Assembly: GCF_029962835.1 (NCBI RefSeq)
Contig: NC_080582.1
Span: 18,794,032 to 18,858,031 of the forward strand
Source of the DNA: Magnolia sinica
Taxonomy: Eukaryota; Streptophyta; Magnoliopsida; Magnoliales; Magnoliaceae
Length of the DNA: 64,000 nucleotides
Direction of reading: 5' to 3'
Positions 1 through 64,000 of the stretch are shown piece after piece. A program made the translations under genes and the position numbers. Each line of letters starts with the position of its first letter. Within the stretch, counting starts at the first letter, position 1. The notes beneath the pieces were generated by a model. That model worked only from the letters and a program-made list of their open reading frames with translations, was not told where the DNA came from and ran no database searches.

Positions 1-285
1 ACCCATAGAGTAGGTTGTGTCTGTCCATTTTGTCAGAAAATGCACGCTTTCTGCTCAAAAACTAATTTTTAGGAAAAAATTACTATTTTTAGTAATTTCA
101 ATTTTTTTAAATATTTTTAAATTTTTAGAGTTTCAGATTTTCTTCCTATTTAGAATTAATTTGTAATCATGTTATGACACTTCTACAAAAAATTTATTTG
201 GAATTTTTATTTTTAGAAATTAGGTTTTAGAATTAGGATTTTTATTAGAGTAAAAAATTTGCTATTTTTGATAATTACAAATTTT

Positions 286-325
<40 letters not shown>
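286..325. repeat. (TA)n microsatellite
   Basis: A run of about 20 TA units in AT-rich DNA upstream of the TAG gene. It is simple sequence with no coding meaning. Confidence 0.9.
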
Positions 326-327
<2 letters not shown>

Positions 328-363
328 TGGTGTAAATGGGACATACATGGCAAATGATAATAC

Positions 364-548
364 GTGCTCCAACTCAACACGTCCTTCCCTAGGGGCTCTT
401 AAATTTGAATGGTGCAGTCATCCAATGAGATTGATGTTTCGTGGATTCAGAATAGTTATCCCCCGAGGAAGATGGTGCTCCAACTCAACACGTCCTTCCC
501 TAGGGGCTCTTAAATTTGAATGGTGCAGTCATCCAATGAGATTGATGT
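364..548. repeat. Direct duplication upstream of TAG (two ~74-bp copies, 111-bp spacing)
   Basis: The segment at about 364-437 recurs nearly unchanged at about 475-548. Both copies begin GCTCCAACTCAACACG and end at CCAATGAGATTGATGTT. The copies lie 310-490 bp upstream of the TAG start codon, so they fall in or near its promoter. No known element is recognised in the unit. Confidence 0.85.
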
Positions 549-856
549 TGGGCCCATGCGCAATCCATGACACACCTATTCTATCCAACTGTCCAGATTG
601 ATCATAGAAGGACCTACTTGGGCCCCAGATGCCTAATGAGGTAAAAAATATAACTTGTGGGTCAAAGCTCTCGTTTAAGCTATAACTGTCTCTCTCATAG
701 TTTCTCTATCTACCATGAAGTTCACATTCCACCAACCATTATGAGATTTTGATCCTTCAATGATCACCTTCCATTTAAAACCCCACCCAAAACTACAAAC
801 AAACATACACATCCACTCATTTCAAAGTTTCTGAAATTTTTGGTACCCCAAAAACC

Positions 857-1217
857 ATGCCTTCAACCAATGTGAGACGCAATGTCTTAGAGAGAAACAG
901 TAGTCTTAGAGAAAGAGAGAAACCAAACAACCCCATATTATCCAAACACCTCCAAAAGGTCTACCCAATTGCTATTCACAAGTGCAGTTCATCAGCATCA
1001 TTCTCATCCCTATCTCTATCCTTGGATTCCATTAATTCTTCAATCAACGGCTCGATTTGCCTGTGGGACCAGAAGGTTGCGGTTTCTACAAATGGTACTG
1101 CTGGGCCATTTGAGAGAAGGGAGGTTAGTCAGGTCGAAGTTGCTGATGTTGAGAAGGTGAGCTTGGATTCTAGAGACGGGAGCTTAAAGAGGTGCAGTTG
1201 GATTTCTAAGGGTAGTG
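857..1217 (+). CDS. TAG: TAG exon 1
   Basis: Encodes residues 1-120: the Ser-rich N-terminus, then SLKRCSWISKGS. It ends with one base of the next codon, followed by the donor GTAAGA at 1218. The split codon becomes Asp121 with exon 2. Confidence 0.92.
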
Positions 1218-4200
1218 GTAAGATACATTCTCAAATCCTGCTCCTTGTATGTGCTATAAATCAGGTGGGGCCCACAATGTATGTTACATGGCCCGAAGAT
1301 CAGGCCACCAGCCTATCCATTCATTAGGCGGGCCAGTCTCATTTTTTCCAGTACCCGTGTGGTCCACCTGATGGACAGACCATACTGAATTTGGGGCCAT
1401 GAAATGTTCATGGTTATGTACATCGGATGAATGGTCAGGATCTCGCGCAAACACATACCAAATTTGTCACATGTGGGGAGACTGAGAAATGCCATCATAC
1501 TTATGCATTTGTAGATCTTTGATGTTTCCCTCTGCATTTGTAAATCTTTATTGCCCACATGTGACAATGGAATGCACATGTACAAGATCCCAACCTTTCC
1601 AAGGACGGCTCCACCGTGTGTAAACAATCAGATTGTTCGTATGTGTACGAAGAAAATGATGGATCCGAAAAGACTAACGGACCACATTCAAAGTAGACAC
1701 GATGCTCACCGGATCAGTGTACCATCCTGATTTTGGCCCAGGACGTGCACATATTTGTGCCAAGTGTGATGAATGGCTCAGATCTCATCACGTGTGTGCT
1801 CCATCTTTAATTATCTTATAAGTCAATCAAGCTGGGCCAGGCTGGGGCTGAGGAATTTCTAGTCATGGGTTAGGTCTGGTAGTGTCATTTCAGATCGTTG
1901 GTTGGGCTTGATCCTGAATTCTGAGCCATTTAATAAATGGGACTGGGTCTTAGTGACCATGACATGACCCTTCTCCAACCTACAATAAAACAGGCATCTA
2001 GTCCGATAAATGTCCCCACCCCTACCTAATTCTCAACTTATCTTTATGTGGTTTCTCTAAAATTCATTGTAAAACAAGCTTATTTAACACGTGTGGACCC
2101 ATTGGGTTGTACAAATCAGACCTATCCATCTGAATCATCCCACTGTCAAAGTTGGAAGACTCAAATCAAGCTAATCTAACCATCATATAAGCTACCAAAT
2201 GAATTTGGAGGTTTATGAATGGTTGTTCATTGTTTTCTATGGTCTTTGGCCAATTATATTGTGTATATGACTCTAATCTGTATATTACATGAGCCTCACA
2301 TTGATGAGGGGATGCTATACGATTATTAGATGGGCCCTACCATAACTATAAAATTTAAATGATCCACATTCATAGGCTAATTTGATTAACCAATCTTAGG
2401 TATGGACTGATGACACCCTACCCAAGGGTTTGTTAGCTAGCAACTGCTTTTTTTTTTCTTTAAAAAAAAAAAAAAAATAAAATAAAATAAAATAGAAGCC
2501 ATTCTACATTTTAAAGTAACTCTTATTTTTAGAATGACTTCTATTTTATAAGAGAAGCTGCTCTAAAGGTGTATTTGGTAGCAGCTTCTCTCTAAAAATA
2601 GATGTTATTCTCTACTTTAAAGTAGTTTCTATTTTTAGAATGACTTCCATTTTATAAAAGAACCTTCTATTTTGGCAATAGCTTTTCTCTTGAAATAGAA
2701 GCTATTTAAAATAACTTCTATTCTGTGAGAGAAGCTGTGAGAGTAGTCAAACAAACCCTAACACAGGATTGGTTTAGGTGAGACCCATACTCACCCAAGA
2801 TGGTGAGGCTATTACCGTGGGGCTCATCTTGATGTATGTATTTTGTGCCTACAGTCGGTCCATTTTTTTCTTATGATTTTAGGGCATTATCCCAAAAATG
2901 AGGTAGATCTAATTATCAGTGGACCATATCACAGGAAGCATTGGTGATTGACTATTAATGGGCCACAAAAGTTCTGAATCAAGCTGGTATTTGTTTTTTT
3001 TTTTTTTTTTTCTTCATCCAAGCTTATTTAACCTTATCCACAGATTGGATATGGAAATTAAATACTACCAGAAACATTAAGGTACATGGTAGAACATTCA
3101 ATCACCACTGTTTCCAATGTTATGGTCCACTTGATAATTGGATCTGCTTCATTTTTGGGATAATAGATTGAAATAATTTGTAAAAAGGGATGGACAGAGT
3201 TAACACAGAATGCATACATCAAGTTGGGTCCCATGGTAAGGGCCACACCGTTTGGAGTGAGTCCGATATCTCACCTAATCTGCTCCCCCCTAACACATGT
3301 GAGCTGAATAGACAACAATCAATTTAATCAAACAAGAGGACTGCAAGAACTGATGATTTTTCTCACTATTGAGGGAGGCTGCTCCAAATTCACAGCAGAT
3401 GAAATGGCAATATTATGAACCCAGTCTGAAAGGTTGGTCATTTGTCGCGTTATTAGATTAAAGGTTGCAATTAGATCTGATGGTGATCCAAACATACGTT
3501 GGGTGTAGAGACTAAACGATGAAAATGGCAGTCACATCACTTCAATTGATAGTGACAACCGAACACATAATTGCATCTTGCTGCATTTTATTGGCAGATG
3601 ATATTTATCTTCCAACTTGCACAGGTGCCTATGTTGTGCATGCAACCCAAAACATGGGGATTAGGTGTTACCCAGGTAACACCTTAGTGGTTATTACCCT
3701 TACCCAGTGGCCCACCTTCATGATAACTTGTATATTCACGGCATCCATCCATTTTTTCCATCCAATTTTAGGATGTGGTCCCGAAAATTTTGCAGATCCA
3801 AATCTCAGATGGACCACACACCATAGGAACCAGTGTTGATTGAGTGCCTCACCATTAGAAATCCCTAAGAGCCCATGGTAAGAGTATTTACCTGTCATCC
3901 AACCTTTTGATAATGTCAAGAAGATCTGAATGAAGGGAAAATACAAATACCAGCTTGATCCAAAACTTTTGTAGCCCATAAAAGGTTCTTAATTAATGGT
4001 CATTCATCACTGTTTCTAGTGTTATGGTCCATTTGATATTTGGATCATTTTTGGGATTGTGTCCTAAAATGAGATGGAAAAATAAATGGACAGCATGGAT
4101 ACAAAAGAAAAAAAAAAAAAAAAAAAAAAAAACAAGGTAGGCCCCACATGGTTAGGGTAACACCTAGTAAGGTGTTACCTCGATAATAGCTAATCTGCTT

Positions 4201-6850
4201 TCCCATCTAACTTGACTCAAAATAAGTCAACTCAACTCAGCAAGATTTCGAACTTGTCCCCCGAGGCTATTAGGTTCCCACCAAATAAGTTACTTTTTAT
4301 ACTTACAACAGTGAATAGGTAACTTATTTTAGATAAGTTTGATTTATGATTAGTTAGAAGTAACTTTTTTACGTAAAAGTATTCAACCGCTTCGATCAAA
4401 AGTTTTAACTTTTCTACCTTTCATAAGTTGCTAAAGAGAGGCATGGGAAAGACGAAAGAAAGGAGAATCTGTTAAGGAATTTGTTTACCAAACATACTTA
4501 TCTTCTTAATAAGTAAAAAATTAAGGTAAATTACATGTGGCATAAATAACTTATCTTAAGCAACTTGCGATCCAAACAGGCCCTAGGAAACTCAGTTCTC
4601 ACAGTGGCATCGGCTGAGCCTGGCGGATGAGTTGATTCAATGCAACTCATGCTGACTTAGACAGAATGACCCACCCTATCAAGGACCGAACTTCGCTCAT
4701 CTGGTAGACTCTTCCTACCAACAGACCAATATAAAAACCTACAGCTAGTTGTGTTTGAGCATTTCCTAAAAATTTTAATTTATATTTATTAACTACCAAG
4801 TTGAGTTTTCAGGTTTTTAAATTGTACCATTAAGAGCATTGTCATGGCCATAACCTGACTCAAAAATCAGGCCCACCTGTTCTCTTGGTGGACCATGATA
4901 TTTGTGTAAATCTAAACCGTTGGACGACTTTTGGTTGGTGCTAGGACATATTTCCAAGTTGCTAGTTACAAATGAGGTGGAATAGTTTTGAGCGAACCGT
5001 CTATACCAATAACTGGGCAATTGCAATTTAATTCAATTGGACATCCAAACATGGGCTAGATCATATTAAGTAGTCCAAAACCAATAACAAGATCATCCAT
5101 TGATTCATGTTATTTGGCTAGTGATCAAAATCAAAAATCAGATCTAGTTCAAATTAATTAAAAAATATAAAATCAGACGGTTATTTCATCAGTAACATGT
5201 TTTTTTTTTTTTGAAACAAACATGATTTTTCCACATGCATTTCTCACAGATCAGGTCTATGTTCTGTTCCATGATGAGCGGTGGGGCGTCCCTGTTTATG
5301 ATGACAAGTAAGATTTTTAACCAACTTGATTGAGATTTTCTTTCTTTTTTGTAATAAATTTCTTAATTTAGGGCATGTTTGGTTGCAACAAATATCATTA
5401 ATCAGTTTAATTTTGTACAAAATATCATGAAATGTTGTATTTAGTGCAACCAAACACACCCTTAATCCCATGCAAATTTGGGAGCCGATTAGGTGAGACC
5501 AGGCCTCACCCAAGCGTGGGGTTACAGTGGGGCCCACCTTGATATATATATATTATGTATCCACACCGTCCATCCGTTTTTCCAAACCATTTTACGCTAG
5601 CCATGAATGAAGCAGATCCAATTACTAAGTGGACCATAACATAAGAAACAGTGATGATTGACCATTAATGGACCACGAAAGTTTTGGATCAAGCTGATAT
5701 TTATTTTTTCCCTTCATCCCAGCTTATGTGACCTTATCAATATATTGGATGGTAAATAAAAACCATACGGGCCCTGAGAAAGTTTTAATGGTAGGAAGGT
5801 CAATCACCATTATTTCTTATGGTACGGTCCACCTGATAATTGAATCTGCTTCATTTTTTGGGCAATGCTCTAAAATGATCTAGAAAAACGTATGGACGGA
5901 GTGGATACATAATACATACATCAAGGTTGGCCCCACGGTAACACCACGGTAAGGGCCGCACCTTCTTGGGTGAGTCCGGAGTCTCACCAAATCCGCTCTT
6001 TGCAAATTTATAGGAACTTATGTCCCGTGTTTGGGACATGAGCACTTAATCAGGAGGCCTACTATATAGACGGCCTGGCCCAAAAATCAGATCCGTCGAC
6101 TTATCTGACATAGTACAAAAAGGGTGGATGGACAGCTTAATTAACAGTCCATATTCGATGTACATTTATGAGCTGCCCAATTCATCAAAATGGCTACGAC
6201 CACCTGATGCAACGGCTCAGATGTTCCACACACGTGCCATGTGCACAGATCTGTGTCCAAATCTTATATTATTTGAGGAATATTATGTCATTTTTGTGAG
6301 CTGTGATTATGAACAGTGAGTTGTTCGAGCTTCTTGCATTGTCCGGTATGTTGATGGATTACAATTGGACAGAAATTCTCAGCCGAAGGGAGTTATATAG
6401 GTGATTTTTCCCCATTATTCAACAACTAAATAAATATTTATGGTGCGTTTGGGCGTACTCCATATTGCAAACTGCTCCTAGAAATTGAAAGTATCAATGT
6501 TTGGAAGAAATATGGAAACCACTTGCGATTATTGGTACACCCAAACATAGGGGTGGAAATTTTCTAATTTACTGCAATTTTAATTTATTTTCTCTTAAAT
6601 GAGATTAGTATTGTGATTATTAGAGTTGTACACAAGTTGAACCTATTCGAGCTTGGCCCAGCTCGGCTCAACTCGGCCAGGAAGCTACCATGTTTCGAAT
6701 TCAGCTCAGTTCAGTCCTTGTGCTTGATTTAGCAGATCGGTTTAGCTTGTATATTAGCTTGGGGGCAAGTTCAAGCCGAGCTTGAGCTTGATCTTTCGAG
6801 GCAAGTTCGAGTTCAAGCCTACGAGTTAAGTTTGAGTTTAAGTTTTAAAG

Positions 6851-6912
<62 letters not shown>

Positions 6913-9900
6913 CCGATCTGAGTCAAATCGATTCCAACCAAGTCAAGTTCCGAGCCGATTCGAGCCGATTTAGGTCTAGCTCAGACTCAGCTTGAAATCT
7001 TTTGGAGCTCGAACCCAGTTTCGAGCGAGTTGAGACGAGTGAGTTAAGGGAGTTAACTCTTATATATAATCAGCACCAGTTTAGTTGCATGGACGCTTTG
7101 AAGTGAACTTGTAATCTGCCACTTGGACATGGGTTTGGGTCATCCGAACCATTTAAGTGGTGGAGCCCACATTTAATCTGTGGTGGGAAAAATATAGACC
7201 ATTGAAAATGACCTCAGCAATTCAATTTTTAGACTACTAAAATTTAGAGAATGGTCAAGGCATTGTTTGGTAATATCAGAATTTTTTGAGATTTTCGTAG
7301 TAAAAATCCTTCGGAGAAAAGAGGACCATCCATGGCCTATCCAAGGTGGCTATCTTTTGAAGTGTGTTTTTTACACCGATCAATCGATGTGGCCCACCTG
7401 CCGGATGCTACCCGCCCTTTTCTCTTTATAAAATTTTTATAAATTTTTGTTTGTTTGATATATAGAGAGGCTTTTGCAAGATTCGACGTTGATGTTGTTG
7501 CTAAGATGGGGGAGAAAGAGATTATTGAGATCAGCTCCAACAAGAAGCTCATGTTAGCAGAGAGCAGGGTGAGGTGCATTGTAGACAATGCCAGATGCAT
7601 ACTAAAGGTAAGCTTGATGAGTATTGCACCTTATATTTAATGGTACGTAGATTATGCTATCATCGTCCTTGTGGGCCATTGTAATTAACAAAGCCTAATG
7701 CCCTTTGGATCTCATCTAACATGATAATATAGGAATGATCCAATGGTTAGATTATAACATAAAAACTCTTGTCAGCTCTAGTTGCCTATCAGTGCAAAGT
7801 ACATTAATCCAACGGTTAATTTGTGGGCTATGATTCATCCCATAGGTGGTCCATTGAATTGGACTATTTGGATTGATGGGCCTGTGGGCTGATTAGGACT
7901 GTAAGGTTCATGATCATGATCACACCTCTTCGTTTACAAAAAACATTAGAGCCTGTTTGGATTTACTGAAATGTAGATTTTGGAAGTTTATAGGGAAATA
8001 ATATTTCCATTGTTTGTTTTGCAATTTTTTCTTTAAAAATGCCGTTTTCATTTTCCTTTCATTTCTTGAAAAATGCCCCTCTTTAATTTCCTTACCCATA
8101 CTTTAGAAACGTGACTTTGAAAAAATTGAAGACAAGAAGTAAATAACTGTATTTATAAAACCCCGGACGGGGTAGTCACATGTTTCATTGCCCATCTTCT
8201 AAATACCTGTGTGTGCAGTTGTCTATCTTCAATATTGACACAAGTATCATTTTATGGCTTTTCAAAATTCTACTAAGAATAGAAATCCACACACACACAC
8301 ACACACACACACACACCATTTGACTTAAATGTTATTTATCTTCATTTACTCCCAATTCTTCTCATTTACCATCATTACCCCCATCCAAATTGCTCCTTAG
8401 TTTCTTAAATAAAAAAGAATCTAAGTACATCCTATTTATGCTTAGACCATAATCCATCCTGGCAAGGCTCCGTGAGGTCCACCATGAAGTATACACTTTA
8501 TCCATGCCATTCATCCATTTTTCCATATCATTTTAAGATATGAACCAAAAAATAAGGCACCTCCAAGGCTCAAGTGGACTACACGGTAGGGATTGAGTGC
8601 CCACCATTAAAAACTTCTTGGGGGCCACAACCGTTTTGGATTAAGCTGATATTTTCATTTTACCTTCATTCTATAGGACCTTATGAACAGTTGGATGCAA
8701 ATAAACATCACAGTGGCCCCTAGAAAGGTCTCAATGGTGGGTTGCATTATCACAACTCCTTCCTACGGCTTGCTCCACTTGAGATTTGGCATTGCCTTAT
8801 TTTTTGGGATCATGCCCTAAAATAATATGAAAAATGGATGGTCGGCATGGATACAACCCACACATCACAGTGACCCCACATAGCCCCTGCCTGCACGGAT
8901 TATTGTCCAAACAGGGGCAGGACGCAATCCACTTTCTACAAAAATGGGACCATGATTCGGTTATTTAAAGTGTTGATACAATAATTCTTACCATGGAACC
9001 ACCATGTTGTTTTAATAACATCCCATCCATCCATCATATGTGCCACCTCCTATTCTCCTACGTTTCCAAAACTCAGGTGGCCCACATCAGGTAGAATCAT
9101 GCCTAAAAACTTTAAAATCACATGCTGTGGCCCACCTGAGATTTGGGATAGGCCTCAAATACAATATGGAAGGTTTTTAATGATGGATGTCCCCGTTCCA
9201 AATATTCCCCGTGGTGTGGCCCACCTGCATTTTTGGACTGTCCTGCGCTTTAGGCAAGGAGAAAAGGAGGCGCAAATGAGAGATGGGTTGGATGTCATTA
9301 AAGTCCATTTGTAAATAAAGTTTGAGGTAGAAACGTTTTATAGCAGATTCTGACTTTGGGCAAAGCAAGGACCTATTAGCTCGGCCCATGGACTAGTGCT
9401 GGGCTCATGTTCTTTTAGCGCGAGCCAGCCTGGCCCAGCCCAAACCAACCCAACTTCATATGTTCTTTATAGGGCTGAAAGTCGGGTGGGTTGGGTCAGG
9501 TTGGTGCTCAGCCCTAGCCCAATCCAAGGTTCCCATGCCTCAACCCAACCCAACCCAACATCAGTTGGGAATTCTCAACCCAAGCAGGCTTGGCCAGGTT
9601 AGTCGGGTTGCTAAGGTGGATACATGCTAATATTTTCGTTATTACATTGGTCTATTATATTTTCAATATATGACTTAGTTTTTGTGACTATGATTTTATT
9701 GATTATATATATAATTATTTATAGTAAAGAACTTCATTTTTCTTAAACAAATAAGCTAAAATATAGGACAACTACTGCTTTAAAAGTCGTGTTGTGTAAC
9801 ATGCAATCTATTTGGGAGAGAGAAATCCGACATATCTCATTAGCTTTGAGTCATCGGAAATGACATTGACCAATGAAACCCGACAACAAGGAAATTTCTT

Positions 9901-10818
9901 GTGCCTTCAACACAGATGATCCACACTCAATTATAATTTATAACTTATATATCAATCGGGTTCGGGTTGGGTCAAGCAACTTGAGACCTCAACCCGAGCC
10001 CAATCCAAACCCAACCAAAGTTTTATCGGATTGGTGTTTGTACAGCCCAAGCCCAATACTGAACCCGATACATCCTGCCCAAGCCCAACCCAATGTTGGG
10101 TCAATCACAGGTCAGTTGGGTTGAACCCACCCGACTTTCAGCCCTAGTTCGTTCTGATCCTTGATTAGGCAGCACATGCATTTTGAATGTAGATGGTTGA
10201 TTTGTTTCTTCTAAGTCTCTATTTATTTCTACATGTGTGATGCATGAATGGATAAATTAAGAACATTCAAGTGAAAGATAGGGATTTTATGAACTTTCGG
10301 CTAATGCTAAGGCCGGGTTCGTTCGGTCGTGGCCAACCAAATTTTCCAAGCTCAGGCTTCGACAGAGCTTGGCCATTGAACCTTAAGTGCCGGGTTGATC
10401 CGGACCCGGCCGAACCCGGCCCATCGCCACCCCCAATAATACAGTAGTGGTATACTTACACCCTCATGACATTGTACACATAACAAAGTTGGTAGTATTA
10501 ACAGAAACATTCCTAATTTCATTTGGATGGAAAATGCAGATTGTGAAGGAATTCGGATCTTTCAGTAGCTATCTATGGGCCTATGTGAATTACAAACCCA
10601 TGATCAACAGATACAGGTACCCCAGAAATGTTCCTTTGAGGAGCCCAAAATCAGAGGCTATAAGCAAGGATCTACTCAGGAGAGGGTTCAGATTCGTGGG
10701 CCCCGTCATCATTTATTCATTCATGCAGGCTGCAGGGATGACCGTTGATCACCTTGTCCACTGCTTTAGGTTCAATGAATGTGTGGCCCTTGCTGAGAGA
10801 TCATGGGAACAGTGTTAA
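857..10818 (+). CDS. TAG: DNA-3-methyladenine glycosylase I, TAG family (five exons, 307 aa)
   Basis: This nuclear base-excision-repair enzyme removes 3-methyladenine and related alkylated bases, leaving an abasic site. The model is seen directly: exons 857-1217, 5250-5307, 6317-6400, 7466-7607 and 10540-10818 (361, 58, 84, 142 and 279 nt; 924 nt in all), every intron GT-AG, and frame kept throughout. Residues 1-110 are a Ser-rich, poorly conserved N-terminus, as is usual in plant members. The catalytic domain begins at KRCSW. The zinc ligands of bacterial Tag are present as Cys113, His128, His286 and Cys290. Trp157 matches the base-stacking Trp of E. coli Tag. The position of its base-contacting Glu38 is Ser149; from memory LxLSG is normal in plants, so this is a family difference and not damage. 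RGFRFVGP and YSFMQAAG are typical core motifs. The start is the first ATG of the open frame. Introns 1 and 4 (4.0 and 2.9 kb) are long and full of transposon relics. No substrate data can be read from sequence. Confidence 0.93.
2440..2762. mobile_element. MITE-like repeat in TAG intron 1
   Basis: The end reads ...GTCAAACAAACCCTA, whose reverse complement is the common MITE terminus TAGGGTTTGTTTG. The inside has repeated blocks of TTTTTAGAATGACTT and AGAAGC at about 2498-2567 and 2607-2670. It looks like a non-autonomous DNA element with an internal duplication. The left boundary is uncertain. Confidence 0.55.
2776..3290. mobile_element. Foldback element, GTGGGGCCCACC family (TAG intron 1)
   Basis: The left arm (GGGGCTCATCTTGATGTATG, then GTCGGTCCATTT, then CCCAAAAATGAGG) reappears as its reverse complement on the right (CATTTTTGGGATAATAG, GGGATGGACAGAG, GCATACATCAAGTTGGGTCC). 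The outermost parts also pair (TTAGGTGAGAC against ATCTCACCTAATC). No open frame. The centre has a T-tract near 2995-3011. Confidence 0.8.
3655..4195. mobile_element. Foldback element, GTGGGGCCCACC family (TAG intron 1, second copy)
   Basis: Opens GATTAGGTGTTACCCAGG and closes with CACCTAGTAAGGTGTTACC. The arms carry the family words CATCCATCCATTTTTTCC on the left and GGCCCCACATGG on the right. The outer terminus resembles the copy at 44735, not its neighbour at 2776. A long A-run sits near 4107-4132. Confidence 0.75.
4270..4585. mobile_element. MITE-like element (TAG intron 1)
   Basis: Ends GATCCAAACAGGCCCTA; the reverse complement TAGGGCCTGTTTGGATC is a standard plant MITE end. AAGTTACT and AACTTATC words recur in inverted form inside. 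The left end is not sharply defined and no target duplication was confirmed. Confidence 0.5.
5250..5307 (+). CDS. TAG: TAG exon 2 (58-nt small exon)
   Basis: Encodes QVYVLFHDERWGVPVYDD, the counterpart of the YHDxEWGVP motif of bacterial Tag, with zinc ligand His128. The acceptor TTCTCACAG precedes it and the donor GTAAGA follows it. It is too short to stand out as an open frame and was found from the conserved motif. Confidence 0.93.
5482..6003. mobile_element. Foldback element, GTGGGGCCCACC family (TAG intron 2)
   Basis: Starts GAGCCGATTAGGTGAGACC, then GTGGGGCCCACCTTGATATA; ends in the reverse complements of these (TCAAGGTTGGCCCCACGG, GTCTCACCAAATCCGCTC). The arms fold over about 240 bp each. 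It takes up about half of intron 2. Confidence 0.82.
6317..6400 (+). CDS. TAG: TAG exon 3 (84-nt small exon)
   Basis: Encodes ELFELLALSGMLMDYNWTEI and continues to LSRRELY, the helix pair carrying the conserved Trp157. The acceptor is AACAG at 6312-6316 and the donor is GTGATT at 6401. The codons split at both ends (Asn140, Arg168) are completed by the neighbouring exons. Confidence 0.92.
6620..7045. mobile_element. hAT-like MITE with a (TA)n core (TAG intron 3)
   Basis: Begins TTAGAGTTGTACACAAGTTG and is filled with degenerate AGCTCGGCTC and TCGAGCC words, like the clean element at 46382. A run of about 27 TA units (6856-6909) splits it. The right terminus is not intact, so no target duplication can be shown. 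Confidence 0.55.
7466..7607 (+). CDS. TAG: TAG exon 4
   Basis: Encodes EAFARFDVDVVAKMGEKEII and on to NARCILK. A T-rich tract and TATAG precede it, and the donor GTAAGC follows directly after Lys215. The exon closes in phase 0. Confidence 0.92.
8288..8317. repeat. (CA)n microsatellite
   Basis: About 15 CA units inside TAG intron 4. Confidence 0.85.
8455..8910. mobile_element. Foldback element, GTGGGGCCCACC family (TAG intron 4)
   Basis: Family words appear in order on the left (GAGGTCCACCATGAAGTATA, CATTCATCCATTTTTCC) and inverted on the right (GAAAAATGGATGGTCGGCAT, CACATCACAGTGACCCCAC). The arms are more decayed than in the copy at 5482. Confidence 0.72.
9060..9240. repeat. Second short palindromic repeat family (GGTGGCCCAC...AATCATGCCTAAAA)
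   Basis: CTCAGGTGGCCCACATCAGG is followed by AATCATGCCTAAAAACTTT and then the inverse TGTGGCCCACCTGAG. Pieces of the same unit occur near 12850, 18147, 18603 and 32525. It is distinct from the long foldback family. No ends or target duplications were resolved. Confidence 0.5.
9470..10146. mobile_element. hAT-like MITE (TAG intron 4)
   Basis: The left end TAGGGCTGAAAGTCGGGTGG is matched exactly, in inverse, at the right end (CCACCCGACTTTCAGCCCTA). The flanks are GTTCTTTA and GTTCGTTC, a decayed 8-bp duplication (6 of 8). Terminus type and duplication size fit the hAT superfamily. The inside is low-complexity GGGTTGGGC-type sequence with no transposase. Confidence 0.78.
10540..10818 (+). CDS. 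TAG: TAG exon 5 (last coding exon)
   Basis: Acceptor AAATGCAG; encodes IVKEFGSFSS through DHLVHCFRFNEC to a TAA stop. It holds zinc ligands His286 and Cys290, the same spacing as His175 and Cys179 in E. coli Tag, and the C-terminal part of the glycosylase fold. Confidence 0.93.
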   Translation: MVKEFGSFSSYLWAYVNYKPMINRYRYPRNVPLRSPKSEAISKDLLRRGFRFVGPVIIYSFMQAAGMTVDHLVHCFRFNECVALAERSWEQC

Positions 10819-11159
10819 CTAATATATCAGCTTTCAAAGAGCAGTTATAGGATCTTGCTGTATTAGTATTTAATGGGGCTTTTGTAGAAGTGGGGCCCAT
10901 GGTTTGGTGATCCAGATAGGTGTGTGATGGCCCATATAATCTCTCACATTGGAAGATCCTAACCCTTCATTGGGTGACCCTGCCATCGTATACTTCCAGA
11001 AGATTTTAAATTTTTATTGAGTTTGGAAATAGGTTTTTGTGATTTCTTTGGTAGAGATTGTATTTTAAGGTGTTTTCTCGTAACAGGTCTTTGTGACTTA
11101 ATGGTTGAAATTATTTTTTTTTAGTGCGTTTGGATAATTAATATGAAAATTGCAATTTA

Positions 11160-12330
11160 ATTAGTATTATCTAAAGAGATCATTTGGGAGGGTTGTGCAG
11201 TCAAAGGTGGGCCCCATGTATTGGACGATTAAAATTAATTCTTGGACCTTCATTATAATGGAGACAGAACATTGATTTTTCTAGCTGAAGATCAGATGGC
11301 TAAGATCATCCTATCAAAAGATTGTAAGAGGGAAGGGGAATAAGAGGTGGGCCAGAAATGATTGGACCATCAGATATGATGGATGATCCAAATCATTGAA
11401 TGGACCTTCTTTATTACAATCAACATGGACGGTCCATTTTCTTAGCCATTTATTGGATGGTGACGTGATTCTTTTTGATGGACGTGCAATAAAAGGTGGG
11501 CTCCACATGAAGGAAGAAACCCAACCCTAACCTGGAAATAATTGGGTGGGCCTGGCCCTGGTGCCACCTAAAACTTACTAAAATCGCTTCTTACAACTTG
11601 AATGTTCTAATCTATCCATTGATCAAGTGGGCCACACATTTATAAAGAAATAAACACTTCATAGGAGTGGAACCAACGGTCTAGATTCAAGATGGATGGG
11701 TCATCCAACCGAGGATTGGCATGGTGTGTTTGTAGGATATAACACAGACACATATACAGTCGGTCAGGCTGGGATCAGCCAGGGCTAAAATGACTTGAGA
11801 CCAAGCCTGACCGGAAATTGATTCGGCCATGGATGTAAGGCCCAAGCTGGCTCAGAAAGCCAGGTCAGGCTCATCAGATCAAGCGAGCTACCCAGCCATT
11901 GTCACCATTGGTTAGGATCATTCAATCAAAGTGAATTTTAAGAATGGTCGGCTAGAAAGGGTGGGCCCACAAGATAGACGGTGAAGGTTAGTCAATAAAA
12001 TATTTTTCAATATAATAAATACGTACCATGCACTTTTTATCCATTGAGTATATGGTTAGGATCATCATATCAATGTGATTTTGAGAGGTTGGCATGATGG
12101 ATGGTCCAGATCAATAACTAGACGCTTTCTTGTATAATCAATATGGACAGTCCATTTTTATAGCCATGATTAGTATCTTGGTTGGTCAGGATCATCCAAT
12201 CAAAGTGACTTAATAGGGTGACCAACGAAAGTTGGCCCCACATGATGGATAGTCCAAACGTTGATCGAACCTTTTCTAATATAATAACTATGGACCGTCC
12301 ATCTTTCCATTGACCAGATGTTCCAGCCCA
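11160..12330. repeat. Degenerate tandem array, ~130-150-bp units
   Basis: About five diverged units share, in order, GATCATCCAATCAAAGTGA, GTGGGCCCCACATGATGGAT, GGTCCAGATCATTGA, CTTTAATATAATCAACATGG and ACGGTCCATTTT. They are seen near 11285, 11640, 11910, 12055 and 12185. The array follows the 3' end of TAG. No gene is seen here. Confidence 0.6.
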
Positions 12331-12997
12331 TACTATACTAATTTTTGGTCATGATTTCAATGAATGCAAATGAAATTGAAATCACGTAATCAATGGAGCA
12401 GATCATTTGAGAATGTTCACTTTGAAGTAGCACGTGCCAAATAAGCACGTGCATGAGATATCTGACCTGGGTGTAAGATTGGCCCCAGCTCAAAGCTGAC
12501 TTGATTCAAAAAGCCCAGCAGAGCACTCAAACTGGTGGGCCACGAGTTTTTGTTGAATGTGGGACTTGAGTCCTTCTAAATTGTGTTATTCCTGGACTCG
12601 GATTAGGCACTGCCACTGTCGTACCCAGCAGAGATGGGCAGTGATATTGTAGAATTTGATTGAACAGTCTACTCATGTATCACCATGTAAAGTATGTTTA
12701 AAAGTTATTCGGTTAGATATAATGTAACATTATTCTAATTTTAGGTCAATTAAATGTTATGCCTACGGATTTGGCTCCAATGTAGGAGAACGACTTTCTG
12801 TAAATGCAGTCCATTCTTTTCATCACATGCAAAACACTGAGTAACTAAGAGGTGGGCCACACCACATGGAATTATGTAAAATCATGTCTTAAGATGGTAG
12901 GCAAAGAAAATGATATGGAAAGCAGTCACTATTGCTATTCTTCAGAGACAGTCAAACATATAATGAATGACTCAAATTTGATTATGCATGTGAATGT

Positions 12998-13140
12998 AAG
13001 TGTCGGGACACACCGGTCAATAGGTCAAGTGGTAGACTGAATGAAGATATCTTTGTTTCAACACCGAGGTCTTGGTATCGATTTTCAAGTGGGGTGAGTA
13101 ATGCTCACCCGTACACATTCTTACATGAGCACATGTGTGC
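12998..13140 (+). mobile_element. tRNA-derived SINE, copy 1
   Basis: TCAAGTGGTAGACTGAATG resembles a pol III A box and GAGGTCTTGGTATCGATTTT a B box about 40 bp further on. The same unit is present twice at 45247-45570. No clean tail or target duplication was resolved for this copy. Confidence 0.6.
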
Positions 13141-14990
13141 AACTTTGCACATGTGTCATGGGTACATAATCTGAATGGTGATGCGGCACCCTTGAAATCT
13201 CACTAGCCCAATTTCCAACCTGATCCAAAACTCTAGTGGGCCATAGCAAAGAGAAATACACATCAAGGGAGGAAATTGTTTCCTTTTATCATGGCCCACC
13301 AAAGTTATGTATTGGGCTGAAAGTTAGGCTTGTGAGGTTTCAAGGGGTGACACATCACATGGACCATTCAGATTATGTGCCCATGACATGTATGCAAAGC
13401 TACGCATGGATGCTATATGCCCGGTGTGCTAGACTTACATTTGACTTGAATCGAATTGAATGCCTTGAATGCCTTGTGACTCCAACAGCCAGGATAGACC
13501 AATTAAGACTTGGTCTAAGAAGATTGGCTATTTACTTCATCACCATTGGCAAGGTGATCAAACAATTTGCAAAGGGGAGTTAGTCCTTCACATGTTTTTT
13601 TTTTTTCCTTGGAAATATGTACTTTTTCTTACAAGGGTGATAGTTTGGCAGTGTCCATCAACAAAATAATATAAAGATTTTTAAAAAAAAAATTTGCCAA
13701 TTTTATTAATCTAGAGATATATGAAGTACAATCACTTGATAAAGTAAAGAAATCACAATAAATCACCAACAACGGTTCAAGCTAGCAAAATGGTCATAGT
13801 GTTGATAGTCTTCCAAACCTAGAGGGTCGTAAGATATCCATACGGTTGTGAGATGGTCATGGGATTGGTCAATAGAATGTGACTAGGGAATCACTAAGGA
13901 CTTGGAGATTTCAGTGAACTGACAATGAAGTCATGGATATTTAATATAAATTAAACCGGCTTGCTGCAACAATGTACTGGACAGAAGTTGAAACTAGATT
14001 AAAACAAAACTAAACACTTTAAGCTTATTGTAGCATGGTGTTGGACAGAAATGAAGGAATTTAAATTAAAACTAATTGAAATATATGCCACTAAGGGACA
14101 AAAGATAAACAGTGCTGAGCCGAAAAGATTGTGTTGATTGTTTTGGTGTGAGGCCTGGAGCTTTTTGTTTCATGTTGCTTTTATAGATTTGGAGAGGCGG
14201 TGACCGCGTGCAGAGTTCGACAGCATGAGAGATAAAGTGCAACTGTCTTTGATCGTAAGTGTAGCCCATCACGTTCAGCCATATGTATAAGAGAGAGCAT
14301 GTTTCTAAAGAGTATGTAATTACGTATGCTTTCCTCTTGCTATTCCAATCTTACAATGTATATAGGAAGAATCGTTGGAGAATCTTCATATTGTTGAACT
14401 TTTTACTTACTGCATAATTGCTTTTATTGGAAACTTACATTGCAAAAAGTCGCTTTAATTGGTCACTAGCATTTAATGTTTCCCAATACAAACACACCTC
14501 TAGCCTGAGGTTCATCTTCACTATATATAAAATTGTCTCGTGGTACATTTTAGGCCATTTGATCTGGTCTTGATAGGCCGCATGTAAATAGTTACATAAT
14601 CATCGTAGTGGACTCCACATAATGTTGTACAGGATCCCTACGAAGGAGGGGTCACAGTACGTAGGTTACTTAGCGTGGATTTTGCAACTCTGTTGATAAA
14701 TGGAAGTAAAATACACAACTCTGTTGATAGGCCGCATGTATAATTGCCCAAAAATAATTTTGTTCGCAAAAGTGCTCAAAAGTACTAGAGTTGTGCATAA
14801 GGTAGGATATGTCTGGACTGTAACCGTTAGGTATATGTCATGTTTATGATCCAAAATATTAATGAGATAATATATACAAATGAAGGTGACTACTTACAAA
14901 ATCTTTAAGATTGGAAATTTTTTTAAGTATCTCTATAAAAATATTGGATTAAGGAAAGGATGTGGGTTTTTGGTAACACTTGTTATATGG
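13141..14990. other. No gene recognised
   Basis: AT-rich DNA with short chance frames only. Nothing here matched a protein family, RNA or terminal repeat that I could support. Confidence 0.5.
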
Positions 14991-14994
14991 AGTT

Positions 14995-15925
14995 TTTGTA
15001 ACCCAAAGCTTTATATGGCCCACCCACAATATCCATGTACATCCGCCATTTATCAATTTTGTTGGCTCATGTTAGAAAGTGATCCCAAAAATTTGAGAAA
15101 AGTCCAAGGCTCAAGTGGCGACACCATAAGAAATATCGAGGATCTAATTGTGAAATTTTCTAAAATCTAATTGACGGTCTTGATTCCACACTTAGGATTG
15201 TGAAACACATACATATGTAAAGATATCAACTAGAAACTCAAACTTGATGATGAACAACTCTAATCATCGCTTTTGTGTTCCTGCATGTGACGATGCCCCT
15301 TCGCTCATCTTCTCCTTAATCTTCCCTCATGTATGCTCTTAAAGATGAATAGCCCCACACATTTTTTGAGTTTGGATGGAGATAGCCAAGAATTTCTTTT
15401 ATGTATAGACTTAGATTTCCTATCTGAACATATGAACGAAGTCCTATATGGACTTTTCTTCCCTGGACATGTTAGCTTACATTAATGTGCAGTTTTTCCT
15501 CTATGATTATTGGGCTTTGAAACTTAAACCCAAGTTTTTCAAATAATCAAAGAGGCAAAGTAAACTATATGCGTGTGCGTGCGTGTGTCTGAGCCACCGT
15601 CTAGAATGCAGGAACACACACCTTTAAAACCTTCTTGGGGCATACAAAAGTTTTGGATCAAGATAATATTTATGTTCTCCCTGTATCCAGGTGGGAATCA
15701 CCTTATGAATGGGTTGAATAACGCATGGACATCACGGTGAACCCATGATTGTTTCATTGATGGTCGTTTAATCCCCACTATTTCTTGTAATGTGGTATAC
15801 TCAAGCTTAAGTCTGCCTCATTTTTTTAGCTCCCACACTAACATGAGTTGGCAAAATTAATGGATAGATTGGATTTCATATGATCATCATGGTGGCCCCA
15901 TAGAGCTTTGGGCTCTACAAGAACT
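14995..15925. mobile_element. Foldback element relic, probably interrupted
   Basis: The left arm is at 14995-15160 (TATGGCCCACCCACAATATC, TCAAGTGGCGACACCATAAG) and the right arm at 15620-15925 (GTTTTGGATCAAGATAATAT, TCATCATGGTGGCCCCATAG). The 450 bp between them do not belong to the family and may be a later insertion. Confidence 0.5.
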
Positions 15926-15929
15926 CTAT

Positions 15930-17900
15930 TTTACAAGTGAATCCCAAAACTCTTATCCCTAAGGAAATGATCTATATTCAAAGAAAAAGAGATAAAAGTA
16001 CTAAAGTATTAAAATATTTCAATACAAGAATTTTATTATTGGGTATATGTTATTGTGGAAAGTAAGACCTATTATGTAAATGGTTTTAATTATCAACTAC
16101 CATTGGAATCCAATGGTTACGATTCCCAATGCATGGGATGTACTCTAGCAAACCTCTTTCCAAAAAGTGCAATTTTTGGGTAGGTCATGATGTGGGACAA
16201 AGTCAAGGAAAAACTCAAAACTCATGAATGACCAAGATCAAGAGGAATAGGGCCATATAGCTTGAGATGGAAAAAATAAATAATAATAACACGCAATATA
16301 GCTTCCCAGTACCATAACTTTCAATTATTTCAATATTTAATATGTTATTGAAAGGTATCAACAAGTCCTACGCCATGGCTAATGCCAAAGGCAATTGAAC
16401 CCAAATTATTTAATTCCAAAAATAAGTTATTTTAGAGAGGTTAATTTTGAATTTTAAGTTAAAATTTATTATTTTTAATAAGTTATGTTTTTCTATTATT
16501 TTTAGTATAATTTAGGGTTTGAAAAGTCTAAGAATAGCTTTAGGTCTTTCTTTGAGTAATGCAAAATATTTTGAATATTAGTTCAAAAGTCATTTATTAT
16601 TTTTAGTAAATCTATTGTTTTAAAAAAGTTTATTATTTTGTCAAAAATAAATTTGGGGTCTAAGACATATAATTCATCTAAAGGTTGGTGTGGTTTTCCA
16701 ATTTCCTATGAAATGCAAAGTAAATGACTTATATTTTATGGTTTCAGACATTTGTTTAAAGAAGAATTATGGCTTGTAAACCGAGACCCAAAAACACTCG
16801 CAAAGGAAATAGATAAAGTAAATTGTAACTATTACTTTTTTACATTACAAAACTATCATTTTTACAATAATTTCTAGCTGAAATAATTAATATGTAACAA
16901 AATCATCATTGCAATCAAATATAAGTTGTGTCACTGCATGGTTACAATGGTAAGTAAACTTTGCCTATTGACAACTATTTACCATTGTAAGGAAAACCAA
17001 ATAGTCCCTAAATTGTTTTGTAAGAAAGCTTTATTTGGACTTTATTTGCAATTTATTAATAAATTTTCTCTTTTAGAGATTACTTTTACCTTATAGATTT
17101 AAAATTTCTCATGAATTTGAGGTTTATCATAGTGGAAGAAGATGGTGGTCTCTTCCTCCCCTTTTCCAACACCCACCCACTACATTATTTGATATTAGAG
17201 TGAGGTTTTTTTTTTCCTTGAGTCAATGGCTTCTACTAGCAAATTGGACTACAACAATCATATGAGCAATGCTTTGGAGCATCATGTGATGAGTGTAGGG
17301 TTCATGGTTTTTTATTTAGAAATCAGGAGATAGAAGCAAAGACTAGTAGCATGATTAAGGCCATTGATTGCAAACACATTCACGACCATCAAAAGGGCTT
17401 GCAATTAGTCAATTTATATCCAAATGCTTTTTTGTCAATTAGATGTTGAAGAAGAAGACTTGTATAGATGAACAATTAACTCTTGAAAAATTCACTAATG
17501 AAGAAGAGTAGACCTATGCAGATGAAGGAATACCTCTTGATGAATCTACTATCAAATTACTTGATCGATTTATAGATAAATCAATTGATGAATTCATAGT
17601 TAAACTAGAAAAAGTTTCAATTAGATTAGAAAATTAATTAACAAGTAGCTTAATAGAAACAAGTAATAATTTGGCATATATAAATGTCTTGACAATAAAG
17701 GAGATTGGTATTTTCATGATCATTTTGTCAAGCTCTAATCATTTTATCACCCTTCTACCTTCTCCACAGTGACCAAAGTACAAAGGCTAAAGGCCGATGG
17801 TGATGCCAACAACAGCATAGCTGATTAACATTAATTGATGTCGATTGATCAAAATAATGGTTATAAAAGATGTGAAAGTCGGCACCCTAAATATGACAGA
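15930..17900. other. AT-rich, gene-free stretch
   Basis: Very AT-rich with no supported gene. Near 17180-17200 a T-G-ATATTAGAG word follows a CA end, recalling a retrotransposon LTR border with a tRNA-Met primer site. No LTR pair was found, so it is not called. Confidence 0.4.
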
Positions 17901-17904
17901 TTGT

Positions 17905-18105
17905 TGATGTAAGACAATTAACCATTTGCTCTAAAAGCTCGAACTGATAGAATATAGCGAATTAATCCATTTATCTCATGGCTCAAGCCCCACATCACAT
18001 AGGTTAGGACCTCAGTTAAACTCCCCTTGTGAGCCACCCTACCCAAATGTGCCCCTGCATCTCAAAGGCCACCCCACTTGAGACCGGTGTGAAAATAGCC
18101 CTGCA
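17905..18105 (-). repeat. Single copy of the tRNA-like repeat seen at 56011 and 57341
   Basis: AGACAATTAACCATTTGCTC, AAAAGCTCGAACTGATAGA and GGTGTGAAAATAGCCCTGC match, in order, the repeat arrays inside the kinase gene. It is diverged and stands alone. Confidence 0.7.
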
Positions 18106-18177
18106 TTAATGGTAAATAAACTGAATGTAGTGCATGCTCATAGCCAAGGTGGGCCACCATGTAAAATCATGCTTAAA

Positions 18178-18273
<96 letters not shown>
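18178..18273. repeat. (CT)n-(TA)n microsatellite
   Basis: About 35 CT units run straight into about 12 TA units, directly abutting the TIR element at 18274. Confidence 0.95.
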
Positions 18274-18919
18274 GGAAATGGTTCTATGCCGTCGACCTCA
18301 TGGGAAGTACCTCATGGGAATTTCCCATGAGCTAAAGCTGTGTGGGCCCCACCGTGATGCATGTCGAACATCTACCTCATTAGTCAGATGCACCATCCCA
18401 TGGTGGGCCTCGGGCTTAAAAATCAAGTCAATCCATGACTTTTGTGGGCCACACCACATGCAAAAGTTGAGAGGGGTTACCCTCCCATTAAAACATTCAT
18501 AATCATTTGTTGGGACCATCAAGATGTGGTTCACAAATCCAGCCCATCCATTATGTGTGTCCCACTTGGATGAGGGGTCAAACCAAGTTTCAGACACATC
18601 CAAATTTCAGGTGGCCCCACCAAGTGCTTTTATATGTTTTAGGCATGTCTTCACATGATTTTAGATGGTATGGCCAACCTGACTTCTGTATACAGCTGAT
18701 TTTTGAGATATACCAACATTTAAATGGGACCCATCAAATGCATGGTGTTGATGTTCGACACACATCACGGTGGGACCCACACAGCTTGACCTCATGGGAA
18801 TTTCCCATGAGGCCGACCTCATAGAATACGTTGTTGATGTTCGACACACATCACGGTGGGACCCACACAGCTTGACCTCATGGGAATTTCCCATGAGGCC
18901 GACCTCATAGTACCATTTC

Positions 18920-18921
<2 letters not shown>
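18274..18921. mobile_element. TIR element inserted in a microsatellite, right terminus duplicated
   Basis: The left end GGAAATGGTTCTATG, followed by CTCATGGGAATTTCCCATGA and CTGTGTGGGCCCCACCGTGA, recurs inverted at the right end. The right terminal module occurs twice in tandem (about 18737-18822 and 18838-18921). Each module holds a near-perfect palindrome around GGGAATTTCCC. TA repeats flank both sides. No open frame of family type. Confidence 0.72.

Positions 18922-18957
<36 letters not shown>
18922..18957. repeat. (TA)n microsatellite
   Basis: Continues the TA run on the far side of the TIR element, as expected if the element inserted inside it. Confidence 0.85.
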
Positions 18958-18959
<2 letters not shown>

Positions 18960-19608
18960 CAAGCCCCCCATACAATCAGTAAAGTTGTTAATTGTGGGCA
19001 TCCCTATCCCAATTATTCACAATAGTGTGGCCCACTAAAGTTTTGTAACGCCCTAACTTATGGCTACACATGATAGACGGATTGGATGTCATGCACAGCT
19101 CACGATCAGCATCACACATCACCTTGTAGGTTAAGGTCAACCTACAAAGCTCTGTTCATGATGGCCCATATTCAATGGCCCACCTGATCAATCAACGGTC
19201 CTGATTTTAATTATCCGGGACATTCTTGTGCAGCAGAGCCATAAACAGCCATGTCAGCCACGGAGGGGAATCTTGTCTTTTATATATTGAACACATATAG
19301 TAGTTAGAAGGTATACCTAACCCGCTAACTATCCTCCAATTACAGGAAGTTTGTTATTGGGAAAGAGGCCAATCATCCACCAGACAACGAATCCAAGTGG
19401 CCCACCAAGCTGTCATCGGTGAAATGATGGGACCCACCAATCCACCCCATGTGAATACGTCCTAATTTCCACCAATGGTAGATGAGACGACAACCTAAAT
19501 CAGTGGTATAGTCAGAACAAAATAGTGCAGTGGTTACTTTCAACCCCATGTGCCATGTTCAAGTGGGACCCACTTGCTTTGATCTTTTCTTCATACAGAT
19601 AAAGACCA

Positions 19609-19782
19609 TGGTTTTAAGACTCTAATATTCGGGTCGACTCATCGAGTCATGACTCTCCAGGCCCAACTCACATGAGTCGGGAGTGATTCAGAGGGCGACT
19701 CATGGTATCAAACCGGATAAGGTTCCACGGGGTAGGCCCAAGCCAGTCGTATGGGAGTTGTCCAAGTCTTAAAACCTTTGAT
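19609..19782. mobile_element. Short MITE-like repeat, GGTTTTAAGACT termini
   Basis: ATGGTTTTAAGACTCTAATA on the left is answered by GTCCAAGTCTTAAAACC on the right. The interior has GACTCATCGAGTCATGACTC words. Related relics end near 20430 and lie near 31540 and 59390. Confidence 0.5.
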
Positions 19783-20535
19783 AGGACCATAATTTAATAT
19801 CCAAAGACTTGATTGGCTCATCATGTAAGACTCTATTGGGTGGGCCACACATGATTATCGGTTTAGACCGTTGGATTATTCAGATTCAGCAATTCAGTGG
19901 GCTTCACTATAATTGTGATTATTGTAAATAGGTTTACAACAAGACAAGACGCTTGAACCATGATTCCTATACATAGTTATTAAACCGGATATGGAAACCT
20001 ACGATATAAAGACCCTATAGAAGAGGAGTGCGATGGGTAAGCTTCTCTAGCCTTCTTTTCTATAAATAGATGGTTTTGTCCCACACCAACATAAGAAGAA
20101 GATTTTTTTTAAAAAAAAAAAAAAACCTAATCACATTTAAAGATTCTCTTAAAGGTATGGGGTGCGGAAGACCTAGCATCCCTCGGCTACAACGCGGCAT
20201 TAGGAATGTCTTCCCGATTAGATATGCATTTGTGAGTGTTATGTTGAATCTCCATTATCGATACATAGATGATCCGTTGATCCGGAAATACAGGTTTAAC
20301 ACATCATGCCTAGGTTGAGTCACAAACCTGAGTTGGAAGTCGACCAATCATATCGAACCAGATCAGTAATCTACCGAATCCAAGTCAACTTGGATGAGTC
20401 CTATCATACTCGTTCAAGCCTTAAAACCATTGATACGACCCACCTGAAGACTAGACTGGTTTAATTTGGAAACAACATGGACGCCCACCAGATGAACGGC
20501 CAGATCTCATGTGTCACTTCAGCGTGTGAAGGCAG

Positions 20536-21616
20536 TGTTGCATTTTTGTGGTTTAAAAAATAATTAAAAAATGAAAATTCAAAATTTTCAAAATTTCGGG
20601 ATTTTCCCGCCAAATTACCTTTTTGAATTTTTTAAATTAAAAAGTATGGTGTGTGTGCTTTGTCCCACATCGGAAATACAGAGAAAAGTTTTGTGGTTTA
20701 TATGAGATGTTGAAAAGGGTATTCTTACTTGGAGCTTTTTTAGAAGAGATGAAACACCGCACTGGAACACACGCATGCACCCATGCGCGCGCGTGCTCGC
20801 GCTCGGGCACGGGCACGAGCGAGGGCGAGGGCGTGGGCAGTGTGGCTGTAGTGGCGCTAGATGGCGCACTTTGCACTTCGCACGTGCGCATCGTGTCGCA
20901 GAGTGGTCGCTCCCTCGCAACCTTACGCGAACTTGGTGCGAACTCAGTGCGACCTCGGTACGATGGGTCTGGTCAAAGCCTTAGGGCAATGTGGATCTGA
21001 AATGTTGGAAATGAGCTTGGGTTTTATAAGTGACTGAGAACGGTCGGATCTTAAATCCGAAACATCCAGCTGTTTCTTAAACGGATAGCTACCTTAAAAG
21101 CCACAACGGTCCAAAAACGGACGGGCCAGGATGATCCAACGGTCAGATCTACAGATCTAATGACCAGAAACGTCTGAGATTAATGGACAATGGCCAGAAA
21201 CATTTTTCAAATGTTCTGGACCATTGAATACCACACAGCAATGGATCTAAACCTGAGGCCTATATAAACTGGACCATTCCAGTCCGATTTCATCATCTCA
21301 ACACACCATCTCCCCATCAAATCAGATACAGTCAATAGCTTCATATTAGAATACTGTTGTCATCTCCATAGTCTAAGTCTGCCAGAATAAATCGACTGCG
21401 TTAAAATTGTTCCATAGTGGACCTATCGTGATTGCTGCACGCTGGATCCAGATAAGGCTTGTCTTATCCTGGAAGCAATTCGCCTGTAACCCATCAGCAG
21501 TTGATAAGGGGGCGAATCACGCTTTAAGGACAGCGTATTTTATACGTGATTCAGCCTAGTGATAATTTTATTTTATTATTTATTTTTCGGTGTATCCAAA
21601 AGTAGTTTCTCAAACA
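20536..21616 (+). repeat. 5' LTR of the Copia element
   Basis: Begins TGTTGC and ends AAACA. It has a TATA box (TATATAAACT) at 21261. A GC-rich region of GGGCAC and GAGGGC words (about 20765-20840) differs most between the two LTRs. Confidence 0.93.
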
Positions 21617-21632
21617 ATCTTAAAGCGTGATT
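21515..21632 (+). promoter_or_regulatory. Possible self-priming pair in place of a tRNA primer site
   Basis: AATCACGCTTTAAG in the LTR (21515-21528) is the exact reverse complement of CTTAAAGCGTGATT (21619-21632), which starts two bases after the LTR where the primer site should be. The usual Copia primer site (TGGTATCAGAG) is absent there. Self-priming is known for Tf1-type elements; its use here is inference. Confidence 0.6.
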
Positions 21633-24600
21633 ATGGACACCGAAAGTGTTGCATCAATCAAACTGATGAACCAGGATCTGATCCGATTGGACCGATTCGA
21701 TGGTTCAAATTTTACTAGATGGCAGGAAAAGCTGAAATTCCTGCTGACCGCGCTGAAGATCTTCTACATCTTGGACCCGACTCTCCAACCTCTGCCTGAA
21801 GCAAAGGACACTGACACTCCAGAACAGATCACTGCTAGGATCAAGCGACAAGAAGATGAACTGCTGTGTCGTGGCCACATCCTCAATGCTCTCTCTGATC
21901 GATTGTATAATTTGTACACGGGGACCACATCAGCGAAAGAAATTTAGAGCGCACTGGAATACAAATACAAGGCTGAAGAGGAAGGTACACAGAAATTTAT
22001 AATTGCCAGGTATTTCGACTTTACGATGGTAGACCATCTACCGTTACTTGCCCAAATCCAAGAACTGCAGCTTATTGTAAATAAAATAAAAGCCATAAAA
22101 ATCGATCTTCCTGAATCCTTTCAAGTCAGAGCTATAATCGCAAAGTTGCCTCTGAGCTGGAAAGACTACAGGAAGAAACTACTGCATAAATCTGAAGAGT
22201 TCACCCTAGAACAAATCCAGAAGCATCTTCATATTGAAGAAGAATCTCGTAACCGAGACAAAAAGGATGACGCTAATGGTGCATCCTCATCCAAGGTGAA
22301 CGTAGTAGAAAAGACATCCCAAAATAATACCTATGAGAAAGTTGATTCCCTTAAACCCAACAAAGATCAAAGAAAATTCAAGAAAATCCAAAAGAAGAAA
22401 AACGGCAAACCCAAGGGAGCTTGCTATGTCTGCGGCAAGACCAAGCATTTCGCCTAAGTCTGTAGGGACCGAAAAAAGCCTAAGAAAGAGGCTAATGCAG
22501 TAGACGATGAAATCGTAGCCATGATCACAAAAGTAAACCTAGTTCAAGAGAAAATTCCTGGTTGGTGGTATGATACAGGTGCCACAGTCCATGTATGCAA
22601 TGATCGATCTGCTTTCAAAACCTATAAAAATGAGACCAATGGTCAAGAGGTTCAAATGGAAAATGAAGGACGATCGAAAGTTGTAGGCAAAGGAACCGTA
22701 GAATTAATCTTTACATCTGGAAAGAAGGTAATCCTGACCAACGTACTACATATCCTAGACATAAGGAGGAATCTTGTCTCAGGGGATCTCTTAAACAAGC
22801 CTGGTATTAGGGTTGTGTTTGAATCAGGCAAGCTGATCTTGTCTGAGAATGGAAACTTTGTGGGTAAGGGATACGCTTGTAATGGGATGATCAAACTCTC
22901 TTTAAATGAAAAGAATTCTTCTGCTTACATGATTGAGTCTATAACGTTATGGCATGGTAGACTAGCCCATATTGGCTACAGTACCATAAAACTCATGGCT
23001 AAGAATGGCCTAATATCATACAATGATAGTGACAAAGATAAATGTGAAGTATGCATACGGTCTAAAATAATAAAGAAACCATTCACTAGCGTTGAGAGAT
23101 CGTCTCAAATATTAGACCTAGTGCATACTGACATATGTGAACTAAATGGTATTTTTACCCGTGGAGGTAAAAGGTACTTTATAACATTTATAGATGATTG
23201 TTCAAGATATGTATATATATATCTGTTAAAATCGAAAGATGAAGCATTTAATGCATTCAAAATCTATAAAGTTGAAGTAGAAAATCAATTAGATAAAAAT
23301 ATTAAAATCCTTCGTAGTGATCGAGGAGGAGAATATTTCTCTAATGAATTTTCTAAATATTGTAAAGAACACGACATAATACATCAGTGCACAGCACCTT
23401 ATACACCATAACAAAATGGTGTAGCAGAGAGAAAAAATAGGACGTTAGTAGAAATAGTCAACTCAATGCTAATACAAGCACAGTTGCCATTAAACCTATG
23501 GGGAGAAGCGTTGTTAGCTGCATGTCATGTTTTAAACCAAATTCCTTCTAAGAAAACCAAGACCTCTCCATACAAAATATGGAAAGGAAGAAAACCAAAC
23601 ATAGGGTATCTTAGAGTGTGAGGGTGTCTTGCATATTGCAAAACTCGAGAAACTAAAAGAACTAAATTAGGACCAAGAGTTATCAAGTGCATCCTTGTAG
23701 GATATGCACAACATAGTAAGGCCTATAGACTTCTAGACTTAGACTCTAATATAATCATAGAGTCTTGAGATGTAGAGTTCTTTGAGAATTCTGTATTCAC
23801 GGAGGAAAAGAATGCTGAGATTCAATCTCCTAATGAAAATATAAAAGAAACACAAATAGAAGAGAAAACTCCTAGTGAACCTCGTAGGAGTCAAAGAGCA
23901 AGAGTAGAAAAGAGTCTTGATCCTGATCAAATAGACTCTCAACAACTCTCTTTTCATCTAGTTGAGGATGATAGAGAGAAGGTGATTAGGAAAATACATA
24001 TGGTTTTGACTATAGAAGATGAACCTAAAACTTTTAGTGAAGCTATGTCTTCAAGAGACTCCGCTTTTTGGAAAGAAGCCATTAATGATTAAATGGATTT
24101 TATAATATCTAACCAAACATGGAAATTGGTAGATCTACCTCCAAGTTCTAAACCAATAGGTTGTAAGTGGGTATTTAAGAAAAAATATCACACAGATGGT
24201 ACAATTTAAACTTTTAAAGCAAGATTAGTTATTAAGGGTTTTCGACAGAAAGAATGAATTGATTATTTTGACACTTATTCACCAGTAGCTCGAATAACAT
24301 CGATTAGGATCTTATTCGCTCTTGCTTCCATACATCATCTTCATATCCATCAAATGGACGTGAAGACAGCATTCCTGAATGGTGATCTCGATGAGGAGGT
24401 TTACATGGAGCAACCAGAAGGGTTTGTTCTACCAGGAAATGAAAGAAAAGTATGTAGACTTGTTAAGTCTTTGTATGGATTAAAACAAGCACCAAAACAG
24501 TGGCATGATAAATTTGATTCTAAAGTTCTTTCTTATGGTTTTGAACACAATACTGCTGATAAATGCATATATTCAAAAGTATGTAATGATTATGTTATAA

Positions 24601-26119
24601 TCATATGCTTGTATGTAGATGATATGTTAATAATCAGTAATAAAATGGAAGGGGTAACTGAAACCAAAAAGTTTCTCTCTTTAGTTTTCAAAATGAAAGA
24701 TCTTGGACAAGTGGATACCATATTAGGTATCAAAGTTAAAAAACATAGTGGAGATTTTGCATTATGACAGTCTCATTATATTGAGAAAATAATAAATAAG
24801 TTTAATCACTTGAAAATTAAAGAGACAAAGACCCCGTTTGATCCAAGTATCAAGTTAAAAAAAAACAGTGGAAGAGCAGTTGCACAACTAGAGTATGCTA
24901 GTACTATAGGTAGTCTTATGTATGCAATGCAATGCACAAGACCGAATATAGCATACGCTGTGAGTAAACTAAGTAGGTTTACAAGTAATCCAAGTGTTAA
25001 ACACTGGAAAGCAATTAGTAGAGTTCTAGGTTATCTTAAAGAAACCAAAGAACTAGAGTTATTTTACTCAAAATTTCCAGCAATATTGGAAGGATATACC
25101 GATGCAAGTTAGATATCGAGTGCAGGGAACAACAAGTCCATTACAGGGTGGATATTCACCCTAGGAGGTGCAGCTGTATCTTGGGGATATAAGAAACAAA
25201 CTTGCATAACACACTCAACTATGGAATCTGAGTTCATAGCTTTAGCTGCTACAGGCAAAGAGGCTGAGTGGTTAAGGGATCTTCTTTTAGAAATCTCATT
25301 TTATGCGAAGCTTATACCGGCTGTTTCACTTCATTGTGATAGTGAAGCTACTCTAGCAAGAGCCTATAGTGGTACCTATAATGGGAAGTCCAGGCACATA
25401 AGTTTGCGACATGACTATGTAAGACAATTGATTCAAGATGGAATCATTGCGATCTCATATATAAAATCAAGTAATAACTTGGCTGATCCTTTTACTAAAC
25501 CTCTAACGAGAGAAGTAGTAAGGACAACATCTAGAGGGATGGGGTTGAAACTCTTTACTTAAAGTTTTACCAGTGAAAGAAACCCAACTCTAAATTAGAA
25601 AATCTCTAAATATTGGGTTTAATGGGTAACAACAATTCACTGATAAGTGAAAAGTTTCAGCACTAAATAAATTGATAACCTCATCCAGGATGATAGTGCT
25701 GTCCGTTATAAAGAGGGATGAGTATTGAACTCTTAATGAAATCCAGTCAAACAAGACAAGTGTTTTAAACGGAAACACTAGAAGAATTTCACCTATGTGA
25801 ACGTAGAAGTGGTGCCGCTTCTCATGAGACTTAGAGTTATTTCGGGATCGTTCATGAAACAGGATAAGCACATGGCCATTAAAAGTACTAAGCGAGATTA
25901 TAAAGGAACACCTAACGCATAAGTTATTATGTGTGTAGTATTTTCGGTTATATCATAAAGGAATAACTAGTTCAATGCTACGGCAACCAGAAATTTCGAA
26001 ATAACTTTAAAATGCTTACACTAAGGAAAGATTCAAATCACAAGATATCTTTCTTTATGCATAATAACTGTTATTATTTTGGCAGAATTTTTTCATTATT
26101 TTAAAAACCAGTGGGGGAT

Positions 26120-27242
26120 TGTTGCTTTTTTGTGGTTTAAAAAATAATTAAAAAATAAAAATTCAAAATTTTCAAAATTTCGAGATTTTCCCGCCAAATT
26201 ACCTTTTTGAATTTTTTAAATTAAAAAGTGCGGTGTGTGTGCTTTATCCCATATCGGAAATACAGAGAAAAGTTTTGTGGTTTATATGAGATGTTGAAAA
26301 GGGTATTCTTACTTGGAGCTTTTTTGGAAGAGATGAAACACGGGTTGCGTGTTCCGAAGCACTGGAACACACGCACGCACGCACACGCACGCGCACTCGC
26401 GCACGGGCTCGGGCACGGGCACGGGCACGGGCGAGGGCGAGGGCGAAGGCGTGGGCAGTGTGGCTGTAGTGGCGCTAGATGACGCACTTTACACTTCGCA
26501 CGTGCGCATCGTGTCGTATAGTGGTCGCGTGGTCGCTCCCTCGCGACCTTACACGAACTTGGTGCGACCTCGGTACGATCGCGGTGCAATGGGTCTGGTC
26601 AGAGCCTTAAGGCGGTGTAGATCTAAAATGTTGGAAATGAGCCTGGGTTTTATAGGTGACTGAGAACGGTCGGATCTTAAATCCGAAACGTCCAGCCGTT
26701 TCTTAAACGGATAGCTACCTTAAAAGCCACAACGGTCCGAAAACGGATGGGCTAGGATGATCCAACGGTCAGATCTAAAGATCTAATGACCAGAAACATC
26801 TGAGATTAATGGACAACGGCCAGAAACATTTTTCAAACGTTCTGGACCATTGAATACCACACAGCAACGGGTCTAAACCTGAGGCCTATATAAACTGGAC
26901 CATTCCAGTCCGATTTCATCATCTCAACACACCATCTCCCCATCAAATCAGATACAGTCCATAGCTTCATATTAGAATATTGTTGTCATCTTCATAGTCT
27001 AAATCTGTCAGAATAAATCGACTGCGTTAAAATTGTTCCATAGTGGACCTATCGTGATTGCTGCACGCTGGATCCAGATAAGGCTTATCTTATCCTGGAA
27101 GCAATTCGCCTGTAACTCATCAGCAGTTGATAAGGGGGCGAATCACGCTTTAAGGACAGCGTATTTTATACGTGATTCAGCCTAGTGATAATTTTATTTT
27201 ATTATTTATTTTTCGGTGTATCCAAAAGTAGTTTCTCTAACA
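26120..27242 (+). repeat. 3' LTR of the Copia element
   Basis: Pairs with 20536-21616 over its whole length. The purine tract GTGGGGGAT lies just before it and GGCAG follows it. It also carries AATCACGCTTTAAG (27141-27154). Confidence 0.93.
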
Positions 27243-27476
27243 GGCAGATTACCTAGAAATTCATATTTTAAAACCAATGTGCAATTTGCTACAATCTGGA
27301 AAGAGCCTTACTGATCTAGATCTTGGTGGGCCATGATAGACTCTTCCAAGGCTCATTATAGGCGTACGGACCAAGCCCAAAGCAGGGCCGCCAAGACTGT
27401 TGGGACATCAATTTAAGAGAAAATGAAATGCCGTCAAGATGGGAGAGTGACGAGAAGCACTCACCACAAGAACTAA

Positions 27477-27964
27477 GGCCTGTTGATTTTCCAAATCCTT
27501 GTAAATACCATGTAAATAAGTAATTATTACGTTTTCATCCCGTTTGAAAATAAGAGTGTATTCTGCTTCCAAAACCAATGCAAAAGACTTGTTTAAAGGT
27601 GTAGGCCCCACCTTGATATATATATAATATCCGCTCCATCCATCTGCTTTAGTAGAACATTTTGAAGGAAGAGAATAAAAAAATGAGGAAGATCTAAGCT
27701 CAAGTGGCCCACACCAAAGGAAATAGTGGCTCCAAGTAGTTTTTAACGGCAGATGTTCGATTTCCTTTTTCCTGTGGTGTAGTCCACTTGAGCTTTAAAT
27801 CTTCCAATTTTTTTTTCTAATACCCCTAATTTCAGCTGGCACCACGGATGGATGGTGTGGATAACCAGGTTCAAAAGGTAGGGATCAAATCCAACATAGG
27901 GGAGATTGACGTTATTACTCGAGGAAGTAATTATTACCCATGATTTGGAACATCAAACAGCCCC
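27477..27964. mobile_element. Foldback element with GGCCTGTTTG outer ends
   Basis: The left end AGGCCTGTTGATTTTCCAAAT pairs with ATTTGGAACATCAAACAGCC on the right, and AAGTAATTATTAC occurs near both ends. The core has the family words CCCCACCTTGATATATATA and GGATGGATGGTGTGGATA. It is a subtype of the long foldback family with an added outer terminus. Confidence 0.68.
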
Positions 27965-27967
27965 ACC

Positions 27968-28610
27968 ACATGTGGATTTCATGTATGCGTTGTGTATCCA
28001 CTCTATCAATTACTTTTTCCAGGTAGCTTAAAGGCATGGTCTTATTTTGAAGTAGATTTAGTTCTCAATTGGACCACATTATAGAAAACAATAGTAATTG
28101 ACCATAAAAAACTTAATGTGGGCCACAAAAGCTTTGGATCAAGCCAACTTTATGGTGCACCCTAGTAAGTTTTTAACCGTGAACATCCGTGGTGGCTTAT
28201 TTTAGGTCATGAGCCAAAAATTAAAGATTATCCAAAAGTGAAGTGGACCAGACCACGGGAAACACATAAAAAATAAATGATGTGCACTGTTATAGGGCCA
28301 ATAATATTATTATTATTAATTTTTTGTCATCTCGGCTATTCATAAGGTCACATAGACATGGATGAAGGAAAAACACAAATATTAGCTTGATCCAAAACAT
28401 TCGTGGCCTCAAAGAAGATTTCAACGGTAGGTGTTTAATCCAAGCTGTTTCCCTTAGTGTGGTCCACTCCAGCTATATATGTGCTTCAATTTTCGGCCCA
28501 ATATCTAAAATGATATTGAAAAATAGATGGACAGTGTGGATAAGATACATACATGATGGTGGCTCCCGCAGAGATTATTCAGTAGTCAACCCAATCTGCT
28601 CACTAGAAAT
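27968..28610. mobile_element. Foldback element, GTGGGGCCCACC family, composite
   Basis: Left arm GCGTTGTGTATCCACTCTAT and right arm GGACAGTGTGGATAAGATAC enclose a second, partial unit at about 28150-28300. Two family members seem nested or recombined. Confidence 0.55.
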
Positions 28611-28619
28611 CAGCTAAAA

Positions 28620-30200
28620 AAAATCATACCACCTTTCATTATTCTATAAAACATATAACAAAGGATGTGATCCTAAATAGGAAACAAATAAAAAGCATCT
28701 AAGCATATAAAATCAAACGGTTCAAATAGATTTATGCTTACCTACCCTTTTAGGCAAGGGATTTATTCAAATTGTAATCCTAATATTCCGCCCACCTTCA
28801 AGATAACCTTGCCCTTTAAAGGTTGAAATAAGGGAAGTGCACCATAAGTTTATGGCATGACTTTCATGCGGCATCTTTCACAGGGTAACAGATAATGTGG
28901 CAGATATTTTCTTGCCTGTCAGACTCACATTGAAGTATATGTTGGATATCTGCATCATCCATCAGTTTTTTTTAGGGTATGAAATTCATGTTTTAACCAT
29001 AATATTAACTTAAAAATTAGTAATAAAATAATATTTTAAAGTTATCAAATAAATTATAATAAATATCTTTAAATGTTTTTATTTTCCATGAGATTTCCCA
29101 AATACTATTCCTTGGAAAACCTCAAATTTTGAGCTGAGAAATCACTGATGTTTGTCACTATTCCTCGACCCCATCTGTCATTTTTGCAACCCCATAGGAT
29201 ATTAGACGTGTCATTTTCATGAATCAAAAGGTGGGACATGATAAAAAATAAATGGTGACCACCATTGACCCAGCCGCTAAAGTTTTTGCTTGACTTGTAA
29301 AGGGAGGCGACCCAAACAACGCGTAGCAGGCAAGCCAATCTTTTTTACATGTGTAAAACACTTGACCGTGATGGAGTTTAAGTGGACCCCACAGTGAAGA
29401 TCACCTAGCATAAAAATCAAGAGGGCGTGGTTGAAATTAATTTTTTTTTAAATTATCTAATAGGAATTCTATAAGATGAGCCTTATTGATCAACGGTTTG
29501 AAATATTGTTCCGAGTGTTGGATAGTGTGATAAGGAGTACTAGTGGATCCCACTAAATTGTCATGCATCTAAAATCATATAATGGGTGGTGTGATATAAT
29601 TGTTTACACATAATATTCTAGTTGGACTGAGATTACCAAATTTGTGTGAAGCATTAGGGAGAAGAGTTTCTATAAGTTTCAAACTCCTCAACTACCTTAG
29701 ACTATATGAACAAGATTGGGCCCTCAATCCTATATACACTAGAAGCTTCAATTTCCATCTCAATACTTCTCTAAGGATGTAAGGATTAGAAAACTACGGC
29801 ATCAAGCTTATAGTGATGGCATTTCAATTAGTTACGTTTGGTCTCCATACTCGATGTATAGCATGATTCTTTGCAATTTTGCGTATAGTTTTATGGACCC
29901 AACATATAAGTATGGCCCACCGGTGAGTACATCAAGCCATGGTTCAAAAACTTCGAAAAAAAAAAAAAAAAACTTGGCTGAACTCAACGTGTCAGGTCAA
30001 CTCAAAGACTCGATTGAGTCTTTATTTGACTTAACTCGATATTTTAATAATTAATTTAAATTATTTAGTTTGGCAGAAAAAAATTATATTAAGGGTTAAA
30101 ATAAATAAATTAAGCAAAAAAACTAAAACTAGTCAATTAACAAATTTTGAGCTGACTCAATGAGTCTTGTTAAGTCCCAACCATGTCAGGCTCGCTAGCA
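28620..30200. other. No gene recognised
   Basis: AT-rich spacer. Short frames here show no family features. An A-run sits at 29957-29972. Confidence 0.5.
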
Positions 30201-30254
30201 ACTTTGTCGAAATCTCACAGGGATGAATTGGCCCGGCCGAGTTTCGAGTCAAGA

Positions 30255-30545
30255 CGGGCACTCGGGCCCACTATGGTGTGTGTATTGCATCCAATCCATG
30301 CATCAGGTGCACCCCAACATGAATAATGGACACCCAACAATCAGATCGATCCAACCACCACGATGGCTCCACCACTTGAATTTCTTCGCTTTTGGATGCT
30401 TTTCATTGTTTCCGTTGGTGTGGTCCACCCAATGATTCGATCAGATTGATTTTTGGCTTCCCGCCACCACTCTTGGAAACTCACCTAATGGATATGTTGG
30501 ATGGCATAATACACACCATATGGGCCCCACCTATCTCGACTGCAC
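30255..30545. mobile_element. Foldback element, short form
   Basis: GGGCCCACTATGGTGTGTGT on the left and ACACACCATATGGGCCCCAC on the right are inverse copies. GATCGATCCAACC and GATCAGATTGATTT pair further in. Confidence 0.6.
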
Positions 30546-30986
30546 CACAAGTTGTGGTGGAGTTGTATTGGGTTTGGTCTGTGAGACTTCAGATTCGGTT
30601 ATCATATATGATATACGGGTTCTGAATCAGACCAGATTCGTATTGGATTGAATTTGTAGCATGAATTTTAGAATTGAAAATGGATTTTGACGGAAATGAT
30701 TATAAAATGAGGCGGGTATTCATGTTCGGGTCCATCCTAAAAATATGTTTTTCATAAGGTTTTAAATAAAAATATACTTAAATAAAAAGATTAAACGGAA
30801 TATATATATATATATATATATCAGGTGAGTCAGATGCCCATTCCAACGTAATTTCTTATTGGATCCAAATCCATGGACCCAAACCCAACTCAACTAGTAC
30901 TCGGGCTAGAAATCTGAACCCAAATCCGATTATATCAAGTCACGTGCTTTAGGTGCTGCAGATTCAAACATCCATTGACAGCCCTA

Positions 30987-31515
30987 AGTGGAGTTGGGCA
31001 CTGGACGACTCGGCTGGGCAACTTGACTTGTCCGACTCGTTCAGACCCAACTCGATTCGAACTGAGTTGGTAAGTTGATCCGAACCAAGTAGACTTTGTC
31101 CATTCCGAACTCAAATTTAGTTGAATTTGGGTCACCCAGTAACTCGACTCGACCCGAAATCCAACTCAATACTGACTCAACTCGATCCCAAACTTAACTC
31201 GTGTGTGTAACTCAGATTCGATGTTTCGGATCTGAGATGTCGTGTAGCTGACGAAGAGGCTACAATTCCGGCAAGTGCACCTAGGTTTTGAGCTATGATT
31301 TCAGCCCGAGGATACCCACTGCACCCGACTTGACTCGGTACTTGTGATTGGGTAGTACTTGATCCGGATTAGCTCAGGCCAGACTTGGACTCGGATCAGG
31401 TCAAGCATGCTGGACTCGATACCGAGTCAGGTCAAGTTTGGGTTAGGCCTATTTCAAAATTGGATCGAGTCGAGTCAAGGTTAACTCGGTCCGACTTGAC
31501 TCGATGCCCAACTCT
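30987..31515. mobile_element. hAT-like MITE
   Basis: GTGGAGTTGGGCA at the left is inverted as TGCCCAACTC at the right. AGCCCTA flanks it on both sides, and that AGCCCTA looks like the terminus of an older element to the left, so this copy probably inserted into that end. The interior is degenerate CCGACTCG words. Confidence 0.6.
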
Positions 31516-31729
31516 AGCCCTAGCCCCTAAGTACCCTAGACATGGTTTCAAAACTCGCCGCCTGACTCGTCGAGCCATGACTCGGCCGGGAATGACTCAC
31601 CAAGGTCATAGTTCAACCCTGAAAACTTGACTCGACAAGAATTGATACTTTATTTAATTATTGTAAATTAAAAGTGTTTTAGTAGGTAGTAAAGATTTAA
31701 ATTATTTTTATATAGATATAAGGAAGAAA

Positions 31730-31770
31730 AAAAAAAAAAACAACAACAACAACAGCAACAACAACAGCCG
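31730..31770. repeat. Poly-A / (CAA)n tract
   Basis: An A-run followed by CAACAACAACAACAGCAAC. Simple sequence. Confidence 0.7.
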
Positions 31771-32282
31771 ACCATGTATCTCTCCATTGAAGAGTGTTAG
31801 TACACCCCATGCCGGAAGTGGCTCGGTTTAATTCATTACGAGTTGGTTTAATTCATTACGAGTTGGGTTGAGTCAACCGTGTTGTCTTGACTCGGCACGT
31901 CTTGCCATATCAATACAAAGTCACTTAGGGCACTGAAGTTCCGAGTTGAGTTATCAAATTTTTGAACTATGTTTAGGGTGACTAATGGCATCGAAAGGGA
32001 TGGATTTCGAGTGAGTCCAACTACCGAGTGAATATGGTGGTCATGTCTCTGCTGGACAGGATTGATGGACAGGATTCGTTTGGATCCACTCCAAACGTTT
32101 CTACATTGAGTCCGGATCCTCTGTTATCAAGTCAACAGAGAATTCCTGATACCCAAATTCTCATTGGTCCACGTCACCCCTCACTGAAAAAATAAAAAAT
32201 AATAAAAAACAGCTTCCGATGCCAAACCATTAGGGTAACAGGATTCGTTTGGATCCACTCCAAACGTTTCTACATTAAGCTT

Positions 32283-32690
32283 GGCTTGCAAATTGACAAG
32301 AAAGCCCACCATAAAGTTTAAATGACATCAAATCCATCCATCATTTGCACTCTATTTTCTTTTATTCACCCAAAAAACAGGTGGGCCACACCATAGGAAA
32401 TAGTTGAGATGTGACACCCACCATTAAACCCCTTTAATTTGTATGTGAGGCCGATTTTTCTTTCTAGAATCCATTTAGAAGATGCATCCAATTAGAATGA
32501 ATGAACACTCAAAAAACCTGGGCACTCCAAAACTCAGGTGGGCCACACCACATGATTTTAAAGGTTTTAGGCATGATTTTACATTGTGTGGTCTTCCTAA
32601 GTTCTGAAAACCAGTTAGGAAAATAGGAGGGACAAATGTGATAGATGAACAAGTCACTAAAATATCACGGTGGGCCCCACATGACAATTT
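32283..32690. mobile_element. Mixed foldback and short-palindrome relic
   Basis: CATCAAATCCATCCATCATT and ACAGGTGGGCCACACCATAG start it, CTCAGGTGGGCCACACCACA is internal, and CACGGTGGGCCCCAC ends it. Pieces of both palindromic families are present, with no clear boundaries. Confidence 0.45.
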
Positions 32691-33853
32691 GTACACTACT
32701 TAACTCAGTAGAAATATATATTTTGATTGGATCCAACCTTTTCAAGTAAAAGCTATATAATCCTCACCCTAGCTGTGAAGAAATTGACAAAGTCCAAAAA
32801 AAAAAAAACTCTAGGATAGAAGGGGAATATAAATAGCATTTAAAACTAGACTCAAGGTACGTTACATTGTCATTATCTTTAAAATGATATTTGCATCATG
32901 TATATATGCATGACGAGAGAAATGGTTTGCAGGACTACAAAAATCCGCCTCCATAATAATAAGCTTTCTTTCCAATAAAAGGAATATGAGTTTCAGTAGA
33001 TATCTTACACTCTTATTTATTTATTGATTTATTTTTTTTCAAAATTTGTAAATACCTGCTTTCATTGACAAAAAATGAAAGAATCAGTGGGAGATGTGAG
33101 AGGAGAATAGAGAATTCAGATAAGGATGCTTCTTGTGCTTTGAAATGGTCCGAGATCCCTTCCTATATATTCAAATGAGTCACTTTCATGGCCTAGGTGC
33201 ATATGCAAGCAATCTAAATAGTCACATGTCCTTTAATCCTTTTAAGTGGTGCTTTGCTTTTAATTACAATTCTGCTACCATACCAGTTCAAACCAAGCTA
33301 GTGTAATGGTGGAGATTACTCCCATTTGGATCCTGTCGAGCCTCGCATTGTTGGGCAAATTTGATCAACCCGGAGAGCCATCCTAGTCGTATGATAAACC
33401 CATAACAACGATCCAACGGTTGGGAATTTTTTTGAGCTTCTGGACTCCTCTTTATCATCTTTTCTCTCTATCATTTTGAAAATTAACCAAGTAATTTAAT
33501 TTTATTCTTTTCAAAACTACCTTTTTAAATTTTAAAACAGTTTTTTTTTTCAAATATACATATTTTATTTCTGAAAAATATTAACAATCGGTCTATCATA
33601 TTCAACTTCTCCCAAATTCACCTCATTATCTCACGTGATATAAACTTATTTATAAATATCAATTTCTTGACTTTCCACTCGACCAAGTGGTTAGTCATAA
33701 ACAAAACACCACCAGTCAAAGGGTGTTTTTATTTATTTACAAATTTTGGTGAGGGACTTGTTATTCCAGGTGGTATGAATCTTAAGGGTATGGCATGTGT
33801 GTATGGAGAGGGGAAAAAAAAAAGAAAAAAAAGAAAAGAAAAGGAGAAATCAG

Positions 33854-36800
33854 TGTTGAGGATCACACGGAAGCAAACCTGAATTTAAACTAATGAGATG
33901 AAATAAAGTGAAAGAAAAAACTACGGCACAAAGAGACATGCAATCCACCATGAAAGCAATATTACAAAAGATGGGTGGACTTACCAATCCGAACAAGCCC
34001 AAAAACTTCCGTGAAAAACCTAGCAATACTCTTGAACCCTTAGAAACATCTTAGAGAATTTTAATCTTACCCTGATTCCAATTACACTCAGTATATATAC
34101 TACCATTGTTGAAATAATAAGCAAATTGTGCACTTACGCAGTTCTACGCGTGCCTTCAATGGACCTTCGATGGCATCAATAACCATCGAGGACCATTCGA
34201 TCACATTGAAGTCACCATTGATGTCATCGAGTAACAACTCCAAAACTATCTAGCAACCAATTAAGATTTTTTTTAATTTTCTTGATGGGATTGAGCATCT
34301 GTCAATGACATCGATAGCCAATCGATGGAATCGAGTGGTCTGTCGATGACACCAACAGACTCTTTTACAGATAGATTTAAGACATTGACAATAATCTTTA
34401 CCATGTCTTCAATCTTCACAATCCATTATTCATTTGCTGTCACCATCTTTAATTGTCTTCCATCATAACTTCATTGTTGTTTCTCATGTACACTCCGTCT
34501 TCATTAAGCATTTACCAAGCTCAAAAAAGTTGTATAGAAAATCAACGCTTTTAAGAAATTGTTTACGTATATATAATGTTCACATATATGAAAATCAACA
34601 CCTTTAAAAATAGGAATCAAGCTACAATCAGAAAGTGCCTTCATACCCGCTCACTCATGTGGTACAGACGAGCATGCCACAAACGTGTCAATGTGGACTC
34701 CACTACGTATGTTACAGCTCTACTCGATATGATATTCATGATCAACTTGTAAAGATTACTATTCCACTCTCCTTTCATCACTACAAGAGCCCCTTTAGAA
34801 ACTTTGAGGACATGATTAAAACCAGTAAACTTGCACACAAGTGCCTCCAGTGCCCCAAGAGAGATAAGATTTTTCCTAAGGTAAGGAATGTGTCTCACAT
34901 CCGTTAGGATACACTCCACCCCATTGAACATCCTAATGCGCACTAAACTGATACCAATCACCTCACAGGCAATGTAATTACCCATTAAAAAAATGTTCAC
35001 CTTTTTATTCGTTGTAACTGGTGAACCAAACTGTATGAAAAGATATGTGGCATGAGGCTCCCGAATTTTCAGGCTTTTCTCCATTCTGAGTTTTAGGATT
35101 CTAATAATCCTTTTTTCATGTGTCATATCATCCCAAAACTCCTGCATTGTAACTTGCCATTCCCTTTTGATTTAGACTATGATTGAGAATTGTCATTTTC
35201 TTATTTAGAATTCATTCCCCTGACAACCAACACATTTGTGAAGGTAACCTCGTCATTGTCTTTCTTTCTCAACTACTTCTCATAAAAGATTGAGATAACA
35301 ATTTCAACATCGATGGTATCCCACCATGGATCATCGAGTTCATTCTACTATGTGAAGGTAATCTCACCACTATCTACTAAATTCTCGAAAGATGATAAAA
35401 GCGAGTTCAAGAGAATCAAAGCTTAATCTTCCTCTTCAATCTTAATATCTGTATTCGTCAATTATAAAGCAATTCAATAAAATTGCTCATCTATTTATTG
35501 ATATTTGATCCCTTTATCATCTAGATTGTATAATTGTTTCTTAAGATACAAGCAACTGCCCAATAATTTCTTCATGTACAAACTGTCAAGTTTCATCCAT
35601 ACTCCTGTGGCAGTCTTTTGATCCAGGACATTATAAAGCATATTGTCCGCTAGACACAATTGGATTGAGCTTGTAGCCCTCTCATTGAGTTCATTCTACT
35701 CTTCATCATAAATGTAGGACGCTTCTGTTTGTCATTATTCTCTCACACAGTGTGCGGGTGTGCCAGAATTGGATTTGCTGCTCCAATTCAAACCGAACAA
35801 CAATGACTCGAGTGCCAAGATAAGTAGACATGTATGTATAGCCGATATCTGAGGAGATCGGTTGCCTATTCAGCCACTCATTCAATGTGTAAATTGAATT
35901 AGGCGATATCTAAATGGTAGGGTTCATCCTGTGATGATGGGTTACTCCTTTGTTTTCCGTACGAAAGGACTTTTCAATGCAAATTAAATGAAACGAGAAA
36001 TAAATCCTTACAATCGGTCATTGTGAACTACTGAAGAACAACTCTTTGATAATTGAACGAAGTCCAGTGTGCGAGCGTAAACTCCAATTACAACTAAAGA
36101 TTATATTATTGATACAGTTATGTTAAAGAATGTAAATCAGCAAACTAAAAAATAAAAGATTACACTAAGTAATGTAATTTACTCAATAGGAAAAGTAAAA
36201 GATTATACTATGGAATGTAAATTGACTGATAAAAGGATAATTGAAATATAAGTTTGGTTTGTTTAGGTTTGGTATGAGACAAATTTTTCTTATTGATTTG
36301 CTTTGCTCCAGCTGTTTTGGATCCTTCTCACGTTTTGACAATTATTATAATTGTTCTCTATTATTTGGCTTCTAGATGCTTGCTACGTTTTGCCTTCTTC
36401 GTCTCTTCTTTTACCACTTGTCATGAGACCATCTAAGCTTGGTTGTTTCCCTTCTCGATCATTTAGTGACGCTCAACGGCCACTAATACATTATAATCCC
36501 ACTTTTTTGATTCACTGTACATATCCGCAAAAAAAAATAATTAAAAATAAATAAATAAATAAATCCTCTAGTACACTATGTATATCAGTACAGATCACAC
36601 GTATTTCACTCTGATGACCGACATAGGATACGACCGAAACGGGTTCAAACAACTTCACCTTGCCAATGAAAGCATGTTGTAATCCTTTTTAAACTAAAAG
36701 GCCTCTCATCTTCATCTTCCATAGTTCAAAATTATTTCTACTGATGAACTTTCTGTTTTATACTTCACGTAGAACCTTTCGTTGACATGTTTCATTTTAG

Positions 36801-37410
36801 AACTTGAAACCCCAATGTTATTTCTGATACTACTTTTTGGGGATCGCGTGGAAACAAACCCAATTTCAAACTAACAAGATGAAATCAAATGAAAGCAACA
36901 CATGTAGACAACACACAAGTTTTACATAGAAAAACCCTCATAGAGAAAAACCACAACACAAAGTGACAATTAATCCATTATGAAAGTAATATTATAAGAG
37001 ATGGATGGACTTACCGATCTAAATAACCCCAAAAACCTACGTAAAAACCCAAGAAATGCTCTTAAACCCTAAGGAATGTCCTAGAGAACACTAACCTTAC
37101 CTTAATCTCGATTATACCCAGTATATATACTACCACAACTGAAATAGAAAATAAATCTCATGCTTATGAAATTCTATGATTGCCTTCAATGGACCTTTAA
37201 TGGCATCGACAACCATCGAGGACTAGTCAATAATATTGAAGCCACCTTCGATGCTATCGAGAAGCAACTCCAAAACTGTCCAGCAAGCAACTATATATTT
37301 TTTTCTCGATGGGATCAAGCATCTGTCGATGGCATCAACGGCTGCTCGATGAAATTGAGTGGTCTGTCAATGACATCAATGGACTCTGTTACAAGATTTT
37401 CGAAGAGCAG
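33854..37410 (-). mobile_element. Copia-type LTR element relic, reduced and broken
   Basis: Two related terminal repeats (about 33854-34400 and 36834-37410) enclose a minus-strand interior. It has a gag-like part (about 35200-35750) and a protease to pre-integrase part (about 34640-35150). No reverse transcriptase was recognised. A degenerate tRNA-Met-type primer site lies beside the upper LTR (near 36825). It is old, with LTRs visibly diverged, has many breaks, and carries an unexplained insert at about 35750-36560. Confidence 0.75.
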
Positions 37411-37497
37411 ATAATGGTGCAATGCTCGTGTTGTTTTTTTGTCATACAAAACTCCAACGTTTGTAGGATTTTTGTTGGTGATACAGGAATTTTAGGG

Positions 37498-38188
37498 CCT
37501 ATTTGGGAGCATGGAATTGTAACCCGAAACCCCTAGGATTAGAAACCCCCTGGATTTGCAATCATCCCAGTGTGTTTGGCACCCTGGAGTGTGAATCAAC
37601 TTTAATCCAAAAGTACCTATCCGTAGTATATTTACAGGGATTTGAATTTAATTACTAAATCAACTTTAATATCTCTAATTAGTGGGATATGTAATTTTTG
37701 ATACAATGGTTGTGATAAGCCCGCTGAAATATATGCTTTGCCTGAAAATGATGAAATTCCAAGTCTCGGATGGGCCACAAGCACAAGATCATGTCTGAGT
37801 GACTAACCAATGATTTTTAATCGTTGATTTACATGGACAATGTTTGGATGGTGCTGGACAATGTTTGGATGGTGCTGATTTACATGGACAATGTTTGGAC
37901 GTGCTGGACAATATTTGGACGGTGTTGATTTACATGGACAATGTTTGGATGGTGCTGGACAATGTTTGGATGGTGCTGATTTACATGGACAATGTTTGGA
38001 CGGTGCTGGACAATGTTTGGACGGTGCTGATCATCATTAGTGGGCATGTGCCCAGTAGAATGATAGTGTATAGTGACACACATGTTACACCTGCAACTAT
38101 TAAAATGATTTTAGGTGTAATATAAGCTCTCACCATGGATTGCAAACCCCCTCAAAGAGGGGATTGGAAACCCCCCTGGATTTGAAAC
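37498..38188. mobile_element. MITE-like element cut by the neighbouring Copia relic
   Basis: Begins TTAGGGCCTATTTGGGAGCA and has AAACCCCCTGGATTTGCAAT and GATTGCAAACCCCCTC words in both halves. It stops at the LTR border at 38189. The centre is a minisatellite. Confidence 0.5.
37826..38030. repeat. 51-bp minisatellite, four units
   Basis: Each unit is a 30-bp piece (TTTACATGGACAATGTTTGG onward) plus a 21-bp piece (GGACAATGTTTGGATGGTGC onward). Units differ at only a few sites. It stays open in more than one frame because 51 is a multiple of three; no protein is proposed. Confidence 0.9.
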
Positions 38189-38394
38189 TGTAAAAGAAAG
38201 AAAAGAATATTTGCCTTTTGAATGAATTTCTATTAAATCAAGAGACGTATCTTTATACAAGAAATTTCCTACAATCATGTTGAGCTATTCTAGGTAGTGT
38301 AAGCATAATAGCAACTAAATAACTAATAAAATATTTTTATAACTAATACAATATTTTGTCAATGAATGGCTAGATATCATCGACCTTCTCAACA
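38189..38394 (-). repeat. LTR of the old Copia relic (3' side of the element)
   Basis: A 206-bp repeat matching 43450-43665. It abuts the MITE remnant on its left. Confidence 0.85.
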
Positions 38395-39482
38395 CTCCCC
38401 CTCAAGTTAGAGAGTGAATGTCAAGAACTCCCAACTTGCACATCATAATTGAGAAAGCTTCCTTTCCCAATGGCTTGGTGAACACATCCACAAGCTAATT
38501 TGTTGAAGCAACATGTTTGGTTACAATTGAGCCATCTTGTATTTTGTCACAAATAAAATGACAATCAATCTCTATATGTCTGGTTCTTTCATGGAAAATG
38601 GGATTAGCTGTTATATGTAAGGCGGCTATCTTATCACAATATAACAATGCTGGCTTCGGATGCAATATTCTCAAATCTGTCAATAATGAGCGCAGCCAAG
38701 ATAATTCACAGCATGTACTTGTCATGGCTCTATATTCGGCTTCTACTGAAGAGAGATAAGAGAAGATCCCAGAAAAACATAGTAACCCGTAGTGAATCTA
38801 CGAGATATTGGACAATTAGCCCAATTCGAATCAGAAAAAGCTCGCAAAGATAAATCATTCTGAGAAGGGAAAAACAAACTTCGTCCTAAAATGCTTTTTA
38901 AATAACGCAACACACACAAGGCGGCTTCCATATGTGGTTTGCATGGTGCATGCATGAATCTGCTTAACACATGGACTGAATAGGTGATATCTGACCAAGT
39001 AATAGTCAAATAAATTAGGCGTCTAACAAGTCACCTATACTAAGATGGATTTTTAAGCAATTTTCATGAATCCAAGAGCTTTATGTTTTACTCCATGGGA
39101 AAGTTCACCGGTTTAGCACCCAAAAATCTACCATCTTTTAGAATTTTCAAAGTATATTTTCGTCACGAGATGGAAATACCTTTCTTCGACCGAGAAACTT
39201 TGATGCCCAGAAAATACTTTAAATCACCCAAATCTTTAATCTGAAAATGACTGTGCAGAAATTGCTTTAAAGCTAATATGGCATTGATATCATTACTCGT
39301 AATAAGAATGTCATCAACATATATCAATAAAGCTATAAAAGACTTGCCTTTCCAACATGTGAATAACAAGTAATTTGCTTTGGATTGAATAAATCCAGCG
39401 GCTTGTATAGCTATAGAGAACTTGGCAAACCATTTTTGCGGAGCTTGCTTTAAGCCATATAACGACTTGTGGAGGCGACACA

Positions 39483-40169
39483 AGGGGCTGTTTGATTTTT
39501 AATTTCTAAATACGCAGAATTACCTGATTAGTACTTACTACAGCATGTTTGAAAGTCGCCAAGATTTTCCAAAATTGGTGGATACAAATGTTTTTATTAC
39601 TAATTTAAATATGTGGGCCCCACCATGATATATATGAGTTATCCACACCATCCATCCTTTAAAAAAAAACATTTTAAGGCATGAGCCCAAAAATGAGGAA
39701 AATCAAAAGCTCAAGGGGACCACACCTTAGGAAATAAGGATCATTAAAACATCATTGGTTGAAAGTTATTTTCTCCCTAGGGCCCACAATGATGTTTATT
39801 TGTCATCCAACCCGATAATAAGGTCACACAGTCATGGATAAAGTGGAAACAAAAATATCAATTTGATCCAAAACTTCAGGGTCTTCAAGAAGCTTTCAAT
39901 GGTAGGAGTTCAATTCCCATTTTTTCCAATAGTGTGGTCCACTTGATCTTTGGATCTACCTCTTTTTTTGGATCTTGCCCTAAAATGAGTTGGCTAAAGG
40001 GATGGACGGTGTGGATAGTATACAAACATCAAGGTGGGCTCCACAATTTAACTTTTATCTGCTCCAGTGACGTGAAGAGTGCTTATAAATGAAAGTTGAC
40101 GGTCAAATCACCTTGGAAATCCAACCGGAAATACAGAGGAAAATAATTATTATCCAATTACCTAGAATT
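39483..40169. mobile_element. Foldback element inserted in the Copia relic
   Basis: Family arms are clear: TGGGCCCCACCATGATATAT and CACACCATCCATCC on the left; GGATGGACGGTGTGGATAGT and CATCAAGGTGGGCTCCAC on the right. It opens AGGGGCTGTTTGATTTTTAA. A 21-bp stretch (39462-39482) is repeated exactly at 40170-40190 on its other side, so the insertion borders are exact. Confidence 0.85.
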
Positions 40170-43100
40170 ACGACTTGTGGAGGCGACACACTAGATTCTC
40201 CCCCTGTCGCCGAAGACCGGGAGGTGGAGACATAAATTTCTTCATGGAGATCACCGTGAAGAAAAGTATTGTTGACATCAAGTTGGTGAAGAGACCAATT
40301 CTAGGCAGCTGCTAAAGCCAATAAACAACGAACGGTAATCATTTTAGCAGTGGGAGAAAAAGTGTCATGATAATTTATGCCTTCTAGTTGTGTGTAATCT
40401 TTCGCAACCAAACGAGCTTTGAAACGCTCAATAGTGCCATCCGAGTGCCTTTTGATTTTATAAACCCAATGACAACCAATAGGCTTCTTACCAGGAGGAA
40501 GAGAAGTGAGGGACCAAGTGTGCTTAGCTTCTAAAGCGCACAATTCAGATTGCATTGCTTCTTGCCAATGGGAATGAGAAGTTGCTTTGGTATAAGATGT
40601 AGGCTCAATATCTTGACTGATGGCAGCAGTAAATGAGTAATGCTGTGGTGAGTAACGATGATAAGAGACAAAATTGCAAAGGGGATATCATGTACCTTTT
40701 TGTGGACCTGATGACAAAGGCGGCAAATGGTTGGGAGACATCACTTAGTTGCAAACATAATCACGTAAAGCCGTAAGAGGGTGATGAAGTCAGTGAGAAT
40801 GGTGTAAAATGGGTTCGGAAGGAGGACTAGCAGGTGATGGCTGAGGAGAAACTAGATTTGGTAGTGAGGGTTGGTGGACGGGAGAAACTGGTTCCGGTGG
40901 TGAGGGTTGTTGGGCTGGTGAGGAAGGATCGGATATAGAAAGAGGAATTAGAGAGGCTAAATCTAAGGAAGTGGATGGAATGGACTCATGAGGAAAAATA
41001 GTTTCATGAAAAACAACATCACCACTAGTAAACATTTGATGGGTTGCAAAGTCGTAGAGCTTGTAAGCTTTCTGACCAACTAGATAGCCAAGAAAAATAC
41101 AACGTTTGGTTCAATGAGCGAATTTGTGGGGGGCGTGCACATCAGTAGCATATGCAAGACACCTAAAAACTCGAAGATGGGAATAAGAAGGAAGCTTGCC
41201 ATAAAGTCGTTCAAAAGGAGTTTGGCAAGAAACGAGTGGTGTGGGCAAACGATTAATTATATGAACAGCAGTAGAAACACATTCCGCCCAAAAATGTAAA
41301 GGAAGGTGGGCTTGAAAACGAAAAGCTCGAGCTGACTCAAGAATATGGCGATGCTTGCGCTCTACAACCCTATTTTGTTGAGGGGTATAAACACAAGAAT
41401 GTTGATAAGTGGTCCCTTTTTGTTTTAAAAAATCCCGCATAGAGAAGAATTCTCCACCATTATCAACCCGAATGTTGGCTATAGAAACATGGAATTGTGT
41501 TTGGACAAATGAGAAAAAATTGACTAGCAAATGTTGTGTTTCACTTTTATGATGCATAAAAAATACCCATGTGAATGTAGAATAATTATCCACAATAGTT
41601 AAAAAATATTTTGCACCAGAAAGAGAGATAGTTTTATAGGGGCCCCAAATGTCACAATAAATTAATTCAAAAAGTCTAACAGACGAAATTGAACTAGTAG
41701 AAAACAGAAGTCGAGTTTGTTTTGCAAGTGCACAAACATCACAAGCATTATTAGACTGGAAAGGGAAATGTAACAAATGTTTTGCCATAAAATCTAATCT
41801 AGAGGAAGACAAACGCCCCAATCGGCAATACCACAAAGCGGTGGAGGTGACCTAAGAACTGGGTGAATGGCAAGAAGTGGTTGCTGCGGATAAAGTTTGA
41901 GGCTTTAGCTTCTCTGATGCTAACGCAACCAAGTAATAACGTCCGTCTCGTTGTTCACCCAAACCAATCGTCGTCCTCGTCATCAAGTCCTGCAAAATAC
42001 ACCAATGAGGGAAGAAAGTTACTAAACAATTGAAATCTCTGGTGACTCGACTCACAAACATTAAATCCACCTTAAAAGATGGCACACCAAGCACATTTTT
42101 TTATATAACAGCTGAATTCAAAGGTAAATTCCCAATAGATGTAATCAGAACCTCTTCTCCACTTGGCATAGCAACTGGTGGCAAAAAGGTGTTCTTAATG
42201 CTGTTGACGAGCAAAGTTGAAGATGAAGCAATGTGATTTGTTGCACCACTATCGATAATTAATTAATGGAGGCGCAACAATGATTGTAACAAACCTGAAG
42301 AAGTACCAGTAGCATTAGCTTTAGGATTGATGGATTGTGTTGTCCCTTTACCCTGCATGATAGATAAGATTTGTTGGATTTGCAAATCAGAGAGCCCATT
42401 TGTTACCAACGGCACTTCCTGCATTATTGGACCCTCCTTGACATTGTCGATTGAAGATTAATGGCTATTGTTGCGCTTAAAATGAGTGCTTCCTCGATTG
42501 GACTTGTTTGATGCATATTTAGGGTGTTCTAGTGGATACCCATTCAGCTTCCAGCATGTTTCTCGCACATGATGGTCATGGTCACAATAAGAGCAATGCA
42601 AAGATTTTCAATTAGATGAGTTGGAACGAGAAGAACTTTGTCCATGTCGAACAGCCAAAGCCACCGATTCAACCCTTCGGATAGACATGGCTGAGTTCTC
42701 CGTTGTCTCACGTGCAACACCCAGGCTTCGCTGCTTCTCTTCTTGTACAATGGAAGAGTAAGCCTTGGCAACATCAGCTAGTGAATTCATCAATAGAGAT
42801 TGTACTATAGAACTCATTTAAGTCCCATGAGAAATTGTATCAATTCGCGTCTCTTATGGTCCGCCCCACAAGAGTAAGCGGTGTCATTATAGGATCGTAT
42901 TTCATCCCATAATTTTTTTAGCCTTGTGTAATAAGCTGTAACAATCATCTAATCTTGAACAAGACAAGCAATGTCCCTCTCAATCTAAAAAATACGAGGG
43001 GCATTACTTTGAGAAAAACGATCCCGAAGGTCTTCCCATACCTCTTGGGCAGTAGTCGAAAAAATGACGTTGTCTGCAAGATCCTGTGTGAGTGAATTGA

Positions 43101-43449
43101 GAATCCAAGAAAGGATCATATCGTTGCATTTTTTCCACGCAACATAGTCGTCTGGTTTGGCTGTGACAGACGACATTGTGGTGGTCCCGTCTATGAAACC
43201 TAACTTGGATTTGGCGTTCAAGGAAATCGTCATGACTCTACACCATGTCGAATAATTATCCCCTTTGAGGGGTTTGGAAACAAGCACCATTCCTGAATGA
43301 TCGAAATGGTGAAGAAAATATGGATTGACAGTATCAGGCTTACCTCCATTCAAAGGTTGCTAGTGTGCCATGATAATGGAAAACGACGATAAAAGAAAGG
43401 CAAAAAATGAGGACAGAGAGCTAGGGTATCATTCCCTTCTCTAATACCA

Positions 43450-43665
43450 TGTAAAAGAAGGAAAATAATATTTGCCTTTGAATGGATTAATTGAATCAAG
43501 AGACGTAGCTTTATATAAGAAATTTCCTACAATCATGTGGATCTATTCTAGGTAGTCTAAGTATAATAGACAACTAAACAAATATACAATTAATACAATA
43601 TATTTGGCAATGAATAACCGGATATTTTGCCAATGAATGTCCAGATATCATTGACCTTCTCAACA
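43450..43665 (-). repeat. LTR shared by the old Copia relic and a partial tandem copy
   Basis: It serves as the 5' LTR of the element at 38189-43665 and also adjoins the purine tract of the partial copy above it. Confidence 0.85.
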
Positions 43666-44025
43666 CTCCCCCTCAAGTTGGAGAGTGAATGTTAAGAACT
43701 CCCAACTTGCGCATCATTGTTGAGAAAGCTTCCTTTCCTAATGGCTCGGTGAACACATCCTCAAGCTGATTTGTTGAAGCAACATGTTTGGTTACGATTG
43801 AGCCATCTTGTATTTTGCCATGAATAAAATGAAAATCTATCTCTATATGTTTGGTTCTTTCATGGAAAACGGGATTGACTACTATATGTAAGGCGGCTGT
43901 GTTATCACAATATAACAATGCTGGCTTCGCCCTCAGATTGTACTATAGGACTTATTTAAGTCCCATGAGAAATTGTATCAATTCGCGTCTCTTATGGTCC
44001 GCCCCACAAGAGCAAACGCCCCCAC
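43666..44025 (-). mobile_element. Partial second copy of the Copia relic, in tandem
   Basis: Directly beyond the shared LTR are the purine tract and RNase H end of a second copy, plus some gag-related sequence. It is short and broken, with no outer LTR. A tandem of this kind usually comes from unequal recombination between LTRs. Confidence 0.75.
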
Positions 44026-44179
44026 AAGGCAGGCTCAGTTCGGTTGGTATGGATAGCCGTAATTATAATTATGCCACTGTAAGAACGACAAGTCAACACT
44101 AGGTTATCGATGTGAGAGGCTGCCAATAGGTAACATTTGAGGCGGCCGAAGGACCCGATCCTCTACAACACCTGTGGTC

Positions 44180-44655
44180 TGCGGTACAAAAATAAAGCCG
44201 TGTGGGCCCACCGTGTTATATTTGTGAAATCCAATCCGTCCATCAGATCAAACACTAGATTTCAGATTCTAGGACAAAAAACTAGCCTTGTACACAAATC
44301 ATTTGATCCACACCACAGGAAAACAATTGGGATGAAAGCTGACAATAGATTTGTTTCTGGGTCCACCATGGTGTTTATTTTTCAGGAAATCCATTCATCA
44401 GATTCAAACCAACTTCCTGAGTGGAAAATACAGAAAAAAAAAAATCCTCATAAATAAATCAGGTGAGCCTCCTGAGGTGACCTTAGAGGTTTTGGGTATA
44501 ATTTTATGTTATTCCCAGTAGTGTGGCCCATTTATATTTTCTATCGAGATGATATTTTGTATATGCTATGAATGTAAGGGTCTGAACCTGATGGACGGAG
44601 TAGATTTCATATATACAATACAATGGGCCCCACAAAACTCTGGCTCGTAAATGCA
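44180..44655. mobile_element. Foldback element, GTGGGGCCCACC family
   Basis: GTGTGGGCCCACCGTGTTAT on the left and ACAATGGGCCCCACAAAACT on the right. AATCCGTCCATCAGAT pairs with CTGATGGACGGAGTAGATT. Confidence 0.72.
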
Positions 44656-44734
44656 GCGTACAATAGACGTGTATGCATTAATCGCGTCCGGTCCAGGTCT
44701 GAAAATGTAATGCACCCCCGGACCATGAGAGCAG

Positions 44735-45222
44735 ATCAGGTGTTACCGGGAAATACGTTAGTGGCTGTTTTCCTGACAGTGGGGCCCACCTCGATGTATG
44801 TGTTGTATATCCACGCCGCGTATCAGTTTTTTCAGCTCATTCAAGGGAATGATACAGAAAATGAACTGGATCCAAATCTCAAGTGGACCACACCACAGGA
44901 AACAGTAATCATTGAAAACTTACCATTAAAAGCTTCCTAAGACTCATGTAATATTTATTTTCCATCCAATCTGTCGATAAGTTCACACAGGCCTGGACGA
45001 AGGGAAACAAAAATATCAGCTTGATCCATGACTATGGCCCTCAATAAGTTATTAACGGTGGCCATTCAATCCCTACCGTGTGGCCCTTTAGATTTAGATC
45101 TGCTTCATTTTCCAGACATGTAATAAAATGAGCTGGAAAAATTGATGGAACAGAGTGGATATACAACATATACATCAAGATGACCCCCACAGTAAGGGAA
45201 ACCCACTAATGTATTACTCAAG
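44735..45222. mobile_element. Foldback element, GTGGGGCCCACC family
   Basis: GATCAGGTGTTACCGGGAAA then GTGGGGCCCACCTCGATGTA on the left. The right end is CATCAAGATGACCCCCACAG, then ACTCAAGTAACACC. It is the target next to which the stacked SINEs lie. Confidence 0.78.
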
Positions 45223-45246
45223 TAACACCTAAAGACAGTGACACCC

Positions 45247-45390
45247 AGATCCATGACTCCACTGGCAGGCTGAGCGGAGATACCTCGTTTCAACACTTGA
45301 GTTCTTGGTATCAATCACTAGTGGGGGTGGCTAACATGGAGTATGCCCCCCGCCCCCCCACAAAAAATAAAAATAAAAATAAAAAATAAA
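45247..45390 (+). mobile_element. tRNA-derived SINE, copy 2
   Basis: The A-box-like CTGGCAGGCTGAGCGGAGA and B-box-like TTCTTGGTATCAATCACTAG are followed by an A-rich tail. A 24-bp target duplication flanks it exactly (45223-45246 and 45391-45414, beginning TAACACCTAAAGACAGTG). Confidence 0.85.
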
Positions 45391-45414
45391 TAACACCTAA
45401 AGACAGTGACACCC

Positions 45415-45571
45415 TGGTCCACACCTCAAGTGGTAAACTGACATGAAAGACACCTCGTTTTAACACAGAGGTCTTGGTATCAATTCCTCAGCGGGGGTGG
45501 CTGACGGTGAAGTGTGAACTGACAGTAGGGTGTACTAACATGCGAACAAAAAAAACACCTAAAACAAAAAA
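45415..45571 (+). mobile_element. tRNA-derived SINE, copy 3
   Basis: TCAAGTGGTAAACTGACATG and GAGGTCTTGGTATCAATTCC mark the A and B boxes. The 3' part GGGTGTACTAACATGCGAAC runs into an A-rich tail. AACACCTAAAGACAGTG follows at 45572-45588, repeating the target of copy 2. Confidence 0.85.
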
Positions 45572-45588
45572 AACACCTAAAGACAGTG

Positions 45589-45620
45589 TAGTGTACTAGC
45601 AAGATAACAAAAAAAAAAAA
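45589..45620 (+). mobile_element. 5'-truncated SINE fragment, copy 4
   Basis: TAGTGTACTAGCAAGATAAC plus an A-run matches the 3' end of copy 3. It is followed by ACGCCTAAAGACA, another decayed copy of the same target. Too short for certainty alone; the context supports it. Confidence 0.6.
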
Positions 45621-46381
45621 ACGCCTAAAGACACCCCCACCTTAGGTGAGGATAAAACCCGTTCATTGGTTTTAAGTGGGCCCTAGTCAAAACTTAAACG
45701 GATGAGGGCAAGCTCCAAAGATAACTATCGGGTTAGAACGACTGACATCGGGGTGTAAAGGTGGCAAGATAATGAAGAAGTACGGTTTCAAAATCACCCG
45801 CGAGACAAACCATATTTGCAAAAAGGGTGCAAAACTCATAATAGGTCCATGAACGACCGGTTATTGGTGAACCGGTCTACCAAAGACTAGTTTTACGCAA
45901 AACCAATCCTTAATATGCTAGTTTTGTCCAAAATCACTCCCTGATACACTGCTTCTGGGTGTATATTCCTTTGATCAACCGCAGCTCCTACCACTTCACT
46001 CTCATTCGTTTGAAACTATGTTTTTTTCTATCCTAACTTTGGTTCGAGTTGTCCGAACCTCCTTCCGGCCACCTCCTATGTATCATCACTCAAGCTTCTT
46101 ACTTTGCTTATTTAAAGTACTGTGTTGCAAGCAAAAGAGGAAATGAAACATAAAATTAGAGAGGGAAAATGGTAAGAGAGCAGGGGATTGTTAGAGAAGT
46201 TTCAAGGTCAGCCGCGGTCACTTTGAGCCAAGCCAAAGCCGACACACCGTCATCTACTCAAAGTCACACGTGCTAAACCTTCCTCGCTCCCCTGCTCCCT
46301 TAAAAGCCCACTCTACCTGATAAAAGTATGAATATTTTAACGTTGAAGAAGACACTGAAGTCAAAAAAGTAAGGTTGGGAT

Positions 46382-46983
46382 TAGAGGTGTACGCGAGTCG
46401 AACAGAGTCGAGCTTGGTACATCTTAACTCGGCTCGGCCACTAGCTAACCCCAGCTCGAATTCAGTCCTCGAGCTTGACTTGCCAACTCGGCTCGGTTCG
46501 GTCAGCAGCTTGGGCCAGTTCAAGCCGCGTTCAAGCCTGTGCGGCATTTTCACAAACACATGAAGTACACTTTCAATTTATTACTGTATGTAAAACATCA
46601 GCAACTGTTTACAAGTATTTCATCAAACAAATTGTAGGCAACATCAAAATTAAGAAGAAAAAAAAAAAGATATTTATTTCATATACATGCCTTCCTTGCC
46701 ACCAGTCGACACTTCGTCGAGTCATTTCATCAAACACTTGATGAGCAACATTAATATCAAAGTAATTGAGTAATCGAAATAGTTTGATCCAAGTTCCATT
46801 TGAGTTGGGGTTCAATTTGAGTTGAGTCGAGCTTGGGCAAGCTCGAACTTGATTCAAAATTTTTACGAGCTCAAAAAATCAGCTCAACTTGGCTTGAACT
46901 CAATTTCGAACCAAGTTGAATCGAGCTTTTTCAAGTCGAGTCAAGCGAGCTAACCGAGCTAACTCAGTTCGTGTACAACCCTA
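46382..46983. mobile_element. hAT-type MITE with perfect 8-bp target duplication
   Basis: GTTGGGAT stands at 46374-46381 and again at 46984-46991. The termini are TAGAGGTGTACGCGAGT and, inverted, TAGGGTTGTACACGAAC. The body is degenerate AGCTCGGCTCGG-type sequence around an AT-rich centre. No transposase. The 8-bp duplication and TAG-type ends indicate hAT. Confidence 0.88.
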
Positions 46984-46999
46984 GTTGGGATAATCGATA

Positions 47000-48400
47000 T
47001 CTGATCATCCCTTTATAAAAAAGGGTGTCAGGTCTCCCATTTCCATTTTCACATCTCAAATCAAATATACATTTTAATCCAATAATCATAAATACATTAT
47101 CAATACACACACTCATCTATTTATTTTACTTTTGTAATCCTTTCTCTTATTTACTTCTTCTTCTTCTTTTTTTTCCTATTTTATTAGACTATCCGATATT
47201 GAAAATCTGGCATGATATGGTTTGTGATGTTTATTTTCTCTTTCTTTCTATTCTAAGTCTTAAACTCCACAAAACATGATTACATACCATAATACTGAAG
47301 CTCTACTAAATTCTCTAATAAATATAAAATTTCATAAAATAGGGATTGCACATCATGCATGTTTAAAAAGAGAGACTAACTCTTCTTTTTATTTTATTTT
47401 TTCTTTGTATCATATGAGTCATTTGAGTTGAAAAATCTTACAATTTTTCACTCTATAGTAATTTTATGGTTTTTAACTTGGCATAAATTTTGACTTAATT
47501 TAACTTATCAAGTCAAACACGGTGCCACGTGGCTGAGGAAGTTCACACTCCCCGAGGCCCGCGGCGCATGCATGCATCCACCGTACATGCACATACGTAG
47601 TATGTTAGTCTTGACCGTAGAAATGGTGGGGTCCACTCGGATGGGTGTTTGATCCGAAATGTATAGATGGAACGTTCTTAAACGTTCAACTTCGCCTGCT
47701 TAATTTGGACAATATTAACCATTTCTTTCCCACCGTCCATTTTTGACAGCCAATGATCAGATGACTCTGTCCATTCAAATGTGGTATTACAAAGTCCAGC
47801 CAATACCCCCAGTTCTTGCGCATGGGCCCACATTTTAGTGATCTAAACTGTTAAACTGATGGGTCCCACATGTGATGGGAAAAATCCAAAATCTTCCATC
47901 GAATCTGCCTCTTGTTTCAAAGATCATTGCTCCATCGCTTTGTAGACATGCGTTGAGAGAGTCATGAACATCGAATCTGGCATATTTTTATATATGTTCT
48001 ATAAAAAACCATACCTTCTATAGAAGGTGGTTCCCATCACATCGTCTGGATCATCAAAAGTGGGCCCATATGTACAAAATAGTGTATCTTGAGACTATCC
48101 ACATCTTCATTCATCATCAGTACCCTACAATTCCTCCACTCAATCTGTGTAATATCTGAGTCATGCCATATCCTGTTTGATATACCACAATTTGGACGGT
48201 TGAGATTGATGGATCTGCATGCCACTATATCATGATATGTGCGTGACTATAATAGGGAATCATACTCGTTAGACTACCATACAAGCCTTCTTTCTTTTGG
48301 GACTTTAGCGGATTTGTTGAGGCTAAATGCCGGGTAATCGTGCGTTCGTTAGGGTTTAGGCTTTAGACTATATATGGGGAACAATGTGAAATTGTTATTA
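47000..48400. other. No gene recognised
   Basis: Mostly AT-rich to 47500, then mixed sequence with short family words of the foldback type. No supported coding region or RNA. Confidence 0.45.
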
Positions 48401-48414
48401 AAACCTCTAAATTC

Positions 48415-48685
48415 ACGTGGTGTGGGCCGCCTATTTCTTTTAGAAATATAATTTTTGTGCATTGAATATATAAATTGTATTTACATCTGATTAACGGGCT
48501 TGATGAAAGATAAACATCATGGTGGTCCCTCACACAAACCTACGGTTGGCATCCCATCACAACTGTTCCCTTTGATATGCCCACAGGAGTCCTGGATTTC
48601 CCTAACATAACTTGATAGACGGTGTGGATTTTACATTTACGAGATGGTGGCCCACACAGAGCTTGGGTGTTTCATGAGCTGTGAA
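48415..48685. mobile_element. Foldback element, short form
   Basis: GGTGTGGGCCGCCTATTTCT on the left and GAGATGGTGGCCCACACAGA on the right, with AATATATAAATTGTATTTAC against GTGTGGATTTTACATTTACG inside. Confidence 0.5.
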
Positions 48686-48884
48686 AAATAAATGTTGGAG
48701 AAATTTCCTACTGTACAACCCACTTATGGCCCACGAGCCTTTTTAAGCCCACTTATTTTTAGCTTCCAAGAATAAGCCACAGCTGTGTGGACAGCTTCTC
48801 ACAGGTCGAAAATGCCCCTGCCTTTCCTTCCGGAAGTGGATCAGCTGGCACTCGAAGATGAGCGCTGATGCTCCTTGAGCTCCA

Positions 48885-49355
48885 AGTTGTACGAACGGTT
48901 CAAAAGAGATCAAAGTTACATGGCCCCACAGTTATGTATTTATTATATCCACAACATTTATCCATATTTGGAGATCATTTCGTAGCGTTATCAAAAAAAA
49001 AAAAAATCATATCCAAAGATCAACTGGACCACACCACGAAGAGCAACGGGAAAATTGATTTTCACCTTTAAAAATTTCGTAGGGCCTGCCATAACATTTA
49101 TTTTCCATCCAATCTATTCATAAGGTCACAAAGACCTGGATGAAGAGGAAAAGAAAATTTCATAATGAACCAAAACTTCTATGACTCCTAAAAGGGTTTC
49201 AATGGTAGACGTTCAATCCTCCACTGCCTTTTACAATGGGATCCACTTGATAGCTAGATCTGTCTTATTTTTTGTCTCAAGCCTTGATACAAGTTTGCCA
49301 AATAGATGGACGGTTTGGATATAACATATACCTCATGATGGGACCCACAAAAGCG
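48885..49355. mobile_element. Foldback element nested in the composite TIR element
   Basis: CATGGCCCCACAGTTATGTA and ATCCACAACATTTATCC on the left; GATGGACGGTTTGGATATAA and CTCATGATGGGACCCACAAA on the right. Confidence 0.75.
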
Positions 49356-49414
49356 GTAGGGATTACACCAGGATTAAAAAAAAAAAGAAGCAACTTACTA
49401 CGACAGTGCTGTGG

Positions 49415-50353
49415 GTACGGCGGTAGTGCCGCGGCAGGTTGCCACTCTTTTTTTTTTTAAAAAAAAAATCTTTCATGGAGAACTTTTTCCCCCTACATTT
49501 TTCTCTAATACATATTTATATAAATATGAATATATAATCATGTAAAAAAATTTTTTCTCTCTTTTTATTCATTTAACAAGCATATCTTCTAAACCAAAAT
49601 GAGTTACTTGACGTATCATATATGATTTTGAAGTAGGAGAAGCTACTTTAGCCAACCAACCTGGTTATTTTTGAAGATTCCATCAGGTCGATGGTTGAAA
49701 ATTCATTTCATTCACTTCGTAGTCAATTTCAATCAGTTCACGGTCAATTGACTATGAAGTGAAGGGAATTGACCGTGAAATGAATGGAAATGACCCTAAA
49801 GTGAAGGGAATTAACCGTAAAGTGAAGGGGAATCACCGGAATTGACCATGAAATGCATAGAATTTACTGTGAAATGAAGGGAATTGACCGTGAAGTGATT
49901 GAAATTGACCTTGAAGTGAATGAAATTAACCGCGAAGTTAATGAAATTGACTACGAACTGATTCAAATTGACCGCGAAGTGAATGAAATGAATGAAATTA
50001 ACCACGAACTGATTGAAATTGACTGTGAAGTGAATGAAATGGATTTTTGACCATTGACCTGATGGAATCTTGGAAAATAACCAGGTTGGTTGGCTTGCTA
50101 AAGTAGCTTCTCCTACCCCAAAATCATACATGGTACATCAAGTAACTAATTTTTATTTAGAAGATATTCTTGTTAAATGAATAAAGAAAGAAATGAAAAA
50201 AAAGAGAGAAAAAAATTTATATGCTTATATATAGATATTAATATAAATATGTATTAGAGAAAAATGTAGGCAGAATAGAGTTCTCCATGTAAAAAAAATA
50301 AAAAACAAAAAGTATACGGATTGGCATGGTATTGTGGGACCGGCGGTACACTT
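49415..50353. repeat. 0.9-kb hairpin with ~300-bp arms
   Basis: AGGAGAAGCTACTTTAGC and CCAACCTGGTTATTTTTG (left) recur inverted at 50075-50115, as do TGGAGAACTTTTTCCCCCTA and the AT-rich stretch between. The ends GTACGGCGG and CCGGCGGTAC also pair. The arms are highly similar, with a few indels. Confidence 0.88.
49740..50041. repeat. 21-bp minisatellite in the hairpin loop
   Basis: Variants of GAAGTGAATGAAATTGACCG repeat about 13 times at a 21-bp period. Read on + (49853-50050) this gives heptads of the type EVNEIDR; the other strand is also open. The start of the loop holds the unit in inverse. Openness follows from the period, and no translation signal is seen. Confidence 0.88.
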
Positions 50354-50669
50354 TTTTTCAATGGCTGCGCTTATAGCTACGGTTACAACCTATATAGACA
50401 TAAGGGGCCTAGCTTCCAGAAATCACATTCTGTTTAACCAGGGGCAATTTCAATATCCGCGGTTACCTTGCGGTTATAATACGTAGCTATAGGGTACCCT
50501 AGCTTTCAGAAATCACATTTCTGAAAAAAGCAGGGGCATTTTGGTTCAGCAAATGTGCGTCCGTACAGATGGGATTATTCTTAAAAGCTAAAAATAAATG
50601 GGGTCAAAAAGGTTCGTGCGCCATAAGTGGGTCGTACATTAGGAAATTTCTCCAAATGTTACAGAGGAT

Positions 50670-52100
50670 TCCAGTCGTAACAAAACAGCGTACTTTTAAC
50701 TGATCACCTGCAACCAGCTGCATGCTAAGTTATCATGCAGTTCATTTTTTCTTGCCAAAGATTCTCATATGAAAGACATCCCAACAATAGAAATAGTGGG
50801 CCCCATCAGGAAGATCATCTTCCTCGAATTTCAGGCTATCCGCTCATTAAGTAGGCCACACGACATGGGTACCAAGTCAGACCATCATCCATCCATTGAT
50901 TTCATCGAAGTATCCATTTCTCATCAGAATATCCTCCCTGTTTTCACAACCAATAATCTTTATGGTGGGACCCATCGTTTACATGGATCAGATTCCCCAC
51001 ACATGTAACACGTTGGCGGGAAAGATGGATCTGCATACAGCCGGCCGTGAGCGATCGATTGTCTTTTATTCGAACATGAAGTGTGGGGAGGAATCGCGAC
51101 GCACGTGCAACATGGCAGGCGTGTGGGATATCTGGTCAATTCATCTGGTTTGGCCAGCCTCTCATGTGCTCTGCGTCCAAAATCAGCCCTCTTGCATCAT
51201 TAACTAGACCAGATTCGCATGGAAAAAACGGACGGTTGAAAAAAAAACAACGGGAGATTCAATTTCCGCGTGAGGCGATATATAACGTTGGCTGCATGCA
51301 TCTCTTCAATATCTCCTCATGCCAATCACCTTCGTTCACATGCTGACATGTCACACTTGTGTATGATCCTAGCCATTCATAAGGTAGGGACACAAACATG
51401 AAATATCCTTTATAATAATCAAGATAATATTCTCATCAAGTGGACCACAATTGTAGATTTTTATAGGCCGTTATTCATCTATTTTCTTACCCTTCATTTT
51501 CCTCACCTTAATGTCGCGAATCTGATAAGTGGACCGACCTAACTGTTGTATAAAACATATTAGAAGTGGTTCCCAGCTGATGAATGGACCTTTTCTCGAA
51601 TACGCGTGCCAAGTTGGCACGTGTGCCGCAAATGTCCTCTTCAATATCTTCTCGCGCGAATCGCCTAAAGAAACTTTACCTCTGCTCAGCAACTTCTGAT
51701 ACGATCCTCGACCGATGGCGTGGCAAATCATACTCGGGCTCTTAGTTCTCACAGGTGGGGTCATCTTCCAAAAATCGACACCGTTGATCTGATAAAAACC
51801 AACCTGGATAGACGATTACCATAAAAAAGGTACGTACTGGAATATGCCAGTCACCAATCACTGGACCGGTGTAATATAGACCGTTCCTTTAACTTTTTCC
51901 TTAGCCATCAGCGCAGGAAACAGATAGAGAAAGGTAAGGAATTTTCCACGGAGGATCGTTTCAAATCATCATAACAACATCAATATTACGGAAAAATGGG
52001 CCCCACATGAAATGACTAAAAACTGAAAACCCGAGTATAACATGCAAATCCTCGGGTCGAGGATGGAATAATTCCAGTCCAATCCAACGTCTCTCTTTCC
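50670..52100. other. Region upstream of the kinase leader exon, no gene
   Basis: Mixed sequence with no coding region recognised. The part nearest 52100 is probably the kinase gene promoter. CGATATATAAC at 51277 is TATA-like but lies 800 bp away, so no core promoter is claimed. Confidence 0.45.
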
Positions 52101-52262
52101 CGTCGTCGACCTTTGTACCTTTCTCTGTTCTTTCTGCAACCACGTCCAACACTCCAAAAGAAGAAGAAGAAGTCTAAAAAAGAGGAAGAGAAGACTGCTG
52201 CTTTGATTCGTCGTCTAGGAAGCAATTCCAACATCGAAATTCACTTGTTTTCATCTCCCAAG
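52100..52262 (+). other. Probable 5' untranslated exon of the CRLK-like kinase gene
   Basis: A pyrimidine/AAG-rich leader-like stretch ends TCATCTCCCAAG before the donor GTATGC at 52263. T-rich intron-like sequence follows for over 1 kb. The first coding exon has a good acceptor (TATGACAG, 58763). The pairing of the two is inference and the transcription start is unknown. Confidence 0.5.
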
Positions 52263-53099
52263 GTATGCTACGTTCACCAAATCATTTTTTTTTATCGATT
52301 TTTTTTTTCGCATTGATATAAGCTGGTTGCTGGATTTTTCTGGGGATTTCTCTTATTTATTTGTGTATTTTTGCTGGGTTTGGATTATTGGGTGTTTCTG
52401 TTTTTGGGTTTTAGTACAGCGCATTTAATCATTGGAAATGGTTTTTGAAAATCTTCATTGAAATGAGCTTGTTTTGATGACGATGGTTGTTGGATTTTCT
52501 TTTACATTTTGATGGGATTGGATTTTTTGTTTCAGGATTTTAAGGCAACCCTTTTAATGATTGGAGGTGGTTTTGAGAATTTGAAATAAGTTTGTTTTGA
52601 TGATTCTTACTCTTGGGTTTTCCAGAAACTTCTATTTTACTTTTATTATTATTATTATTTAATCTTTTATTTATTTATTTATATAGGTCTGGATTCTTGG
52701 GTTGTGTTTGTTTTGGATTTTAAAAGCCTGTTTAATCATTGAGTATTTTTTGAAAAAATTCCATTGAAATGAGCTGTTTTGAAGAAGCTGATTCTTTGGT
52801 TTTTCTAGAAATTCTTTTTTCTTTTGATGGGTTTGAATTCCTTGGTGTTGTTATATTTTGAACTTTAAGAGAACCCATTTAATAATCTGAGTTTTTTTTT
52901 TTTTTTTTGAAAATTTCCTTGTAAATGAGTGATGCTGTTTATTTGTTTTTCTAGGAATTTGTTGTTTTCTGCTGGGTTTTGATTCTTGGGGTCCTTTTTT
53001 TCCCCTTTTCTTTTTCGTTCTAAAATAGCCCATCTATTATGGAAATCATTTAAAGAAATTTCATAGAAATGAGGTCTTTGATGGTTCTGGTTCTTTGTT

Positions 53100-53330
53100 T
53101 CTCTTGTTTATATGCCACCAAATCCGTTCATAAGTTGAGTCACACTAGCATTAAAGGAAAACACAAATACCAGTCTGATCATTGGCCCCTTGAAGGTTTC
53201 AATGGTAGGCATTCACATCCCACAGTTTCTTCTGGTGTGGCCCACTTGAGTTTTGAATCTGCCTGATTTTTGGGCTCCCATACTAATACGAGCTGGCACA
53301 ATGGAAGGACGGATGTGGAAATTCAAAACT
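53100..53330. mobile_element. Foldback half-element (kinase intron 1)
   Basis: Family words of the right half only: GTTTCAATGGTAGGCATTCA, TCTGGTGTGGCCCACTTGAG, GAAGGACGGATGTGGA. The left half is missing. Confidence 0.5.
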
Positions 53331-54104
53331 CTTTTTTTTTTCTTAGTTTTTACACAGGCTCCCTGTAATTGGTGTTGTAGGAAATTCACGTCCCTGTTTC
53401 TTGTTTTCTTCTGAGTTTGAATTCCAGATTAGTTTATAGTTTGGAATTTTAAGAGAACCAATTTGATCATTTAAATGAGTATTTTGAGAAATTTCATTGA
53501 CACGAGTTGTGTTGATAGTGTTGGTTTGTGGGTATTGTGGAAATATCTTGTTTTTTGCTGGACTTGGATTGTCTGAGTCTTGTTATTTTTGGATTGTACC
53601 CGTGGACCAAAACATCTCTTGTACTTGTGTTACTTGTGTACAGTGAAGATCAGGACCTTTGATGTGGTGGGACCTCATGTGGATTGGCTATATCCCCAAA
53701 AAAGCAAGGCAATTGGATGGCGGTGGACATCCAATTAGTGGCCTTGAGAGTGGGTGGTCCCCTCAAAGCAGATCAATGTCCACGTTCAATGGAAAAACTC
53801 ACAACAACTGCATGATTGCTGCAATTCGATGTTGGAATTCACACCATTCAACTCATGTGTTGCTCACCAGAGCGACAGTCTTGATTACCATACTTATTTT
53901 CCATGTTTATGGTGATGATGGAACTGCTTAGGACTTCTAAGCTAGTGCGATAGCATCCCTCTTATTACTCTCGTCCATGTTGGTACATGTTTTTATCCCT
54001 TGATAGAGTGATACCACCGATCAGTTTGGGGAGCCGTTATTATCTTGCGTAATATTTTCTATGAACATAAACTAGAGGGTGTAGCATGAATTTACTTTTA
54101 AGAT

Positions 54105-57100
54105 TTTTTGTTTTTGTTTTTGTGGGAAAGGTTAAGAATTTTGTTAAGAAAGGCAAAAGAATACAACCACAGAAAAAGAAAACACCAAAACTCCCCCTAA
54201 TCAGGTGCCCATTCCCTTAAAAATGAGAAAACCTTACTAATCACCGTTGGGACTGATCGACACACATTCCTAAAACAATGATCATTTTTCTCCCCCCAAA
54301 TAGTCCATAGGACTGCCAGCACAGTTTTCCTCCACTTGACTTTCTGATTTAATTGGCATTCCATCATGTCAAGGGTCGAATAAGCCTTCCACTGAACTTG
54401 GCATAACCCAGACTATGTTGAAGAAGTTGAGGATACTGACCCACCGGCTTGAGGCAAATGGACACAGGACGAAGAGATGATTCATTGATTTTGCACCATT
54501 CTTACATAGAAGGCAGATGTTTGGGAGGATCATTCCCCTTTTTTGTAAATTGTCAAAAGTGAGACTCTATTTCTCCCCACGAGCCATGCGAAGGCTACAA
54601 CCTTAGGTGGGCTCCATAACTCTAGACATGGCCTGTATGGCTGTAACTGAGAGGAGAGGGGATCCGTCTAGTGAAATTATGCATCAATTTCGCTGAGAAA
54701 GAGTCCGATTTGTCATTTGCTCCAAATCAACGAAATAGGCGAGCATGGAGAGGGGGAAATGCTCTCTAGTCTCTGCAAAAGTTGGACAAATTCCTCTTCC
54801 TCAGTCTCATTCCAAGGGGGAATCCAGACACCGAAGGCACTGAAACAATTTGCAACCAGGTTAGGAAAATTTGACCCCAAAGAATGATCTCCAACCCAAA
54901 TACCATCCAAAAACAGATTCTTTCGCTGCTGCCTAGGGAAAATCTGATCCCTCCCACACCTTGTTCTCCAAAAGAGTTGCCGATTTCCATAAATGAGAAG
55001 CTCTATGCACATAGGAGATTTTGGTCCGCCAGTCGAGGGAAGATATGCCATATTTCCTTTCGATAACTGATCTCTAAAGACTGCTTTCCTCAATGCGAAA
55101 CCTCCAAACCCACTTGCACAAAGGGCTTCATTCATGACCTCAAGGCTTTTAATGCCAGCCCGCCTTCCTTATAAAGCTTACAGACTTATCTCCAATCTAG
55201 CAAATGAAACTTACAATTTGAACCCACACCTTGCCAAAGGAAACTGCTTCTCAGAGAGCATTTTTTATAAGATCACCTTTGGACATTTGAAGAGAGAAAG
55301 GAAATAAAAAGGCAGATTTGATACAACAGCTTTGATGAGCGCATGTCTTCCGCCTAGGGATAAGTGCCTGGCTTTCCACGGAGAGAGTTCTCTTTCCATT
55401 TTCTCAACAACCTCATCCCACAATTGCTTTGGTAGCTTGCCAATACAAAGAGGGAGGCCCAAATAAAAAATTTGGGAAGGAACCAGCCCTACAACCAAAA
55501 GCAGCAGCCATGCTAGAAACCTTCGACTCTGATAAATGAATCCCCAAAATTTCACACTTGCAGATATTAACTTTTGGGCTGGATGCAACCTCAAAGCAAA
55601 CAACTATCTTCTGGAGATTATCGACCATGAAGAGATCTGCCTTGCTAAAAATAAGTGTGTCATCCGTGAACTGAAGGTGGGATACCCGTGAGGCTATATT
55701 TCCCACCCTAACACCTTGGAAAAGACCCCCTTCCTAAGCACTTCCGAGATGACTAAAAATAAGAATGGGGATAGGGGATCCCCCGGCCTTAGACCTTTGT
55801 ATGCATGGAAATATCCAAAAGAAGACCCGTTGATGAGGACCGAAAATCTAGCCGATCAGATGCATTCCTGAATCCAACTTCTCCACTGAGGCCCGCACCC
55901 TTGTCTACCGAGCATGTAATTGAGAAAATTCCAATCCACATGATCGTATGCTTTCTTTAGGGCACGAATCGATGCATTTATGGGCTACCAGCACTCAAAC
56001 TAAAATTTGTGATGCAGGACAATTAACCACTTGCTCTAAAAGCTCGAACTGATAGAGCATGACGAATTAATCCCTTTCTCGCATAGCTCAGGCCCCACAT
56101 CGTATGGGCACTAAAGGACCTCGGCCAAACCCCCCTCGTGGGCCCCAAATCACATGGGTACCGCCTCACACGAGTTACTTGCTTCACACGGGTGGGGCCC
56201 GCCTCACATGGGCCACCCACGCCGAGTGTGCCCCTGCATCCCATAGGCAACCTCACTCGAGCTCGGTGTGAAAATGCCCCCGCATTAATCACCCCCGGTG
56301 AGGAGTCTCGAACACGAGACCTCCCGCTTTGATACCAATTTGATGCAGGACAATTAACCACTTGCTCTAAAAGCTCGAACTGATAGAGCATGACGAATTA
56401 ATCCCTTTCTCGCATAGCTCAGGCCCCACATCGTATGGGCACTAAAGGACCTCGACCAAACCCCCCTCGTGGGCCCCAAATCACATGGGTACCGCCTCAC
56501 ACGAGTTACTTGCTTCACACGGGTGGGGCCCGCCTCACATGGGCCACCCACGCCGAGTGTGCCCCTGCATCCCATAGGCAACCTCACTCGAGCTCGGTGT
56601 GAAAATGCCCCCGCATTAATCACCCCCGGTGAGGAGTCTCGAACACGAGACCTCCCGCTTTGATACCAATTTGATGCAGGACAATTAACCACTTGCTCTA
56701 AAAGCTCGAACTGATAGAGCATGATGAATTAATCCCTTTATCTCATAGCCCAGGCCCCACATCGCATGGGTTAGAACCTCAGCCGAACCCCCCTCGTGGG
56801 CCCCAAATCACATGGGTACCGCCTCACACGGACTGCCCACCCCGAGTGTGCCCCTGCATCTCACAGGCAACCCCACTCGAGCCCGGTGTGAAAATGCCCC
56901 TGTATTAATTTGCCACCATGCAACGAAGGCACTTTGATTGGAGGCATTGACTTTCAGGAGGGCAGCTCAAAATCTTTGCGCGAGGATCTTGGCCAGAATT
57001 TTACAAGGCTGTTAATTAGGCTCATTGGTCTAAAGTTTTTTTTATGTAGGGAGCTCCTTCTATCTTTGGAATAATCGCGCGAAAGGAATGGCCCATGTTT

Positions 57101-57340
57101 ATAGGCAGCTCCTTCTAAAAAACAGTTACCACATTTTTGTCTCCATTAAACTGTACTTATATTAGCCTCTTGCATCTGAAGAAAAACGAGATCAAACAAG
57201 CCTCACTTTTAACGTTGTTAGCGCCAGAAAAAAAATCCTTTTGACTCCTTGCATACATATAGGATTGGGTATTCCTCTCCTCTTAGCAAATACTCTTCCC
57301 AATTGCAATTGGACATTTGAGTACATCTTTCATACTTGTA
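54105..57340 (-). mobile_element. L1-type LINE in kinase intron 1, 5'-truncated, interrupted
   Basis: Minus-strand ORF2 pieces of a plant L1 retroposon. A reverse-transcriptase part with QFTDDTLIFS (FADD-box equivalent) and LGIHLSESKV is at 55265-55706. Further RT sequence (ISLINxL, ILAKILA) lies near 56920-57060. A C-terminal part with NEALCASGFGGFALRK and GIWVGD lies at 54713-55135, and the tail WTIWGEKNDHCFRN near 54280. Stops and frame changes break it, so it is a pseudogene. The 3' end has a CAAAAA-type tail near 54105. An array of a tRNA-like repeat splits it at 56011-56909. The 5' limit is uncertain. Confidence 0.85.
56011..56909 (-). repeat. Tandem array of a 331-bp tRNA-like repeat, 2.7 copies
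   Basis: Copies start at 56011, 56342 and 56673; the period is exactly 331 bp. The first two are almost identical; the third is diverged and shorter. On the minus strand each unit has TTAGAGCAAGTGGTTAATTG (A-box-like), then GGTCTCGTGTTCGAGACTCC (B-box-like), as in tRNA-derived SINEs. LINE sequence resumes on both sides. Confidence 0.88.
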
Positions 57341-57832
57341 ATGCAGGGGCATTTCACACCAGGCTCGAGTGGGGTAGCCCGTGGGATGCGGGGACACTCG
57401 GGGTGAGTGACCCATGTGATTTGGGGCCCACGGGAGAGGTCTCGTGTTCGAAACTCCTCACCGGGGGTGATTAATGCAGGGGCATTTCACACCGGGCTCG
57501 AGTGGGGTAGCCCGTGGGATGTGGGGACACACTCGGGGTGGGTGACTCATGTGATTTGGGGCCCACGGGGGAGGTCTCGTGTTCGAGACTCCTTACCGGG
57601 GGTAATTAATGCAGGGGCATTTCACACTGGGCTCGAGTGGGGTAGCCTGTGGGATGCGGGGACACACTCGGGGTGGGCGGCCCATGTGCTTTGGGGCCCA
57701 CGAGCCCACGAGGGGGGTTGGGCCGAGGTCCTAACCCATGAGATGTGGGGCCTAGGCTATGAGAAAAAGGGATTAATTCGCCATACTTTAATAGTTCGAG
57801 CTTTTAGATCAAGTGGTTAATTGTCCTGCATC
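57341..57832 (+). repeat. Tandem array of the same family, ~133-bp units, opposite orientation
   Basis: ATGCAGGGGCATTTCACACC begins units at 57341, 57474 and 57609. Each has GGTCTCGTGTTCGA except the last, which runs on to TAGATCAAGTGGTTAATTGT and CCTGCATCAA. The units are a shortened form of the 331-bp repeat, lacking its middle. Confidence 0.85.
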
Positions 57833-58828
57833 AACTTGCCTCTATTAGATGCTTATAAATTCAAAATCTATAGGAACTGAATAGAACTTCACATGAATTT
57901 ATAGTTACTTCTTGAAAATTTGAATAGCTTAATCAGTTAGGTCTGTCACATTATCTATTGTGTTTGCAGTTGGAGCTTGCTAAATCGTTACATGTCTCTT
58001 ACCGCTGAATATCCTATGCTGTTGTTAATATTCGTAAGAAGAGAATTGCATTTTTTGTGATACGAAATTTCCTTCTAATTCGTTGTTTCCATGCTTGTTG
58101 GGTTATCCGACGGAATGGAACCATGTGAATTAAGTTCCATGTAAAATGTTCGAAATAATTTGATGGCATGCACCACAGTCCTGTTTAGAGGAATTTCTCT
58201 TGCTACCATCATCTATCAGTTCCACATGCCACAGAAATCATTGTGTTTGGTCACCTTTATCTCATTGGTGATCCATGTTGATATCTGGATGCATTCATCT
58301 TTAACTATGAAGGATCTGTCTTTGAGAAATCACATAACCTGTATTCTTCTGACTTCACTGCCATTTTTTAAAGTTGTGGTGTCTCATCCATACACACATG
58401 GGTTACATTACTGAAATCCAGATCATCTAAAGAATGGGTCCTGTTGTTGGAGTATTTGCCCAAACATTACTATGATTAGTTTTTATCCATCTGATTTTGC
58501 CCATCGAATTTGGACCATTGATGAAGTTATCTTTCGTTTTCCATCTTATGGCCACCAATTATATGTTTTGGATCGTTCTATCAATTCAACTTTCAGAATG
58601 GGCTCTATGATTTGGGCAGCCTGATTAACATACATATATGCCTAGTGTAAGATGGATGAGTTGCCATCATCTAGATTCGTGTATAAATGTGAACCATGCT
58701 CGTCTTATTGTTTGTTGATTTGTTTTGTACATTCACCATGTATACTTCTTTGTGGTATGACAGGAACTTGACATTGTGTGAGTTTTGCAAGATGTTCTCA
58801 CCTTCTGCACATCAAAAGGGACCACAAA

Positions 58829-59157
58829 ATGCATCAAACTGAATTAGTTATCGTTTGTGTCACTGTTGGTGTGGCCTTTGGAATTTTGGCAGCATCTGGC
58901 ACGTTTATTGCTGTAAGGTTGTACAGAAAGCGTTCTCGCCTCCAAAATCACTCGAATGAGAATGGTGTCACAACTCTTCCTATCCGTGCAAATGGCATTG
59001 GTACAAGCATGGAGTCTAGTGTATCACTCTCACATTCTGATGTTTTTCATGGCTCACCACACTTGGCCAAAAAGAGCACTCAATGGTCTTGGTGGGGCAG
59101 CCATGATAATAAAGATATGTTTTCTTCAGTATCCGGCATTCCGAGATACTCATACAA
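58829..59157 (+). CDS. CRLK-like receptor-like kinase, first coding exon (gene continues past window)
   Basis: Encodes the N-terminal 109 residues of a plant membrane kinase related to the Arabidopsis calcium/calmodulin-regulated receptor-like kinases (CRLK1/CRLK2, At5g15730 type), which signal in cold and calcium responses. Seen: a short N-terminus, one membrane segment at residues 6-29 (VIVCVTVGVAFGILAASG), basic RLYRKRSRL just inside, a Ser-rich juxtamembrane stretch, and the diagnostic SGIPRYSYK that precedes the kinase domain in this family. It starts at the ATG of MHQTEL, the usual family start, 65 bases after the acceptor at 58763. The donor GTACGA follows at 59158, inside the Lys110 codon. 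The kinase exons were not found before 64000, so that intron exceeds 4.8 kb. The family assignment is firm; CRLK1 versus CRLK2 is not settled. Confidence 0.83.
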
Positions 59158-59613
59158 GTACGAACTTTCACTTCTTTGACTTAATAGTGCTAGAATTTGA
59201 AGAATCACAATACTTTCCTTTTTTTCTTCTTTTCTTATCATACGAAATGAAATACAAGTGAAATTCATATGTCATCCTTGTAATTGCTACTCTTCTTCTT
59301 TGTTCTTTTTATCTTGATATTTTTTTAAAAACTATATTTACCACATTGAGATAATGTGCAAGTACATGCTTTTCTGGTTTGATTCTCATAAACATGGATT
59401 TTCGACTTGGCGACTCGGATTAACTCATTCTATCTTGGGTTGAGTCACAACTTCCCAAGTCAGGTGAGGGCTCATTGTATTGAACTAGCTCAATTAGTAC
59501 CAAATCAGATTCAACTCAGATGCGTCATATTGGACTCATCCGAATCTTAAAACCCTACTTATACATTAATTTACTTTTAAGCATCTATAAATCTTAAATT
59601 GTAAGGAAAATGA

Positions 59614-61757
59614 TTTTTTTTTTTTTTTTTGAAGATGATAGTTTTGTTGATTAAAGGCCAAAGAATTACATTGCATCCCAAGATAGAAAGATCGTAGTCG
59701 CCAAAGCCAACTGAGATTGAGGCCCATTCCATGACATCGGCCTTAGTCTGCGTGAAAACTCCCGATGCATTCTTGCAAAGATTATGGAAGCACTGGTTGT
59801 TCCTCTCCTCCCATAAGATTGACAAGATGGCTAATAAAGCCATCCTTCAAAGTCTCTTTCCTCTCTTGCCAACCCCTTCCCCATGTCACGATTGAAGGAG
59901 CTCCTCAATTTACTTTGGCATCACCCAAGCTACCCTGAAAATTCACAGAAATCTACTCCACATCTCCCTTGCAAACACACAATGAGTGAAGAGATGGTCG
60001 ACCAATTTCTCACCCCACCACAGAGGAAGCAAATGTGATGATTACCATTCCCCTCTTCCGAAGGTTATTGATCGTTAGCACCTTGTTCTGTCCCACCAAA
60101 CATGCCATAGCCACTACCTTGGGGGGAGCCCCATAAGACCTAAGGAAGTATGCAACTCTTCCCCTCGCGGCGAAGACCTGAATAAGCAATACATAGAAAG
60201 ACCGGATGGAGAATCTCCCAGATTTATCTTTGAGCTACACCAAGAAGTCTGAATCCAAAGAGAGTGGTATATCTGATAGCTACCCGGATATAATGATGAA
60301 CTCTTCCGACAGGTTCTAGGGGAACTTGGATCTTAAGATTGAATAACAACAAGCTACAGGGACATCCAAGTCTGGGGACAAGCTAGCCAGCTTTTTGTAC
60401 TCACACAGCCTCCTCTCGCCCAACCAATCATCCCTCCAAAACCTGACTCTTCTCCCCTCACTTATAGAGAACTGCACCCCTCCTCGAATCTGCTCTTCGT
60501 GCTCAAGATAGCCTTTCATAACTCTGTTGCCCTGTACAAGGAGGACTTCTTTGTCCACCATCTCCCTTCTTCAGTTTCATACTTCCTCACTACAACTTCC
60601 TTCCAGAAGCTTTAGTCTTTTGAGCTGAACGTCCATTGCCATTTGCCCAGAAGTGCCAAATTCATAATTTTCAGTTTCTTAATTCCTACTCCCCCTTTCT
60701 TTATCGGTCTACACATCTACTCCTATCTCATGAGGTGGAATTTTTTTTTCTACGAGCCACGCCATAAGAAATAGCGCTTATGGTTTTCTAGCTTCTTTCA
60801 TACCCCTTTCAGGTACTTTAAAGAGATAAGAAGCGGAGCAGGAGATTAGATAATAGTACTTTGATCAAGGTTACTCTCAACTTTCTCAATTACCTTATCC
60901 CACAAGCGCTTTGTCGGCTTCTCAATGCGCAACGGAAGGCCCAAGTATGACGAAGGGAACGAGCCAGTGCTGCACCCGAATGGCTCTGCTAGCTTTTTAA
61001 CATCCTGCTTAGAGATGCTTATATCTCTTTTGGACATTTGCCTTTAAAGACTTGATGCCACTTTGAAGCAACAAAGAAATTTTCCAAGTTTATCCACCTC
61101 AGCCTTCTCTGAATAGCAAAAAAGGATTGTCATGTGCAATCTAAAGGTGGGATACATAAAAGTCTCCATTATCCACCTTAAATCTGCTAATGAGCCGTGG
61201 CGCCTCCCATTTGTCCAACATTTTGCATAGAGGTTCCGCTATCACAACAAACAAAAATGGGGATAATGGATCCCCTTGCCTGAGCCCTCGAGATGACTTG
61301 AAGAATCCTTTCGGCGACCCATTTACAATGATTGAGAACTTGGTCGAACTTGCACATGCCTCGATCCATCTCTTTCACTTCTCTCTACACCTGGGACAAC
61401 CAAGCATGTAATCCAAAAAGTCCCATTCCACATGATTGTATGCCTTTTCTAGATTAAGCTTGCACATAATGTTACTCTTGCCTTAAATGATCACACGATG
61501 TACATTGAAATTTTGATATGCTATTACAATACATTTATTGATGAGGACATCACGTCACGTACACCCTTACATATGCCTGGGACAACCAAGCATGTAATCC
61601 AAAAAGTCCCATTCCACATGATTGTATGCCTTTTCTAGATTAAGCTTGCACATAATGTTACTCTTGCCTTGAATGATCACACGATGTATATTGAAATTTT
61701 GATATGCTATTACAATACATTTATTGATGAGGACATCACGTCACGTACACCCTTGCG
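59614..61757 (-). mobile_element. L1-type LINE in kinase intron 2, 5'-truncated, broken
   Basis: The minus-strand element ends in a poly-A tail (T-run at 59614-59630). ORF2 pieces: reverse transcriptase GCSTGSFPSSYLGLPLRIEK near 60910-60980, then GRRVRFWRDDWLGERRLCEY at about 60410-60480, and tail LWEERNNQCFHN near 59800. Frames are broken by stops, so it is a pseudogene. It is related to the LINE at 54105 but not the same copy. The 5' part is duplicated in tandem at 61390-61757. Confidence 0.85.
61390..61757. repeat. 186-bp tandem duplication at the 5' end of the LINE
   Basis: CTGGGACAACCAAGCATGTA starts at 61391 and again at 61577. The two copies differ at only a few sites and both end near ACACCCTT. 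Confidence 0.9.
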
Positions 61758-61759
61758 TA

Positions 61760-64000
61760 CGTATCAGAGGAGGAGGCGGGCCACATCGATTTCCCTGTGG
61801 TTAGGCGAGTACCCGTGATCGTGCTGAAGACCCCATGTGCATGTGCGAGCATCTAGAAGACCCCACACTAGGAAAATGCACATGGGCTGCTTTATGGAGT
61901 GATCTAGACTGTTGGATCAGAGGGACGCGACGATCAGGCCATTGGATCGCATGGATCACATGATTAGGCCATTGATCGTTGATCGTCCACATTAGTCTTA
62001 GATTTTTTCATATTTTAGGACTTAGTTTTTTTATTATTTTATATCTGGACACATTATGAGTGTTTTAGTTGATTTTATTTAGACTAGGGTTATTTTCATT
62101 AAAATTCATAAGACGGGGATTATTGTAATTTTTGAAACTTCTTGGATCTATAAAAAGAAGGAGGCGTGTGACCTCTCTCCCATTGAATTTCGTGATTAAA
62201 AAAAAAAAGAAGAAGAGAAAAACTCTTGCTTTCTTCTTCTATCTTCATGCAATTTGGAAGGAAGATTGGTGTGAGGCTAATCTTCATCAACGGAGGTGCG
62301 AGGTCTCCATCTATCCCCACACCATCTTCACTTTTCTTCCCCATCTAAGTATTTTCTTTAGATTTTTCATTTTCTCCATCCCAGATCTTTGTTTTCTCTC
62401 AATCCCTACTTCCCATACCCATCCACAATCCAAACCCTAACCAACCTAAACCCATCCTCCCATGCCACACACGTGACTGTACGGCCACACGTGTGAATCC
62501 CACCTGCCCCTTTTGGCTTCCCACCATCATTATATCAAAATCCCTTTCTTCCATCCTCGAAACCCTAACCCTAAACTTAAAATCCCTAACTTTTCCCAAA
62601 TTACCAAAACCCTAATTTTCACCCTAGGTTCTATTAGGTTTCTTATTTTAAAATAGACTATATCCTATGCTAATTGGATGTCCCTACATCCATTAGATCC
62701 TAGTTTCATTTTATTTAATGATCTCGTGTTACGATATTGGTAGCTTAGGCCAGGATTACGCATGATTTTCTTTTTTATTTTCATGATATTTGTGATGAAT
62801 ATAGCGATGTTTGTGTTTTTTTTTTTTTCTTGTTAAATATCTTAATTCGGCTATTTGATCTCACATGTTACTTAGTTCATGCATCGGTCCTGCATAATTT
62901 ATATATAGTTAATAATGCAAAATGAAGCAATGGTCTGATTTGGTGGTGTGACTATCCAATTCTTTCATGAGATTCTATTCCAGTCAGAAGTTTGTATAGT
63001 CTTTTGTGCTAAAGATGTTTTCCTTTCCTATTTAACCTATCATCTTATTGCTAAGAACCAATAGAGGGCTCATCGGTCACTGATGGCAATGGAGTCATCC
63101 GGTGATGGTGCTGAATCCAATTGTTGGAGGTGATGGAGTCGACAAGGGTGGCGGGTAGGAAGGAGAAGGAAGAGAGAAGTTTAGAGGGGGATGATATGCA
63201 CGTCATGTGGAGCCCACAAGGTTATAGAAGAGACAGAAAAAGAGGAATGTGCTAGTTGTGGGGTCCGCATAGTTATTAGGAAAAGAAAATCTTGAAATAA
63301 AACTATTAGAATGAGGAATTGAGGGGTCCATAGGAGATTGGTGGGATTTGGAGATCTGTGCCATTAAAGTTTTGTTACCATAATAAACTATAAGAGAGAC
63401 AGAAGGAGAAATAGGTGAATGGTTTTCCATTCTCAACAAGTACATGGCTTATATAGATTTTGCAGGAGTTTAAAATGGGTATTAGCTTTAACCCTTCGTA
63501 CAAGTAAGATGCTACAACTAATTGATTTTATCTTGATCTCCACAAATTGATGCAGAGGCCCATAGCCCACCTAGGCTCACGACCTACTGAGGCCCATCTA
63601 GGCCCACTGTATGGACCGACAATGATGTAGGCCGATAGCCCACCGTAGGGCACAACATGTGCTAATTTTTAGATTGTTTATTTATAGATTTGGGGGCCTA
63701 AATCAAGTATTGCATTTTACTATTTTTAGATGATATGGGGGCTGATTTAAAGATGTGATTGAAGATATGAGGGGAATATAAGATGTGGGACAAATTTAGA
63801 GATGTAATTAGGATTTTCTATATTTTCTTTTACTATAGTTAGGCTTTTGCCATCTTAGGTAGGTTAGATTGATTTGAAGTCAACTACGATTGATTTGAAA
63901 TCAATCTCCTAGTTGGAGGAACTCTCATTAGAGATTCACTTAAGGGTATGTTCGCTTTTCCAATTACAGTGGTAAATAATTGTAAATGGGTAATGATTAT
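61760..64000. other. Kinase intron 2 continues; no exon recognised
   Basis: No kinase motif (GxGxxG, VAIK, HRDL) appears on either strand. CTATAAAAAG at 62149 with nearby T-rich sequence, and a segment near 63550 starting TGATGCAGAGGCCCATAG, look like pieces of LTRs, but no partner repeats were found. The last 60 bases begin a probable foldback of the 27477 type. Confidence 0.4.

Follow-up and report, generated by a model that had tools for sequence, protein, structure and literature searches.

A dead Ty1/copia retrotransposon of Magnolia sinica, probably of the TAR lineage, with a primer-binding site complementary to its own LTR

The window analyzed here, a 64,000-nt stretch of the Magnolia sinica genome (NC_080582.1), contains a full-length, old, and dead Ty1/copia element on the plus strand (Table 1). 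Alignment of its two LTRs gave 1,021 identical positions among 1,081 ungapped columns, with 60 of the 1,081 sites differing and a further 42 columns occupied by gaps. The differences are unevenly spread, with 52 in the 741 aligned sites upstream of position 21277 (43 of them transitions) and 8 in the 340 sites downstream, and CpG-type transitions make up 16 of the 60. The gag-pol frame is interrupted by 10 internal stops, so this copy cannot make its own proteins; an eleventh in-frame stop, at 25560, is possibly where the frame ends naturally. When the stop-free pieces of this frame were queried separately against Pfam, they matched Retrotran_gag_2, Pol_BBD, gag_pre-integrs, rve, and RVT_2, in Copia order, with rve and gag_pre-integrs falling in 22458-23411 and RVT_2 in 24258-24767. 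No Pfam match was obtained for the pieces at 23769-24092, 24768-25112, and 25113-25562; we take the last of these to be RNase H. The integrase lies ahead of the reverse transcriptase (RT) and the RT is of the RVT_2 type, both of which place the element in the Ty1/copia superfamily.

Table 1. Coordinates of the element and of the observed and predicted features of its leader (positions in the window)
Feature	Position	Strand	Remark
Target-site duplication GGCAG, left copy	20531-20535	.	Same 5 bases recur at 27243-27247
5' LTR, 1,081 bp, TG...CA	20536-21616	+	Aligned to 3' LTR
TATA box TATATAAA	21261-21268	+	Sequence
AATAAA, possible poly(A) signal	21386-21391	+	Only AATAAA in LTR (plus strand)
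Alternative U5 hairpin	21514-21552	+	Predicted fold; arms 21514-21521 and 21545-21552
Putative self-primer in LTR, AATCACGCTTTAAG	21515-21528	+	Exact complement of 21619-21632
Possible second helix, U5 arm	21584-21598	+	13 bp with 2-nt bulge, to 21634-21646
Primer-binding site (PBS), self-complementary type	21619-21632	+	2 nt past LTR; sequence
gag-pol frame	21633-25562	+	10 internal in-frame stops
Possible second helix, downstream arm	21634-21646	+	Overlaps gag ATG (21633-21635) by two bases
Polypurine tract AGTGGGGG	26110-26119	+	With AT ahead of 3' LTR; sequence
3' LTR, 1,123 bp, TG...CA	26120-27242	+	Contains identical primer copy, 27141-27154
Target-site duplication GGCAG, right copy	27243-27247	.	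Matches left copy

The 5' LTR, with its terminal CA at 21616, is followed by a 2-nt spacer (AT), a 14-nt site, and then directly by the gag ATG at 21633. The original prediction, made from this DNA alone, held that the 14-nt site is the exact reverse complement of a stretch within the LTR, that this stretch is unchanged in the 3' LTR, and that it lies downstream of the TATA box and so would be present on the transcript. Both 14-nt sites were verified in the sequence, and the 3' LTR copy is identical to that in the 5' LTR. The location of the TATA box points to a cap near 21292-21300, which would put the LTR stretch ~220 nt inside the predicted transcript, in agreement with the third claim. When 0 to 2 mismatches are allowed, the only complements of the PBS on the plus strand of the window are the two LTR copies. 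We note that one part of the PBS, CGTGATT (21626-21632), recurs twice in the U5 part of the LTR (21427-21433 and 21545-21551), and that one of these copies takes part in the alternative hairpin discussed below.

A chance match, or a product of decay, in an old element would be one explanation for this pairing. The copy is indeed old and broken, as seen from its LTR differences and internal stops, and exact 14-nt inverted repeats with gaps of 3 to 200 nt are found elsewhere: the whole window gave 221 such rows, 7 of which are not of low complexity, and these 7 represent 5 loci, that is, the primer pair and 4 others. The 14-nt length is thus not unique in the window, and it is the position at the primer site that sets this pair apart. 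At that position, ~2e-6 exact sites are expected by chance in the 340 nt at 21277-21616 if bases are independent, and 20,000 first-order Markov resamplings of the same segment, matched to the 20 nt directly after the LTR, produced a longest match of 13 nt (once) and never the 14 nt observed. A weaker test, based on energy, found that 2 of 3,000 resampled 14-nt sites equaled the pairing energy of the real site against 21290-21616. The earlier claim that such a match is improbable by chance at the primer position is borne out by both tests, and since complements are not produced by decay either, we consider this explanation extremely unlikely. The tRNA-Met primer site, which the original prediction described as missing, is absent in that its core, TGGTATCAGAGC, is not found on either strand of the window and no TGG, the triplet needed for a tRNA 3' end, starts 0 to 6 nt past the LTR. 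Given that mature tRNAs end in CCA, a whole tRNA could not pair at these offsets through its 3' end. The first TGG, at 21634, was considered as a PBS and rejected, being 17 nt inward of the LTR boundary and overlapping the gag start. ARAGORN, run with the bacterial code, found no tRNA gene in the window; an Rfam search of 20400-27400 returned a single sub-threshold match, to SNORD115; and the letters of the PBS, used as a literature query, retrieved papers that are unrelated by title.

The PBS could also bind half of a host tRNA, in the form of an internal fragment, with the LTR match being secondary. Sites for half tRNAs need not start with TGG, and primers of this kind are known from the plant Copia elements Bianca (half tRNA-Ile) and Osser and Bryco (half tRNA-Met), which are comparable to the present element as plant Copia primed by something other than a whole tRNA. 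Whereas the PBS of those elements fits its half tRNA, the fit here is poor: the two tRNAs compared agreed at best at 8 and 7 of the 14 positions vs 14 of 14 for the LTR, and we regard a half-tRNA primer as quite unlikely. Alternatively, the paired sites may be mainly an RNA structure near the gag start, with a role in translation control, packaging, or dimerization, and priming may proceed by another, unseen route. The PBS sits directly against the gag start, the possible second helix would reach into this codon, and a conserved hairpin occupies the same place in the fungal GalEa Copia elements (PMC5445492). Nonetheless, the 2-nt offset of the site is exactly the usual one for a PBS, no other primer site is visible there, and a mainly structural role strikes us as very unlikely. 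The likeness to GalEa is that of Copia elements that lack a tRNA PBS and have self-complementarity at the same place (PMC5445492). The GalEa Conserved Hairpin Site is palindromic, 9 bp long, and has its complement 12 to 41 bp downstream, such that the pair is wholly downstream of the LTR, in which the authors found no complement (PMC5445492). The Magnolia site differs in being 14 nt long and non-palindromic in its first 9 nt, and in having its complement 90 nt upstream, within the LTR.

Self-priming, in which the RNA of the element itself provides the primer, is the reading we prefer. The original prediction knew of no described plant Copia case, a remark superseded by Neumann et al. (2019), who predicted that elements of the TAR lineage of plant Ty1/copia, Houba and Osr-1 included, are self-primed (PMC6317226); in the published pattern of lineages, the plant Ty1/copia group with self-priming is TAR (PMC6317226). 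The published criterion for a self-primer is at least 10 bp of complementarity to the 5' LTR, starting 0 to 5 bp downstream of the LTR (PMC6317226). The complementarity found here is 14 bp long and starts at offset 2. TAR elements are also defined as being without a PBS for a tRNA 3' end, and the absence of TGG at offsets 0 to 6 agrees with this on the premise that tRNAs end in CCA. Compared with TAR (Houba, Osr-1; Fourf in GyDB) by published description and not by TAR sequences, the element is alike in being Copia, in having no TGG site, and in its LTR-complementary region starting 0 to 5 bp past the LTR, and it shows no difference in the features compared; it is probably a member of this lineage. 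Self-priming is supported by the position of the site, the exact 14-nt match, the lack of a TGG site, and the agreement with the published criterion, and it appears to be the best reading of what is preserved in one dead copy, from which the support is partial. We find it highly likely that the locus is a dead plant Ty1/copia copy, with TAR as its probable lineage, and that the active elements from which it derives were self-primed with their own RNA. Experimental proof of self-priming in plant Copia was not found in the literature searched, which covered few subscription papers. The idea of self-priming is sound, and the mechanism in plant Copia is an already published prediction and not new; the copy at 20536-27242 is a clear new example of it with exact coordinates.

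Self-priming of this element would start with the pairing of 21515-21528 with the PBS in the transcript, a pairing potential that we computed. Cleavage just 3' of position 21528, probably by the element's own RNase H as in Tf1, would then give a cut primer end for the RT to extend into the LTR. Because the primer is probably internal and not at the cap, a cut in cis would leave only 21529-21618 as a template for the first DNA, and the first strand transfer would require that the poly(A) site lie downstream of the primer (R extending beyond 21529) or that the primer act in trans on another copy of the RNA. The AATAAA of the LTR lies upstream of the primer and, if used, would favor trans priming. 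The internal primer position therefore raises a specific question, namely, how the first strand transfer works.

The Tf1/sushi elements are comparable in their proposed mode of priming. In Tf1, the first 11 nt of the RNA serve as the primer (PMC7175516), which sits within a three-duplex (pretzel) structure (PMC10085805). The likeness consists of a self-complementary PBS just after the LTR and a possible extra duplex beside it. The Tf1/sushi elements are Ty3/gypsy chromoviruses with the integrase last, whereas the present element is Copia, with the integrase ahead of the RT. The primer of Tf1 is at the 5' end of the RNA, in contrast to the putative primer here, which is probably ~220 nt inside a transcript with a cap predicted from the TATA box, and since the primer is probably not at the RNA 5' end, the Tf1 scheme would not be directly transferable. 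Tf1 has two duplexes flanking the PBS, whereas the Magnolia leader has a weakly supported downstream one and no upstream one that we could find.

The predicted folds of the leader, minimum-free-energy structures included, favor pairing of the primer with the PBS, with a mean pair probability of 0.75 to 0.98 in all five PBS-containing stretches tried. A 136-nt stretch is predicted to exceed its dinucleotide shuffles in stability (z = -2.63), with 2 of 200 shuffles doing as well, and permuting the PBS 300 times within this stretch gave a mean of -26.6 (standard deviation, 2.1), compared to -31.5 for the real sequence. Among the points that count against self-priming, the best of these permutations (-34.8) is below the real value and the 411-nt leader is hardly above its shuffles in stability (z = -1.12; 12 of 100 as good). 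The alternative U5 hairpin has a mean pair probability of 0.81 and 0.98 in two PBS-free stretches vs 0.00 to 0.02 in the five with the PBS, which suggests that the 5' part of the primer would be held in this hairpin when the PBS is not present and that the PBS would displace it.

A search for duplexes flanking the PBS, prompted by the Tf1 structure, identified the possible second helix, which would lie beside the PBS and over the gag start codon. Its Watson-Crick run of 9 was as long in 118 and 125 of 20,000 resamplings and in 12 of 150 overlapping gag stretches, while its energy was equaled in 90 and 57 of 3,000 resamplings and, of 117 other coding stretches, in 2, making the predicted helix no more than suggestive. 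A Tf1-type upstream flanking duplex was not found, with 2,792 of 3,000 resamplings pairing as well or better, and the leader contains no ATG between 21295 and 21632. These predictions could be combined into a model in which the leader is an RNA switch, where the 5' part of the primer would leave the U5 hairpin for the PBS and the second helix would bury the gag start, with priming occurring in trans, from one packaged RNA to another, given the internal position of the primer. We think this model unlikely; if it were true, one rearrangement of the leader would both arm reverse transcription and shut off translation.

Relatives were sought with pieces of the element, and none of the collections searched yielded a close one. 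Viral contigs contained no relative when searched with the RT, integrase (INT), gag, and RNase H (RH) pieces and two RT alignments, or with the exact two-arm pattern; phages likewise contained no relative, and no match was found among solved structures. The RT piece found one relative among genome contigs (L001; 60% identity in RT) and, among plasmid records, three other Copia sequences together with a further match, the fourth and only partial, located on a record of 39.8 kb. With the INT piece, 12 plasmid records were retrieved, made up of the same three Copia sequences and nine weak matches, of which several bear an IS481 transposase annotation, and with the gag piece none were retrieved. 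L002 (NZ_CP115302.1), L003 (NZ_CP115454.1), and L004 (NC_015657.1) are small records filed as Streptomyces, Kitasatospora, and "Candidatus Protofrankia" plasmids. All three encode a Copia-type integrase and reverse transcriptase, L002 together with a tRNA-Met PBS, and all resemble retrotransposon DNA of host plants that has found its way into assemblies of bacteria. L001 (NZ_SWBM01000016.1; 4,351 bp), a contig of a Robertmurraya genome with a coverage of 0.3 in its name, carries a plant-type Copia pol and then gag and is probably contamination. As a control, the L002 Copia carries the usual TGGTATCAGAGC, positioned two bases past ...AACA, and, by the same test, no self-complement of at least 6 nt, both on the basis of an inferred LTR end. 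L001, in which the best match to the tRNA-Met core has 3 mismatches, has no readable PBS, nor do L003 and L004, such that one of the four sequences is usable as a control.

Other repeats are present in the window. At 33916-37399, two repeats with 76% identity, separated by 3 kb, enclose a Copia integrase-region fragment; nothing readable as a PBS was seen when this old pair was used for comparison. Fragments of Copia pol, on the minus strand and with the RNase H end duplicated, occupy 38189-43929, and a cluster of 331-bp tandem repeats lies at 56010-57838.
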